From the NCBI RefSeq assembly GCF_000189635.1, contig NW_002476254.1, positions 310,001 through 374,000 on the forward strand: a stretch of 64,000 bases of DNA, read 5' to 3'. The translations under genes were made by a program, and so were the position numbers. This DNA comes from Tetrahymena thermophila SB210. Lineage: Eukaryota; Ciliophora; Oligohymenophorea; Hymenostomatida; Tetrahymenidae. How positions within the stretch are numbered: position 1 is the stretch's first letter; each line of letters begins with the position of its first letter. Shown here piece by piece: positions 1-64,000 of this stretch. The notes beneath the pieces were generated by a model. That model did not search any database, had not been told where the DNA came from, and saw nothing but the letters and a program-made list of their open reading frames with translations.

Positions 1-629
1 ATTTTAAATTATCAGTTTTCTGCCTATTTTGCCTTTTAAGATTTTTACATTTTAATTTTGCCTCCAAATTATTGTTTAATTAATCAATTATTACTATCAA
101 CTATAATGAAAGCTAAATTATTTCACTAAATATTTTAAATCAACATTCACATTAAGCAAGCAAAGTAAATGAATTTACAATAAAAATTTCACCATTGAAA
201 ATAGATAAAAATATCACTTTACAAAAAAAATAATTATTATTTTTTATTATTTAATAAATCATATCAAAATTTTGAAAAAACTAAGTATGCATCGTATTCT
301 AAATAGACAAAAGTTCAATTAAAAAATTAACATTTGAGATATATAAAATATTTTAATTTTTTTAAATATATTGAATTAAATATTTTAAAAAATAATAATA
401 ATTTTAAAAATTTATATAAATAGATGTAGAGTCATTGAAAACAAAAATGAGTCCCATAATTTAACCTCAAAAGGTAAATTCATTGAAACACTAATCTAAA
501 TTAATATTTATTTTATTTTAGTAAAATGATTAAAAGTTAGCTAAGCTAAAAGACTAAGATAAATATCAAAATGCGTCTTTAAAAGTAGATTAATAAGATA
601 TTAATTCTACCTTGAAAGGAGATAATATT
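1..629. other. Intergenic, AT-rich; upstream of the cyclin gene
   Basis: No coding frame with family resemblance was found on either strand. The stretch is low-complexity A+T with homopolymer runs. The last ~30 bases lead into an AAGGAGATAATATT context just before the first ATG of the next gene, and the cyclin promoter and 5' leader must lie here. No TATA-like or binding motif stands out from the background. Confidence 0.6.
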
Positions 630-3600
630 ATGAAAAATAATAAATTTCAAAATTACTCTATATTAGCTGATGAAATTCAGTAAAACTTGAACTTATAGAA
701 TCGAAGAGTTTCTGCCCTTCTTAATAATGATAATACCTAGAATTATTTGAATTTAACTGAAAATTAAAGCTATTAAAGCACGAATAGAAGTTTAAATAAT
801 AAACATACTTCTATAAATACTAATTACGATTAATAGCCTTGTAATGCAAACATATATAGCGTTCCATCAAATAATAGCAGTGTTATTAATAAATCTAACT
901 CCACTTCGTTTCATCAAAGTAATCTACAATAAGGATAACAATAAAAAGAGTTAGTTAATACTTTCACTAATATTAATAATGGATAAGGTTCATAATAAAA
1001 TTCAACTACTAATTTGTCATATAATCACTCTATTAATAATAATTAATATTAAACAAGCTCAAACTAAACTTCTATCATGCATAATTCCATTAGCCAAGCA
1101 AACCCTTCCTTCTAAACCAGAGCAAATAATAAGAATGATTCATAGACTAACGAGAATAATTTTTAAATACAGTAAAATATTAGTTTGAATAGTAAAATAT
1201 AAAATATTCTGTCTCATGAGACAAAAAGTAACTTAGTGAGTAAAAATACTACAATATAGTATAATAACCCATTAAATCCTAACAACTAAGGATAATCACT
1301 ATCCTCTCATCCTACTTATAGAGAGAAAGAATTTAACATTGTGTAAGATTATAATCCAAAATCAATGATTGAAAAGCGTAGAAAATCTCATAGCATAGCC
1401 AATAACATTATTAATAGTAATTCCCGCAATTTAAAACAAGCAATAATTTAATCAACCTTATAGTAAGCTTAAGCATAAGAATTATCTTAGAATAATTCTC
1501 ATTTACAAAGCACAAATTCGATGATTAACTAAAATTTACCCTAGAATAGCTCTTAGATTATAAGTTATAATAACTAAAATTTCAGTTAATAAACTACAAC
1601 AAATAAATCTAATTCTAATAATCCAATTAAAACTTAAAATGGCCAATAGAATTTACAAACTAACATGATTTTATAGAACGTATCTTAAATAGGAAATAAT
1701 TTTGGATTAGCTCCTTCTAGTTAACATACTCCAACAAGTATTAGTCCTATAAATTACATGCAAAGCTAAAGTAATTATAGCAGTAATAGTAATTTAAATA
1801 ATGGATGTAGTAGTGGATCAAAGTAAAATATCTGTAATTAGCAACCTATCTTAAATTAGGCTAATGTTAGTTCAGGTACTTAAGATTAATCAAAATTAAG
1901 TGTAAATAAAGTGAATCTAACATTTGCAGAACAATTAAAAATTGAAAAACAAAAGAAACTGAAAGAACCAACTCTCAATATATTAAATTTAGGCATAAAC
2001 AGTGAAAGAAATAGCAAATAAAATTTTGTTTCTAATACAGCAAATAACAGCTATAGTTACTGCAGCAATAACAGCAACAATACTTCAGCTATAAGTACTC
2101 CTTATGCTATTACAAATGCTGTAGATACCACACAGAAGAGCAATATCATTTCTAATAACACAATAAATTCTAATAATAAAGCCAATAAAAATAGTTATGT
2201 AAACGAGCCAATGATTTACTCAGGTAAAAATTCAAACAGCTCGAGTCTATAAAACACATATGTTAAAAACAATAACGAATTTTAATAGAGTTATACCAAA
2301 CCATATGATAACTATACAAACCCTAACTCAAATAGAGTTAATTTACCTTCAAATTCCATTCATACAAATTAAGAACCATATAGTAGAGAAATGCAATAAA
2401 TAAATGAACTTTTATAATAAGCAAAATATATAGCACCATCCAACACATCTAATGATTCAAAATATTATACACTTTAATACAATAAATTAAATAATTTTGA
2501 ATCTGACTTCTTATTACCAACCAGTGCACCTGCATAGTAAATAAATAGTCTTGCATTCAAAGATTTGGTTAATTAAAAACCTAATGACATACCATAAATT
2601 ACAAGGACAAATAGTATAATCAGCAATAAAAAGAGTAGCCCTTCAATTATAGATTAGCAAAATATAAATCAATTAAAGCAAACAGCTAAACCTTGCATAA
2701 ATAATACTAAATCAGGAGAATATGATTTAATTCAATAGAGCTTAACTATAAATAAAGAGTAAGAATATTCTAGTAACAGCTTAAAAGAAAAGGCTTAACA
2801 ACCTTAGCTATCAGGAAAGTAATTGATACTTAATAATAATATTTCAAATAATAGTTCAATTAACCAAGAAAAAATATTTTCTACAGGTGAAATCATCTAA
2901 TAATATGACAGCAGTAAAAATCTAAGCTAAAATCAAATCAATAAAATTAAAAATGAGCAAATTAGTTAAATAAATATTGACAAAAATTTTAATGAAAAAC
3001 CATCTCAAAATGATAAAAAATAATAAATGTAGAATGTCAAATCAATCTAGCAATAATAATAGTAGTGTTAGCAACCTGTAAAGTGGTACCTCTATGATTC
3101 ATAGGCCTAGTTTGAAGAGCAAGATAATCTTAATAATTTTAATAGTTATGGAATGCAGCAAAAATAGTAAGTTGCTAAAACTAAAGACCAAATATATCAA
3201 AAGTAAAATAAAGCAAACGTTACAGAAACTTTCCCTGATAATAAGCATTTTTTAAATTCAGAATCTTCTAGTTTAACTCAAATATCAACCTACAGAGAAG
3301 AGAGTTCTAAGTGCATTACAAATGATTCATAATTTAATAATTTCAATAATCATTAAGGAAAATAGGTAAATGATATTTAATATTAGGAATTCAATTACTA
3401 GGGTTAATTATAAAGCACAAAACAAGCAAAAGATTTTACAATTAAAGAAACAAACATGAATTAGCCTTATCAGCTTTGCTAAAAAACAACAAATACTAAT
3501 ACAAAATTAGAAAACTGCTCAATCCTTAATAATATAAACGAAATAAAAGATTCATATCATATGGATTTTGAAGATCTTGCAAAATATTTTAGTTAAAATA

Positions 3601-6174
3601 ACGGAACAAAGCCTTCTAATAACACTCCATCATCAGAAAAACAAAAATAAATTTAATCTCAGTTAAAATTAGAAAGCGAAGAGTACAAAAATTTGTGTTC
3701 ATCAATAGAATCTCTTCGTCTTCTAAATACAAAAGATGATCCCTTTATAAAAATTCAAAACCAAGAAGATTTCTCGGAAATTTAAAAATTAGCTTTAAAA
3801 GGCAGCACTACTGATGATAACTTTAGCAACACGAATAAAAATTCAATTATTTATAAAAATAGAGAGAAATTACAAGATGATATTTCTGAAGCTATAGAAT
3901 CAGATAGTAGTTTAAATAAAATTAAGAGTTAGTAAAACCATTTTATAGATGAACCATATTCTATCAACCAGCAAGAGTTTTATAGTTAATCTAATTTAAA
4001 TTTGAAATAAAAAAATTTGAATGGTTTTGAAGGTCTTTATTCAATAGAGGAGGGTGAGTATGAGTTAAAATCTAACCCATATTATGATTAAGATTCTTAA
4101 AATAGCTCTTAATTTAGCTTAAAGGCTGTAGAAGAAGAGTTAGATGATGAAGAAAAATCACAAAGATTAAAATAAAGTTCATAAAATAACTCATAGGAAA
4201 GTATAAACTCAAATAAATAATCAGATTCATAAGAAAAAGCTAATATTTCTTAGCAGTTGAAAGAAAAAGAGGAAGAAGAAAGTATAGAAGATCCTCAACT
4301 CATGTGTGATGAGGAATAAATTTATGAAATGATGAATAGCAATATTTCTAATATCCTTGACCAAATAAATAATGACGATCCAAACCAAGCCTTCTACTCT
4401 AATAATTACTATGATTAACCATGCTTTAATATTGAGTCATACAGCAATTTTAAAATAATTCCTTAGTCTTACAGCAATGCTCCCTCTAATTAGTAATATT
4501 TATTTTTTAATTAAAAGAAAATTTATTTTATTTATTCAAATTTATATATCAAAAAATAAATTAAAATTTTTTAATTTAAAAAGAAAATAAGAAAATGAAA
4601 CAAATTACTCTTCAAACCCAATGGTTGCTCCTTTTGTAGATGTGCCTTAATACGATCAAAAGTATCATAATAGCTAGAATAAGAATCTTTCAGAGATTGC
4701 AAGCAAGTCACATAATATAGATCCTAAGGAAAACTAAAAAGAAAATTAAAAGAAAGTAGAGAGTAAATAACTGGAAAAAGATGAAAAACCTGTTTAAGAG
4801 GAAAACTAGAAAAAAGCTAATAAATCTATCAGCGCTTTAGGAACCAATCATTAAATTTAATAGAAAAAAACAGAAGAGAACTTATCTAAAGAATAAAAAT
4901 TAGCTTTATTGAAAGAATAACTAGCAAACTTTGATAAAATATAAAACTAGTTCCCTATTTTCGGAGGAGAACATCTTGCCTACCTACTCTCTAGAGAATC
5001 AGATTATTAACCAAATCCGTTTTATATGAAGCATTAGAGGTAATTCAGTCCAAACATGAGAGCAATTCTATTGGATTGGATGATGGAAGTTAGTGAAGAG
5101 TTTGGCTTAAAAAGAGAAACTTATTACATTGCTGTAAACTTAGTGGACAGAATGTTTTCTTGTAAACATAATTTACAAATAAAAGAATTTTAGTTGATTG
5201 GTGTTACTTCTCTACATATTGCTTCTAAATTAGAGGTAATCAATAATTTAAAACATTTTACTTAAGTTAAACTCAAATAAAATTAATTATTTGTTGGTTT
5301 ATTAAATACAATTAACAATTTAATAATTATATAATAAAGGAAATTTATCCAAAAAGAGTGGAATAATTTATTTTATCAACTGATAATGGATATACAGCAC
5401 AACTAGTCTTTGAAACTGAAAAAAATATATTATAGGTAAAATTTTACAATTAATTTAATAAGATTTAAACATTTATAAAACAAACATTTATTAGAAACTT
5501 AATTTTATGGTAAATCCTCCTACGGTTTCGTTCTGGGGTAACTGGTTCATGTCTTAATGGGATATTTTTATTCAAACTTCTGAAAAAGCATAAAATAGTA
5601 AATTAGTCCTATAATTTTATGAAAACAATAGCTGCTTTGTGCAGTTTAGATAAGCTACCAACTAGTCCTATGAGTTGTTTAGAGAATACATGTAAATTAT
5701 GGACTTCTCTATTTTAGATGTACAAACTCTCTAAATAAGTGCTACCAAATTACACTGCAGTATTATGTATCTTGTTTTAGGAAAAGCTCATGGAGTATAC
5801 ACTTTAGATGACATATAAAATGAGGTAGCATAAGGATTCATTTTTACAAAAAAAGCCTAGGATTTCAACGATATTTACAATGAATTTGCAAGTGTTTCAT
5901 TTGGAATAAATATTTAAAATATTGTCACTTGCATTTAATATATCTCAAAGTTCTTTGTACTACCTGTGACCAATGCTTTACCATTTATTATCTCTGAAAT
6001 GAAAGAGCCTCTTCAAGTAAATAATAAATTTATACTATATTAATGAAATTAATTTAATTTATTGTAATTAAATAGGGAAATTATGAAGATTTTCTTTAAT
6101 ACTAAACTCATAATAAAAATTAAATAGAAAAAATAAAAAACATAATTTAAAAAGTGTATAAAATAAATGGATGA
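630..6174 (+). CDS. Cyclin with a ~1,300-residue Asn/Gln/Ser-rich N-terminal extension
   Basis: Predicted to encode about 1,743 residues in five exons: 630-4492, 4584-5235, 5340-5435, 5495-6016 and 6076-6174 (TGA stop). Introns of 91, 104, 59 and 59 nt all have GTAA/GTAA-like donors and AG acceptors, and the phases agree. The cyclin box starts near residue 1,425; MRAILLDWMMEV at about 1446 is the A/B/E-type helix-1 signature, followed by LVDRMF and SLHIASKLEEIYP. A second cyclin fold fills about 1540-1740 (LNFMVNPPTVSFW). By family it should activate a cyclin-dependent kinase in the cell cycle. Residues 1-1288 are dominated by Asn, Ser and Gln, with an acidic stretch near 1165. The long first exon would otherwise end at TGA 4596-4598, only 22 bp before the next in-frame ATG (4621). 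Splicing 4493-4583 instead carries it exactly into the cyclin frame, so I prefer one gene. The alternative is two genes, one ending at 4598 and one starting at 4621. The cyclin identity is secure; the single-gene model is probable. Confidence 0.82.
4493..4583 (+). other. Key intron joining the Q/N-rich exon to the cyclin exons
   Basis: This 91-nt stretch starts GTAATATTT and ends TTTAAAAAG, and its interior is almost G-free, like the other introns in this window. Exon 1 ends after two bases of a codon and the next exon supplies the third, giving a CAA/TAA-type Gln codon and then the cyclin frame. No other nearby AG restores the frame: the next one, at 4590-4591, leads to TGA within two codons. 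Confidence 0.7.
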
Positions 6175-8759
6175 AAAAATAAATGTATAACCAATAAAAA
6201 AATAGACAAATACAAACTAAAAATAATAAAAGACAAAATTAATTAATAAAATAGACGAGCTACACAAGTCTTATGCTTTAGAAGTCAATTATAAAATTTA
6301 TTGATTAACTACATTTTGTGAATGAATGAATAAATTTATTTATTTATTAGTGGCTTTTAAATAAAAAAAACCAATAAACAACCTATAAATTAACTAAATA
6401 ATAATAATCACTCAAAATAATTAAAATTATATTAAAAGAAATATATATATTTATATAGTATTTATATTATTAACATTTTAATGTATAATCTAACATTGAT
6501 TCTTTAAATTTATTATCATATACTTGTTTGAAAAACTCAATTACTTATACTAATTATAATTATACAGTTATTGATTATATAAATTTGCTTACATGTTATC
6601 TTAATTACTTTTAAAAATATTAATTTAAATTGCAAAATCTTTTATGAGTAAATCTTTAAAAATGATTTAGATAAATTAAATTCAGCTTTATCATAAATAT
6701 TGTTTGGAACAAATAGTCAGTTATCATCTAAGTTAAATATCATAAAGGGAACGACTTTCTTATTGCGTTTTAATACTCTAATTAACGAAGTAAAGCAGTA
6801 ATTTTTTAGTAATATTCATCGTAGTAATATTACTTGTTAAAAATTAAACCTTTAACTTTTTTTAAAGTTAGCTAGAACAAATTAAGTTAACTTCAATGAA
6901 TTTTCATAGTATTTATTATTTGACTTTATATATTAAAGCAAGAATGTAAAAAAATATTTGTATAAAACTACTTTAATTATATTAATTAAAGATTAATAGG
7001 GTAAATATAATTAACTAAAGCTAAAAAAAAGCAATAAATAAATAATTAAAATACTATATAAAAATGTTTGAAAAACGAAATTATTAGGTTCAGCATCAGT
7101 TATTACAAATAAAATATTTAAGATAAAAATAATTAATTTTACAATTAATTTTATTTATAATGAATGAATGATATTTGCTTCATGAAAAGACTAATTTTAT
7201 TACATTTTTACTCTAATAATTTTGAAAGATATAATTTTATTTATTTTTTTAACTAGAAAAAATGTGAGTTTTCTATCTTAATATTTAATTAGAACAAAAA
7301 AAATATATTTGAAGTTTTTGCCTGATTTCAATCAGAAAAATTCTTCTAACAGCTTCATAATGATAAGATGTATTTGGTAATATAAGCAATTATACTACTT
7401 TATGTAAGAAAAAATTTAAGCAATTTTTTAGTAATAGTTTCACATTCCACTAAAAATTGTAAAAAAATGTAATTATTTTCTATCAAAAACTTGGTTCTAT
7501 AAAATCATAGCTCAATTTTAGAAATTAATTTGTGTTTAGTAGTTACTTTAATTTCTGATATATTTATAATCCAAATTTATCAAATCAATTTCGATGTTTT
7601 ATCGATCAATTAAATTAGTACTATTTATTTGTAATCACTAATTATTACTAACTTAATTACACCTTTAAAAAAAAATTTGAGGTAATTATACCCGTTATTT
7701 AACTATTCATATACCCTTACTGAATTTAATTCACATTATTCTACTAAATCCTAATAAATACTTTTCATGATTACTATTTACAAAAGCCTAATATCTTTGA
7801 ATGACATATAACACCTCTCATTTTTGAATTAGTTATAGTCTTTATAAATTCAGCCATTTAATTTTTGAAGATTTATTTTATTTTTTACTACCACTATTTT
7901 TAATTTAACTAAATTCTCTTAATAAGAATGATCTGTCTGCAATTATTTTTTTGCCTATCCTAAAATTATTATAGAAAAATACTATACAAACAAATTTTTG
8001 TAGATAAGTTACCATTTTTAGAATAAATATTTATTTAGTAAATTTGATGGCCTAAAAATTTAAAAATAATTTAAATAAAATTTTGAATGTACTTTTTGAT
8101 AAGGATATTGTTTTAACTTTAATTCTTACTAAATATGTAAAAAAGTCGAATGTGTTTTGATACTTATTTTTTTTCATAATAAAATTTTGAATGTACTTTT
8201 TGATAAGGATATTGTTTTAACTTTAATTCTTACTAAATATGTAGAAAAGTTGAATGTGTTTTGATAGTTATTTTTGTTTTATCATTTTACAATAAAAAAC
8301 AAATAATGATTTTTTTATTTTAAATCGTATTAGAGTAAAATAAAATTAGAAATTAAAAAAATAAATTATTTTTTTTAAAAATGAAAATTTGAAAAAAAAG
8401 CTTGCTAAAAAAACAACTTTATGATAGAAATACAATTAATAAAAAATAAATTACAAATAAATAAAGATTTTTTGATTATGAATTAATATTTAAATATAAA
8501 TAAAATATTTTTTTTTAATGAATTAATATTTATTATTTTAATTTTTAGTTGAATGAAACAATAGAAAAATATTTAAAATTATATATTTTTTAAAAATGTT
8601 TGATTAATAAAAAAATTTCAAATTTTAATACAAAAAATATATTCGAGAGGTTTATCTTTCTATCTATCTATCAATCTTAAAGAATCAAAAAACCAAAAAA
8701 AAAATATTTAGAATAAAGAAAGACCCTTTAAAAAGTAATATAAACAAAAAGGTATTAAA
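6175..8759. other. Intergenic, AT-rich, with one tandem duplication
   Basis: Apart from the 104-bp duplication listed separately and a short TATC run near 8655-8670, I see only low-complexity A+T sequence. No conserved protein motif was found in either orientation. Frames free of TGA occur but have no recognisable content and very low G+C. Confidence 0.6.
8074..8281 (+). repeat. Two-copy direct tandem repeat, 104-bp period
   Basis: The unit containing TTTTGAATGTACTTTTTGAT and TTAATTCTTACTAAATATGT occurs at about 8074-8177 and again, directly abutting, at about 8178-8281. Only a handful of substitutions separate the copies (for example AAAAGTCG versus GAAAAGTTG). It lies in intergenic DNA. 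The near identity points to a recent local duplication. Confidence 0.9.
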
Positions 8760-9123
8760 ATGACAGAAAGCAGTGACCCAAAGGCATAAGGCTCATATCT
8801 ATAAAGCGGAATAAATAAAAGTTCTATGAATAGAGAATAAGTAGTTATAACATCTGTAGAAATTAGACCTCCAGTTGTTACATTTGCAGATATGAATACA
8901 GAAATGAAAGAATTTGCATTTGAGAGAGCAGAATATGCATATAGTAATAATAATAATAATCAATTATATAAATTGTACATATTGAAATCAATAAATTAAT
9001 TAAAAATATAATAATTAATAGAAATGGTTTTTAAATAAGATTGGAAATATTATAAAGACGCAGCCTAATTTCTAAAAGATTAATTCGATGAAAAGTTTGG
9101 AGGAACTTGGCACGTTATAGTAG
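8760..9123 (+). CDS. LC8-type dynein light chain (C-terminal exon unresolved)
   Basis: Exon 1 is 8760-8943 and exon 2 is 9022-9123, with a 78-nt intron that keeps the frame. The first ~45 residues are a non-conserved tail. Then VITSVEIRPP and DMNTEMKEFAFERA match the N-terminal strand and first helix of LC8, and KDAAQFLKDQFDEKFGGTWH matches helix 2 and the T-W-H of the family. LC8 proteins are small dimeric hubs that bind dynein intermediate chains and other peptides, in cytoplasm or cilia. The expected next segment (F-G-S-x-V-T-H-E and the last two strands, ~25 residues) does not follow cleanly after the donor at 9124. The nearest candidate is a frame with FFGDHLQRYLRFLL ending at TGA 9263-9265, reached only through an uncertain acceptor. 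The gene may therefore be divergent, have a misplaced last exon, or be decaying. Family call good, completeness doubtful. Confidence 0.6.
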
Positions 9124-11772
9124 GTAATGTTATTAATGAAGTTAAAAAAAATTAAAAGCATAACAGTCAAAAAAAGTTATTAAACAAATAAAAAAGCAAT
9201 TTTAAATATTTTTTGGAGATCATTTGCAGAGATATTTGAGATTTTTATTAGCAGTTAATTTTTGAAGCTTAAATTTGTTAATTCTATTAAATATAGAAAC
9301 AAAGACATTTTTGTAGAAATATAAAGTTTTGTTAGAATGAGAATATAAATTAAGTTATACTTTCCTTCAAGATCCAATTATTTTATTTTATGAAGCAAAT
9401 AAAAAGGAAATATGAAAATTATATCTAATATCACATTAAAAATAATTAATTTTTAATAAAAAATTTATCCAGATTTTAATAATGAAATATTTTAATTCAT
9501 AGATGAGTAAAAAAGTAAACAAGGAAAATAAATCAAATTTTATTTTGAAAAACACAATAGAGCTAAATGTTTGAAAATAATTCAATCGCTTTTAATTAAT
9601 TAATAAAATAATTTAAATTTGGTAAATAAATGAATTTTGGAAGATATTTATGAATTAAAAATTAAATTTTATTATCATTTTTATATTGAATTATAAAAGG
9701 TTTTTTCATTTATAAGCTAAATAAAGTTTTAAAAAAATTTAAGTAATTAAATTATCATTTATTTACTTTTAAATAATACTTTAGAATCTAAATCTCTAAA
9801 AAAATACATTTATTAAAAACTAACACAACAGCTTAATATTGGTAGCTAATAAATTTTAGGAAGACTCTTATTATATTTAGATTTTATTAATATATTTGTA
9901 TCTATGATTAGAAATTAGATTTTATTAAGATTTTTATATCTTATTTAATGAAAAAATGATACAATATTTTTTTAATTTAAGATGCTAAATAAAAGTTTAT
10001 AAAAATATTTAAGTTATTAAATTATCAAAAGCTGATAACATAATAGAATATAAATTTTAAAATTAATGCATTTATTAAATAGCTGAATGAAATACTTAAA
10101 TTTGATATATCTTATTCCATTAAAAAATGATAAAATATTTTCAATTTAATAAATTAGTTAAAATTTATAAAACTATTTAAGTATTACTGCAAACTATAAT
10201 TATTTAGAAAAGTGATATTAAATTAAATAAACTCACTATAAAACTTTATTAATTGCAACTAGATTTTTATCAAAAATTAATTTTTAAATTATGATTTAAA
10301 CGGATTAATAAGAATGCTTCGACTGATGTAGGATAAATACTTGAAAAAAAATTAAATTATTAGCCAGTATTTAAATTTCATAAAATTCGAATTTTTGGGA
10401 TTTAATTTCGTTAATATTAAATTTAATTTTCTTAGATGAAAACTAAACAATCAAATATATAAATAATTAATTTATACATTGAATGGATTAAATGAATTTT
10501 TTTAAAATAAATGAAAAATATTTAAAGCTACTGCCTCTAATCAAATAATTAAATAACTTTCCCTATTTATTACTATTTAGATTCTATCATAAATTTCATT
10601 CTAATAATTTTTTGAATAAATCAAGTAATATTTGGAAGGTAAGATTATAAAATCATATTATTATAAGTTTAAATTTTTATTATCAATTTTTGAATTAATT
10701 AATTAGATTAATTCTAATTAAAGTTATTAAATAAATTTTCTTTTTAAATTTACTCTAGCTTATAGAAGTTAATAATATTCTCTACATAATAGAAAATATT
10801 TAAAGCTATTTACTATTCTAAATGTAATTATAGCTGATATAAAAAATGATCTCTTTCTCACTTTAAGAGTATATTACTGCAATTAACAAACATTAAAGAT
10901 AATTTTTAACAATGTGGAAATATATTTTTTAAGCATTTATATCAATCAGATGCTGCAATAAATATATTAATATACTACAAATATTATTTAATTGCAATTA
11001 ATTCAATTAATTATTGTCAATTTAATACGATTTACAATTTTGATGACTGACTAATTTATTTTCTTAAATTTATTGTTTATAATAATTATTAAAATATAGG
11101 GAGACATTTTGGGTCTTTTGTAAGTTACGAATCAAAATGTATTATACTGTTTTGGATAAATTAAATAGGATTCTTAATATACAAATTTGGTTGAATTACA
11201 TTTTATTATAGAGTACATATAAATTGTTTGTAAAAATGCATTTTCGCTTTGTTTAAAATTTGTTATGTCATTAAAAAATACAAAATAAATAATGTAATAT
11301 AAAAATGTACAATTTTAAATTGACAAATAATATTTATTTATTTATTTATTTATTTATTTGCCAATCCATTTAATGTATTAAGTTTTTTGGTTTGCCTTAC
11401 AATTAACTCTGTCAATTATAGTTAAATTTTATTACAAATTCTCCTTTTTTAAATAATTATTTGGATCCTTCATAATAAAATAACTCCTTTATGCGTTTCT
11501 TATATTGAATGCTGTTATTTATTAATTTAACATTCTACAATATTAAGATCTTCATAAGTTCAACAAAATTAATTTTTTAAGGACTTTTTGAGTTTTTTAA
11601 TTTAAATTTTTACTAGTCATTTTTAATTGATAATGAACCAGAATTTTTTTGAAAAATATAATAACTATAGCTTCTTTGTTTTTTATTATTTTTGGTGAAT
11701 AGAATGGGAATGGCTACCTATACTGATTATTTTAAGATTTTTTGATGAAAATATTTTAAGCTTTTTTTAGGA
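9124..11772. other. Long AT-rich intergenic stretch
   Basis: The 5' part may contain the missing last exon of the LC8 gene (candidate up to 9265). From about 9,640 to 10,200 three related, degenerate copies of a motif around 'aatttataaaaatatttaag' recur. They sit in a frame interrupted by several TGAs and are very AT-rich, so I do not call a gene. A (TATT)n run lies at 11331-11359. I see nothing else. Confidence 0.5.
11331..11359. repeat. (TATT)n microsatellite
   Basis: About seven uninterrupted copies of the tetranucleotide TATT, in the intergenic region downstream of the ITPA-like gene. Simple repeat with no implied function. Confidence 0.9.
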
Positions 11773-12393
11773 TCAAGCTTGTGGTTATGTATTTTCAGCT
11801 TATTGCAAGTTTTCAAAGTACTCTATCATTTTGTGTATAGCTCTTGAGCGATGAGAAATTTTATTTTTCACATCTGCAGGTAATTCTTAATATGTTTGAG
11901 AGTATCCTTCGGGTTAAAATGGCCATGAGCTATTTTAATTCCAACCCTAAATGGGAGAACTGGGCAGCGTTATCAAACCTGGTGTTTATCCTATGAAGCA
12001 TAAAGGATCTTCGAGTTCCTCGCTCATGTAGGCAATAATGCACTAAGCGTAAGCACTCTTGTCCTCATAACCTGCTAGCATTTTAACAACGCCAGCTGGT
12101 TTTAGCTCCTTTAGGAACCATTTGATGTATGGCCCTGGCAGCCCATTTAAGGCATTAAAGCAAAGAGATGCGTCTTCTACTATTAAGGGTTTTTTAACTA
12201 TGTTAAATGCAAATTTAGCTTTCATCTTTGCTATGTCAAGTGGACTCCCTTGATACTCAGGCAAGTCAATATTAATTGATGTAAGACTAAGACTAGAGTT
12301 AGATAGAATGGATTGGAACTCGCTAAGTTTATCTTTGTTTCCAGTGATTAAAAGAATTTCTTTTGTAGCCTTTCTCATTTTTATGTATGCCAA
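11773..12393 (-). CDS. ITPA: ITPA/HAM1-family nucleoside triphosphate pyrophosphatase, divergent pocket
   Basis: Intronless, 206 residues, close to the usual ~190-200. The family hydrolyses ITP, XTP and dITP to monophosphates, keeping deaminated purines out of nucleic acids. Hallmarks are clear: LLITGNKDKLSEFQ at the N terminus, IDLPEYQGSP, VEDASLCFNALNGLPGPYIK with the catalytic acidic region, LAGYEDKSAYA, FQPEGYSQTYQELP and a C-terminal SHRSRAI. Four TAG/TAA codons after residue ~116 must be read as Gln to reach the conserved C terminus, a direct proof of the ciliate code. Oddity: the base-binding block, normally an F-G-W-D-P motif preceded by P-R-G, reads LPSSPIQGWNQNSSWPFQPE. The Asp is lost and about four residues are inserted. 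The enzyme may have changed substrate range or be inactive. Start at 12393 is the first Met; an alternative Met lies five codons in. Confidence 0.9.
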
Positions 12394-13630
12394 ACAGGTT
12401 GGTATAAATAGTTGTTTTAATTTGTAGATAATGATTGTTTAGAAACTTAAAGATTTATTAAAATTAATCTTAGATCTCACTTAAAAGGATTCGTATGTAT
12501 TAAAGAAAACTATATAGATATTTAATGGGCGGATTATAATCGGAATTATTTGCTTAATTTTATGAAATTACATTAATTAGTTACGAGTTTGTATGAAAGT
12601 CCCCAATATAAAAGGTAAGTAAATCGAGCGCTAATTTAATTTTTATGGTTTTATGAAGAAATAATTGAAATGCAAAGTAAGATTTGTAACTAAACAAAGC
12701 AATCAGTGTTTAGTATACAGTAATCTTTTGGATTACTAATTATTTCTAAGCCTCATATTATTCTTTTAAAACAAATAATTACTATTAATTATTAAAAAAA
12801 AGTAGTAAAGCTTAATAATGTTCACAGATTTAGTTTTTAATTCAATTTGATTCCTACTGATTGCTTTTTGTTAACCATAAATCTATGTGGTGAACTCTTA
12901 TTTTTATAAATTTACGAAAAGTTGGTATGTTTAGAGATAACTGCATTTAAGTTTTTTCACATTTTTAAAAGTTGCTTTTAATTAACTCAAGTATCTCACC
13001 TGATTTTATTAATTAATATGTAATATATTGGGTATTTAAAATTAATTGATATTTCGAACCAAAATATATACATGTAAAATGGTGAATTTGTGGAAAAAAA
13101 GCTGGATTATTAACCAAATTAAAATATAAAATTTCAAAGAAAAAGACTTGTATCTTTGTGTAAATATACTTCTATGTTAAAACAAATATAGGTGTAAAGG
13201 GATTTAATTCTTAAAGAAGTAACCAATCCTATGTTAATAAATAAATAAAAATTAAACAAGAGCGGTTGAAAATTTTTAGAGTTATGAAAATGTTTAGAAA
13301 ATTTCAAATAATATACAAAAGTTTCTTTTTTTAATTTATATCAGAACAACCTAAAACTTACTCAAAATATAATTATATTATTTTAAAGCTATAAATTTAG
13401 CTTTTTTATTAATCTATTTTAAAGTACGATTAAATTTTATAGTCTATATCTATTACTTCATTGATTTGCTTTATTAAAATTGAATCCTTATTTAAATTAA
13501 ATAAATATTGCTTAGCAGAATACAAAAAAAAGACTTTGAATTTGAAATCTATTAATCAATCAATTGAAATAAATAAATAAATATTTAATTATTATTTTTA
13601 AATAATTTCAAAAAATAAAAGTATTTTATG

Positions 13631-14495
13631 AAATATTTTTAATATTAAAGTAGAAAACATTTAAAAATATAAAATCTTTTTCAATCAGACTTAAGTTGAT
13701 GATTTAAGCCATAAAGACTATGGCATTTGCGGTGATGATAATAAAACAATCACTATAAATTAATCTAGAACTATTACTATTATTCATTATTAATGTAATT
13801 CAAAAAACGAACTTCTATTTTTCCAAATATTTGATAGGAAAAAGTATTCACCAATTAAAATTTTTCCAAATAAAAAATAAGAATTTACTGTCATACTAAT
13901 AAAATGCCATTTTCAAACAATAAAGGGCATATTAATTTTTTAGAGGGACAAAAATAGATTTTGCGATAAAATTAAGGGTGACAAATTTATTAGAAGGTTT
14001 GAGATAAAAATGAAGGATGTAAATTTTATTACAGTAGATAAATAAAAAAAGCTAATTTATATATTTATCTTTAAATGGATTAACTTTGCTGACTATAAAA
14101 GCTTTTAATGAAATTAGAAATAAATATTGGACTATGGATAATGAAAAATTTGCTTTAATTTTAATCAAAAGTCTATGTATGGCCTGAATAAATGAATTTT
14201 ATTTTGAATAGATTGGTTGAGAAAGGAATAAATATAACAAAAATATGTATGGAAGGATAGAAAGAAAAGAATTTTATTTTTCATAAGAAAAGAATTAAAA
14301 ATTATAATTTTATCAAAAATAGAAGAATGGATGAGGATAAGAAAGAAAAATGATAGTCAGAGACAATTCAATTTTGAGGGGTCTCTTTCTATTGCTCTAC
14401 ATCAAGAAATGAAATCGAATTAGGTTTTTTAAAAAATAAATAGAGAAAATCTATTTAATAAATTAATGAAAGAATTGTCTTTTATTAAGAGATGA
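13631..14495 (+). pseudogene. Possible decayed coding tract (weak)
   Basis: Three successive TGA-free frames on the plus strand read like fragments of a protein: about 13,631-14,108 (includes DDLSHKDYGICGDDNK), a short frame near 14,090-14,185 (AFNEIRNKYWTMDNEKFA) and about 14,208-14,495 (FNFEGSLSIALHQEMK). They are in different frames, no well-placed intron links them, and in-frame TGAs separate them. Local G content is higher than the flanks. This could be a degraded gene, a gene with introns I failed to place, or chance. No family recognised. Confidence 0.25.
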
Positions 14496-14603
14496 AGAAA
14501 TAGAATACGATGATTTATTTAAATAGAGCTGCTCGAATGATAGATAAAAAATTAATTATCAATTTAATTAAAAAAAAAAGTAATATATAATAAAAAAAAA
14601 AAA

Positions 14604-14628
14604 AAGGTCAATATATATAATAGACCTT
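14604..14628 (+). other. Inverted repeat in the leader of the 81-residue gene
   Basis: AAGGTC at 14604-14609 pairs with GACCTT at 14623-14628 across a 13-nt AT-only loop. It lies ~85 bp before the ATG at 14712, probably in the promoter or 5' leader. Role unknown. Confidence 0.5.
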
Positions 14629-14711
14629 CTCTATTATAATAATAATAATAAAAATAATAAAATTATTTACACTTATTTCCTACCCACTTTAAATATTTAT
14701 TGCATCCTAAA

Positions 14712-14957
14712 ATGAACGACTTTATTACCGTCAACACTAAATCCAACAAGTTAAGCAAAAAATCCAACAAAAAGAATAACTATTTGGCTAATAGCTCAGC
14801 TGCTTCCAGCTCTGATGAAGAAAAACGCTAAAGCGCCAAGGTTAAGATTATCGATGCCTAAATGCTACACGCTGAGAACAGCGAATACTATGCTGATAAG
14901 ACTGAATTCGATGGTCCTGATAGCAAATTTTTATTAGCTCCTGTTTTCTTCTTTTGA
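14712..14957 (+). CDS. Small 81-residue protein, strongly codon-biased, unrecognised
   Basis: One uninterrupted reading frame from ATG 14712 to TGA 14955-14957. The first third is basic and polar (SNKLSKKSNKKNN). It is followed by an Ala/Ser patch ending in an acidic-basic switch (SSAASSSDEEKR), a middle part with AKVKIIDAQMLHAENSEYYA, and a hydrophobic end (KFLLAPVFFF). Codons are strikingly enriched in C/G-ending forms (GCC, TCC, GTC, CTA/CTG mix) against an ~80% A+T background, the pattern expected of a highly expressed ciliate gene. No signal peptide, and no helix long enough to span a membrane except possibly the last ten residues. I do not recognise the family. Confidence refers to it being a real gene. 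Confidence 0.7.
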
Positions 14958-17900
14958 GTGAAAAATCTGAGAGAAGAAATAATTACAAAGGAATATTTAC
15001 ATTAGAATGAAATTGATTCTATAAAGAATAGAAAATATATTATTTGAATACCAATTATACCTATCGTACAAATAAAAATAATAATAATCCTGAGCATATA
15101 AAATAATTACATACTACCATTATAAAATTATACTATAATTAGCATATACCCAAAAACTTTGATGACTTTATAAAGTATAACAAATAACATATAAAACGAC
15201 AATAATTGTCTTCAGCAATAGGTAACAGAATGAGTAATAAAAATATTAATAACACTCACTCGCAAACGACTTACCTACCCTACTTAGCAGCAGTATCAAA
15301 GATTTTTCAATTTCCGACTTTTTAAATATAAAAAATGCCTGATATTATCTATATAATAATAAAATAATTAGTTTCAATCTACTCTATATTATCAAAATTC
15401 ATTTTATAACTTTATATTAATTAATTAACCATCTGCAAATAATCCCTTTAACTAATTTGAATAATCTTTATTTCAATATATTTATAAATATCTTCAAATT
15501 GCCTTATTATCGCAGATTAGGTAATAAAATAATAATTAATCACTCTCTCGACCACTCTTTCTCATTTGATTTAATTGCTTTATTAAAGCAATCTATTATT
15601 AATTAATTTTTTAATAACTCAATCAATCAATTAATTCGCTAATGACGCTAGAGTGTAAAACTTAGAATAATTAGCATCAAGAATTTATTTGTTTATTAAT
15701 AAATTAATAATAAATCCTAAGTCCTATTCATACAGTTTAAAAGATAATTAGAATATAATAAAAAGATAACACACATTAAGAGAGACATTTAAATAGAGTA
15801 ATTGCATAAGAAAAAATCAGCTCACACCATATATTAGTTTAAAAATAATTATCATTCATTTCAATCCTAATTTACTTAAATTAATGTATGTAAATAATAT
15901 ATTTATACATTCTTTGTACATAGTCTTCATTCATCCTTTCATTCTAAGCTTAAATCATTTCAAAAAATTAAATATTTATTCGCTCATTTATTTAATTTGT
16001 CATTCTTTAATCTTTTTAGCTTAATTTTCAAATAAAATACTTTTAAAATGAATAAATATATTTTTATTTTGAATATACTAACATCCCAGATTATTCCATT
16101 CTTTTTTATATTCTAAAAGCTATTCCTTTTTATAGATAATTCTTGTGATAATTTACTTCTTGTAATACTCTGTATGCGTGAAAAGTAAAGTAGCTCTTAT
16201 CAAACTAACGATCATCAAATGAGATTCAAAAAACTGAAATTGATGTAAATTAACTTAATTACTTGAAAATCATTCAATCACTATTTTATATATTATGGCT
16301 GTATTAAATAAATACATAGCTAGTAAATATTTGAAATAGAGCAAATTTGAGGCGATTATTTAAATACTACTGTTATAATTTCTATTCGAGAGCGTTAACT
16401 CATATTTTTTAAATTAAATACATTTACTATCACTCTTTTTAAAGTTAATTTAACATTTATTTAGTTTTGCACTCTTTTATAAATAAATCTTGATAAGTCT
16501 ATTTCATTTTTTATTTTAATGATCTAATATGTAAAATATATAACAATAACGACAGATATTGCATTTATATTTAATATCACAACAAAGAAATAATTAAAAT
16601 TAAATTGTTTATAGATTTTCTATGCTTTGTGCTTAAATATAATTACTATGTTTTAAATTGATCTTTCACTATAAGAATAAAATTATAAAAATATGAAAAA
16701 AAATTTAGAAAAAATAAATGCTCAGTAGAAAAATTATAATAAATGTTTAGCTTTATTTGTTAAGTATTTGAATTCATACAAAATTGTTAAGTATAAATAG
16801 AGTTAAGCCCACCTTTATTTAACTACTTAATTTATTTCTTTTGATTACATAGGTGCAGATTAGATTTAAGCTCAAGCTTAAGTTACCATTAATTTCTATT
16901 TTAAGCAATAAAAGCATAACTAAATATTGTACAAATTTATATGGGTAGGAAAAAGTTAAGTTTTTTATTAAATTTATTTGTTATTAAGAAAAGAAAGAAT
17001 ACTCTAATCTATATTTTTTAAGGTAGTGAGTTTGTAATAATTGTAGGGGCTATCAAAATGACTATATCAATAATTCATAGAAGCTCTTTTCTTTTTTATA
17101 ATTATCTAATTCATCTTAGATTTTTTCATTCATAATAGATATTAAGCCAAATTTAAAAAATGCCTTTTTTATCTTTTTTTTTATTAGTTCCAAAAGAAAG
17201 AGTTTATTATTGTAAAAGAAAAGGGTGTAATAAAAGATTATTTTCCTCCTTAAATATTAATTAAATATTGTTTATTTATTGATATTGAGAAGTCGAATAA
17301 TTGATTTAGATTATTTTTGTTAGTTTTTAATTTGCTTCTTATGCTATCAATTTAGAAGAATAAAAGAAATACAAATTGCACCTCAAAGTTATAATAATTT
17401 TGATAATGATATTTTTGTCTAAATACTATACTAATTATAATTTTGGTTCATCTGTTTAGAATATTCTAATGCTTGACTCATATATGTTTTATATGCATAG
17501 CTTGAGTGAGTTTTATAAATTTTTATACGTGCTCTTGTTTTCAAGTGTTTACTGTTTGAAGCATCTGTAGAAACAGATAAAAATGAAAATATTTTTATTT
17601 ATATTTAAAATTCTCATGGAAATCATAGTTAAAATATTTTTACCTCTCAGCCAAGAAGATAAAATACAATATTCAGTTTGCAAAGATGGATTGTATCTGA
17701 ATCAGTTTAGAAATTTTATTTGACATATTGTTCTAAGTTTTTATAATTTTAAGATGGATTAGAGTTTTAGAAATTAAATTTGTTGGATATTTGTGGAACT
17801 AAAGTTAAAAAATTAAGGTTTAGATATTCTTTATAGTACAGACGTTGGTGATAAAAATAATTGACTTAGTATTAACTATCTATTTTAGGACGATTAAATA

Positions 17901-19441
17901 TATTATCAATTTTTAGCTATTTAAGTCATATGATGATGCCTTTCATATGTGGGGATAAGATATATTGATTTCTCTATAAAAAAAATTTTCTCTCATCTAA
18001 GTATTTAATTGACTGTTTAATTTTTTTCATTACTCTACCACTATCTTTAATTACCTCAAGTAGAAATCTGTTAAATTTCAAATACAGCTTTATTTTTGCC
18101 ATAACTTTTTTTATTTTTAGGTGAAAACGAAGGAAAACAACAATCTTAAATTGCGACCACACACAACTTGTCTTTGATATTAATTTGCCTGTTTCCATTC
18201 ATGTGTTTCATTTTCCATATTGATACTATAAATTAAGAAAAAAAGAAAGAAAATTTCTTGTAAATCAAGAGAGATTTCCAACTATGAAAAAATTTAGAAT
18301 AGAAAACCAAAGGCAAAAAATTTGTTTTGTTATATTGAAAAATGAAGAATGTTCTACCAGGTAGGTAGAAACATTTGATTTAGTCTCGGTATTATTAGGG
18401 AAGTATAAATTTAATTTGATAGTTGAAATTTATATTTAATTAAGCTAAAATACATAGGGTTAATTTATAAATTTTAGGTGCTTATTATTATCCCTTAATA
18501 AATAATTTACATTAGGATATTTTTTAAGTTAAATAAAATAATAGATAAAATTAAATTCCTTTTTTATTTTTTGTTCTTTTTTAGTTTGCTGCTCTAGCTA
18601 ATAATATGCTCACATTTTTTTAATTAGAAGCATACATAGTATTTAATTATTTATATATAGCTCTCTTTCCTTGAATTATTTTTTTCATTAACATTTATCT
18701 TTAAATTTTATAAATACTTCCTAAGTTTAGTCCTCAACAAATATTTGCATTGATATTTTCGCTAATTGCTTCTCTAAATTATTTCATGCTTTCTAAAAAT
18801 TCATTATGCACAACAAAAAAGAGATTATTCATCTAATATGTCATTATTAACAAAATTTGAGATTAAAGTGACAACATTAGTATATTTTTATATTTTCAAT
18901 AAAATTTAGAAGAGAATGTATTAATTTCTAAGTTGAAGTATTATTATGTCAAGAATTTATACAAAATATAAAAATATAAACAATAAGGCGGAAGTATAAA
19001 CAGTAAATTATATTAAAAGTGAGTGTTAGTATGTATTATAAAGTATTTGATTAAAATTGAATATGATCAATAGCGTCATTTTTAGCATTTTTAGTTGGTT
19101 TATCGTTTTTTTTGTTCCACTCAATTCTTCTTAGAAGATAAAAAGGTTTGAGTTTGTTTTTAGTTATTTGTTTATTAGGTTGCTTGGTTGTTAGTTATTA
19201 AAATTTAATTTTATAAAAGAAAATGTTTGAATTAGAAAGATGTAAAAGATTACCGCTTTCTTAATGATTTAAAAGTTTTTAATTTAAATTGGAATTGTAT
19301 CTTTGTATTATATATTAAGTCTTATTGATTATATAGGAAGGAAGGAAGTATATTTGTTAGTTTTGTGTAGTTGCATGTATGAATATTTTGCTTAGTGTAT
19401 CTTAGCTAAAGCTAAAGATAGATCAAATTTATATTGTTTTT
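14958..19441. other. Gene-poor AT-rich stretch
   Basis: Both strands were read with TGA as the only stop. Several long open frames exist (for example minus strand ~18,060-18,800), but they overlap each other, lack motifs and have intergenic base composition. Short AT-rich runs are common. I see no RNA gene or repeat array. Confidence 0.5.
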
Positions 19442-19801
19442 TCAAAGATTGTAGATAGTCATTTTTCTTCTTCTTTTAATGGGAGCAGATTCTTTTAATT
19501 CAGCGAACAATTGGTTTAATTCTAAAGCTAAAGCGTTCATCTTTCTTACTTTGCTCTTATCAAGAGGTTTTTTGAAATTGTACTTAGGCTATTATTCCTT
19601 TTATTATGGTTCAGCATTCATAGCTGACTGTTCTACGTTTAAAGTAGAAGAGCAAGAGTGAATGGAGTCTTCTTCTTCAATTCTTTCAAAGACCATGCTA
19701 TCCTTTCCTTCTTTAGCAATTGATTTCTTGATGGCTATGAAGATCTTATTCTTGATCATGAGTTCAGCTTGTTAGTTGCAAGAGTCAGAAACACGAGTCA
19801 T
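19442..19801 (-). CDS. Small 119-residue acidic/basic protein, unrecognised
   Basis: Single exon, start at 19801, TGA stop at 19442-19444. Five TAA/TAG codons are read as Gln, four of them in one Gln-rich patch (PQQKEQQPKYNF). Order of segments: an N-terminal helix-prone region (MIKNKIFIAIKKSIAKEGKD), an acidic Ser/Cys stretch (ERIEEEDSIHSCSST), the Gln patch, then KKPLDKSKVRKMNALALELN and a basic end (PIKRRRKM). The codons are clearly richer in C and G than the flanking DNA, which supports a real, expressed gene. The PLDK...K...A.EL block resembles one in the small gene at 27587-27901. The basic cluster near the end could be a nuclear-localisation signal, but that is inference. No known family. 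Confidence 0.75.
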
Positions 19802-22160
19802 TGTTGTTGTAGATGTTGAGATTTAGTAAATTTAGTACTTGTTTAATTTTGAATTATTTTAATATGCTTGTTGTTGATATTAAATAGTTGTTTGATTAGT
19901 TGTTTTTTAATATTATTGCTTTTTGATTTTTTGTATTTTTTTTAATTTATAATGAAATCAACTTCTTAGCTTTCAGGTATATTAATATCTTCAGGACCCC
20001 CTCCTCTTTTTCTCCTCCAAATGAAATTTAATTAAAAAAGAAAAGAAAGTCTGTCTTAAAGAAAACAATAGAAAGAAAGAAAGAAAAATTAATAATCTTT
20101 GCAAATTAAAATTAAAACTGAATGGGGGACTAATAAGTGTTTAATTAAGGGCTTGAATAAGTAAAATTTGCTTATATAAACCCCCCTAATTTAAATGGTT
20201 TCCTTTGATTTTTAAAGCATCTGCCTGAAATCATAACCCCCACAAATAAAGCAATTCTCCTTATAAAGCTAAAATAAGAATTTCAACATAATTTCAGTTT
20301 AATAGTCTCATATCAGAAAGCTATGATTTGTATTCTGGGTATAAAATAAGTTTTAGCAAAAAGATAAAAAATTGAAATCAAATTAAAAGCTATTTTTATA
20401 TCAACATTTTTTTGTGCTCGATTTAGTAATTTTAATTTAAATATCCATTCCTCCTCATAAAGCATAAAGCGGAGTTTTAATTTGTATCGCCTTCTCCTCA
20501 GTGAGAAATCTGCTTAGTATCAAAAAATATGGTAAATGAATAATTGTTGTTATAAATTATTTTAGTAAAGCAATGAGAAACATTTTTATCCCTATAAAAT
20601 TATACCTTTTAATAAACTGATTTTTAGCAAGTATCTTTGAGAGAAGTAATAGTATCTCTTTCAACTCTTAAATTTGATTTCTAGTACCTTTAAGATAGAG
20701 TGCTAAAATTTATCGGAAATGAATAGATGTTTAGAAACAAAATAAACATCAAAAGTTAATTCTTGTGAGAGAAAATAAAAATTATAATTGCAAAACATAA
20801 GTATTAGCATTATAAATCAATAGAAATATAAAATTAATTAAGTATTTAATGAAAAAACTAATTGAGTTATCAATAACAAAAGCTAATATATTTTTTAGAC
20901 ATTTTTTATGCTTTTGAGTCGAAATATATTAAATAATTCACTGATTAAATTATTAAAAGTATATCTTTTTGAAAATTTAAAAGAAATTCTGATAATAAAG
21001 AAACGCGTATCTTTAATTTTTTTGAAATTAATATCTTTGATTTAGATGCACCTAGGAATAAAATTTAAATTTAACAAGATACACAAGTGCAAAAGGTATT
21101 TTTAAACTATCTCTATTTAACTTGAAACATACTCGTAAAGAAAAAGCTCAAAATGTCTAGATTTTTCATTTTTTCAATAAAAACATGCATTTAAATTAAA
21201 TTCCGTAAGTAATTAGCCACTTGAATGTTTGTAGTAAAATAAGATTTAAAAATGACTAGACAAAGCTTGTAATTTTCTACCTGTTATATATACCTCTTAA
21301 TTTACGCAAATAGTAGATCAATTAGAACAGTTATTAAAACATATTTCGCTTTAAATATTGAATATGAAACAAAACTCCCACTTTGATTTAATTTCCAAGT
21401 AAATATAGCAATAAAACAAATATCTTATGAAAAATATTATAAATTCATATATTTTTATTATAGCCTCTATCTAAAACAAAAAATACAATATTCAAGCGCA
21501 TGAGATGAGTCTAAGTGAAATTTATTATAATTATAATCATCTATTTTATTTTTATTTTACTGACGTTTGTGGTTTTTATGATTTTTCTATTTTTCAAATT
21601 AACGCAAGCTACTGTTTGAATATTTTTTACCTTAAATTATTTCTCTCTCAAAGATCATAGTATTCGATTAAGCTATATTTATCTAATTATCCAGTAAAAA
21701 TAATGCTTGAATATAAGTACATATTTCCTAATTTTACTCTACAATTACATTTTTATTATTTTCTACAATTCATGTTTTGCTTGTTGTTTGTTTGAATTCT
21801 GATAAATTTTCAAATACTATACCTACTTTTTTTATAAAAACATATAATTAGCTCAATTATTTTAGCTATATTCGAATTGCTATGATTGCTAAAAAGCGAA
21901 AGTTTATATATTTTTGAATTGATTAAGAAGAGTTGATGAAGAAATGCAAGAAATTTATTTAGATTTTAAAATAAAACTTACTTTTCTCTTTTGTTACCTT
22001 AAATAAAATATTTTTAAAAAGAAGTATTATCATAATATTTATAATTGTATTAAAATTTCTAGTATTTATATAAATATATTTTAAAATAACAATATTATTT
22101 CTATACTACTATTTTGAAATCTTCATTTTATTTATCAAGAAGTGAAAATAAATTATTGGG

Positions 22161-22287
22161 CGTGGCTAAAATTACATTTTACTATTTCTCAATATTAATT
22201 AAAAATTAACTCTATTCTTATCAATTTAATACTTTTTTTGCATAAATTAGCAAGAGAAATTATATTATAGTGCGTGGCTAAAATTAT
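22161..22287 (+). repeat. Short direct repeat CGTGGCTAAAATTA, 112 bp apart
   Basis: CGTGGCTAAAATTA occurs at 22161-22174 and again at 22273-22286. Both copies are followed by a T/C-rich segment and by AATATTAATT-like sequence, so the similarity extends weakly beyond the core. Likely a degenerate local duplication. Confidence 0.6.
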
Positions 22288-24100
22288 ATCTTACATTCTC
22301 TCCATATTAATTTACACTTAGAAGTATTTAAATAAATTCTATGCTTAAATAGATAACATTTTTCAAAAATTAATAAAAGAAAATTTCTTTCTTTGTTTCT
22401 TACTAAATTGCTAAATATCTTTGCTAAATTACAATTTTCTCTAGAACACAAACACCATTTTCAGTTTTATAACAAATCGCTTAATTCAAAACTATAAAAA
22501 AATATAAATATCTACATAAATTTTAGAAATGTGTAAATAAAAAAGATATCTTATGTGTTTGAACTAAAATAGTATTTTTAATATTATACCAGTTAACTTG
22601 CTTATAATTGCTAATAATTAATTTACTCTAACAAATTTAGCTCAAACTAAGATAGTAAATAATAGTTGATTTAATTTTTTTGTAAATTTGAATTAGTATT
22701 GATATGCTTGCTTGCTTGCTCTAAAAAAACAGGAAACATCGAATTTTTTTCTAGATTATTTAAGAGAGTAATCAAAAATATAACAAGTAAAAATTGAAAA
22801 AAAATAAAAAATAATATTTTATAAAAGAAATAGGTGTATATTGTTTTAAAAAAATTGGTTAGTATTTTGTTTGTAGTAAATAAATTAATTATTGATGCCA
22901 GGTCATAACTGATTAAAAAATATTGATTATAGATCAAATTTATTAGTAAAAGTTTTTTGATCCAATATTTTTTACAGAAATTTCATAGGAAAAAAGTTCT
23001 ATTTTTCGAAATAATTGTTAATTTCAAAAAAAAACAAAAAAAACAAGTGTAGAGGTTACAAAGTTTTAAATTTTGCATGCTATTATTATATTTTTTAATA
23101 AATTTACTATGCCATTCATTGCTTGTATATAATTCAAAATCTTTTAACATATCACAAGTGATTTATCCACAAAAACAAAAATTTGCATTTTTATTTTACT
23201 AGCTGTTTTTCTGATGTTGGTACTAGATTGTTTGGAAAAAATTGGTAAGTAATATATGCAAATCTTTATAAATGTTGCAAACTAGCATAGTTTTCATTTA
23301 AAAATATCTCATTAGTACTAAAATTAATTTTAAATGCTATTAATTATTCTTAAAATATAATATTTTTACATTTTTTTAGTTATTCTATCTATCTGATGTA
23401 GCTTACTGATTTTGATATAAAATAACTATTATTTTATGTTTTTAATTTTTAGTTGGGGGTCACTAAAGGTATTAAGCAGTAAACAGATAAAGTCCTTTAG
23501 AAGCAAGTAAACAAACAAAAAAACGATAAGTTATAAATTTATTAGTTTTGTACAATAAAGAAATTTTATTTGTCTTTTTTTGAAGGTGTGAAGTAAGTAA
23601 ACTAAAAATTTAATATAAGTTATTAAGGTTTCTAATATTTAGAAGTAAACTAATACTTTCTGAAGATAGGAAAGGTTATACTATTTGAGTGATAATTATC
23701 ACTACTCATACATTAAAAACTTTTAGAGTTTTTATTTCTATGTTTTAAACCCATAAATAATTTCACTAATTTAACTTCTATTGAAGATTCTCTCTCAGAG
23801 TCTCACATAATAACCTTACATTATCATTTTTTGTAGGCTGGCTGAAATATTTATAAAAAATGTTAAATTTATTTGATATATTAAAAGGCTGGTATTCAGA
23901 CAACATAGTTTTTATTATTAAATTTGTAAATTGTGGAATAATAATTAAGGGTTAGCTTAAATTTTAACTTTGGTTTTTAATTAATGGATTTTTACAATAA
24001 TTAAATAGCTATCGATTATTATTGCTTAATAAAATTTCTTTTATCAATATTTAATTTTGATTGGATGAGCTTAATTGATTTTTACCTAAACATTTGAAGA

Positions 24101-25694
24101 GATTGTGAGAAAAATCTAACTATCTCTATTTTATCTTAACAAAAAAAAAAAGATATTTACTAACTGAATTCAAGTACTTAATATTCAAACACTCCTAAAT
24201 AAATCAAATCAAATCAAACTGCATTAGTAAACATAAATAGCCATCCGCAAAGTAAAGTCGTAAAATTGATCAGCTTTCATCATACAAACATGATTATATC
24301 AACTTTGGAAGATGAATTAAGTCTCTACCACAATCACTTAAATAGATTTAAAGTAGATTTTAGATTATTATAAAAACATAGAGACAAATTAATAGACCTT
24401 TTATTTACTCCCATTAATAGATAATCCAAAATTAAAATTTGCTAAAAAATATTCTATATTTTGAACTCAACTAAGGTCAGGACGGACTTTGCTTATTAAA
24501 AAATCTTTGTATTATATTATTACAAGTTAAAATTCTTGAATTTTATGAAATAATTCAGGATTCTACTCTCTAGCATATAAAGAAGCGTTTAGTTGTAACG
24601 TTCTAGATTAAATGCCCATTTTTTTTAGATAATTTTCATTTTAGAAAAAATATATTAAGAGACCAAATTTTTCACAGACTTTTAGAATAATTGCAATTAT
24701 TTATCTAAAATCAAGAAAATTAGTACTTGATATTTAAAGATACTTTAATTAATAAGGAGTATGCACTTGAAAAAATAACCTTTATGGGATGGGATGGTAA
24801 ATTGAAGAAATTCTGGTTGTAGGTGATTAAGATTACAAAAGAAAACAATTTTTACTAAAAATCGTTTAGCATTGTCACCATAAACTTCTAATTTCTTAAA
24901 TTACTTCTTTTTTGAATATCATTTAGATAAGGTCTACTTAATTATTTTTAAATTATTTCTGGAATTGCATGCAAGCTCATTTCAATCAAGTAAATATCAT
25001 TATAAGATATTAAAAAACTTATTATACATACATCTTTTTAATTTGGCAAAATACCTTTTTTTTTATTAATTTCTAATTCTATGTTTCTAGTTTTGATTTG
25101 TTTCTTATTCAAATTTTACCACACACTCAACCAATCTTTTTGCGTTTCTTTCCATTTTTCTCCCAACCTATAACTTTGAGAGATAGATAATAATATCAAA
25201 GCTTCACAGTTTATAGTTACGACAAGTTAGAAAAAAAATTTGCTGTATCACTTTATAGACAAAACAATAAAAAATAATAGCAGTTTGAATAATAAAAAAT
25301 ATTTAAAAATAGCTTTTAGTAATTCCAAATGCAATTTGATTCACTTAAAATAGATAAATATAATCATTCAAAAGCAGGCCTTAAAAAGGAGAAACAACAA
25401 TTCTGGAGTTTAAGACATTTTATTGAAGACCTTTTTGAATAAAAAGTGACAAAATATTGCTTATTTGTGATAGTAAAAATAATTACCTAGCATATGTAAG
25501 TTAATTAGTTCTATAATTTTTTGTGGATTGTTTTGAAGTCATTTATTAATTTATTTTTTATTTTCAATGATAAATATTAATTGTTACTGCTTCTTTCTTT
25601 TGTTTACTCTTCTTATTAGTGTAAAGTTAATATCTTTATTTTCACAGAAAAAAAAATAGATAAGACGATTAATTCTTAATTTAAATTTGCTTGA
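24101..25694 (+). other. Coding-like tract, gene model unresolved
   Basis: The plus strand contains several overlapping TGA-free frames with protein-like composition. One runs 24,316-24,915 (LLKNILYFELNQGQDG, then FKDTLINKEYALEKITFMGW). A second has ATG 24290 and stop 24728-24730 (LEDELSLYHNHLNRF). A third has ATG 25329 and stop 25692-25694 (KKEKQQFWSLRHFIEDLF). Local G+C is slightly above the flanks, but I could not place introns that join them, and two compete for the same DNA. It could be a real multi-exon gene, a degenerate one, or chance open frames. No family recognised. Confidence 0.3.
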
Positions 25695-26480
25695 TTCAGG
25701 TTTTTTACATTTACTTTTTTTGAAGATTATTTTAAATTTTAAAAGGTCTTTATTTTGCTTTATTCATCATTCTTTAATAAAGCCCTTTAAGGTTACTTTT
25801 GAAAATAACAAGCTGAAAATAATTATATTTTATCGTATATAATTTGATTGATTTCGCTTTCTAATCTTATCAAAGTTATCAAAAATGAAAAATAAAATTC
25901 TCCCAGAATAAGCAAATGATAAATTTCCAATAAAAAATCTAACTTTCCACTAAGCAATATTTTTTTAAAAGTGTAAAGTCTCTAATAAGTTTATATTACT
26001 TTGAAATAAGCAAATAAATATAGCAATCTCCTTCTATGAAATTAGTATCTGCTATTAGCTTGTTAAAGAGAGGAAATGAATTTGATTTATGAATTTTTCT
26101 TAGTTTTGATTGTAATTTAAGATTATATTATGAAAAAAAAAAATTTTTGAAGCATATTATTAGGATTATTAATCTCGTAATATAATTTTGTGTGATGAAT
26201 GGTATTAAGTTACAAATAACACATAAAAAAAAATAAGTGAATTTTAAAAGCAGATCATAGCTTATTTTCTTAAATTATTCTTCCCTTTTGTTTTCTTAAA
26301 TTACTTCTTCCTTTTATTTTTTTTCAGCAATAAGGATATATTAAATTAACATATTAATTTTTTGAGTTACTTCCAACTCAAGGTGATGTAAATATTTAAA
26401 AAAGTTAATTCTAAAACTTATAAAACTGAGGGGGCACAAGCATATATGCTGACAAATTCTAACAAAATAAAATAGTTAAT

Positions 26481-26513
26481 GAGTGAATGAATGAATGAAC
26501 AAATGAATGAATT
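26481..26513. repeat. (TGAA)n simple repeat
   Basis: Imperfect tandem TGAA units in gene-poor DNA, seven or so copies with one interruption. Confidence 0.8.
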
Positions 26514-27226
26514 GAGAAAATGATTTAAGGTGAGACTTGAAAAGAAAAATGGTATATCAGACAAATAGTATGTAGGTATGAAGGGAAATCAGCTAAGATA
26601 CAATGGTTTATTGAAATAAAATAATTATATATTAATTTGTTATAAAGAAATATTTATTTAGTTTGATTGTGTGTATTTTTTAATTATGTAAGGATTAGTT
26701 TTAAGCTTATGCTTTGCATTCATTTTAGCTCATAAGTGAGAATCTTCTAAATTTATTTTTACTCGTTATTTTTTTGGAGAAATATTAGTTGCACATTTAA
26801 AACAAATAGTAAGTAGGGTTTGAAGTATTTGTAGCAAAATATTTCTTGTGTCATAAGATCAGATCTACATGTTTAAGGGAGAATAAATAGTTTTTAATTG
26901 CGTTTGCAATTATCTTTTGGTAGGTCATTATATTATGCAATTTTATTTAGTTTAATTAATTAATAAATTAATTAATTAATTTAGGCTGGTCTCAAAAATA
27001 AAAATAAATATGAGTATTGATTGAATTTGAGAAGCTTCTAACTAATGAGCGAATAATTTATTGTTTATGTTAGTTTGGATATATCTTATACAATTAATTG
27101 AATGAAATTGTTTATCAAAAAATGATAGGCAATTCTATCATGCTTGTTATTAATAATTATAATGTTTGTTTGTTTAATATGTATATATTGATTAGAAAGG
27201 TTTTGTATTTATTATTTATTATTTGA

Positions 27227-27249
27227 TTGTTTGTTTGTTTGTTTGTTTG
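27227..27249. repeat. (TTTG)n simple repeat
   Basis: Five to six uninterrupted TTTG units in intergenic DNA. Confidence 0.85.
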
Positions 27250-27586
27250 ATTATTTTTTGATTATTAAGTTTTTGTAAATTATTTTGATTACTTATTATT
27301 TGTCAAGGTAAATTTTCGATTATTTTTTATATTATTATTTTTAAATTAGGATGAATTTTTTTGATTTATAAATTATCTATTTGATAATTAATTAATTATA
27401 TGCTATTCCCATATGAAAGTAAAGTAGGAATTAGACAAACTGAGCATTTAGTTATTAAAATGAACTAAGTATAGACAATAGTCAGTCAGATTTGATAACT
27501 AACTAACTACAAAAACTGTATCTAGAAAGTCTGACAGACAAGCATCTATTTTAAAAGTTCAGTTTAAACGTTATAATTTTTTTAAT

Positions 27587-27901
27587 TCACTCAAGATCGA
27601 AAGATGAGTAGATTTCTTCATCATCTTCCTCATCATTTTAAATGCTAAGGCATTTATCTTCTGGGCACTTATCGAAACTTTCGATAGAACTCTTAGTAGA
27701 GAGGCAAGTAAAGCTTTAGTTAGAGCAAATCATAGATTTGTATATTTCTTCTAACTCTCTTGCAACGATTTCTAATTTTTAGAATCTCTTTTTATTTAAA
27801 GGAAGTGCGAAACCATCCTTCTTTTAAATGATTTTCTGTAATCCGTATTGTTTGGGTTTTTCTTCGGAGGAAGAAAGAATAATAAGTTGTTATTTACCCA
27901 T
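27587..27901 (-). CDS. Small 104-residue acidic-tailed protein, unrecognised
   Basis: Single exon, start 27901, TGA stop 27587-27589. The order is MGKQQLIILSSSEEKPKQYG, a lysine-rich helix with GFALPLNKKRFQKLEIVARE and LEEIYKSM, a Ser/Cys/Thr stretch (SNQSFTCLSTKSSIES), CPEDKC, and a very acidic end (NDEEDDEEIYSSFDLE). Codon choice is richer in C and G than the surroundings, which supports a real gene. PLNK...K...A.EL parallels the block in the 19.4-kb gene, and both genes lie on the same strand in otherwise empty DNA. Four Cys in the second half could bind metal or form disulfides; this is only a possibility. No membrane segment or signal peptide. Family unknown. Confidence 0.75.
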
Positions 27902-30900
27902 TTTTAAATAAATTATTGTTTGAAGATATGATTGATTAAAATTTCTTATGTTATTATTATTTTTTTTTTTATTTGGGTAGTAAAAATATTAATAATTTTT
28001 TATGAATTAATTAATTATTATTTTCGAATGCCAATGCGAAGGTTTGATATCAAGTGATTTTTTAGGATTGTTATTTACTTTCCCATTATTAATTAATAAT
28101 TTACATATGTAAAGGCAGAAAATCTATAAATGAATGAATTAATATATTAATTAATTAAGTTAACACTTTATTAATTTTACCCAAGCGGTTTAAAAAGTAT
28201 ATCTTAATTAATTATTTGATTGTTAAAAAAAATCTTTACCCGTTCCTCCTTTTTTAAAAAAATTTGATTTACTCCTTGCTATTTTTTTTTATTGATTACT
28301 CGCTTTCTTATTTGTTTGCCAGCCAGGTATGAATAAATAAGCTCTAAAAAAAGATTGATTTGACTCATGGGCTCATTTCAAAGCATAGAAAAATATACAT
28401 TAAATCATTCATGACTTTAGCTTGATTTGAAAATTTTAACTAAGATAATAAAATCAAATCACGAGAGACATTTAAGACAGACGAAGCGAAAAGGGAAGAA
28501 ATTTGCAAATAAAACTCAGAGACAGACGTGAAGCGAAGATACTACCAAAATATATGCAAAATGCTAAATTTACATATTTACTGATTTGATTATGATACTC
28601 TACTGAATAAATTTATAGGGCTAAATTTAAGGAATAAGATTATTAATTCTAATTATTATGTGAAATACAATGGGGATGTTTTAAGCAGATTTTGTATATT
28701 AAACCTGTAAAAATCAATCGCATTGAGTAATTTATTTATTTTCCACCATACGAAATAAAATTTACCCTACCACTTTATTTATTTTCTGAATAATAATTCT
28801 AAGATTTTCATAAGTGAAGTTTTAAAAAATTTTCTCCCCGCCCCGTCCTTTTTCCCATCTATCGCTCTATTATCTCTTAACAATATCATTGTGCGTAAGT
28901 ATCGCTAGCTCCCTTGAGTCACTGTGCCTGTGGATTGTGCAATTACTAAGGGTATTTGCAAACCTTGATAATTAAAAAAAATATGATTGTTGATTTATTG
29001 AAATAATAAAAATACTGATCAATTAAAAGTAATTAATTCATCAACTTTTCAAGCTTTTGAATAATTAATTTAAAATTAATTAAGTGAGTTTTTTGACAAA
29101 GCTAATATTTTTGTAAATATTTACTGAACAATAAAAAGCTGAAGATTCAGCAATATTTTGATTTACTGAAAGTATTTTTGAAATAGAAAATATTTGCTCT
29201 GCGCAACTAGTGTAAGAAGCTATGTCATAATTCTTAGCTTGAAACCTAAAAAATGTTTCGCTTTTACAGCTCCTTAGACTGAATATTATTCTACAATAAT
29301 CAAGATCAAATTAGAAGCTTTATTATTATTTTAAATTTGGCATGTAATTAATTTGATTTCTCTAGAACATAAAGGTAATATAAATACTACAGATACTTAT
29401 AAGATCCTGTCAGAATAGTAGAGAGTTATAGTTTATTGTAAATTTGCTTGAATAGCTTGAAGCTCAAAGTTTTTTTCTACAGAACACCTTTCTTATTAAT
29501 AAGCCTACATTTTTAGTAAAAATATTTTATGCCTCTTCTCATTTACGTGGAAAATTTTGTTAATAATTTCAGTAGATCATGTAATCTGCCATTTTCCTCA
29601 AAATATTTCAAATTAATATCTAAAAAGAACGGTTTATCTCTTTATCTATTTATTTTATTATTTGAGATAGACACCACTGCTCAAAAAATAAAAATCATGT
29701 AAGACTTCAAATATATTAGCTACTGAAAGTAAATTACAAATAACTCTTTAAAATATGAAGTAAAAATAGTAAATCCAAAAACATACTTTTCTTAATAGAC
29801 GTAAAGGTAAAAGGGGAGTAATTTTTAGCTAAATGCTATATCCTTAAGGACTTTAAAAATGTATTTAAAAGAAAGTTTTGACGATATAATTGTAATTTAA
29901 TAATCTAAAAGCTATTTCTTTTCAGCTAAGAAAACGAGTGATTAATACATACTATTATAAAAGATGTTAAATAGGCATGTCAATAAATAAATCATCTACG
30001 AATGAAGTATATTAATTTTTAAATAGGTGTAAGCTAAATAAATAAAAAATAATCAAACACGCACTTAGTCAAGCAAGCAATAGAATATTTCAGTAATTAG
30101 ATTTTTTTGGGAAAGAAAAGAACTATTATTATTTAAAATTTTTGTATAATTTTTGAATGCTTTTCTCAATTTGAAGCCTAAAAATAAAACAAACAAAACT
30201 TTAAGTTTTAAAAAAGCCCCTTCCTACAAAGTCTATATTAAGTTTAAAAAAAGATAGAATAAAATTAATAATTTTAATTTAAATTATTTTTCTATATGCT
30301 ACTAATAAATGAAATATCTAGAATTTTCTTGTTATTAGAATTTTCCCAGTCATTTCTGTGGTATTTTCTGATATTTAAAAAATACAATTTAACTCACTCA
30401 TATTATATTTATTATCTTTGTTTTGATAACACAAGTGAGAAGGTAATTCTGCTAAATATATATATTTGTAATCCCAAATTATATGTATGTAAAAAGCGCA
30501 GTTATATACAATTAATCATTCTTTTTTTACATTTAAACTAAGTTTTTATAATAAGGCTAATTATTTTGTAGGATAGACGAAAAAGCCTTTTTAAGTACGA
30601 TTCCTCATCTCTCATCTAATCTATTATATTTTCTGATTAGATAGTGTTCGAAATATTTTGTAAGTATTTTGATTTGAAAAAAAAAAACATCCAAATTCTA
30701 AAACAAACACAAAGATATCTCATTAAATTTTATTTCTTTTATATGATTATTTAAATATTGAACAGTAGAATAATAAATAGGGTATTTCGCATTTTTTAAT
30801 AAAGCAAATATAACCTTTTTCATAAATAAATGGGACCTAAAATTTACAAATTCAGTGCTAAATTGCTAAAAAAGACAAAGCTTATTTCATTCCTACAAAT

Positions 30901-31284
30901 TGTAAATGAGAAGATTTTTTAAGTGATAGAAAGATTTTTTAATTTTCATAATACTAAGCAATAATATATAAGAATAGCATAAGGAATTTTTGATAATATA
31001 GACGAAAAGAATTCCTTCCTTTTTTAATTTATTATTTATTAGGATATAATAAGTATTTTCATCGCATTTAATCTTACTCTCTCTCTTTTAAAATTCAGAA
31101 TATCTTTAACAGCATATACCTAATACTCTATTAAAATAATTTTTGATACAGCACCTTATATAAATAGTATAAGTAGATTTATTTTAAAATCCTTTTTCGA
31201 AGAATTTTTTACTCAAACTGAATTTTCAAAACAATTTGCCATAATATATAAAAACATTTAAACATTATCAAATTAGTCTCACGA
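27902..31284. other. Intergenic, with a GC-rich island
   Basis: Holds a direct repeat of AGACAGACG(TG)AAGCGA at 28475-28489 and 28520-28536 and a GC-rich island at 28831-28965 (both described in the findings). The last kilobase before the DHHC gene has an exceptionally long TGA-free frame (29,942-31,557), but it has no motifs and overlaps the DHHC first exon in another frame, so it is not called. Confidence 0.5.
28831..28965. other. GC-rich island in intergenic DNA, nature unknown
   Basis: About 135 bp with nearly half G+C, far above the ~20% around it. It begins TTTCTCCCCGCCCCGTCC and includes TCGCTAGCTCCCTTGAGTCA and GTGCCTGTGGATTGTGCAAT. No open frame with family similarity was seen. Read on the minus strand it ends in GGGGCGGGGAGAAAATTTTTT, a T-run like an RNA polymerase III terminator. 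It may be an unrecognised structured RNA gene or a regulatory element; I could not fit it to tRNA, U1-U6, SRP or snoRNA box patterns. Confidence 0.35.
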
Positions 31285-34200
31285 ATGGAATAAGAGCTTG
31301 TAGATTAAGTAAATATCAATCAAGATTTAAGCAATCATAGCAACGAAAAGAGAAGTGATTTTAGAGACTCAAATTCGCAATTTGATGCTTAAAGATATGC
31401 CAAAGATGATGCCAGCAAGAAAAATTCGCTTGCAAACAGAAAATTAGATTTAGAAAATAATTAATGTTATGAAGATGATTATTCATTAGATTCAACAGCT
31501 GCTCCTAATCAAGACACTTAGTCTCATAAAAAAAAGCACTATGAAAAATTAGGTTCACTGAAAAATAAAGGCAGTGCAAGAAGTACTTCAGCAACACTTT
31601 TTGCCCTAGATTCTAGTCGCGTAGATACATAACTTTTGAAATATGAATAAACTAAATTGCCTATTTATCTAGGCTGTCACAAGCCTATTTTGTGGTATAA
31701 AAATAAACCGATTCTTACTATTGGGCCTCACTGTAAGATTTATCAAATATATTTTAACTTAATTTCATTTTAAACAACGTTAATTTTTTGCAAAATAAAA
31801 ATGGTATTAGCGGCTAACAATAAAAAATAATATGTATATTTTACTTAATACTAATTTAAAATAAAAATAGTGATAATTATGAAAGAGTTATTTTTTGCTC
31901 GTAATCTATCTATTTTCGATTATAGCTTATTTAATTATAATTATTAGTATATTCAAGTGGTGCTTTAGATGGATGATATTAGTTAGTTAGTAGTTTGGTT
32001 AGTTGATTAAATAATAAATAGATTAAATAAATCAAAACTTACAAATAAATCAATAAGCAATTTAGCATGTTAAATAGATAAATTAATTTTACAATTCAAT
32101 AAGCAAATATGGCAAAATGACTGCAATTCATATAGAAAAATATAATTTAAGAAATTATTGAGTAAAATGAGAATTAGTTATTGAGTATAATGACTTTTAA
32201 TTTGTACTATATTCGATAAATCATTTTTGTGGTTTCGGCAAGACCTCTACTTTATTAAAGAAAACAAAGATAATAACTTACTATCTTAAATGACTTAATT
32301 TTATTTTACAATGATCGAGAAAAAAAATAGAATTTTTTCTATTAATAGCTCTTATTGTAAGTAATATAAACTTAAAATATTTTTTTATTTGGCAATTTCA
32401 TTATTAAATTTTTGTTTACTGGAAAGAAATATATTTTATTTTAAATATCTTCAATTTGCAGCAATATGAAACCCAAATCTTTTAGTTAACCCAGGAATTA
32501 AACTTACTTAAGTCATGTGCATATAAAAAATCTTTTTCTTACAGTCAGTTAAATTCACGTATTTCTTTCTTTTTAAATAAAACAAAAATGAGATGGCGGC
32601 TGCTACTGATTTTATAAAGATGGCCATAAAATAAATAATAAGTAAATTGTAAGTTTATAAAATGAATAAAACTCTATTCTTTTCTATCTATCTATCTAAC
32701 TAAGCTTTCTTTTGACAAGTAATATAATTTATATGATGAAATATTTAGTTACCGGAGAAATACAAAAGGTACTATATATCAGCAGTATTCATAAGAATTT
32801 ATCTAAAAAGCAATAATATAGGGGGAAAATACGTTATCAAGAAAATATCTATTAAGCGACAGGAATTATTAGTTGTTAGAATCCCCACTGTAATCAATAT
32901 TACTAAATCAGATAATTGTAAACAGTAACATATAGCAAAAAATCTAATTTTTTAATAACTTCAGATACATACTTAAACAAAAGAAAAAATTATATATCTA
33001 TTGATTTATCTTAGATTTATAATTTTAAATTATTTTGTAACACAATTTCAATCAAAGGACGCATCACAATGTTTTATGTTATAAGCCCTTACCAATTAAA
33101 AATAATTTAAAAAATATAATTTGATACTTTTTAGCTCAATTTACTTTATTTTGTATAGTATATTGGAGATTCTTCTAACTTTTCTTTATAATTTAAGTTT
33201 ATTCTTGATTTAAGCAATTACAAATATTATTTTTAGAATTTATTTCATTTAATATCTTATGTAATATTTTTGTAGCGCTAATAACCTGAATTCAATCAAA
33301 AATCTTTTTTCAAATATTTTATCTCAGAAACCAGTTTTTCTTGAAGCGAGTTAAAAGAAATTATTCTAACAATTTCACTTTTTTTCATACATCTTCATGA
33401 TTTTCATAAAATATTTTTAAATTTTAACATAATTTAATAGGGTATTTGACATTATGCTTGTGGATAAGCATTTTAATTACTGCCTATATAATTGCAGAAA
33501 ATATTGCAAGCACATTTGAAAATAAACTTTGGTACTATATACTATACATAATCGTGGGACTTCTTTTGTTTTTCTTCACCATTACGGCACTATTGAATCC
33601 AGGAATAGCTACAGAAAAAGAGTCTGACAGTGAAAATGGCTAAGTTTTAGGGTAATAAATGGAAATTTACAAAAATCGTAGTTTGATTATATATTTTACA
33701 ATTCTAAATTAATAAATAAATGGATATGCGTGACTTTTCTAAATCAGTTATTCTTTTAATAAATGGATTGATCTATAGTATATACTTAAGCCTTAAATTT
33801 ATAGATTAAGTATATGCAAAATGAGATAATTAATTTACTTGAATCTAAAATAAAAAATAAATGCACATTTTCGAATTAATTTTCTGTACATTAAATTTTT
33901 AAGATTTTGTGCAAATAAAATCATGAATAGAAATCTTCAGAAAAAAATTACAAAAGATGATGACTAAGTTATTAAATTATTAAAAAATAAAAAAGAAAGA
34001 GTAATTAAAAAAGAGATATCCAGACTATAGGTTTTTAACCTTGTCTTCATATATTTTAATAAGATATTACAAAAATTTAATTTTTTATATTATAAGCTTA
34101 ACAATACTAATCTTCCTCTCTTATTAAAATATCAATTAATATCCATGAACGAAAGTTTTAAAATAAGCAGAGAAATACTCATAAAATGCTAGTAGCACAT

Positions 34201-37200
34201 TAAATCAATATGAATTCTATAACATTTTAAATTTTTTGTTTAAAAAAACCCAAAAACCATTTAATCAACTAAAGATAACCAGCTAGTTATAGAATTCAAT
34301 AAACAAATAAATAAATAACCAGCTCTTCAATCTTCTTCTAAAAATAAACGTAATAACATTCATTTATGTTAATAGGAAATAAATTTTACCTTAATTTTTA
34401 TACTGCACATACTTTCCTGATAAAAATAACGATAAAAGAATGAATATACTTATTTAAATGCAACCTAAAATAAGTGATTGTTCTTTTTCATTGAATTCAA
34501 GTTTTTAAAATACGCAGTTAGGTTATTACACTCTTCCCCACATAAAAGATATACGCAAATAAAATATGAAAATTACAAAAATATAATTTTTTTTATGAGA
34601 TAAATGAAATGAACTAACGTTTTTATTTGATTACTGAAATTTACAATATTTACAAATTTTCTTACTACTATTTTCAATTGAGTTGAATCAATAAAATAGA
34701 TGAATAATTGAATTATTCAATCATTATTATCTTATTTTGCTAATAAAATTATAAAAGCATTCTTATTTACTAGACTAAAAAATTAATTTACAAATTTAGT
34801 AATCTTTATTTTAGTGTAAAAAATACTTAATGAATGCTTGCAGATAATTAATAATACTAGAAGATATCTTAAATCCAATCATTTATATATCCTTACACTA
34901 TACATTTATTTTTAAACAAAGACACAAAAAATTTTAAAATCTTTTTGATGATAGATTAAAGATATCTATCTTTATCAATTCCTTTTTAATTGATGATATG
35001 CATGCTAATGTATTAGTTATAATTAGAAAGTATCTATGCTAATCCTTTGTTTAGTTTTTTGAAAAGGCTGGATTAGCTTTCATTAGTATATAGTAAAAAT
35101 AAAAATAGTAGCTAAAAAAATTGAAATTTTGGCTGAAAAACTTTAATTCTAGTGAAAAACTGATTAAATTTAATATTATTTTATAGTGCCAGCCAGCCAA
35201 TCTTTTTTAATTTAATAAAAAAATAAATTTTTTTGAATTACTCATTTTTTAATTTGCAACTTTTAATGAGTTTTTTAATTGAACTATGACGATTTAATTT
35301 TTATAGAAAAATAAATATGATCAGGCTTTGTAACGTATAAGGTCAATCAGAAAATATAATATTTTAGGTATATAAGTACATTTATTTACTCTAAACCCCA
35401 CAAAAATATTTGTTTTAAAGGAGTAAGAAGCTTTAAGCTATTCTCGCACTTAAACCTTAACAATAAATAGATTCATTTAATAATACAAAAGAAATTTTAT
35501 AATGCTTCTCTAATAAGAGCTAATCAAATTATTATGCCTCTGTTTCTCTGTAATTCTATCATAATTATTCAGAATTTAAGGCTAAATTTCTCAGAAACTA
35601 ATAAATATATTTTAAAAACTATAACCTTAGATTTTACTATTCTAATTATTGCGAATACATTTAGCCTATATGAAAACATAATTTAAATTTAATCCAAATA
35701 TTTTACTCTTATTTTACAAGATTAATAATTGCTTTTAATTAGGGTTAAAAATAATCCTTTTAGAATCTGCTTATCAACAAATTAATTATTTATATTCTTA
35801 TTACTCGAAATATAAAAATTGGTTACTTTAATTTCAGTAAATTAGTGATAATTACACATAAATACTAAGTTTTTCAAAAGCATGACAAATATAACTTTCT
35901 AATAGTATCAAGCTAAACATCATAGTTTTATTTTTTCTATAGTCTTTAGTTTAGCTTGTAAGGATAGTAAGTAATAAATTAATAGTTGATTAATAACCTC
36001 AATTTAATAAAATACCTCAGTACTATCTTTTGATATTACAATTTTTGAATATCTATTACAAATGTAGCAACTATTACTAAATACTTATTTCAAAAGACAA
36101 ATTTATCTATTGGTGAATTAAATATAAACAGTTAAAAATAAATTACAAATTTTAATTTAACTCGATAACAAAGCAAAATTTTATTTATTTTATTAATAAA
36201 ATAAATAAATAGCTAACTTATCATAAGATAAATTACCTTAAAATGTCTAAAATTGTATTTATTATTTTATTTTTGCAGTCAAAATTAAAAGGCGTTATTG
36301 AATATGCAAAATAACTCTTATTAATTTTAAATTTTAACTTAATTTAGCTGTTGATTGAAATAAAATAATTTAACATATAATATTTAAGCAAACAAAACAC
36401 AAAAAATTAAGTTATATAAATATTTAGAAACGATATTAATATTTAGAACTTAAAGGGAGATAGTTAAAATTCGCGATTATTTCTTTTTTGTTATAAATTA
36501 ATATAGCTTACGTACTACTTTAAGTGGTTGATTGAATTTATTTTACAATTTATGCGTTAGTGCTATACATTTGAATATATAATTTTTATCCATAAAATCA
36601 ATCAATAGGTTAATAATCTAATTGCAAATATAAAATTTTTATATATTACTTTCTTTTTATATCAATTAATTTTTAAATTCTTCTTACCCCAAGATTTAAT
36701 ATAATTTGCTTTTTTAAATTACTTCATTTAATTGGAGTTGCTTTACTACATTATAAAAGGATTAGAATAAATTATTATTATAAATGTAAACTAAATTTAT
36801 GGACTCCTCTTACTCTATTAACTAAAAATAAAACAAAATTAAACATGCTAGCTTTTTCAGATAAATACTTTTTTTTATCTGCAAGCAACTCGAATATATA
36901 AAAAAAATCAAAGTATTTTACTGAATCGAAATAATGCCTTTACATTTAGTTCATTTTTAAATAGATAAGAAGTTATGAGTATACATACAATGGTCCGAAG
37001 AAATTTTATCTAAATTTTTAGAAATTTCATGTATTTATAAGAGTAACTCTTATTGATATCCACAAATATTTATTTCGTAGAATTCCCCCTCAAATAATAT
37101 AGATTTACTTTGATTTAATTTTTATAACATAAATATGTTTAGGACATGTCCCTTATGCGAGATTGTCTTGGATAACACGACCTTTCATTGTATGGACTGT

Positions 37201-37350
37201 AGGGTGTGCATTAGAGGATTTGATCATCACTGTCCTTGGACTAGCAAGTGTATTGGAGCAAACAATATTCATGTCTTTTATGTTTTTATTGCTTTCTTTT
37301 TAATATTTTTTGTTTATTCTATATTTTTGTGCATATTGTATGCTTTTTGA
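31285..37350 (+). CDS. DHHC-type protein S-acyltransferase (palmitoyltransferase) with kilobase introns
   Basis: Three exons, 31285-31732, 33441-33651 and 37143-37350 (TGA), 288 residues. Splice phases 1 and 2 match exactly and the junctions rebuild family motifs (TIGPH|W and VLG|TCPLC). The enzyme transfers a fatty acyl group from acyl-CoA to cysteines of membrane-associated proteins. Residues 1-130 are a polar, Ser/Lys-rich cytosolic tail, followed by WYKNKPILTIGPHW. Membrane helices are at ~152-170 and ~180-201, then the conserved N202-P-G. The Cys-rich domain spans 222-258 with HCMDCRVC and catalytic DHHC 247-250, followed by PWTSKC. One more helix fills 264-288, where the protein stops. 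The usual fourth helix is not encoded before TGA 37348. Introns of 1,708 and 3,491 bp are 10-50 times the size of others here. An extra 3' exon is possible, but the open frame at 37720-37947 does not match in phase. Confidence 0.85.
31733..33440 (+). other. Long intron 1 of the DHHC gene (1,708 bp)
   Basis: Starts GTAAGATTTA and ends TTTAATAG. AT-rich throughout, with a TATC run at 32683-32698. I found no nested gene on either strand and no coding segment that would fit as an extra exon. Phase 1 on both sides. Confidence 0.65.
33652..37142 (+). other. Long intron 2 of the DHHC gene (3,491 bp)
   Basis: Starts GTAATAAATGG and ends ATATGTTTAG, phase 2 on both sides. The interior is uniformly AT-rich with no supported gene. 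It contains the motif GCCAGCCAGCCAAT at 35188-35201, which recurs at 54375-54388. If the source is germline DNA, an internally eliminated sequence could be hosted here. Confidence 0.6.
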
Positions 37351-39529
37351 AGAGAATAATATAAGAAACAGTTTATTTAAATATTTCATAAAATTCAAAA
37401 AATATGTTTTTTTATCTGTGTTCTACTTTACATGAAAAATAATACAAAGAAAATAAGTTCTAAGTCGTAAGCAGTTTTTAAGAAATTATAGCTTTGTATT
37501 TCATTAAAGCAAGATCGAAAGTAAAGCAAATATTATATTTCGAATTAACTGGAGTAAAAAAGTAAAGTATTTTGCATCAAATTCTTTAAGATAAAAAGAT
37601 TTCAAATAGAAGATTAAAGAAAAAAAAATACTTGCATATAAAAGAATATTACCTATTGAACAGAACTTACATACCATCAATAAAAGGAATAAATAATAAA
37701 CTTCTTAATTGTGTAATCAGTGGTAATACACTCTGCTATCCTTTTGCTTATAATATTAAAGTCTTATGAAATAATCTATTGCTTAAATAAATTACATAAG
37801 CACTTGAACATTTATTTATCAAGCACAGTCACATTTTCTCATTCACTCAGTTTTCATTTATTTATGATAAAAGCTTGCTGCAAAAATATTTTTAGTCTCA
37901 TAATTCCTCATTTTTTGTATATTAAATTTATCCTACTGTTTTTTTGATAGCAATTTATTTATTTGATTATATAATTCTATTTCGGAAAATATATCTCATA
38001 ATTTAGTGCAAATTCATTAAAATTCACTTACCAATCTAAAGAAGTTAACTATTTTCTCTAAATGCTCAGTGCTAAATTAACATATACTGAGTAAAAATAT
38101 GGTTTCCTTTTAATATAACGTTTATAGCATTTTTTCTTGACTTAGATAGAATATCTATTCTGAATCAAGAGTAAAATTTACTTGTCAATAATTTTATTTA
38201 GGGTGAATAAATAAATAATTTAATATTTACATTTGTTAAATTATCACAAATACTTAAAATACTATTTACTTTCCTTTATTTTAATTTGGTATGGGGTACC
38301 TTTACAAAGTCTCTACGATTGCAAATATCTATATATCTAAATATCTAACAAACTAATTTGCAGCTTTTTAATAAAGGCAGAGAGGATTATTTTAAAAAGA
38401 TATGAATTTTTTTTGAATTATTTAATTTGTAATTATGATACATTTTTAAAGGTATGTGATCTCCTAAAACTTGAAAATACAAATCACATTTGATTACATA
38501 TTTATCAGAATTTTTAGGCTAATCAAACAATCTTAATCCATTACAAAAAAATAATACTTAAATCAAATCAAGTAATTATATTACCTATACGCATGAAATT
38601 ACAATAATACTTATAGGTAAAGATGTAATCCCAATTTTAATTTTTACCATAAGCTCCAAAATACTTAACATTTAATTCATAGAAAATTTGTGACTTATGG
38701 AATTTATAATTTTTGAATTTGCAATTTATCATTTCCATTTATACAATGTGATTAATTCTTTTTTAAAGCTTTGTTAATTACTTAATAAATGCATTTTATT
38801 GGTTTTAAATTGCTTCTCTTCTTGCTTATCTTTGGTTAGAAATTTTTGGATTTGCTAAAATTGGTTAAGCTTGAATTTTTATTTATAAATTTTGTTAAGT
38901 ATTCTGTCAGTCTTATGTTAAGCGATTAATAGAAAAGTAAATAAGTATAAAAAAAAATATCTTTTGGGAAGTAAGCAATCAAATAAATTAGAATTCATTA
39001 AAAAAATTTAAACATCCCTTTAAGATAAGTAAATAATATAAGACTAAAAATACCATAATAATATAATAATGCCAAATTCATTAAATTTTGAATAAAATAA
39101 TCATATTTTACATTAACTACTCAAATAATTTGTCACTTGACATTAATTGGTACTAAATAAATACTTATTAAGCACATTAATTGTATAGTTTACATTAAAT
39201 TTCAAATTTATTCATATGTAACTAATAAAAACAAATCATTTATTTATTTATTTAGAAGGTTACTCATTTTTTTTAAATGAGAAAATGATTTTGTCTTTTA
39301 TAGCAATTTAGCTTTATTCTTTCTTCTTTTTTTTTCTGAGTTAAATTTTTTAAGTATTTTCACATATCTAATTGTGTATTATTTATAATATCAAAATCTA
39401 AAACTAAAAAGATATTCACTAGTAATATTAATCCTTCTATTTAACTTTTTTTTTTCTTCCTAAAACTCTACTAATTAAATAGTTTTGAAAACTACAGATT
39501 ACAGTAAAATTTAACTAACCTAGCTTAGC
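37351..39529. other. Intergenic, AT-rich
   Basis: Contains one TAA/TAG/TGA-free frame at 37720-37947 (hydrophobic, SLSFHLFMIKACCKNIF) that might be a lost or misplaced C-terminal membrane exon of the DHHC gene, but the phases available at the end of exon 3 do not join to it. A T-rich stretch precedes the next gene. Nothing else seen. Confidence 0.5.
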
Positions 39530-40075
39530 ATGTCTGCAGACAAGTAAATTCAAGAGAGCTCCTTAGAAAATGAGAAGAAATTTCGTTAAAAAATGCAAAT
39601 TTTAGAGTCCATTGAAAGCGAAATAAACTAAATGAATAAATATTATTCAGAAGGATAGCTCTAAATGGGACTTTCTAGCTTTTAAAGCGATAATTTGTAT
39701 CATCATCTCCAACCAAAGTCTTTTTCAGTTGGCCCAGCTAGTGCTTTAGTTAACTACGACTAAAATAAAAAATAATTTTAGCTAGTTTAGGTGCCTAAAG
39801 AATCTTTAAAATTCATATATAAAGAAGAGGTAGAGAAAAAAGATACAAAAAAAAAATAAACAATAAGTTATTTAGTAGAAGAAGAAGATGATGAAGAGTA
39901 TCTGAAAGAAGAGTAAGAAAGACTTGAAAAAGAGTTTAAGTAATAAGGAAATGAACCTTTTAAATAGCTGGGTATATAATATCCACCAAAAACATTGGAA
40001 AATGCTTAGGCGAATATGAAAAAAACTTTAGAATCTGCTCTAAAAATAGTAAATTTGCTAGAAAGCTTAAAATGA
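39530..40075 (+). CDS. 181-residue acidic, helix-rich protein, unrecognised
   Basis: Single exon from ATG 39530 to TGA 40073-40075. Fourteen or more TAA/TAG Gln codons fall in frame, and the composition (Glu, Lys, Gln) clearly differs from the flanks. Segments: a helical start (SSLENEKKFRQKMQILESIE), a Ser/His/Pro patch (LYHHLQPKSFSVGPASALVN), a basic-acidic middle (FIYKEEVEKKDTKKK), a strongly acidic coil (VEEEDDEEYLKEEQERLEKE), then YPPKTLENAQANMKKTLESA and a Leu-rich end (LKIVNLLESLK). The C-terminal half probably forms a coiled coil. No membrane segment or signal peptide. I do not recognise a family; it could be a small cytoskeletal or scaffold component, but that is only inference from composition. 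Confidence 0.75.
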
Positions 40076-42871
40076 AAATCTACAAAAAAACTTTCAGCAG
40101 CACATTAAAAAAAATTATTAGAGCTAGCTATTATAAGGATTTAATAGGATTGATATATGATATATTACATGTTTTTAATTATAAATTATGAATAGCAAAA
40201 AAGGATAAAAGCGCGATAATAAAAATATCTATTTCAAATGAATAAATAAATAATTTATGAACTGTAAAAATTATAGTTAGTATTGGTTTTTGTTTTCTTG
40301 TTTACATTAGTCTAAATAACAAAATTTATAATATTAAATGCACATTATTATATTAATATATTTTCTTTAATTAAATTGCAAGCTTTATTTAAATAAACAC
40401 TTAAATATAGAGAAAGCAGTAAAATCTTCAGTATACGTTCTCCTTACTTATATTAGAATAGCTATATCTTCATGAAACATTTAAGTCTAATGAATCAAAC
40501 TATTTTAAAGTCGTTTATAGGACATATCTTTTTGAGTTACTTAAAATTTGATACTACTAGCTTAGCTTAATTCAAACTTGGATTTGTCTATTTCTTATTA
40601 AAACTCATTAGTAAATGAAATCTATATAAAAGAAATTAATCTTGTAAAAATGAATAACTAATTAGAACATAGATAGACTGCTTTTTAAATATGTTTGTTT
40701 TCATGTATTACTAAAGATAAATGCATTTAATTTCTATTTTTAAAATAGTCTTATCAAAAAAATAAAAATTACACATTTAAAATTTGTATTTTTTGTATTA
40801 AAAATCATAAATATATCGACCAAATTCATATAGAGAATCTTATTACTCTTAATTTTAAATATTTTATAGAACTCAGGCTGATTATATCTATCTTGAGATA
40901 CTAAATATAAATAAGGAAAACAAATGAAGCTCTTACATATTTTTTTAAGAAAATATCCTTTTAAAAAAGAATCAATAAATAAATTGTGTGATTTTAAATA
41001 AAATGACTGGCTTGCTTTTCTAATTTATTTATTATTTATTTGTAATTTCATTGTGTTTTTTTGTTAAAAAAAAGAGCCTTTGAAAATTTAGGAAATCAAA
41101 GTGAAAAATGAATTATGAATAATTTTCCTATATTTCGATTGCTTTTACTATTTGAATCGCTTATTTGGAGTGTATTTAAGCAATTCTTGAGAAATTTCTT
41201 TTATGTTTTAGAAGGAAAAATTTAAATATTCTTTTATTATTACCCCTCAATAATTATTTTCGAACAGTCTATAGGATCTATTCATTTTTGAATAATTACT
41301 GAATAGTTTTACTCTTAAATTCAAAAAATACATATTCTCAAAAATTAAACCCTATTTTTGAATTTAATTCTTTCTTTCTTTCTTTCTACCCCTAAGCAAA
41401 CCAAGCCTTTGAAATGCAAATAGCTATTTTCTTTTTTTATTTTGAAAATGTATTTTTCTATTTAGATAGTATTTTTGATCCATACTGTAATGATTTTTAA
41501 GAAATAATAAGGAGACATTTATAATAAACAAAATCATCCTTTATAATTTACTATAAATACAAAAAACTATTCTCCTTGATTTAAACAACCTTTGATTATT
41601 AAACAATAATTTAATTGTTGAGCGGATTACTATTAACTTACAAAAAATTAATTGGATGATTTTTTAAATTCAAATTTACATAACATAAAAGAATTTTTAA
41701 TTTTCCCTTTTCAAATAAATCAAAAGAGCACAAATATTTTTGCAGGGTAAATCGAAAATATAATGCGTATTTTAATGTATTTTAATGAAGTAAAACTTTT
41801 GATTAAAAATTTTAAATTATGAAAATAAATTAAATATTGTGTAATCTAATTAAAAGCTTATCTATTTTTTATTTCCTATACTTACTTACATTTTAAAAAA
41901 TTATAACAAGATTTAAAACAATCTAAAACTCACATTTATCTTTTTTTACAAACCACATTAGTAATCATTTTTTGTTTAAAGGATATCATTCATTTAAAAA
42001 ATGTAATATATATATATTTGATTTATATTATTTCATTTGAATCTTAATTAAATACATTTATATTTAAAATCACTCCATTTAATTATTTTATTATTCCATT
42101 TAGATTTTAAATTTTCTCATTTGAATTTCAAATCTAATTCATCAAATATTAATGCAAAAAGTTTTAGGCTTTACAATAAGATTGAATCATGGTAATTAAA
42201 GTCTTTGATATTATCTTTTTTATAAATACAGTTATGATTTCTTAAAAATACAAAAAATATACCAAAAAATGTAATTGTAATGCATATTCAGAAAAATTCA
42301 CATATTCTGTTAGTAAGATTTTTTTAATTAGTAACTGAAGTTAATAAATCTCAGAAAGCCATACATTTCAAAATAATGTTAGTAATACAAAATCATTAAG
42401 CTCAAGTGAGTTATACTTACATGTGTAACCTTTCATTTATTAATTTTTCACTATCTTGGCAGTTACAAAACGTTAATATATATAATAGAATTATTATAAA
42501 TACTTTAATAATTCTTCAATCATTTTTTATAACTAAATTATTATCTAGTTATTCATTTATATATTTCTTATTTTATAGAAAGAATCAATCAAACATTAAA
42601 TTAATTTTTTTTTTCAATCTAATTTAAAATTTTAGAAATTAAAATTTAAAAGTAAATTGTTTTAAAATTAAATTAAAACAAGTAAAAAACATTTTTCAAG
42701 TAATTTACAAACTACTTGTTTTAGGTTCAACTTATTCTTAATTAATCGTTTTTAATTTATTAAATTTTTTGTAAAATATTAGAGTTAGTTATTTTATAAG
42801 CATAGAAAAAAATACACTTAATATATATTTATTGGCTATAAATACCTTTGTTTAGAGAATAAATAAACTGA
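40076..42871. other. Intergenic, AT-rich
   Basis: No gene supported. A (TTTC)n run lies at 41367-41387. Short open frames such as 42406-42627 are Ile/Leu/Phe/Asn/Lys-rich with background composition and are rejected. Confidence 0.55.
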
Positions 42872-45800
42872 ATGAATAATTCGATATACAAGTTTCAACC
42901 TTCCTCCAACTATCCTGATATAATAAACAGAAATAGCGTGATATTATCAAGAGAAAAAAACAAAAGTTTGAGTGTTAAAAATCGTTAAAAAAATAACTCT
43001 TGCTAATTGAATAATGGATTATCAAATCTTTCAAGCCAAAATGAAGTGGTAAATTCACCATAAAAGGACTTAATTAATATATTTAGGTAAGAGGAAGGTT
43101 AATAAGGATCAGATTAAAATTTATAAAATAAACATACTCCTCCAATAAGCCAGTAGCAAAATGATTAAGTTGATTAAAATAAAAAACAGAATCCTAATCA
43201 ACCAAATATTAATGGTTAAAAAAATAATTCAGTTGATTAAACAAGCAAAACTAAGATTAAAAAGCTATTTATTCCACAAAATTTAAATAGGTTTTAATAG
43301 TTTCCTTAAAACAATTACTACTTTAAGTCTGTTAAAAACACGCCCTAAACAAGTTAAGACAAAAGGAATTTCTATTTCGATTATAAAAGTAAATCAGAAA
43401 TCAAAAAATCTTTAATAAGTTCTTAAAGTGATTTCAACTCAAAGAATTAATATTAAAAATTAAATAGCATGCTCAACTCTCCTTTGTACAGTGATGTCTC
43501 AACGCCTAAATGGCAATAAAATTAAATTAATAGCTAGCTAATGACAAATAATCATTCTGATTCTTTTTATTCATAAAAACAAAGCTATGAATTAATAAAA
43601 AATCAAAACATAAAAATGCAACAAAGTAAATAAATACAACTTACACAATACTTATATTTTAATTTACTTTATAGAAACTAGATAAATTAGATGTTTATTT
43701 TAATTTCTTTATTTTTTAAATAAATAAAGATTATGAGTAAATCAAGAACTAAATATTATAGACTCTTGTCTTACTTGAAGAAGAATTGAGAAGTACTGGA
43801 AAAAAAGAAGCTGATTTTAAAAAGCCAATGGAAATAGTCCACTAACTTACTGACCTATTAAGCGAATCTGCTAAGAATGAACTAAAGCTCTCATTAATAA
43901 ACTCTAAATAATAAGAAAAGTAAGAGTAAATATCATTCTTTAAAATGTAAATAGAAAGTTTATAAGCCTAGTTGCATCATGTATAAATAGAAAATAGATA
44001 GCTACTTTAAATGAAAAAAGACAATGAAATAGAAATTAATAAGCTTAATAGAAAAATTTTATAATAGGAAAAGTAAATGAAGGTTGATAAAAAAGCAATA
44101 AAATAGCTAGAATAAAGATTAGAACTAATTTTAGATACTAATTTTGTTGAGTATGCAAATGAAAGAGCAGCTGCAAGCAATATCAATTCGCCCACAATAA
44201 AAGGTGCTAATAATTAGTAATAACCAAATCATGCAAATAATTAAGTATAGATCTAATAAACAAGTAGTAATTCTCAAAATTCACTTCATAATCTTCGTAT
44301 CCTACTATCAGATTTAGTTAAAGATAATGAGAGCTTAAAAAAAGATAATGTGGCTTTAGAAATAGATATCCTAAGATTGAATGAAAACGAATTGAAACTA
44401 AATAAAAAAATAGCAACACTCACCCAAAAAGTAGAAAGCATGAAAAAAAAAATATCTGCAAAAGATCTGGAATAGCTTTAGCAAGAAGAAAATAGTAATT
44501 AAAATAGTTAAAAGTAGGCATTCTAAGAGTAAAACTCCTTAAATCTACTCAAACGTATGATTATTCCATCAGATACGGATTTTAGAATAAATTGCTTAAA
44601 ATTTGAATATTCTCAAATTCTTGTAATTTTTATCATTTTTTTGTTTTAAATAGATTTCCAATTAGAATTTTTTCTAATCTTTAGATAAATATTTTTTTAA
44701 ATAATAAAACAGAATTAAATTAATTTAAATTATATTTTTTATATTATTATTTAAATATTTTTAATAGATGGATATTATTGAGCATGGATCAAATAACTTT
44801 GCTATTCACATCAGCAGAAACAAAAATATGGAGAAAAGAAATAAATTAGTATCATTAATGGCTAATTAATTTGTTTCATATAGAGACTTTACAAATAGGT
44901 TAGCCCAGTTAGTGAAATTGATTCATGAATTTGATCATTTTGATGATCTAAATAAAATTTAGTAGAGTGTGGCTGCTCAATTTCCTAACTTATTTAAATC
45001 TGAGATTGTCAGGTTATGGATTTTAGAATCTATTTCAGGTGTTATGTATTCTTATGATCAAGAACTAAAAAAATAAAATTGTCTTCCTGCTAAAGGTAAA
45101 AAAAATAAAATAAATACATATTCTAAAACTTATTTTTTAAAATTTTTTTATAGGCATTTTCTAGGATATTATTAGGGGAAAGCTGCCAATAAATATGAAA
45201 AACTAAATTTCAAATAGATATATTTACATTTAATTGAAAGATAATGATGATGATCTAGTTATCTAGCATAATTAAGTTTAAAGTTTAGCTAATTCCTAAT
45301 AAGGTTAGCAAGTAACGTAATTGAGTTACTTATCATCTTTCTGTTTGCCAATTATTATTGATAATGATGTTATTGGAATTTTAGAAATATCTGACAATAG
45401 CAAAGTGGAAGGGTTTGGATATGATGAAGAGTTATATGGTGTCGTATGTGCTAACTATTTGAGTTAAATGATAAAAAAAATAAAAATAAATAGAGAATCA
45501 AAAATTTAATTAAAATATAATGATATGCTGAATGATTATTTCTTATAGTGCTTAGAATCTGAAAATCTCATTTCTTTAGAAAAAAAAGTTCATTCTTAGG
45601 TTAAAGAGTTATTTGGGGTTGAAATTTGTAAATTTTATTTTGTAAAAGAAGCTGCTTAGATAAAATAAACAAAGTAAATTTCATAACCTACGGATTTATA
45701 AGCAAATTTCTCTTCTTTTTTTTCTCTTGTAACTAATTAAGCCTACAGCTATAAAAAAGGTGTAATTGGAGAAGCAATCACTTCAATGAAACCAATTTTA

Positions 45801-46109
45801 ATTAACTCAATGCAAAGTTCTACCATTTATGATCCTTTTGTCGATTTGAATACTCTTCTACCAGCATACACAACACCTCTATTTATTAATATAGAGAAAG
45901 ACAATACAGTAGAGTGTGTAGGAGTTTTATAAGTTCCTCTTAAAAAAAGGACAAGAATAGCTAAAGAAAAAGATTAACTACTACTAGGAACAACTCCAAA
46001 TATAGGTATAGATCATTCTATGGAAAATTAGATTAAATATTATGCTTCTTTATTAGCCTATGCTATCAAATTGATTAAGCTAAAATGTGAAATAAAAGAA
46101 AATAAATGA
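42872..46109 (+). CDS. Coiled-coil protein with GAF-like domains
   Basis: Four exons: 42872-43625, 43730-44622, 44768-45095 and 45154-46109 (TGA); 976 residues. Introns of 104, 145 and 58 nt have consistent phases (1, 0, 1). Residues 1-250 are Asn/Gln/Ser-rich and probably disordered. Residues ~253-545 form coiled-coil segments (LQTLVLLEEELRSTGKKEAD; LRILLSDLVKDNESLKKDN). Residues ~550-660 form a helical region (FAIHISRNKNMEKRNK, RLWILESISGVMYSY). Two GAF-like modules follow: ~700-780 (SFCLPIIIDNDVIGILEISD, a typical strand-turn-strand) and ~800-960 (KKGVIGEAITSMKPILINSM, ECVGVLQVPL, a closing helix). GAF domains bind small ligands such as cyclic nucleotides or mediate dimers; ligand residues cannot be assigned here. 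Exon 3 starts with an in-frame ATG, so two separate genes are conceivable, but the 145-nt spacer and matching phase favour one. Confidence 0.78.
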
Positions 46110-48195
46110 AAAAAATATTTTAAATCTATTATTTTCAATTTAAATAAATTCCTATGATATTTATAAATATCAATATAATCTTTCAGAATAAGCCTATAAA
46201 AATAATCAACAAAATCACTTACTATCATAATTATTTACAAAAATTATATTATTAATTGAATTCAAATATTCCATAAAAAATTTGTAAAAATTATTATTTT
46301 CATCATAAAGAAGTAGAAATATTTACATTTTTAATCTAAGTTGAAGTATCATAAGAAAATATTATAGAAATACTCTTGCTTTGTTATTTGATAGATATCT
46401 TAATTGTTTGTTTTAAAATTTATATAGATATGGCTCTAATAAGCTATGTCTGTCTGATAAAAAATATATTACAATTATAAAAAGTATTTTTTTAAAAGTT
46501 AAAAATTTTTATCAAAATGTAATCATTTATTTTTATAATTCTATTGTATTTAAAGTGTAAATTTAACTAATTTATTGAACTTATAATTAATTATTAATAA
46601 TATAAAAATATTAAAGATTACTAAACATTAATTTAATCATTTTTTATTAATCATGTTTTTTTTTTCAAATCAATGCAATACACTTTTAATATATTTAAAA
46701 AAATTGAAATTGTTTTTTTTTTAAATTAGAATCTATTAAAAAACTTAATAAAAATCAACAATTTTTTATTTTTTAATAATCATTTCATTTTGAAATTTTG
46801 GTTTTTTTAATTTTAAAATTATTTTTCAAATTTTTGATTCATTAACAAAATGAATAAGAAATCAAATTATATAAAAATTTAAATTTATTAATTTGATGAA
46901 AAACTAAATTTAAGCAATCATAATATACATAACGCATACAAAATATAAATAAAATGCTTAAATTTTTGCTTATTAGATAAACTTTTATTTTCATGGAACT
47001 TTTTTTTTAAATATGGCTAAAAAGTATTTATATCTAAGCTTGAATTTTTCTAAATATTAAATTAATAGAATCTATTTCAATGTGGCTATTAATAATTTAG
47101 ACAAAACTTTTTGTCTATTGGCTTTTATTCAAATTTATCTAATTAAAAAAAAAGCTCATGTAAATAAGTTATTAACCAATTTACTTTTTTTCTTTAATTA
47201 CAAATGAAATAGAAGATATTTTTTTCTTTTATACCTTTTTTTACCTAAATTAAGTCATTTTATGATAGATTGTCTATAACGCGTATTTACTTGAATTGTC
47301 AGCTTTCATAAGAAAAAATATTTTTATTATTTATCAAGATTTAAATATTTTATCAAATTAAACATTATCACTAAAATCCATTTTATTTTATAATTCTTTC
47401 TTTTAGCATTTGGTAAGAAATATAAAAATTTTGATTTGCAAATGTTTGAAATTTTAATAGACAAAAAAAAGTAATTTTGATATATTAAGTGTATTAATGT
47501 GAGTAATAGCTATTTATTTGTAGAACTATATTTGTATTAAAAATAGTTATTAATTTCTAATTAATGGCTCTAAAACCTAATAAATATTTTTAAATTTCGA
47601 AGAAAAATGTAACAATTAATTAAAATAATTTATTTTTAAGTAAGATATTACATTTTATTTTTTATCTATTTATAAAAAAAAATTATTTTGTGTTTTCATC
47701 AAGCAATTATTTCTTTCATAACATCTTGTTACTTGAATAGAGTTATGTATGATAAATTTTATTTCCTGCAAATGCTAAATTCAAGGTTGAAAATTAAAGT
47801 AGAAGAAAAATTGATAACGAAGATACAAATTTTTAATTTACGTTTTAAAGTAGTATTTTATTTGTTTAGTGTTTAAATTGTTGGTACTAAAATATTTTTT
47901 CTTTTACACTTGTAATAGCATTTAATCATTTGATTATTGTGTAAATTCATCAGTATAGATTAGACTCGCAATAAATAATGTTTTACATTGTTTGTAATTA
48001 ATATAAAATTTAGGTGAAAAATATTATGATTTTCTGTAATAAATTTTGTAATTTGATTAAGTCAGTATAATTTATCAGAATTAAGCTAGATTACCATTCA
48101 AACACTTAAATTAATTTAATAACTTTTTTATAATCATTTAATTTAAAATACTAATTTAATCTAAAAAAATAAATAGCACTAAAACTAAATTACTC
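46110..48195. other. Intergenic, AT-rich
   Basis: Extremely A+T-rich, with many T-runs. No conserved frame or repeat array. The leader of the ABCG gene lies at the right end. Confidence 0.6.
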
Positions 48196-50148
48196 ATGAA
48201 TATTCTTAATACAGAAGTAGTTCATATTATTGAAGAACACCATGATGCCAAAGAAGCAGTTCTAACTTTTGAAAAGTTAGAGCTAACATATACACCCTAA
48301 AAATACAAACATACAAATAAATCAGAATTACCCACCTCCAACCCATATAAAAGAGTTATATTAAATAACTTAAGCGGATACTTTGGAAAAGGGTTAAATG
48401 CTATCCTAGGAAGCTCTGGTGCTGGAAAAACTTCATTTTTAAACATTTTAGCTAAGAGAATACAGTAAATAAATACTCAAAATAATTATATTTTTCTAAT
48501 ATTATTTCTAAATATAGAAACACAAAAGAAATCTAACTAACTGGAAGCGTTAAAGTAAATGGAGCATAATACACATATGAATATTTCAATAAATTTGCAG
48601 GTTATGTTATGTAAGATGACTATCTTTTACCTACTCTTACAGTTAAAGAATACTTTTAATTCGCTGCTGATTTAAGACTCACTTGCTCAGAAGAAGAAAA
48701 GAAGACTAAAGTTAATTAAATTATAAAGCAATTGAATTTAGGGCGTTGCTAAAACTCAAGAATTGGTGATATATTATCAAAAGGAATTTCAGGTAAATAA
48801 ATTTTAATTTAGTAAATAAATAGCTAAATATTTTACTTTTTAAATAGGCGGAGAAAGAAAAAGAGTTTCTATTGGTCTTGAATTGCTCGGAGAACCTTAA
48901 GTTCTCTTTTTAGATGAACCCACAAGCGGTCTAGATTCTTTCACTTCTTATCTTATCATAAAAAACTTAAAGGATCTATCGATTTAATTTAACAAAACTA
49001 TAGTGTTTACTATTCACTAACCTTCCTCTGATATTTGGAATTTATTTGATAAGATTACTCTATTGGCAGAAGGTCAATTCATTTATCAAGGTCCACGCGA
49101 ATAGATTATTAATTATTTCTCAAAAATTGGATTCGCTTGTCCTGTTTACAACAACCCTGCTGATTATCTCATGGCTCAAATGAGTACTTCGGATAAAAGT
49201 AAAATTCAGTTGATGATTTCTGAGTGCAGTAAAAATATCATTCCAGAAATTGAGCATGAAATGCAAGTTATTTATACTACACATTCATAACCTGTCATTA
49301 CTTAAAGTAGAATAATTATAGACGATAATCAAAATTAAAATAAAGTAGGTGCTTTTTATATGCTTTAAAAGCTTATACAAAGATAATTAAAATAATTAAG
49401 CAGAAATAGAATCATGGTTAATACACGTTTCATATAAATTTGTACAATGGGTTTATTTACAGGAATTCTGTTCTGGCAAACCAGCGATGCTGACACATAT
49501 TAAGATACATATTAAAAAGCTAAAATTCTATATATTTTTAATCTTGGTATGTTTGCTCAAAGCATGAATCCTTAAGTTATAAGTTTTGTACAAGAACGTC
49601 CAGTTTTCCTTAAAGAAGAAGGTTCAAATCTTTATACTGCTTGGTCATATTTCCTATCTAAGGTCCTCCTAGAAATTATATCTTGCTCATTATTTGCTTG
49701 CTTCAACTCCTGCATTATTTACTGGATGGTTGGATTTTCTCAAACTGCTTATTAGTTCTTCTTCTTTATGTTAATTTTAGTATTATAGTCCAACATAGGT
49801 AATGCTTTTGGTATACTTGCAGGCTCTCTTTTTAAGTAGGCAAAAGTTGGAATGGCCTTTTCTTTAACTTTCATAGCACCATAAATTCTATTTGGAGGTG
49901 TATTTAAGAATAGAAAAGATCTTCCTGATTGGATTGGATGGGCATAATACATGACTCCAACAATGTATGCTTTTGATGCAATGGTCTAAAATGAATTTGC
50001 TGATACTAATTACACTTATAATCCTATTGAATACCTTAGTCTTGATATTAATAAATGGACCTGCGTTGGAATAATGATAGCTTTATACTTTATCTACACA
50101 GCCATAGCTTATGTATGTCTTCTCCTCAAAAGAGAGAGACTTTAATGA
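48196..50148 (+). CDS. ABCG-family half-size ABC transporter
   Basis: Three exons: 48196-48464, 48518-48792 and 48848-50148 (TGA); introns of 53 and 55 nt; 614 residues, typical for the White/ABCG half-transporter type. Domain order is nucleotide-binding domain then membrane domain, the reverse layout that defines ABCG. Motifs: Walker A GSSGAGKTS at 72-80, Q-loop VMQDDYLLPTLTVKE, signature ISGGERKRVSIG around 180-191 (intron 2 splits it), Walker B VLFLDEPTSGLDS at 200-212, H-loop TIHQPSS with His238. The C-terminal ~250 residues hold about six hydrophobic helices, with NTRFIQICTMGLFTGILFW, FLSKVLLEIISCSLFACF and a final YFIYTAIAYVCLLLKRE. Members dimerise and export lipids, sterols or xenobiotics across membranes; the substrate cannot be told from sequence. 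All catalytic residues are present, so it should be active. A ~160-bp degenerate duplication lies just downstream. Confidence 0.95.
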
Positions 50149-50602
50149 AAAATCTAATTATAAAAATATTTTATTTAAATAAAGATTTTCAATAGCTAAA
50201 CCAATAAATGAGTAATAACCAAATAATCAACTATTATAATAAACAAATGACTACATTAAAAATAATATAATATAATCAATTTCAATTTAATTATATCATT
50301 AATTTATATAAATACTCTATATAAATATATTTAATATAACAGTCTTTCATATTTATTTTTTTTAAATCAGTGATAAATCTAACTATAAAAAATTTATTTA
50401 AACAAACATTTTCTATATCTAAAAACCAATAAATGAGTGTGAAGAAATTTATCAGCAATTATAATTATCAATAAAATGAGCACATTAAAAATTATTTTAA
50501 TCTATTAATTTATATAAATTAATAAATATATATAGAATATACAAATTTTTTATTTATTTATTTAATTTAAATTAATCCAATTATATTGATATATTTGAAT
50601 TC
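50149..50602. repeat. Degenerate direct duplication between convergent genes
   Basis: Two segments of about 160 bp, ~50168-50330 and ~50393-50545, share the ordered motifs TTTATTTAAA, ATTTTC, CTAAA, ACCAATAAATGAG (50200-50212 and 50425-50437), ACATTAAAAAT and TTAATTTATATAAAT. The offset is about 225 bp. They fill the space between the ABCG gene and the convergent NT-C2 gene and probably contain both 3' ends. No coding capacity seen. Confidence 0.6.
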
Positions 50603-53530
50603 TCATAATTTAATAGCATTTTATAATTTAATTATCAGCTCTTAATCTCCAGCCTTCAAAGCCAAAGCTAAAGCATCATGTAAACCTTTTTTAGATTCAG
50701 TTATTTAATTCTCTATCTTTTCAAACTTTTAATGTAAAGCTTGCATTTATTACTTTAAATAAGCATTATCCTAATCAATTTTCTCCCACTTAACCTAATT
50801 TTTAATAGGATTAAAATAGTAAAATATTTTCAAATAAAATTAATTAGTATTAATTTAGATCAAATATCAAAAAATTTATGATATAAATTATTTGAGTTGA
50901 TTTAATAATAGCTTTAAAGATAAAGAAAAAATCTAAATTAAAAAAAATTACAGTTTCGCCTAAATTTTCTTTATCTAAACTTTATTGCTTTCCTGCTATT
51001 TAATTTCTTAGATCTAAGCTTCTATTTGACTTTACATGCTAAGTTTAAAGGATATTTTTGGATTCTAAATCATTTTAAGATAGTTATTCTTTTTAGATTA
51101 TTTTAAGAATACAATTTGTATCTTATTCTTTTTCTGTTTAGTGTTTTTTCATTTATTTCTCAAAAGAATTTTCTTCTTTTACTTCAGATAAAATACTTTT
51201 TGATTTTATGTCTTATTATTAGCTTTTTTAATTTACATTTTAATAGAATTCGCTTTTTTCAAGGTATTCTTCAAAGTCTTAAACGATGCAGCTGTGAAAT
51301 TCATTTTAAGTATTGGAGATAAAGCTTTTCATATTCATAGATTAGTTATTTTATTATATAATTTAAGATGGTTTATCTAAAAATGAAACAAATTAGTCTT
51401 AATCTATCTAATTATTATTAAGTTCTTCGATTTTATTTTTTAATTATTCTTTTAATTAAAAAAACAAAAAGTATTAATCAATTATCAAGATAAAATAAAT
51501 TACATATTTCTTCTTTTTAAGTACTTGCCTGATACTTAAATTTCTAATTAACATCATTTAAATCATGAATTTCAGCAAGTAAATTTGAAATCTCTTCTTC
51601 TTTCCTCTTTTTGTTATACTCTAATCTTTATATATTTTCTTATGATTGTTTTAGCAAAGTTTATAACTTTTCTATCTCCATATTTAATTAATTTATATTT
51701 GCAGTATTGCTATGATTTATTTAAGTAGACTAATAGTTTACGCTATCTAACTATTCCTAAAGTTATTTAATTGTGCTTTCATTTTTTAAGATTCGTTCGC
51801 TACAAGTTTTATTATCATTTATTAGTTCCTTTACTTTAGTGTTCAAATTTTTATTCTTTTATTAAAATATATATAAAAATATTAAATTTTTCCTAAATAA
51901 ATAAACTAATTATTTATTCAAATACAAATCAAATCAAAACAATTCTATAATTCATATTAAATTGTTTCAAAAATACTTGGTTCGAAAGAGTTTCTAATTC
52001 TGATTACTTCTCTTGCAACTATTTGCAGAAATCCTCTCTCATTAATTCTATTTTTCCAAATACTTAATTTTCAATTTTTTCTGTTTCTTTTTTTACTTCA
52101 TCCAATTTAGTCTTTATATCGTCCCTTTGATTTTTTATATCTTCATATCTTTACTAATATTCATTACACTCCTGTGTTTTCTATTTTTAAAATATAATGA
52201 AAAATAAAGTGTTTCACTAAAATATTTAAAAATTAATCTTACTATTTAATAGTTTTAATTAATTAACTGCAAGCTCTATTTCAATAAGAGTATTTCTTAT
52301 TTTTATTGATCTTTTTCTTACATCATCGTTTTTATATGTTATTCTAGAATAAAAACTTTTTATCCATCATTCAATATAGAGAGCTTATTTTAGTCTAAAT
52401 TTTATTTTGAATTTTAAGGAAGAGTTATTTTTTAGTTGCTTACCGACAAATTTTCATTATTTTAATCACACCTTAATTTTAAAATAAATTTATTCTAAAG
52501 TTATTTTAAAGAAATATATTTAAATAATTTACTTCTCTTATAATAATTATTATTATTTATCAACATACATAGGTATCCTTTCTTTTGAAAAACTTTTTGA
52601 GATACCCTTTGAAGTAGTTAACGGTTGTTAATTTTGCATATTTATTTAGTTTTAAGATCCAAAACTCGTTTCAAATTTAACACTTGGCTGGCTTGTATGA
52701 TTTTAGTCTAAGTTTTACTAAGATTAATCAGATAGAATACTCCTATTTGAAGAACTTTAAAATGTAATATCATGAAAATCATCAATATGGTCAGATATCA
52801 AACTATTTTATGAACTAATTTATTATTTATTTAATCAATTTTAAAAATAATTTATATTATTTTATTAAAAAAATAAATGAATAACCTTTGTTAATCTATT
52901 TCTCCTAATTCTTTAATTAAGCATTAACCAAATTTTATATACAATTTCGCAGATTAATCAGGACATTTGTTGAGTTTCAAGACTTCATAAGTAGCTATTA
53001 AAAATTATTTTAAATATAATTTTAGATATGATTTTTTTAAATTATTATGATTACTTTAAGAATTTGTATTCAGAAAAGTAGCCAAGTTATAAGTTGCAAT
53101 TCCAGCTAATTTATTTCCATTTTAAGATTCAATTACAAGTGTAAAACTAATCTAATAAACAATAGATATTTTTAAAATATTAAAAAGCAAATGTATTTTA
53201 TAAAATTACTTTCTTATCCCAAAAAGTATTATTCGCATAATCTCTATATACATTTGTTTTTAAATCTATCATTTCATCGAAGTAACAATATTTTTAAGCT
53301 GGGTCAATTATAGGTGTGTTTTATAGCTTGATTTTTTGCTAGCCTACAATAAACAAATTAAAAAAATAATTTGAATCTTGAAATGAAGAGAAAGATAAAT
53401 AAATGATACCTCTTTTTATTAAAAGACATAGTTTGCAAGGCACACCGATATTTATTACAGCTTTTTCAATTAATATACTAAACTTATAGAGATACCCAAG
53501 AGTTCTCTAATTATTATAATCAATGCTCAT
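50603..53530 (-). CDS. NT-C2 domain protein with a long coiled coil (EEIG1/EHBP1-type)
   Basis: Ten exons on the minus strand: 53530-53410, 53343-53210, 53151-53055, 52994-52886, 52802-52533, 52343-52268, 52180-51977, 51855-51504, 51448-50952 and 50794-50603 (TGA); 683 residues. Residues ~10-150 match the N-terminal C2 domain shared by EEIG1 and EHBP1: YKFSILIEKAVINIGVPCKL, the conserved W in NTFWDKKISFTLVIES, then NKLAGIATYNLATFLN and YIKFGQCLIKELGEI. Such domains are thought to bind phospholipids and anchor the protein to membranes. Residues ~155-245 are a Ser/Gln-rich linker. From ~250 to the end it is almost continuous coiled coil (LDEVKKETEKIENQ, INQLNMEIEKLQTLLKQS). Two donors (after exons 4 and 6) begin GTTA rather than GTAA. 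The exon 6/7 junction (52267 to 52181) is the least certain; all other phases agree. A role linking membranes to cytoskeleton or traffic is inferred from the architecture. Confidence 0.8.
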
Positions 53531-54518
53531 TTATAAGATTTAACGTATTAATAGAACTATATTATGTTTGAATTTTTGATAATTTATTGCAGTTAATACT
53601 TTTCTAAGATTTATTTAAAAGAAATTTTGTTTCAAAGCCTAATAATTAACAATTTAAAGAATTCTAATTAATATAAAAAAGCTTTTAATATTGAATTAGT
53701 TAAGAAACTCTATAAAATAGCTCAAATTTATATAATTAAATATTTTAAAAAATATTTTTATAAATTAATTTATTTTATTTACTAAGATTTATAATATTTT
53801 ATTATTTATTTTTAAATTTGTCTTATTAATCCTGTCTTTAAAAAATGATTTATTTTAAGACGTTTTTTAAAATATATTGAAGACGAATGAATGACTAATT
53901 ATATTGTATTATTTTACTTTGCAAGTAAAAAACAATTTAAAAAAATCTAATAAATTATATCTAATTAAGATTTATTCCAAAAAAATTAATTTATACAATT
54001 CAATTTTAAAACAAACTTCAAAATAATTACATTTTTTTGGAGAATATTCTATATTTATATTTTTTTTGTAATTTTAAATCATTATTTGAAATATGGATTT
54101 TAACTGATTGTATTTATGATGATGAATATGAATATATTTTAATTTTAGATTACTGTTTTAATGAATATTTTAATATATTTCAAATAGGATTTTTTTAATA
54201 AAAAATTATATATTATTTCGAGCTAATAATCAATAGGTTTAATAATTACACAATTTCCAGTGAGATTGAACATTAAAATTTATTATATTTGGCTTCTTTC
54301 AGTGAAGAATTCTGAAGTAAAGTATACATTTAATAATTTATGGTTCTATTTTAATAACAATTGCAAAAATCTTTACCAGCCAGCCAATGAAAGCTCAGGA
54401 TATACAAACCATGCAAAAATTAAATAAATAGTAAGAAAAATTCATTTATTCAAATTTATGAATTTTAGAACGATATTTACTTTAATAATTTTTAAATTAA
54501 AAATAATAAAATATCTCA
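53531..54518. other. Intergenic between divergent genes
   Basis: Serves as the common upstream region of the minus-strand NT-C2 gene and the plus-strand Asn/Gln/Ser-rich gene. It holds a second copy of GCCAGCCAGCCAAT-like sequence (54375-54388, first base differs) seen in the DHHC intron. No gene supported. Confidence 0.55.
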
Positions 54519-56874
54519 ATGAGTTAAAGTGTTGTCCATTCAAGATAGCAATCAAAAAATCAAAAATAGCTCTAAACACTAAAAAAGGAAAAATCTAAAG
54601 GAGATTTGGATAGCAGAGATCTTTGCTACTCTCCACAAAACAAATGCTACTCTTTAATTAAAAGATTTCATAAAAAGTAACCAGATAATTTTGAAAATTC
54701 ACACTTAAAGTATTTGCAGAATGGAATCAAAGATATAAGTAAAAGAAATATTAATTTTTAGATGAAAGCTAATGAAAGTAATTAAATCTAACACTAAGAT
54801 AGAATAAATTTGCACAAAAGATTTACAGATCCTTATTTGAAGGAAGAATATATAGAATAGCATCTTAGCGACAATAGTAAAAGCAGGTTAAAAGATTAAT
54901 ATGTGAACTCTAATTTAATATAATAAAAGTAAAATGCCAATTAATATTATCCAAAATAAGGATCTGTGAAGCCAATAAGGACTATTTGTTTGAATTTATA
55001 TGAAACATAAGAACAGTAAGATTAAAGTTTTTAATTAAGTAACAGAAGAGATACATAATAATAGGAAAGTATACTATAATCCAGTAACTTAGAGTTAAGT
55101 CAATTAAACAAAAGCGTTTAAAACCAGCAAATTATAAGTAACCAATAAATCAATTTGGGGAAAGTGTAATTTATAACTAATTCATCCACAACTTAACTAT
55201 CTAACTCAACAAGGTTTAGTCCAAGGTAGGGTATAAATTTTATCTCTTAAAATAGTTAATAGAGTATTAAGTAATGTTCGAAAGAGTAATCAGAAAATAC
55301 TATAGCTTGTGGTAATTTATTTGGTTTTCCTGAGAGCAGTGAATCAGATTTGAATTAAAACGACTCAACAATTACAACACCAACAAAATACTAATAATTT
55401 TATGAAGGATAATACAATTTAGGTAAAAACCTACCTCAGCATTCTAAACCTTAGCAAAAAAATTAGCCTAATGTTCAATCTAATTCTTCTTTTAATAAGA
55501 ATAATTATCAAATATCTACAACACCAAAAATTTTGAAAAAAAATAATCAGTAAATACAAGATAAATCCACAAACTAAAGTTCTTAGAAAGAAAAGTGTCA
55601 TTTAGCGAATAATTCTGAACATTCAATTAATGCTAATAACAGTCTCAATTCATCAAAAGTAAATCTATGCTTTTATTTGAAGGGGACTGGAGGAAAATAA
55701 GTATGCTCTCCTAATTAATTTTCACTAATAAACAGTAATATAAATTCAAGAAAAAGCTCAAATTAAATAAATAGCTGCGATTCTCATTAAATTTTTGGGG
55801 TTAACCTGATAATACAAGATAATGTTAAAGAAAATAAGTGTAAAAATTAAATGAAGAATTCAAGGAAAAATAGCTTGAGTAAAAATAAAAGTAATATAAC
55901 TTATTCAAATGATCTTCAAGGAACTCCAAAATAATCCCCAAATTAAATGAACAAATAATAACAATAGTAAAATGGTATTCCTCTTATAACAAAATTTAAT
56001 AAAAATAACTAATACTCTTAACATACTTCATTCACATAATTACAAAATAAAATAAAATCGTTCGAAGTTTAACCTGAAGAGTTTATAACAAGTAAAAATA
56101 GCTAATAGACTTAAATTAATTAAAATGGCTAGAAAAATTTAAATTCTAGTAAAATTCTTTCAGCGACAAATTAACAGTAAACCAACATAACTAATGTAAA
56201 TTATACTTAAATAAACTTAAAGACACCTGATAGTCTCATCCAGTCATGCAATATGAATGCATAAAGAATAACACATTTTCCAAATCTTGAACAAAATTAT
56301 TAAAATGTAATTATAAATCTTTAATTCATTAATTTCAATATTTAAATGAATTTTCTTTTTTATTAAAAAGCTTAAAAAAGATGTTAGAGAAAGAGATAGG
56401 AGTTAAACATATACATTAGATAGTTAAATAAGGTAAAGATCAGCATCAAGGGGACATATATAAATTTAAAATAGTAAACCTTCAACACAGAATTCTCAAT
56501 AATTATTAAATAAAAGTTAATTAAAATTAAACTAATCAAGCAGTTAACTAAATTTATCAACAGCAAACAGGACTACTTCTTAGTCTATCATTCCTTCCTA
56601 GTATAGTGCTTTTAACTTTCAGCCATCATTCTTTACTCCTATAGATAATGATTCTCTACAAGGATTTATATAAAAATAAACAACAAGAAATAATTCTCAA
56701 GTTAATGAATAAAATTAATAGCAAAGCTAATAATTCTTTACAAAACAAAAATCTTGCACTCAATTTGAACTATAAACAATTACAAGTTTTGTTTAGTTAG
56801 AAGAAGAGATAGAAAAGAATGCTAAGCAATAGTAAATATTAGAATAGCAAAAGAAGGCTAAATACCTCTTTTGA
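54519..56874 (+). CDS. 763-residue Asn/Gln/Ser-rich protein, unrecognised
   Basis: Two exons, 54519-56306 and 56371-56874 (TGA), with a 64-nt phase-0 intron (GTAATTATAA...TTAAAAAG). The N-terminal ~120 residues are more ordered and basic (SLIKRFHKKQPDNFENSHLK, FTDPYLKEEYIE). The remainder is low complexity, dominated by Asn, Gln, Ser and Thr with short repeated Pro/Thr pieces (STITTPTKY, TTPKILKKNN). It ends with a compact predicted helix (FVQLEEEIEKNAKQQQILEQ) followed by a basic end. More than a hundred TAA/TAG Gln codons occur. No catalytic motif, membrane helix or signal peptide was seen. The composition resembles prion-like or scaffold proteins, but function is unknown. Reading the intron through would also stay open for a while before a TGA; the spliced frame is preferred because it reaches the well-formed C-terminal helix. 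Confidence 0.72.
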
Positions 56875-57149
56875 AAAATAATTTTATTTAGAATATCTTT
56901 AAATTTATTAGCTTAATTGCATAAAAATAAATAAAATTAATCACAAATGAATAAATGAATAAATAAATAAAACTATGAAAAGTCTGAAAAGATTTAAATA
57001 AAATATGCAAAAATATTTTATTGATTGGATAAAATAGTGTGAATTAATAAATAAATTGTTATAATTTTTTATTTTTTAAAAACAATAATTTTTTATTCAA
57101 ATTATTTATTTAAGTAATTGTATAAAAAATAAAAAACATATTATATATT
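56875..57149. other. Short intergenic gap between convergent genes
   Basis: About 275 bp of AT-rich sequence that must contain the 3' ends of both flanking genes. It includes (AAAT)n-like runs near 56,950-56,970. No other feature. Confidence 0.6.
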
Positions 57150-57701
57150 TCATAAATATACTTCTTCCTTTAAAATGTGGTATTTACTCAAGAATCCCTT
57201 TTTTGATAATTGATTTGGGATAGCTTATTCGAAAAAAAATTTTAATATTATTGACCAAGTTGACATCACTAATAAACACCCCAAAGCATTTTTAGAGTAG
57301 TTTACTATTTTATATGGACTCTTCTTTTAAAAGCGATTGTAGAACATAGCATGTTTTTTTAATCCCAAGAAATAAACACCATATGTAAATATACTCATAC
57401 CTAACACCCAATTACCCATTCTTGCATTTTCATCTAAAATCAAACTTTATATATCTTGATGGTCTTATACAGTTAATCTTGGATTCTTTTAAATCAACTA
57501 TAAGAAATCTGTTTAATTTAGATCAAGCCATTAACTCCAATACTCAGTTATAAGCATTTTTTCATTAATTATTTTATCGCTAGGAATTGTTCCTTATTAC
57601 ATCTTCTACTAAATTGATTATTTCAACTGCTCTTTAACTTTTGGTTAATTCCATCTTTTATTGAACAAAAAAAAAGTTTTATAATATGATATGATCTACA
57701 T
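57150..57701 (-). CDS. 183-residue protein with two membrane helices, unrecognised
   Basis: Single exon on the minus strand, start 57701, TGA stop 57150-57152. After a hydrophobic start (KTFFLFNKRWNQPKVK) comes a Gln/Lys helix (QLKQSIQQKMQQGTIPSDK), an acidic helical segment (LITEYWSQWLDLNQTDFLQL, LTVQDHQDIQSLILDENARM), a membrane helix at ~97-114 (NWVLGMSIFTYGVYFLGL), a basic loop (KKHAMFYNRFQKKSPYK), a second helix at ~139-158 (ALGCLLVMSTWSIILKFFFE) and a basic tail ending KYHILKEEVYL. The aromatic-basic start could be a mitochondrial targeting sequence, but that is weak. I do not recognise the family. The opposite strand also has long TGA-free frames here, but only this frame combines Trp, Gly, Asp and Met in a normal protein composition. 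It lies directly downstream of the MCU gene on the same strand. Confidence 0.7.
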
Positions 57702-58380
57702 GATTTAAACAAAACTTATTTAAAAAAATCACTAAAATTGATTCATTTATATTTTAATGCCATCAATATTATTCTTTCCTCCTTATAAAATTAAAATAAA
57801 AATATTACAATTTTAAAAAACCTAAAGGATTAGACTTATTTATATCTGCTTAATTATATTAATATCTTTAGTTATTCTAAAACATTTGAGGGATTGTATT
57901 CTTTCTTTATCTCTCAATGAAACTCTCTATCTATGTATTCATCTTTAACTTATGCTAGAAATCTATTTTTGTAAATTTTTAATACTTTTGTATTAATAAT
58001 AAATTCAATAATGTATCTACCTACCAAACTACTTTCAATTAGTTAATCAATCTATCTTCTTATTTTAATATAAAATTTATCTTTCCAATATTAAAAAAAA
58101 TAATTCAGAAAAAGAAATTTCAATAAAAATAATATTTTTACAGCAAAATATAAATTTTATAGTAGATTAAATATAATTATTCACATAGAGAGTAGATATG
58201 ATTTTCATTATAAAATTAATATATTTATATATTTAGTTATTTTTAGAAATTTCTAGAAAAAAAGCACTTCCTTTTCATAAAAATTGAATAAGCCATAAAA
58301 ATTAATTTTTGAAAGCTTCTGTTAAAATCTTTTAAACAAATAAAAATCAAGATACAAAACAATAAACAAACAAATAATAT
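57702..58380. other. Intergenic, AT-rich
   Basis: Upstream region of the 183-residue gene and 3' end of the MCU gene. A plus-strand frame without TGA crosses it (57,460-58,289), but its content is Ile/Leu/Phe/Lys/Asn/Gln only, as expected by chance. Confidence 0.55.
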
Positions 58381-59685
58381 TCATTTTTCTTTAGATCTTC
58401 CAAATTAAATCTTAGATTCAATCATATCAAGCTTGCTTTTGAGAAATTTAAGATGTGCCTCAGTATTAGTTTGATTTTATGAAATTAAATTCTTTCTTAC
58501 TGGCTAAAATTGCTTTTCAAATAGATAAAGGTTATTAAAGCTTTTACGGTGCTTGATGAAATGGTATAAAATATAAGCTTCACTTCCTAACCCTAGAACA
58601 TAACTAACAGGTTCTGCAAAATCCCAACCATAAAGTCCATAAGTTAAATAAAATAGGAAACCAAATTAGACTACTTATAATCCTATCAATTATTTGACTT
58701 TAGAAAGAGATTTAGCTCTAGATTCATCTTCAATTTTTTGCAATATGTCTTATCCTTCCTGATATTGCTAACGAAGAGCATTAGCAAATAAGGTATTTTT
58801 CTCAAAGCTGCTAGAAAAATTGTATTCAGAGAATGTTTGAATAGCCTTTTATAGAGCGTCATTCATTTATTTTTCAGAATAAGCTTACGATGAAGGATTT
58901 TATTTCTCTAGTATTTGCTTAAAGTTCTTTAATAATAAAAAATAATTTTAAAATATTTTTTTTTAATTTTAAAATCGTTTTTGATAGAAATTTTTCATAA
59001 AATAAATTTTTTACAAAACATTTTAGTTTATATTTAAGTTAAAATTAAATTTTAACAGTTTTCCATTAAAAATAGCGTTTTTTATAAAAAAAATCTTATT
59101 ATTTAATATTTTTTTCTTTTTGAATTCATTTTCAAAATAAATAAATACCTTAATAAATGATTGAATAACTTGTGCGTCTTAATAAGGAACTTCATGCTAA
59201 GCTAATTCTCCCTCTAACTTTGTTGATTCAAAGTAATTAGCTGTATTTAGTTAATCTGCGAATTCAAAAGTTGTTTAAACATCATCAATAATAATCTTCA
59301 AATCATTATTTATTGATAAATTTAAGAACAATTACTCTTCTTTGTTTTCTATTTCTTAATCACCAACTAAAAACTTTACATTTTTGATATCAGGATTATC
59401 ATCTTTCAATAAGTTTTCGATTTGCTTAAGATTTTAATTTTAATTTACTATAAACTATTTAGCTTAATCCTAGGAGAAATATAAGTCCATCTTTACTTTT
59501 AAAACTATTAATATTTAAAAAATCATCAATAAGTAGATAGTAATGTAAATCGATTTTAAACTATAAAGAAAGAACTACCTACCTTCACGAGTTAGAGAAC
59601 TAAACTTATAGTATTTACTATTACAAAAACTCTTTGGTATTTTCTAAGTGAGCTTCAAAAGTGAATTCATTGAAGATACAAACAT
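58381..59685 (-). CDS. MCU: Mitochondrial calcium uniporter pore subunit (MCU family)
   Basis: Three exons on the minus strand: 59685-59583, 59495-59149 and 58926-58381 (TGA), 331 residues; introns of 87 and 222 nt, phases 1 and 0. The first ~34 residues are basic, Ser-rich and acid-poor (MFVSSMNSLLKLTQKIPKSF), as expected of a mitochondrial presequence. Residues ~35-150 fit the matrix N-terminal domain. A coiled coil follows (~195-228), then membrane helix 1 at ~230-248 (LIGLQVVQFGFLFYLTYG), the pore motif W251-D-F-A-E-P256, helix 2 (VSYVLGLGSEAYILYHFIKH) and a C-terminal coil (HLKFLKSKLDMIESKI). By family the Asp and Glu of the W-D-x-x-E-P-(V/I) motif line the Ca2+ filter of this inner-membrane channel. 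Here the usual W-D-I-M-E-P reads WDFAEP; both acids are kept. The 34-codon first exon rests on phase and composition and is the least certain part. Confidence 0.9.
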
Positions 59686-60005
59686 ATGCAATAATTATAT
59701 TTTTAGTGTATGAATTTTATTTTTTAATTTTTTTTAATTTGTAATGAATTTTATAATATAGATTCAAATCTCTATCTATGCATTATAAATTTGCTTATTT
59801 AAATATGAAAATAACTATTTAGCTAACAAAAAAACATTAAATATTGTAATAATAAAGTTATGATTATCTAAAATTTTATATTTATAACAACAGATATTTT
59901 TATTTTAAATAAATAAATTTTTTGATAAAAAAATAAGTTTTACATAAATCAATGTATCATCATAACACTATAATAATCCTATGATTTTTACTATTAAAAA
60001 TGTAC
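59686..60005. other. Intergenic spacer between two minus-strand genes
   Basis: About 320 bp of AT-rich DNA that should contain the MCU promoter and leader and the 3' end of the K+ channel gene. No motif stands out. Confidence 0.6.
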
Positions 60006-63000
60006 TCACCACTTTTTATTAATGTAGCTAGCCCAGCAGTTACTTGAATTTAACTCAATATTCTATGATATAGGAATTTTAGAATCTTCAATATTTTCGC
60101 ATATATTTTCAGAAAGATCTATCGTTTGCTTTGACCCTTATTTTGAACTTAGAAGATTTTTTTACTCAGCTGATTAGGCTTTACTCATATTGTTAAATTA
60201 AGAAAGGAGTACCTGGTTATCAACTTTTTTCCATTACTTTGCATCAACATCGACACTTATTGATTTACGTTTCATTTATTTTAATTTTTAAGCATGATCA
60301 CTTAATAGATCAGTTGTTTAAAAATTTTGCTTTTACTCGTTTTAACTATTATTTTACTTTCTAAAAACAATAAATTTATCATTAATGCTTTGATGGGTGA
60401 ACTTAAGTGCTGCTAATTATTAATTCTATTCTTATATTGTTGGGATTATTACAGTATTACCTTTACGTTAGCCCCTTATTATTGCAGGTATTGCTGGGAA
60501 ATGTAAACTACCCTCATCTCTTGTAATACTCTCTTCAATACCTTACTTTCCCACATAATTTAAATTAATTAAAACATCTTACACTTTTCTCTCATTTGCA
60601 TTTTGGTAAGCTACTTAAGTTATACGTTTATTTGCTATAGTTTAATCTTTATTTTTAGGATTGTTTCTTCTAGTACTAAGCGTATTACGACGATTTTGTT
60701 ATATTATTTCTGAAGAATTTACTGATAATCCATTATCTAAATTAATTTGCTAAAGGACACTGTCAGCATTCCAATCAGGAAAATAATAAATAAATATCTT
60801 CATTTTACAATCATCTTCATAAGCTTCATCTATCTAATTATTATTTAATTTTTGTAGAAGTATCATTTTATCACCTTGTTCCAGCTATTAAGCTTAATTC
60901 TAAGGAATTTATTTATTTCTTGATTATTATGTAGCTTATTTAAGTAAATCATTAGTAGTAATCGTTTAAGATTTACCATAATTTGAAAACAAATCTGGCT
61001 ATTGCTGTAATTGTTGTGATTGAATAGGATTGAAAGGAAAATTTATATTCAAATTATTTTAAACACTATGCTGGTTGTTGTTAGATACTCTCCTCTTTAA
61101 GATATTTTGTTATAAATTATTACTATTACTTGCCTAGTTCTATGCATAGCTGCTATTTGACTACTAAAGATTATTTTAAAGGATTTATAGTATTTACTGC
61201 ATTTACTAATTTATTGATTGCTGTTATATTTAAAAAAGTTAAAGTATTTGTTATTATTATTTATGAATAGATTGTTGTCTTAAAAACTGCTATTATGGTT
61301 ACTGATTTTAGGCCTATGAATTAACATTAGATATACCTCCTAATTAAGTAGTACTTGCTTGCTTTTGACCTTATTATTATAGAAATTATGTGCTTTGCTA
61401 GTTTATCATAGATTATATCTTATCCATGTCAGATATAGATATACAGGAGTTTTCTAAAGATTTTTTTTTATGCTTAAAAGGTTACAAAAATGAGTTTAAA
61501 CTTAAATCTTATTAATCATTCGTATAAACATTAATATGAACAGATGTAAGTTAATCAGTAAATATGCTAGGATTTTGCTTAATCGAGTTTTCTAGTTAAT
61601 TTGAATTTTACTTTTAGTAATTAGGCTGTGCCTACTGTAAAGCATTACTATTTAAATCATCAGTTTAAGTACTTGAAGGGTTTTTGATTTTAGTTAAACT
61701 AGATGTCCTAGATTTTTTATTTTAGTTAATGAACAGAGTGCTTGGCTTGTTGGTATTATTGTTTTGTAGTTAATTAGCTATTTTTTCACTTATATCTTTC
61801 GTTTTTTAGTCTGGGATATATACAAGTGATTATATAATTTATTTACCTTGGTCTAAAGGAACTAAACCTATTTTATTTTCTTAGTTATGTCTCTTTTTTA
61901 TTGAAGATTCATCTAAAACACTTATAGATAATTATTAATCATTCTTCTTTTATAGGTCTTAAAGCAACGAAATTCTATCGTTAGATTCTTGATATTGATT
62001 TTCGTCTAATTCTTCATCTTCTTCATCGTCATCATCTTCTAAACTTTCGAACCAGCTATCGAATTAACTAATAAAAAGCTAATGATAAGCTTATATGTAA
62101 AATAATTAATTCTATATAAAATTATTTGCAGCATTTTCATTCATCAAAGGGCGCTATTTTTTTCTTTTTCTGATGAAATCAATAGCTCTTATTTATTTCA
62201 TGTCCCTTTAACTTAACTCAATCTTTATTTATTTTATTAATTAATAGTAAACATATTTTATTTCAACAAATAAGCTTACTTTATCAACTACGAGGTGTAT
62301 TTTAGGACAATCAGTTATTAAATGGTCATTGTATTAACAGCAGTAGCAATCACTGTGAACTTACTAGTAGAGATAACCTGTAAAAAGGTTATCACATATA
62401 GTGCAGAATATTTCATAATCTTATTAATACTCTGTATTTAAAAGTTAAATGTTAGATGAAAAAAAAATTAGGAGTTTTTTTGTTTACATTTTATTAATTT
62501 TATAAACGGTCCTCTTTCTATGTAAAGCAGGCTTGTAAAACCAGCGCTTTTAATTGAAAGTTATCTTGGTTGCCCGGTAAAAAAACTATAAAAACCAAAA
62601 GTATCACCTTTAGTCAATTCTCTAAACTCAACACTTGTATCATTTTTTCCTTAATTATTTGTTTGACCTTAAAAGTACATAATTACCTGTTTATAATAAA
62701 CTCTTTTTATAATTTTATTAGGAAAATAAACAATTTACACTTCCTTATTCTACAAAAAATATTGAACTATCATCAACATCACCTTAAAATGTTATAATTT
62801 CATCCGGATAACATCTGTATTCTTTTAAATAAAAATAGATAAAATGTGAAAATTAAATAACTACTTATTCATTCATTACCTTTTATTAAAGTAGAAGCTT
62901 TTTAAAGAAATTCATCTGTAAAATTTTGTCTAAAAATAGGACATTAGTTCAAGACTTTTCTTGTCGCTTATATTTATAGTTTTTACTTTAATCCTTCAGA

Positions 63001-64000
63001 CAAAGAGCCAATAATGTGCTCTAAAACTTTATTTTCCGTAGAGCTTTTTAATATATATTATATAAATATTCTATTAAAAAAAAAATATATTTTATTTATT
63101 TTACTTATTTTAGCTCCAATAATAAGTTAGGTATTCTCTAACTTAAAATTGAAGATCTTTTTAAATATCCTTTCTTGCCATGTATTAATTTACAATGAAC
63201 AAATTTTTAATAATTTTTTTTTCTTATTCTTCCATTTCGCTAAAGATTGTACCTATCTAATCAATATTTATAAACACACAAAAATGTTAATTAGATTATA
63301 TAAATTCTTATTATTTTACCTTATTAAGAGAGTAACCGAAGAAAATGCATCCAATTAGAATAGTGCATATAACAACACCGTATTCTGCATTGTTTACGGG
63401 AGTGACATCTCCATATCCAACAGTAAGCATAGTAACCGTAGAATAGTAAAATGCTCTAATATATACAGAGTATTGTTAGCTACGTATATCTAGCCCTTGT
63501 TTACTCACCCAATTATTCGTTATTTCAAAATAATTTGCCATTGATATATAAATGCATGCAAAAAAGTGAGCAGCAAAAATAATAACACAAATAACTTTAA
63601 AAAAGGACTCAATATCACGAAATATTGGTTTTATATGAAGAACTTCTTTTAAAATTTTACTTATTTTAGTGAAATACTTAACTTTTAGAAAAAAGAATAT
63701 TATAAAATACTAAAAATCATTACAAAATAGCTATCCTATAAGACTTCCTGTAGATATTAAGTCAAAGATAAAATACTACTTTAAGTAATTTAAAGCAGCT
63801 GTTTTTCTATTTTTAATCAATATACCCTACTAGTAAAAGCCTGTATTAAGGTCAATAAAAATTCCTAAAATAAATATTGCAATAAATGCTTCTAAGTGAT
63901 CCATCAAAATAGATTGGCCAAACGATAAGCTCACTGATATAGCAAAAAATAGGTATAAGGTAGATGTTCCAACAAAAATATCCCAAATTATCCTAAACTA
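60006..64000 (-). CDS. Cyclic-nucleotide-binding-domain K+ channel, 5' end outside the window
   Basis: Seven exons in the window: >64000-63320, 63256-63105, 63043-62880, 62821-62739, 62686-62488, 62431-62280 and 62222-60006 (TGA); 1,215 residues present. It continues the HCN/KCNH/CNG class: S1 (WDIFVGTSTLYLFFAI), S2, S3, S5 (KVICVIIFAAHFFACIYIS), pore helix and filter TMLTVGYGDVTP, S6, then a C-linker (IGTIFSEMEEQEKKI, VREYLTYYW). A cyclic-nucleotide-binding fold follows (IITFQGDVDDSSIFFVEQGS; FRELTKGDTFGFYSFFTGQP; a closing FTSLLYIERGPF). The GYGD filter predicts K+ selectivity at the plasma or ciliary membrane. The phosphate cassette reads FGF instead of F-G-E, so nucleotide binding may be weak or lost. 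S4 has few positive charges. After the fold comes a CCHC zinc knuckle (CYCCQYNDHLITDC), then a 738-residue last-exon tail with an acidic run (ESLEDDDDEEDEELDE) and long Gln/Asn stretches. Between acceptors 62223 and nearby in-phase alternatives, the first is preferred. Confidence 0.92.

Follow-up and report, generated by a model that had tools for sequence, protein, structure and literature searches.

Organisation of the locus

The window (the whole stretch of DNA analysed, 64,000 nt) contains what is best read as one Tetrahymena thermophila gene for a cyclin of about 1,743-1,788 residues, a reading held with more confidence than any of the functions proposed below for its long N-terminal chain. 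The species is very probable, a TERT fragment from the genome matching PDB 6d6v at 106/106 positions. The ciliate code was applied, with TGA as the sole stop. Spliced exons 630-4492, 4584-5235, 5340-5435, 5495-6016 and 6076-6174 encode 1,743 residues with a single, terminal TGA (Table 1). The open frame of the giant exon has no TGA in 1,407 codons, ruling out a chance ORF, and the other five frames have 15-48; the coding score of 630-4492 was +272 nats in frame and -167 to -419 nats in the other five. The protein may start at ATG 447 rather than at ATG 630, the latter being a possible alternative: a 27-nt first exon joined across a GT..AG intron (474-521) gives 1,788 aa, and the start context is AAAA at ATG 447 versus TATT at ATG 630. 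At the 3′ end, the coding score of the last exon (6076-6174) was slightly negative (-1.9 nats), and the gene finder favoured a last exon at 6128-6304 instead.

Table 1. Features of the giant cyclin locus (window coordinates; percentiles are those of trained splice sites)
Feature	Coordinates	Strand	Evidence or remark
Putative first coding exon (MSPIIQPQK)	447..473	+	gene finder picked 447-473 + 522-4492; context AAAA
Putative 48-nt intron; frame stays open if retained	474..521	+	donor 96th, acceptor 8th percentile
Giant N/Q/S-rich exon	522..4492	+	0 TGA in 1,407 codons; 522-629 scores +5.4 nats; no Pfam match at E<=1
Acidic C-terminal part of extension, ~residues 1001-1288	3630..4492	+	D+E 18-19 per 100 (composition by 100 residues)
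91-nt intron linking extension to cyclin frame	4493..4583	+	94.5% A+T; chosen ab initio; top of 12 frame-joining GT-AG pairs
Exon 2: K/E-rich linker and start of cyclin box	4584..5235	+	+3.5 nats (4584-4620), +48.2 nats (4621-5235)
ATG: internal Met if one gene, start codon if separate cyclin gene	4621..4623	+	context CCCA, poor versus A-rich predicted starts
Tandem KEN (KENQKEN), residues 1336-1342 of 1,743; candidate APC/C degron	4726..4746	+	sequence
Cyclin_N match, genomic frame, continuing into exon 3 once spliced	4975..5262	+	89 bits unspliced
Intron inside cyclin box	5236..5339	+	donor 97th, acceptor 86th percentile; spliced product aligns across with cyclin A2
Exon 3, 96 nt	5340..5435	+	equal-length exon, same place, in gene-finder models of L019, L020, L021
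Intron	5436..5494	+	donor 59th, acceptor 12th percentile; spliced product aligns across with cyclin A2
Exon 4, cyclin C-lobe region	5495..6016	+	coding score +27.7 nats; no Cyclin_C match at E<=1
Intron	6017..6075	+	donor 87th, acceptor 61st percentile
Last exon with TGA; tail NYEDFLQYQ	6076..6174	+	tail like L016 (SYEEYLSYQ) and L020 (SYEEFLSFQ)

Join between the giant exon and the cyclin frame

The original prediction, that a single gene joins a cyclin to a very long N-terminus rich in N, Q and S, held up: the coding frames, the join chosen by the gene finder, its score margin and two paralogues built in one frame all point to one gene of cyclin identity, which we consider very probable. The prediction had also stressed that a 91-nt intron leads precisely into the cyclin frame. 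Frame restoration was rejected as proof by itself, since 12 of the 54 GT-AG pairs around 4493-4583 join the frames without a stop; what stands of that argument is that 4493-4583 scores highest of the 12. The donor of this intron is weak (12th percentile of trained donors), and its acceptor lies at the 58th percentile.

The gene finder, trained without the window gene, selected the join 4492|4584, and in all eight parameter settings a single gene scored higher, by 10.6-14.6 nats, than the best division into two. Plain read-through of 4493-4595 into the TGA at 4596 scored -14.1 nats, and even the best two-gene model splices out most of the read-through, from 4493 to 4591. Earlier gene-finder versions, trained on too little non-coding sequence or allowing over-long introns, were replaced, and both contained the join 4492|4584; one earlier version skipped exon 3 and extended to 8712. 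In one early training round whole sequences, including the test gene, were used as non-coding, and later rounds excluded the region.

A pair of neighbouring genes, of which the N/Q-rich one stops at TGA 4596-4598 and a cyclin of normal size begins at ATG 4621, would suit the reach of the upstream frame to that TGA, the weak donor at 4493 and the ease with which GT-AG pairs join the frames by chance. This arrangement is nevertheless scarcely probable, because the 3′ end of one gene and the promoter and 5′ UTR of the other would have to fit into 22 bp. Mean UTRs, divided here from totals in PMC3274533, are ~113 nt (5′) and ~202 nt (3′), and all 53 gaps between neighbouring genes, as predicted by the gene finder rather than annotated, were at least 169 bp, in agreement with the earlier view that the 22-bp space is too small for a second promoter. 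The score deficit given above, the poor start context at ATG 4621 and two paralogues that carry chain and box in a single frame likewise argue against two genes.

A single gene could also make two products that serve as a developmental switch, the giant cyclin and a short one transcribed from an internal promoter located in exon 1 or in the intron. ATG 4621 would open a 443-residue cyclin that includes the whole box, and PMC4818844 reports that most T. thermophila cyclin homologues (23 of 26) peak at defined times during conjugation; with the unfavourable context of that ATG on the other side, we regard a short second product as very unlikely.

Cyclin module and related loci

The final ~325 residues of the one-gene product appear to be a cyclin A/E/B-like module. 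Cyclin_N scored 132.6 bits in the spliced protein (cut-off 23). In cyclins, a conserved Lys and a conserved Glu belong to the CDK interface; in the alignment with cyclin A2 they correspond to the K of ASKLEE and the E of ETEKNIL. The closest solved relative was cyclin A2 (PDB 6sg4, E 1.3e-27), and the Cyclin_N box, MRAILLDW, ASKLEEIYP and the Glu of ETEKNIL are common to the window gene and the cyclin A/E/B family. The box, its MRAIL motif and these two interface residues lead one to expect that the module binds a cyclin-dependent kinase and activates it. The window gene differs from this family in adding ~1,300-1,400 N-terminal residues and in lacking a Cyclin_C match detectable by Pfam in the protein at E<=1; the C-lobe region scores as coding.

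Including the window gene, 21 cyclin loci of the genome were examined. A giant N/Q-rich N-terminus in frame before the box was found in at least three, the window gene, L016 (C398) and L020 (C174). Upstream of the box and in its frame, L016 has 1,136 codons without TGA (1,073 from the first Met) and L020 has 1,410 (1,270 from the first Met); therefore, a separate gene cannot end ahead of the box in either locus, and these paralogues provide the strongest support for the fusion. L027, with 1,063 residues before the box in the gene-finder model versus 339 in the box frame, was excluded from the giant count. L016 and L020 resemble the window gene in their tails as well (Table 1), whereas their chains have no detectable similarity to that of the window gene. 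The 96-nt exon lies at the same place in L019, L020, L021 and the window gene; L020 has both this exon and the KEN pair (see below) in common with the window gene, while L016 differs from it in having no KEN and, as read from the frame, no first intron of the box.

A cyclin tree was built from 16 of the 21 loci, leaving out L024 (anchor not found) and L026, L027, L028 and L030 (boxes look distant). One of its 13 inner branches was starred, and the window gene, L016, L020, L021 and L029 were grouped weakly (60/68). In this weak tree, a clade of the window gene, L016 and L020 was neither shown nor rejected (p-AU 0.269). The window gene resembles a T. thermophila cyclin set with shared intron positions, in which at least three members carry giant N-termini. 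Two T. thermophila cyclins, CYC2 and CYC17, have four polyQ/N tracts each, as stated in PMC10942620; the window gene may or may not be either.

The N/Q/S-rich chain and its possible roles

Read from ATG 630, exon 1 encodes 1,288 residues with 17.0% N, 13.5% S and 12.7% Q. By a prion-like composition threshold of 30 or more N+Q in 80 consecutive residues, the window protein reached a maximum of 37 N+Q of 80, with 523 residues covered. No known domain was found in the extension with Pfam at E<=1, and its repeats comprised one minor 57-bp array (2038-2094). A search of the same genome with the extension, which scores best candidates only, returned the extension alone and gave no support for a copied genomic element, and blast against the other 20 cyclin models gave no similarity (best E 0.28-0.33), so no conserved function is demonstrable in the chain. 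The first ~1,300-1,400 residues would form a chain rich in N, Q and S, non-conserved and very probably disordered, with an acidic stretch at its end and a linker rich in K and E; this chain might position or tune the kinase through spacing, weak multivalent contacts or stability.

The extension may instead be tolerated padding that arose by drift, in a genome with high A+T and TAA/TAG read as Q, and that does little apart from affecting solubility or expression level; we give this an appreciable but less than even probability. The 80-residue threshold given above is reached by 25 of the 65 sampled proteins, and blast found no similarity among the extensions. PMC10942620 describes an expansion of Q-rich proteins in ciliates with TAA/TAG as Q and increased protein levels in yeast with N-terminal Q-rich segments. 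Against padding, the giant cyclins take the top three of 65 places for N/Q-rich residue coverage, which would be odd for filler, though the sample was centred on cyclin loci and the ranking is biased. The original prediction also raised condensate formation. Composition and length alone speak for condensates driven by the chain and gathering the kinase at one place; with comparable composition so common among the sampled proteins, this seems unlikely.

That such an extension is unusual, as originally predicted, is borne out in part: at least three of the 21 loci have one, N/Q-rich stretches are frequent in the sample, and there is a precedent in mammalian cyclin B3, about threefold larger than its orthologues through one enormous exon (PMC11811201, citing Lozano et al. 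2012). The likeness is one of description between unrelated lineages, and the window chain is set apart by its N/Q/S richness. The finding, judged from sequence, is real but modest within an N/Q-rich proteome. If confirmed as proteins, the giant cyclins would parallel this single-exon enlargement in an unrelated lineage, and, in a cell that is amenable to genetics and has nuclei of two kinds, the three paralogues would make it possible to study how a cyclin is affected by an oversized disordered region.

The KEN box is an APC/C degradation signal. In the window protein, KEN occurs at residues 1336 and 1340, in the K/E-rich linker of exon 2, the pair lying 82 residues before the box. Tandem KEN was found in 2 of the 65 sampled proteins, both giant cyclins. 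The count of single KEN was as expected (2 versus 1.21, P 0.34), while the tandem gave P 0.005 in whole-region shuffles and P 0.0032 in local shuffles of 100 residues, the motif having been seen before the test. Timed degradation through the tandem KEN, by which the APC/C could remove the protein, is thus a modest, post hoc lead; of the earlier idea that the prion-like region itself might drive timed degradation, the KEN pair survives as a lead, but it lies outside the N/Q-rich part. The chains of the giant cyclins could also be scaffolds that concentrate CDK at a nucleus or cortical site by weak multivalent contacts, with release through the KEN pair and APC/C in two of the three; if true, which we find decidedly unlikely, a cyclin would carry its own localisation scaffold. 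The D-box pattern RxxLxx[ILVM]x[NDEQ] had no match before the box in the window protein. The paralogue L021 carries a D-box match, RVLLGEITQ.

Reading frame and junction of the window gene

The five-exon model of the original prediction for the window cyclin gene was borne out: it encodes 1,743 residues with a single stop, at the C-terminal end, and TAA and TAG as Gln was the sole reading under which its long frame stays open. A TERT fragment encoded elsewhere in this genome assembly matched the telomerase reverse transcriptase chain of PDB 6d6v, a T. thermophila structure, at 106 of 106 residues. Over 1,407 codons the giant-exon frame was free of TGA; the two remaining forward frames contained 22 and 48, and the three reverse frames 15, 24, and 47. 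The coding score of this exon was positive in 13 of 13 bins (+14.3 to +33.8 nats). Thus, the giant exon is coding.

The same prediction brought the cyclin into frame through a 91-nt intron (4493-4583), while the alternative is two genes, an upstream gene ending at TGA 4596-4598 and a cyclin gene starting at ATG 4621. Frame joining taken alone is weak evidence, because 12 of 54 GT-AG pairs join the extension and the cyclin; however, intron 4493-4583 had the top splice score among the 12, and the join of 4492 to 4584 was picked unprompted by a simple gene finder trained on the window and 20 cyclin loci with the window gene excluded. Its donor is weak (12th percentile) and its acceptor lies in the 58th percentile. 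The stretch is 94.5% A+T, and protein read-through of 4493-4595 gave a coding score of -14.1 nats. With this gene finder, built for this analysis and giving relative margins, the best two-gene version fell 14.6 nats below the one-gene model, and the penalty was 10.6-14.6 nats across eight parameter settings. The two-gene reading would need a space of 22 bp, and the objection to it on that ground held, the smallest of 53 predicted intergenic gaps being 169 bp. UTR totals for 6,633 genes (5′, 0.75 Mb; 3′, 1.34 Mb), termed likely underestimates in the same part of PMC3274533, correspond by division to means of 113 nt and 202 nt.

Giant N-termini at other cyclin loci

The search of the same genome (101 Mb in 445 contigs) gave at least 25 Cyclin_N matches, counted as 22 places, of which 21 were compared (the window gene and 20 others; C129 was left out). 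The open frame holding the cyclin box reaches 1,136 codons upstream at locus L016 (1,073 when counted from the first Met; N+Q, 36%) and 1,410 at locus L020 (1,270 on the same count; N+Q, 31%), and a separate gene cannot end within either frame because TGA is the only stop. Therefore, a giant N-terminus is present at no fewer than 3 of 21 cyclin loci, at two of them without a splice between chain and box. The upstream frames next in length were 521 codons (L019) and 459 codons (L021).

A 96-nt box exon was common to the window gene, L019, L020, and L021, the paralogue boundaries being gene-finder predictions, and the C-terminal motif [NS]YE[DE][FY]L was common to the window gene, L016, and L020. 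A tree including 16 of the 21 loci grouped the window gene with L016, L020, L021, and L029 with weak support (60/68). For the window gene, the gene finder favours a last exon at 6128-6304 and a start at ATG 447 (context AAAA), which would require splicing out 474-521, an intron of 48 nt whose donor is strong (96th percentile) and whose acceptor is weak (8th percentile). Sequence likeness favours 6076-6174 as the last exon, because the predicted tail resembles those of L016 and L020; the coding score of 6076-6171 was -1.9 nats.

Mammalian cyclin B3, enlarged about threefold by one exon according to part of PMC11811201, is a precedent for one-exon cyclin enlargement. No account of giant Tetrahymena cyclins was found in the literature searched, which included parts of PMC4818844, PMC10942620, PMC10901506, PMC8282021, PMC3274533, PMC11811201, and PMC3019232. 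Ciliate cyclins are also the subject of a paper by Stover and Rice (2011). It is quite likely that annotation of the public genome already includes the window gene.

Composition and candidate degradation signals

A Pfam search with the window-gene chain gave nothing at E ≤ 1. Comparison with the 20 remaining cyclin models showed no similarity (lowest E, 0.28-0.33), and the own-genome search detected no second copy. Residues 1-1,000 are N/Q/S-rich, with charge initially low and then increasing; residues 1,001-1,300 are acidic, and the following 100 contain many D/E as well as many K/R residues. Among 65 sampled proteins (each at least 150 residues, centred on cyclin loci), 25 had an 80-residue stretch with at least 30 N+Q, and the three giant cyclins ranked 1-3 in residues covered by N/Q-rich stretches (1,054, 1,005, and 523). 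Part of PMC10942620 describes proteins with such stretches as expanded in ciliates reading TAA/TAG as Gln.

Tandem KEN motifs occurred in 2 of the 65 proteins, the window cyclin (1336 and 1340, 82 residues ahead of the box) and L020 (1730 and 1735, 115 residues ahead). In shuffles performed post hoc, after the motif had been noticed, P was 0.005 and 0.0035 for whole regions and 0.0032 and 0.00035 locally, respectively. Single KEN matched expectation in the window protein (P = 0.34) and numbered 5 versus 1.22 expected in L020 (P = 0.01); L016 had no KEN. The D-box pattern applied gave no match ahead of the box in the window protein, and a D-box-like RVLLGEITQ was found at model residue 260 of L021 (G000:C443; P = 0.05 by shuffle). 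S/T-Q pairs ahead of the L021 box numbered 18 versus 9.0 expected.

Other features observed in the window and at locus L022
Feature	Positions	Strand	Remarks
L022 kinase-cyclin	3018-3665 and 4107-4595 (G000:C262)	minus	CDK-like kinase end and cyclin box in one open exon frame
ABC-2 transporter ORF	window 48736-50145	+	143 bits
Mitochondrial calcium uniporter-like ORF	window 58384-59763	-	49.9 bits
ORF with weak GAF match	window 44922-46106	+	below cut-off
Long ORF, 865 aa	window 60009-62603	-	no Pfam match at E ≤ 0.001
Long ORF, 729 aa	window 54462-56648	+	no Pfam match at E ≤ 0.001

Kinase-cyclin fusions, including a T. thermophila relative, are already reported in part of PMC3019232. At L022, Pkinase matched the preceding exon with 107 bits, and the next exon matched a weak kinase end (19 bits) and Cyclin_N (48 bits).
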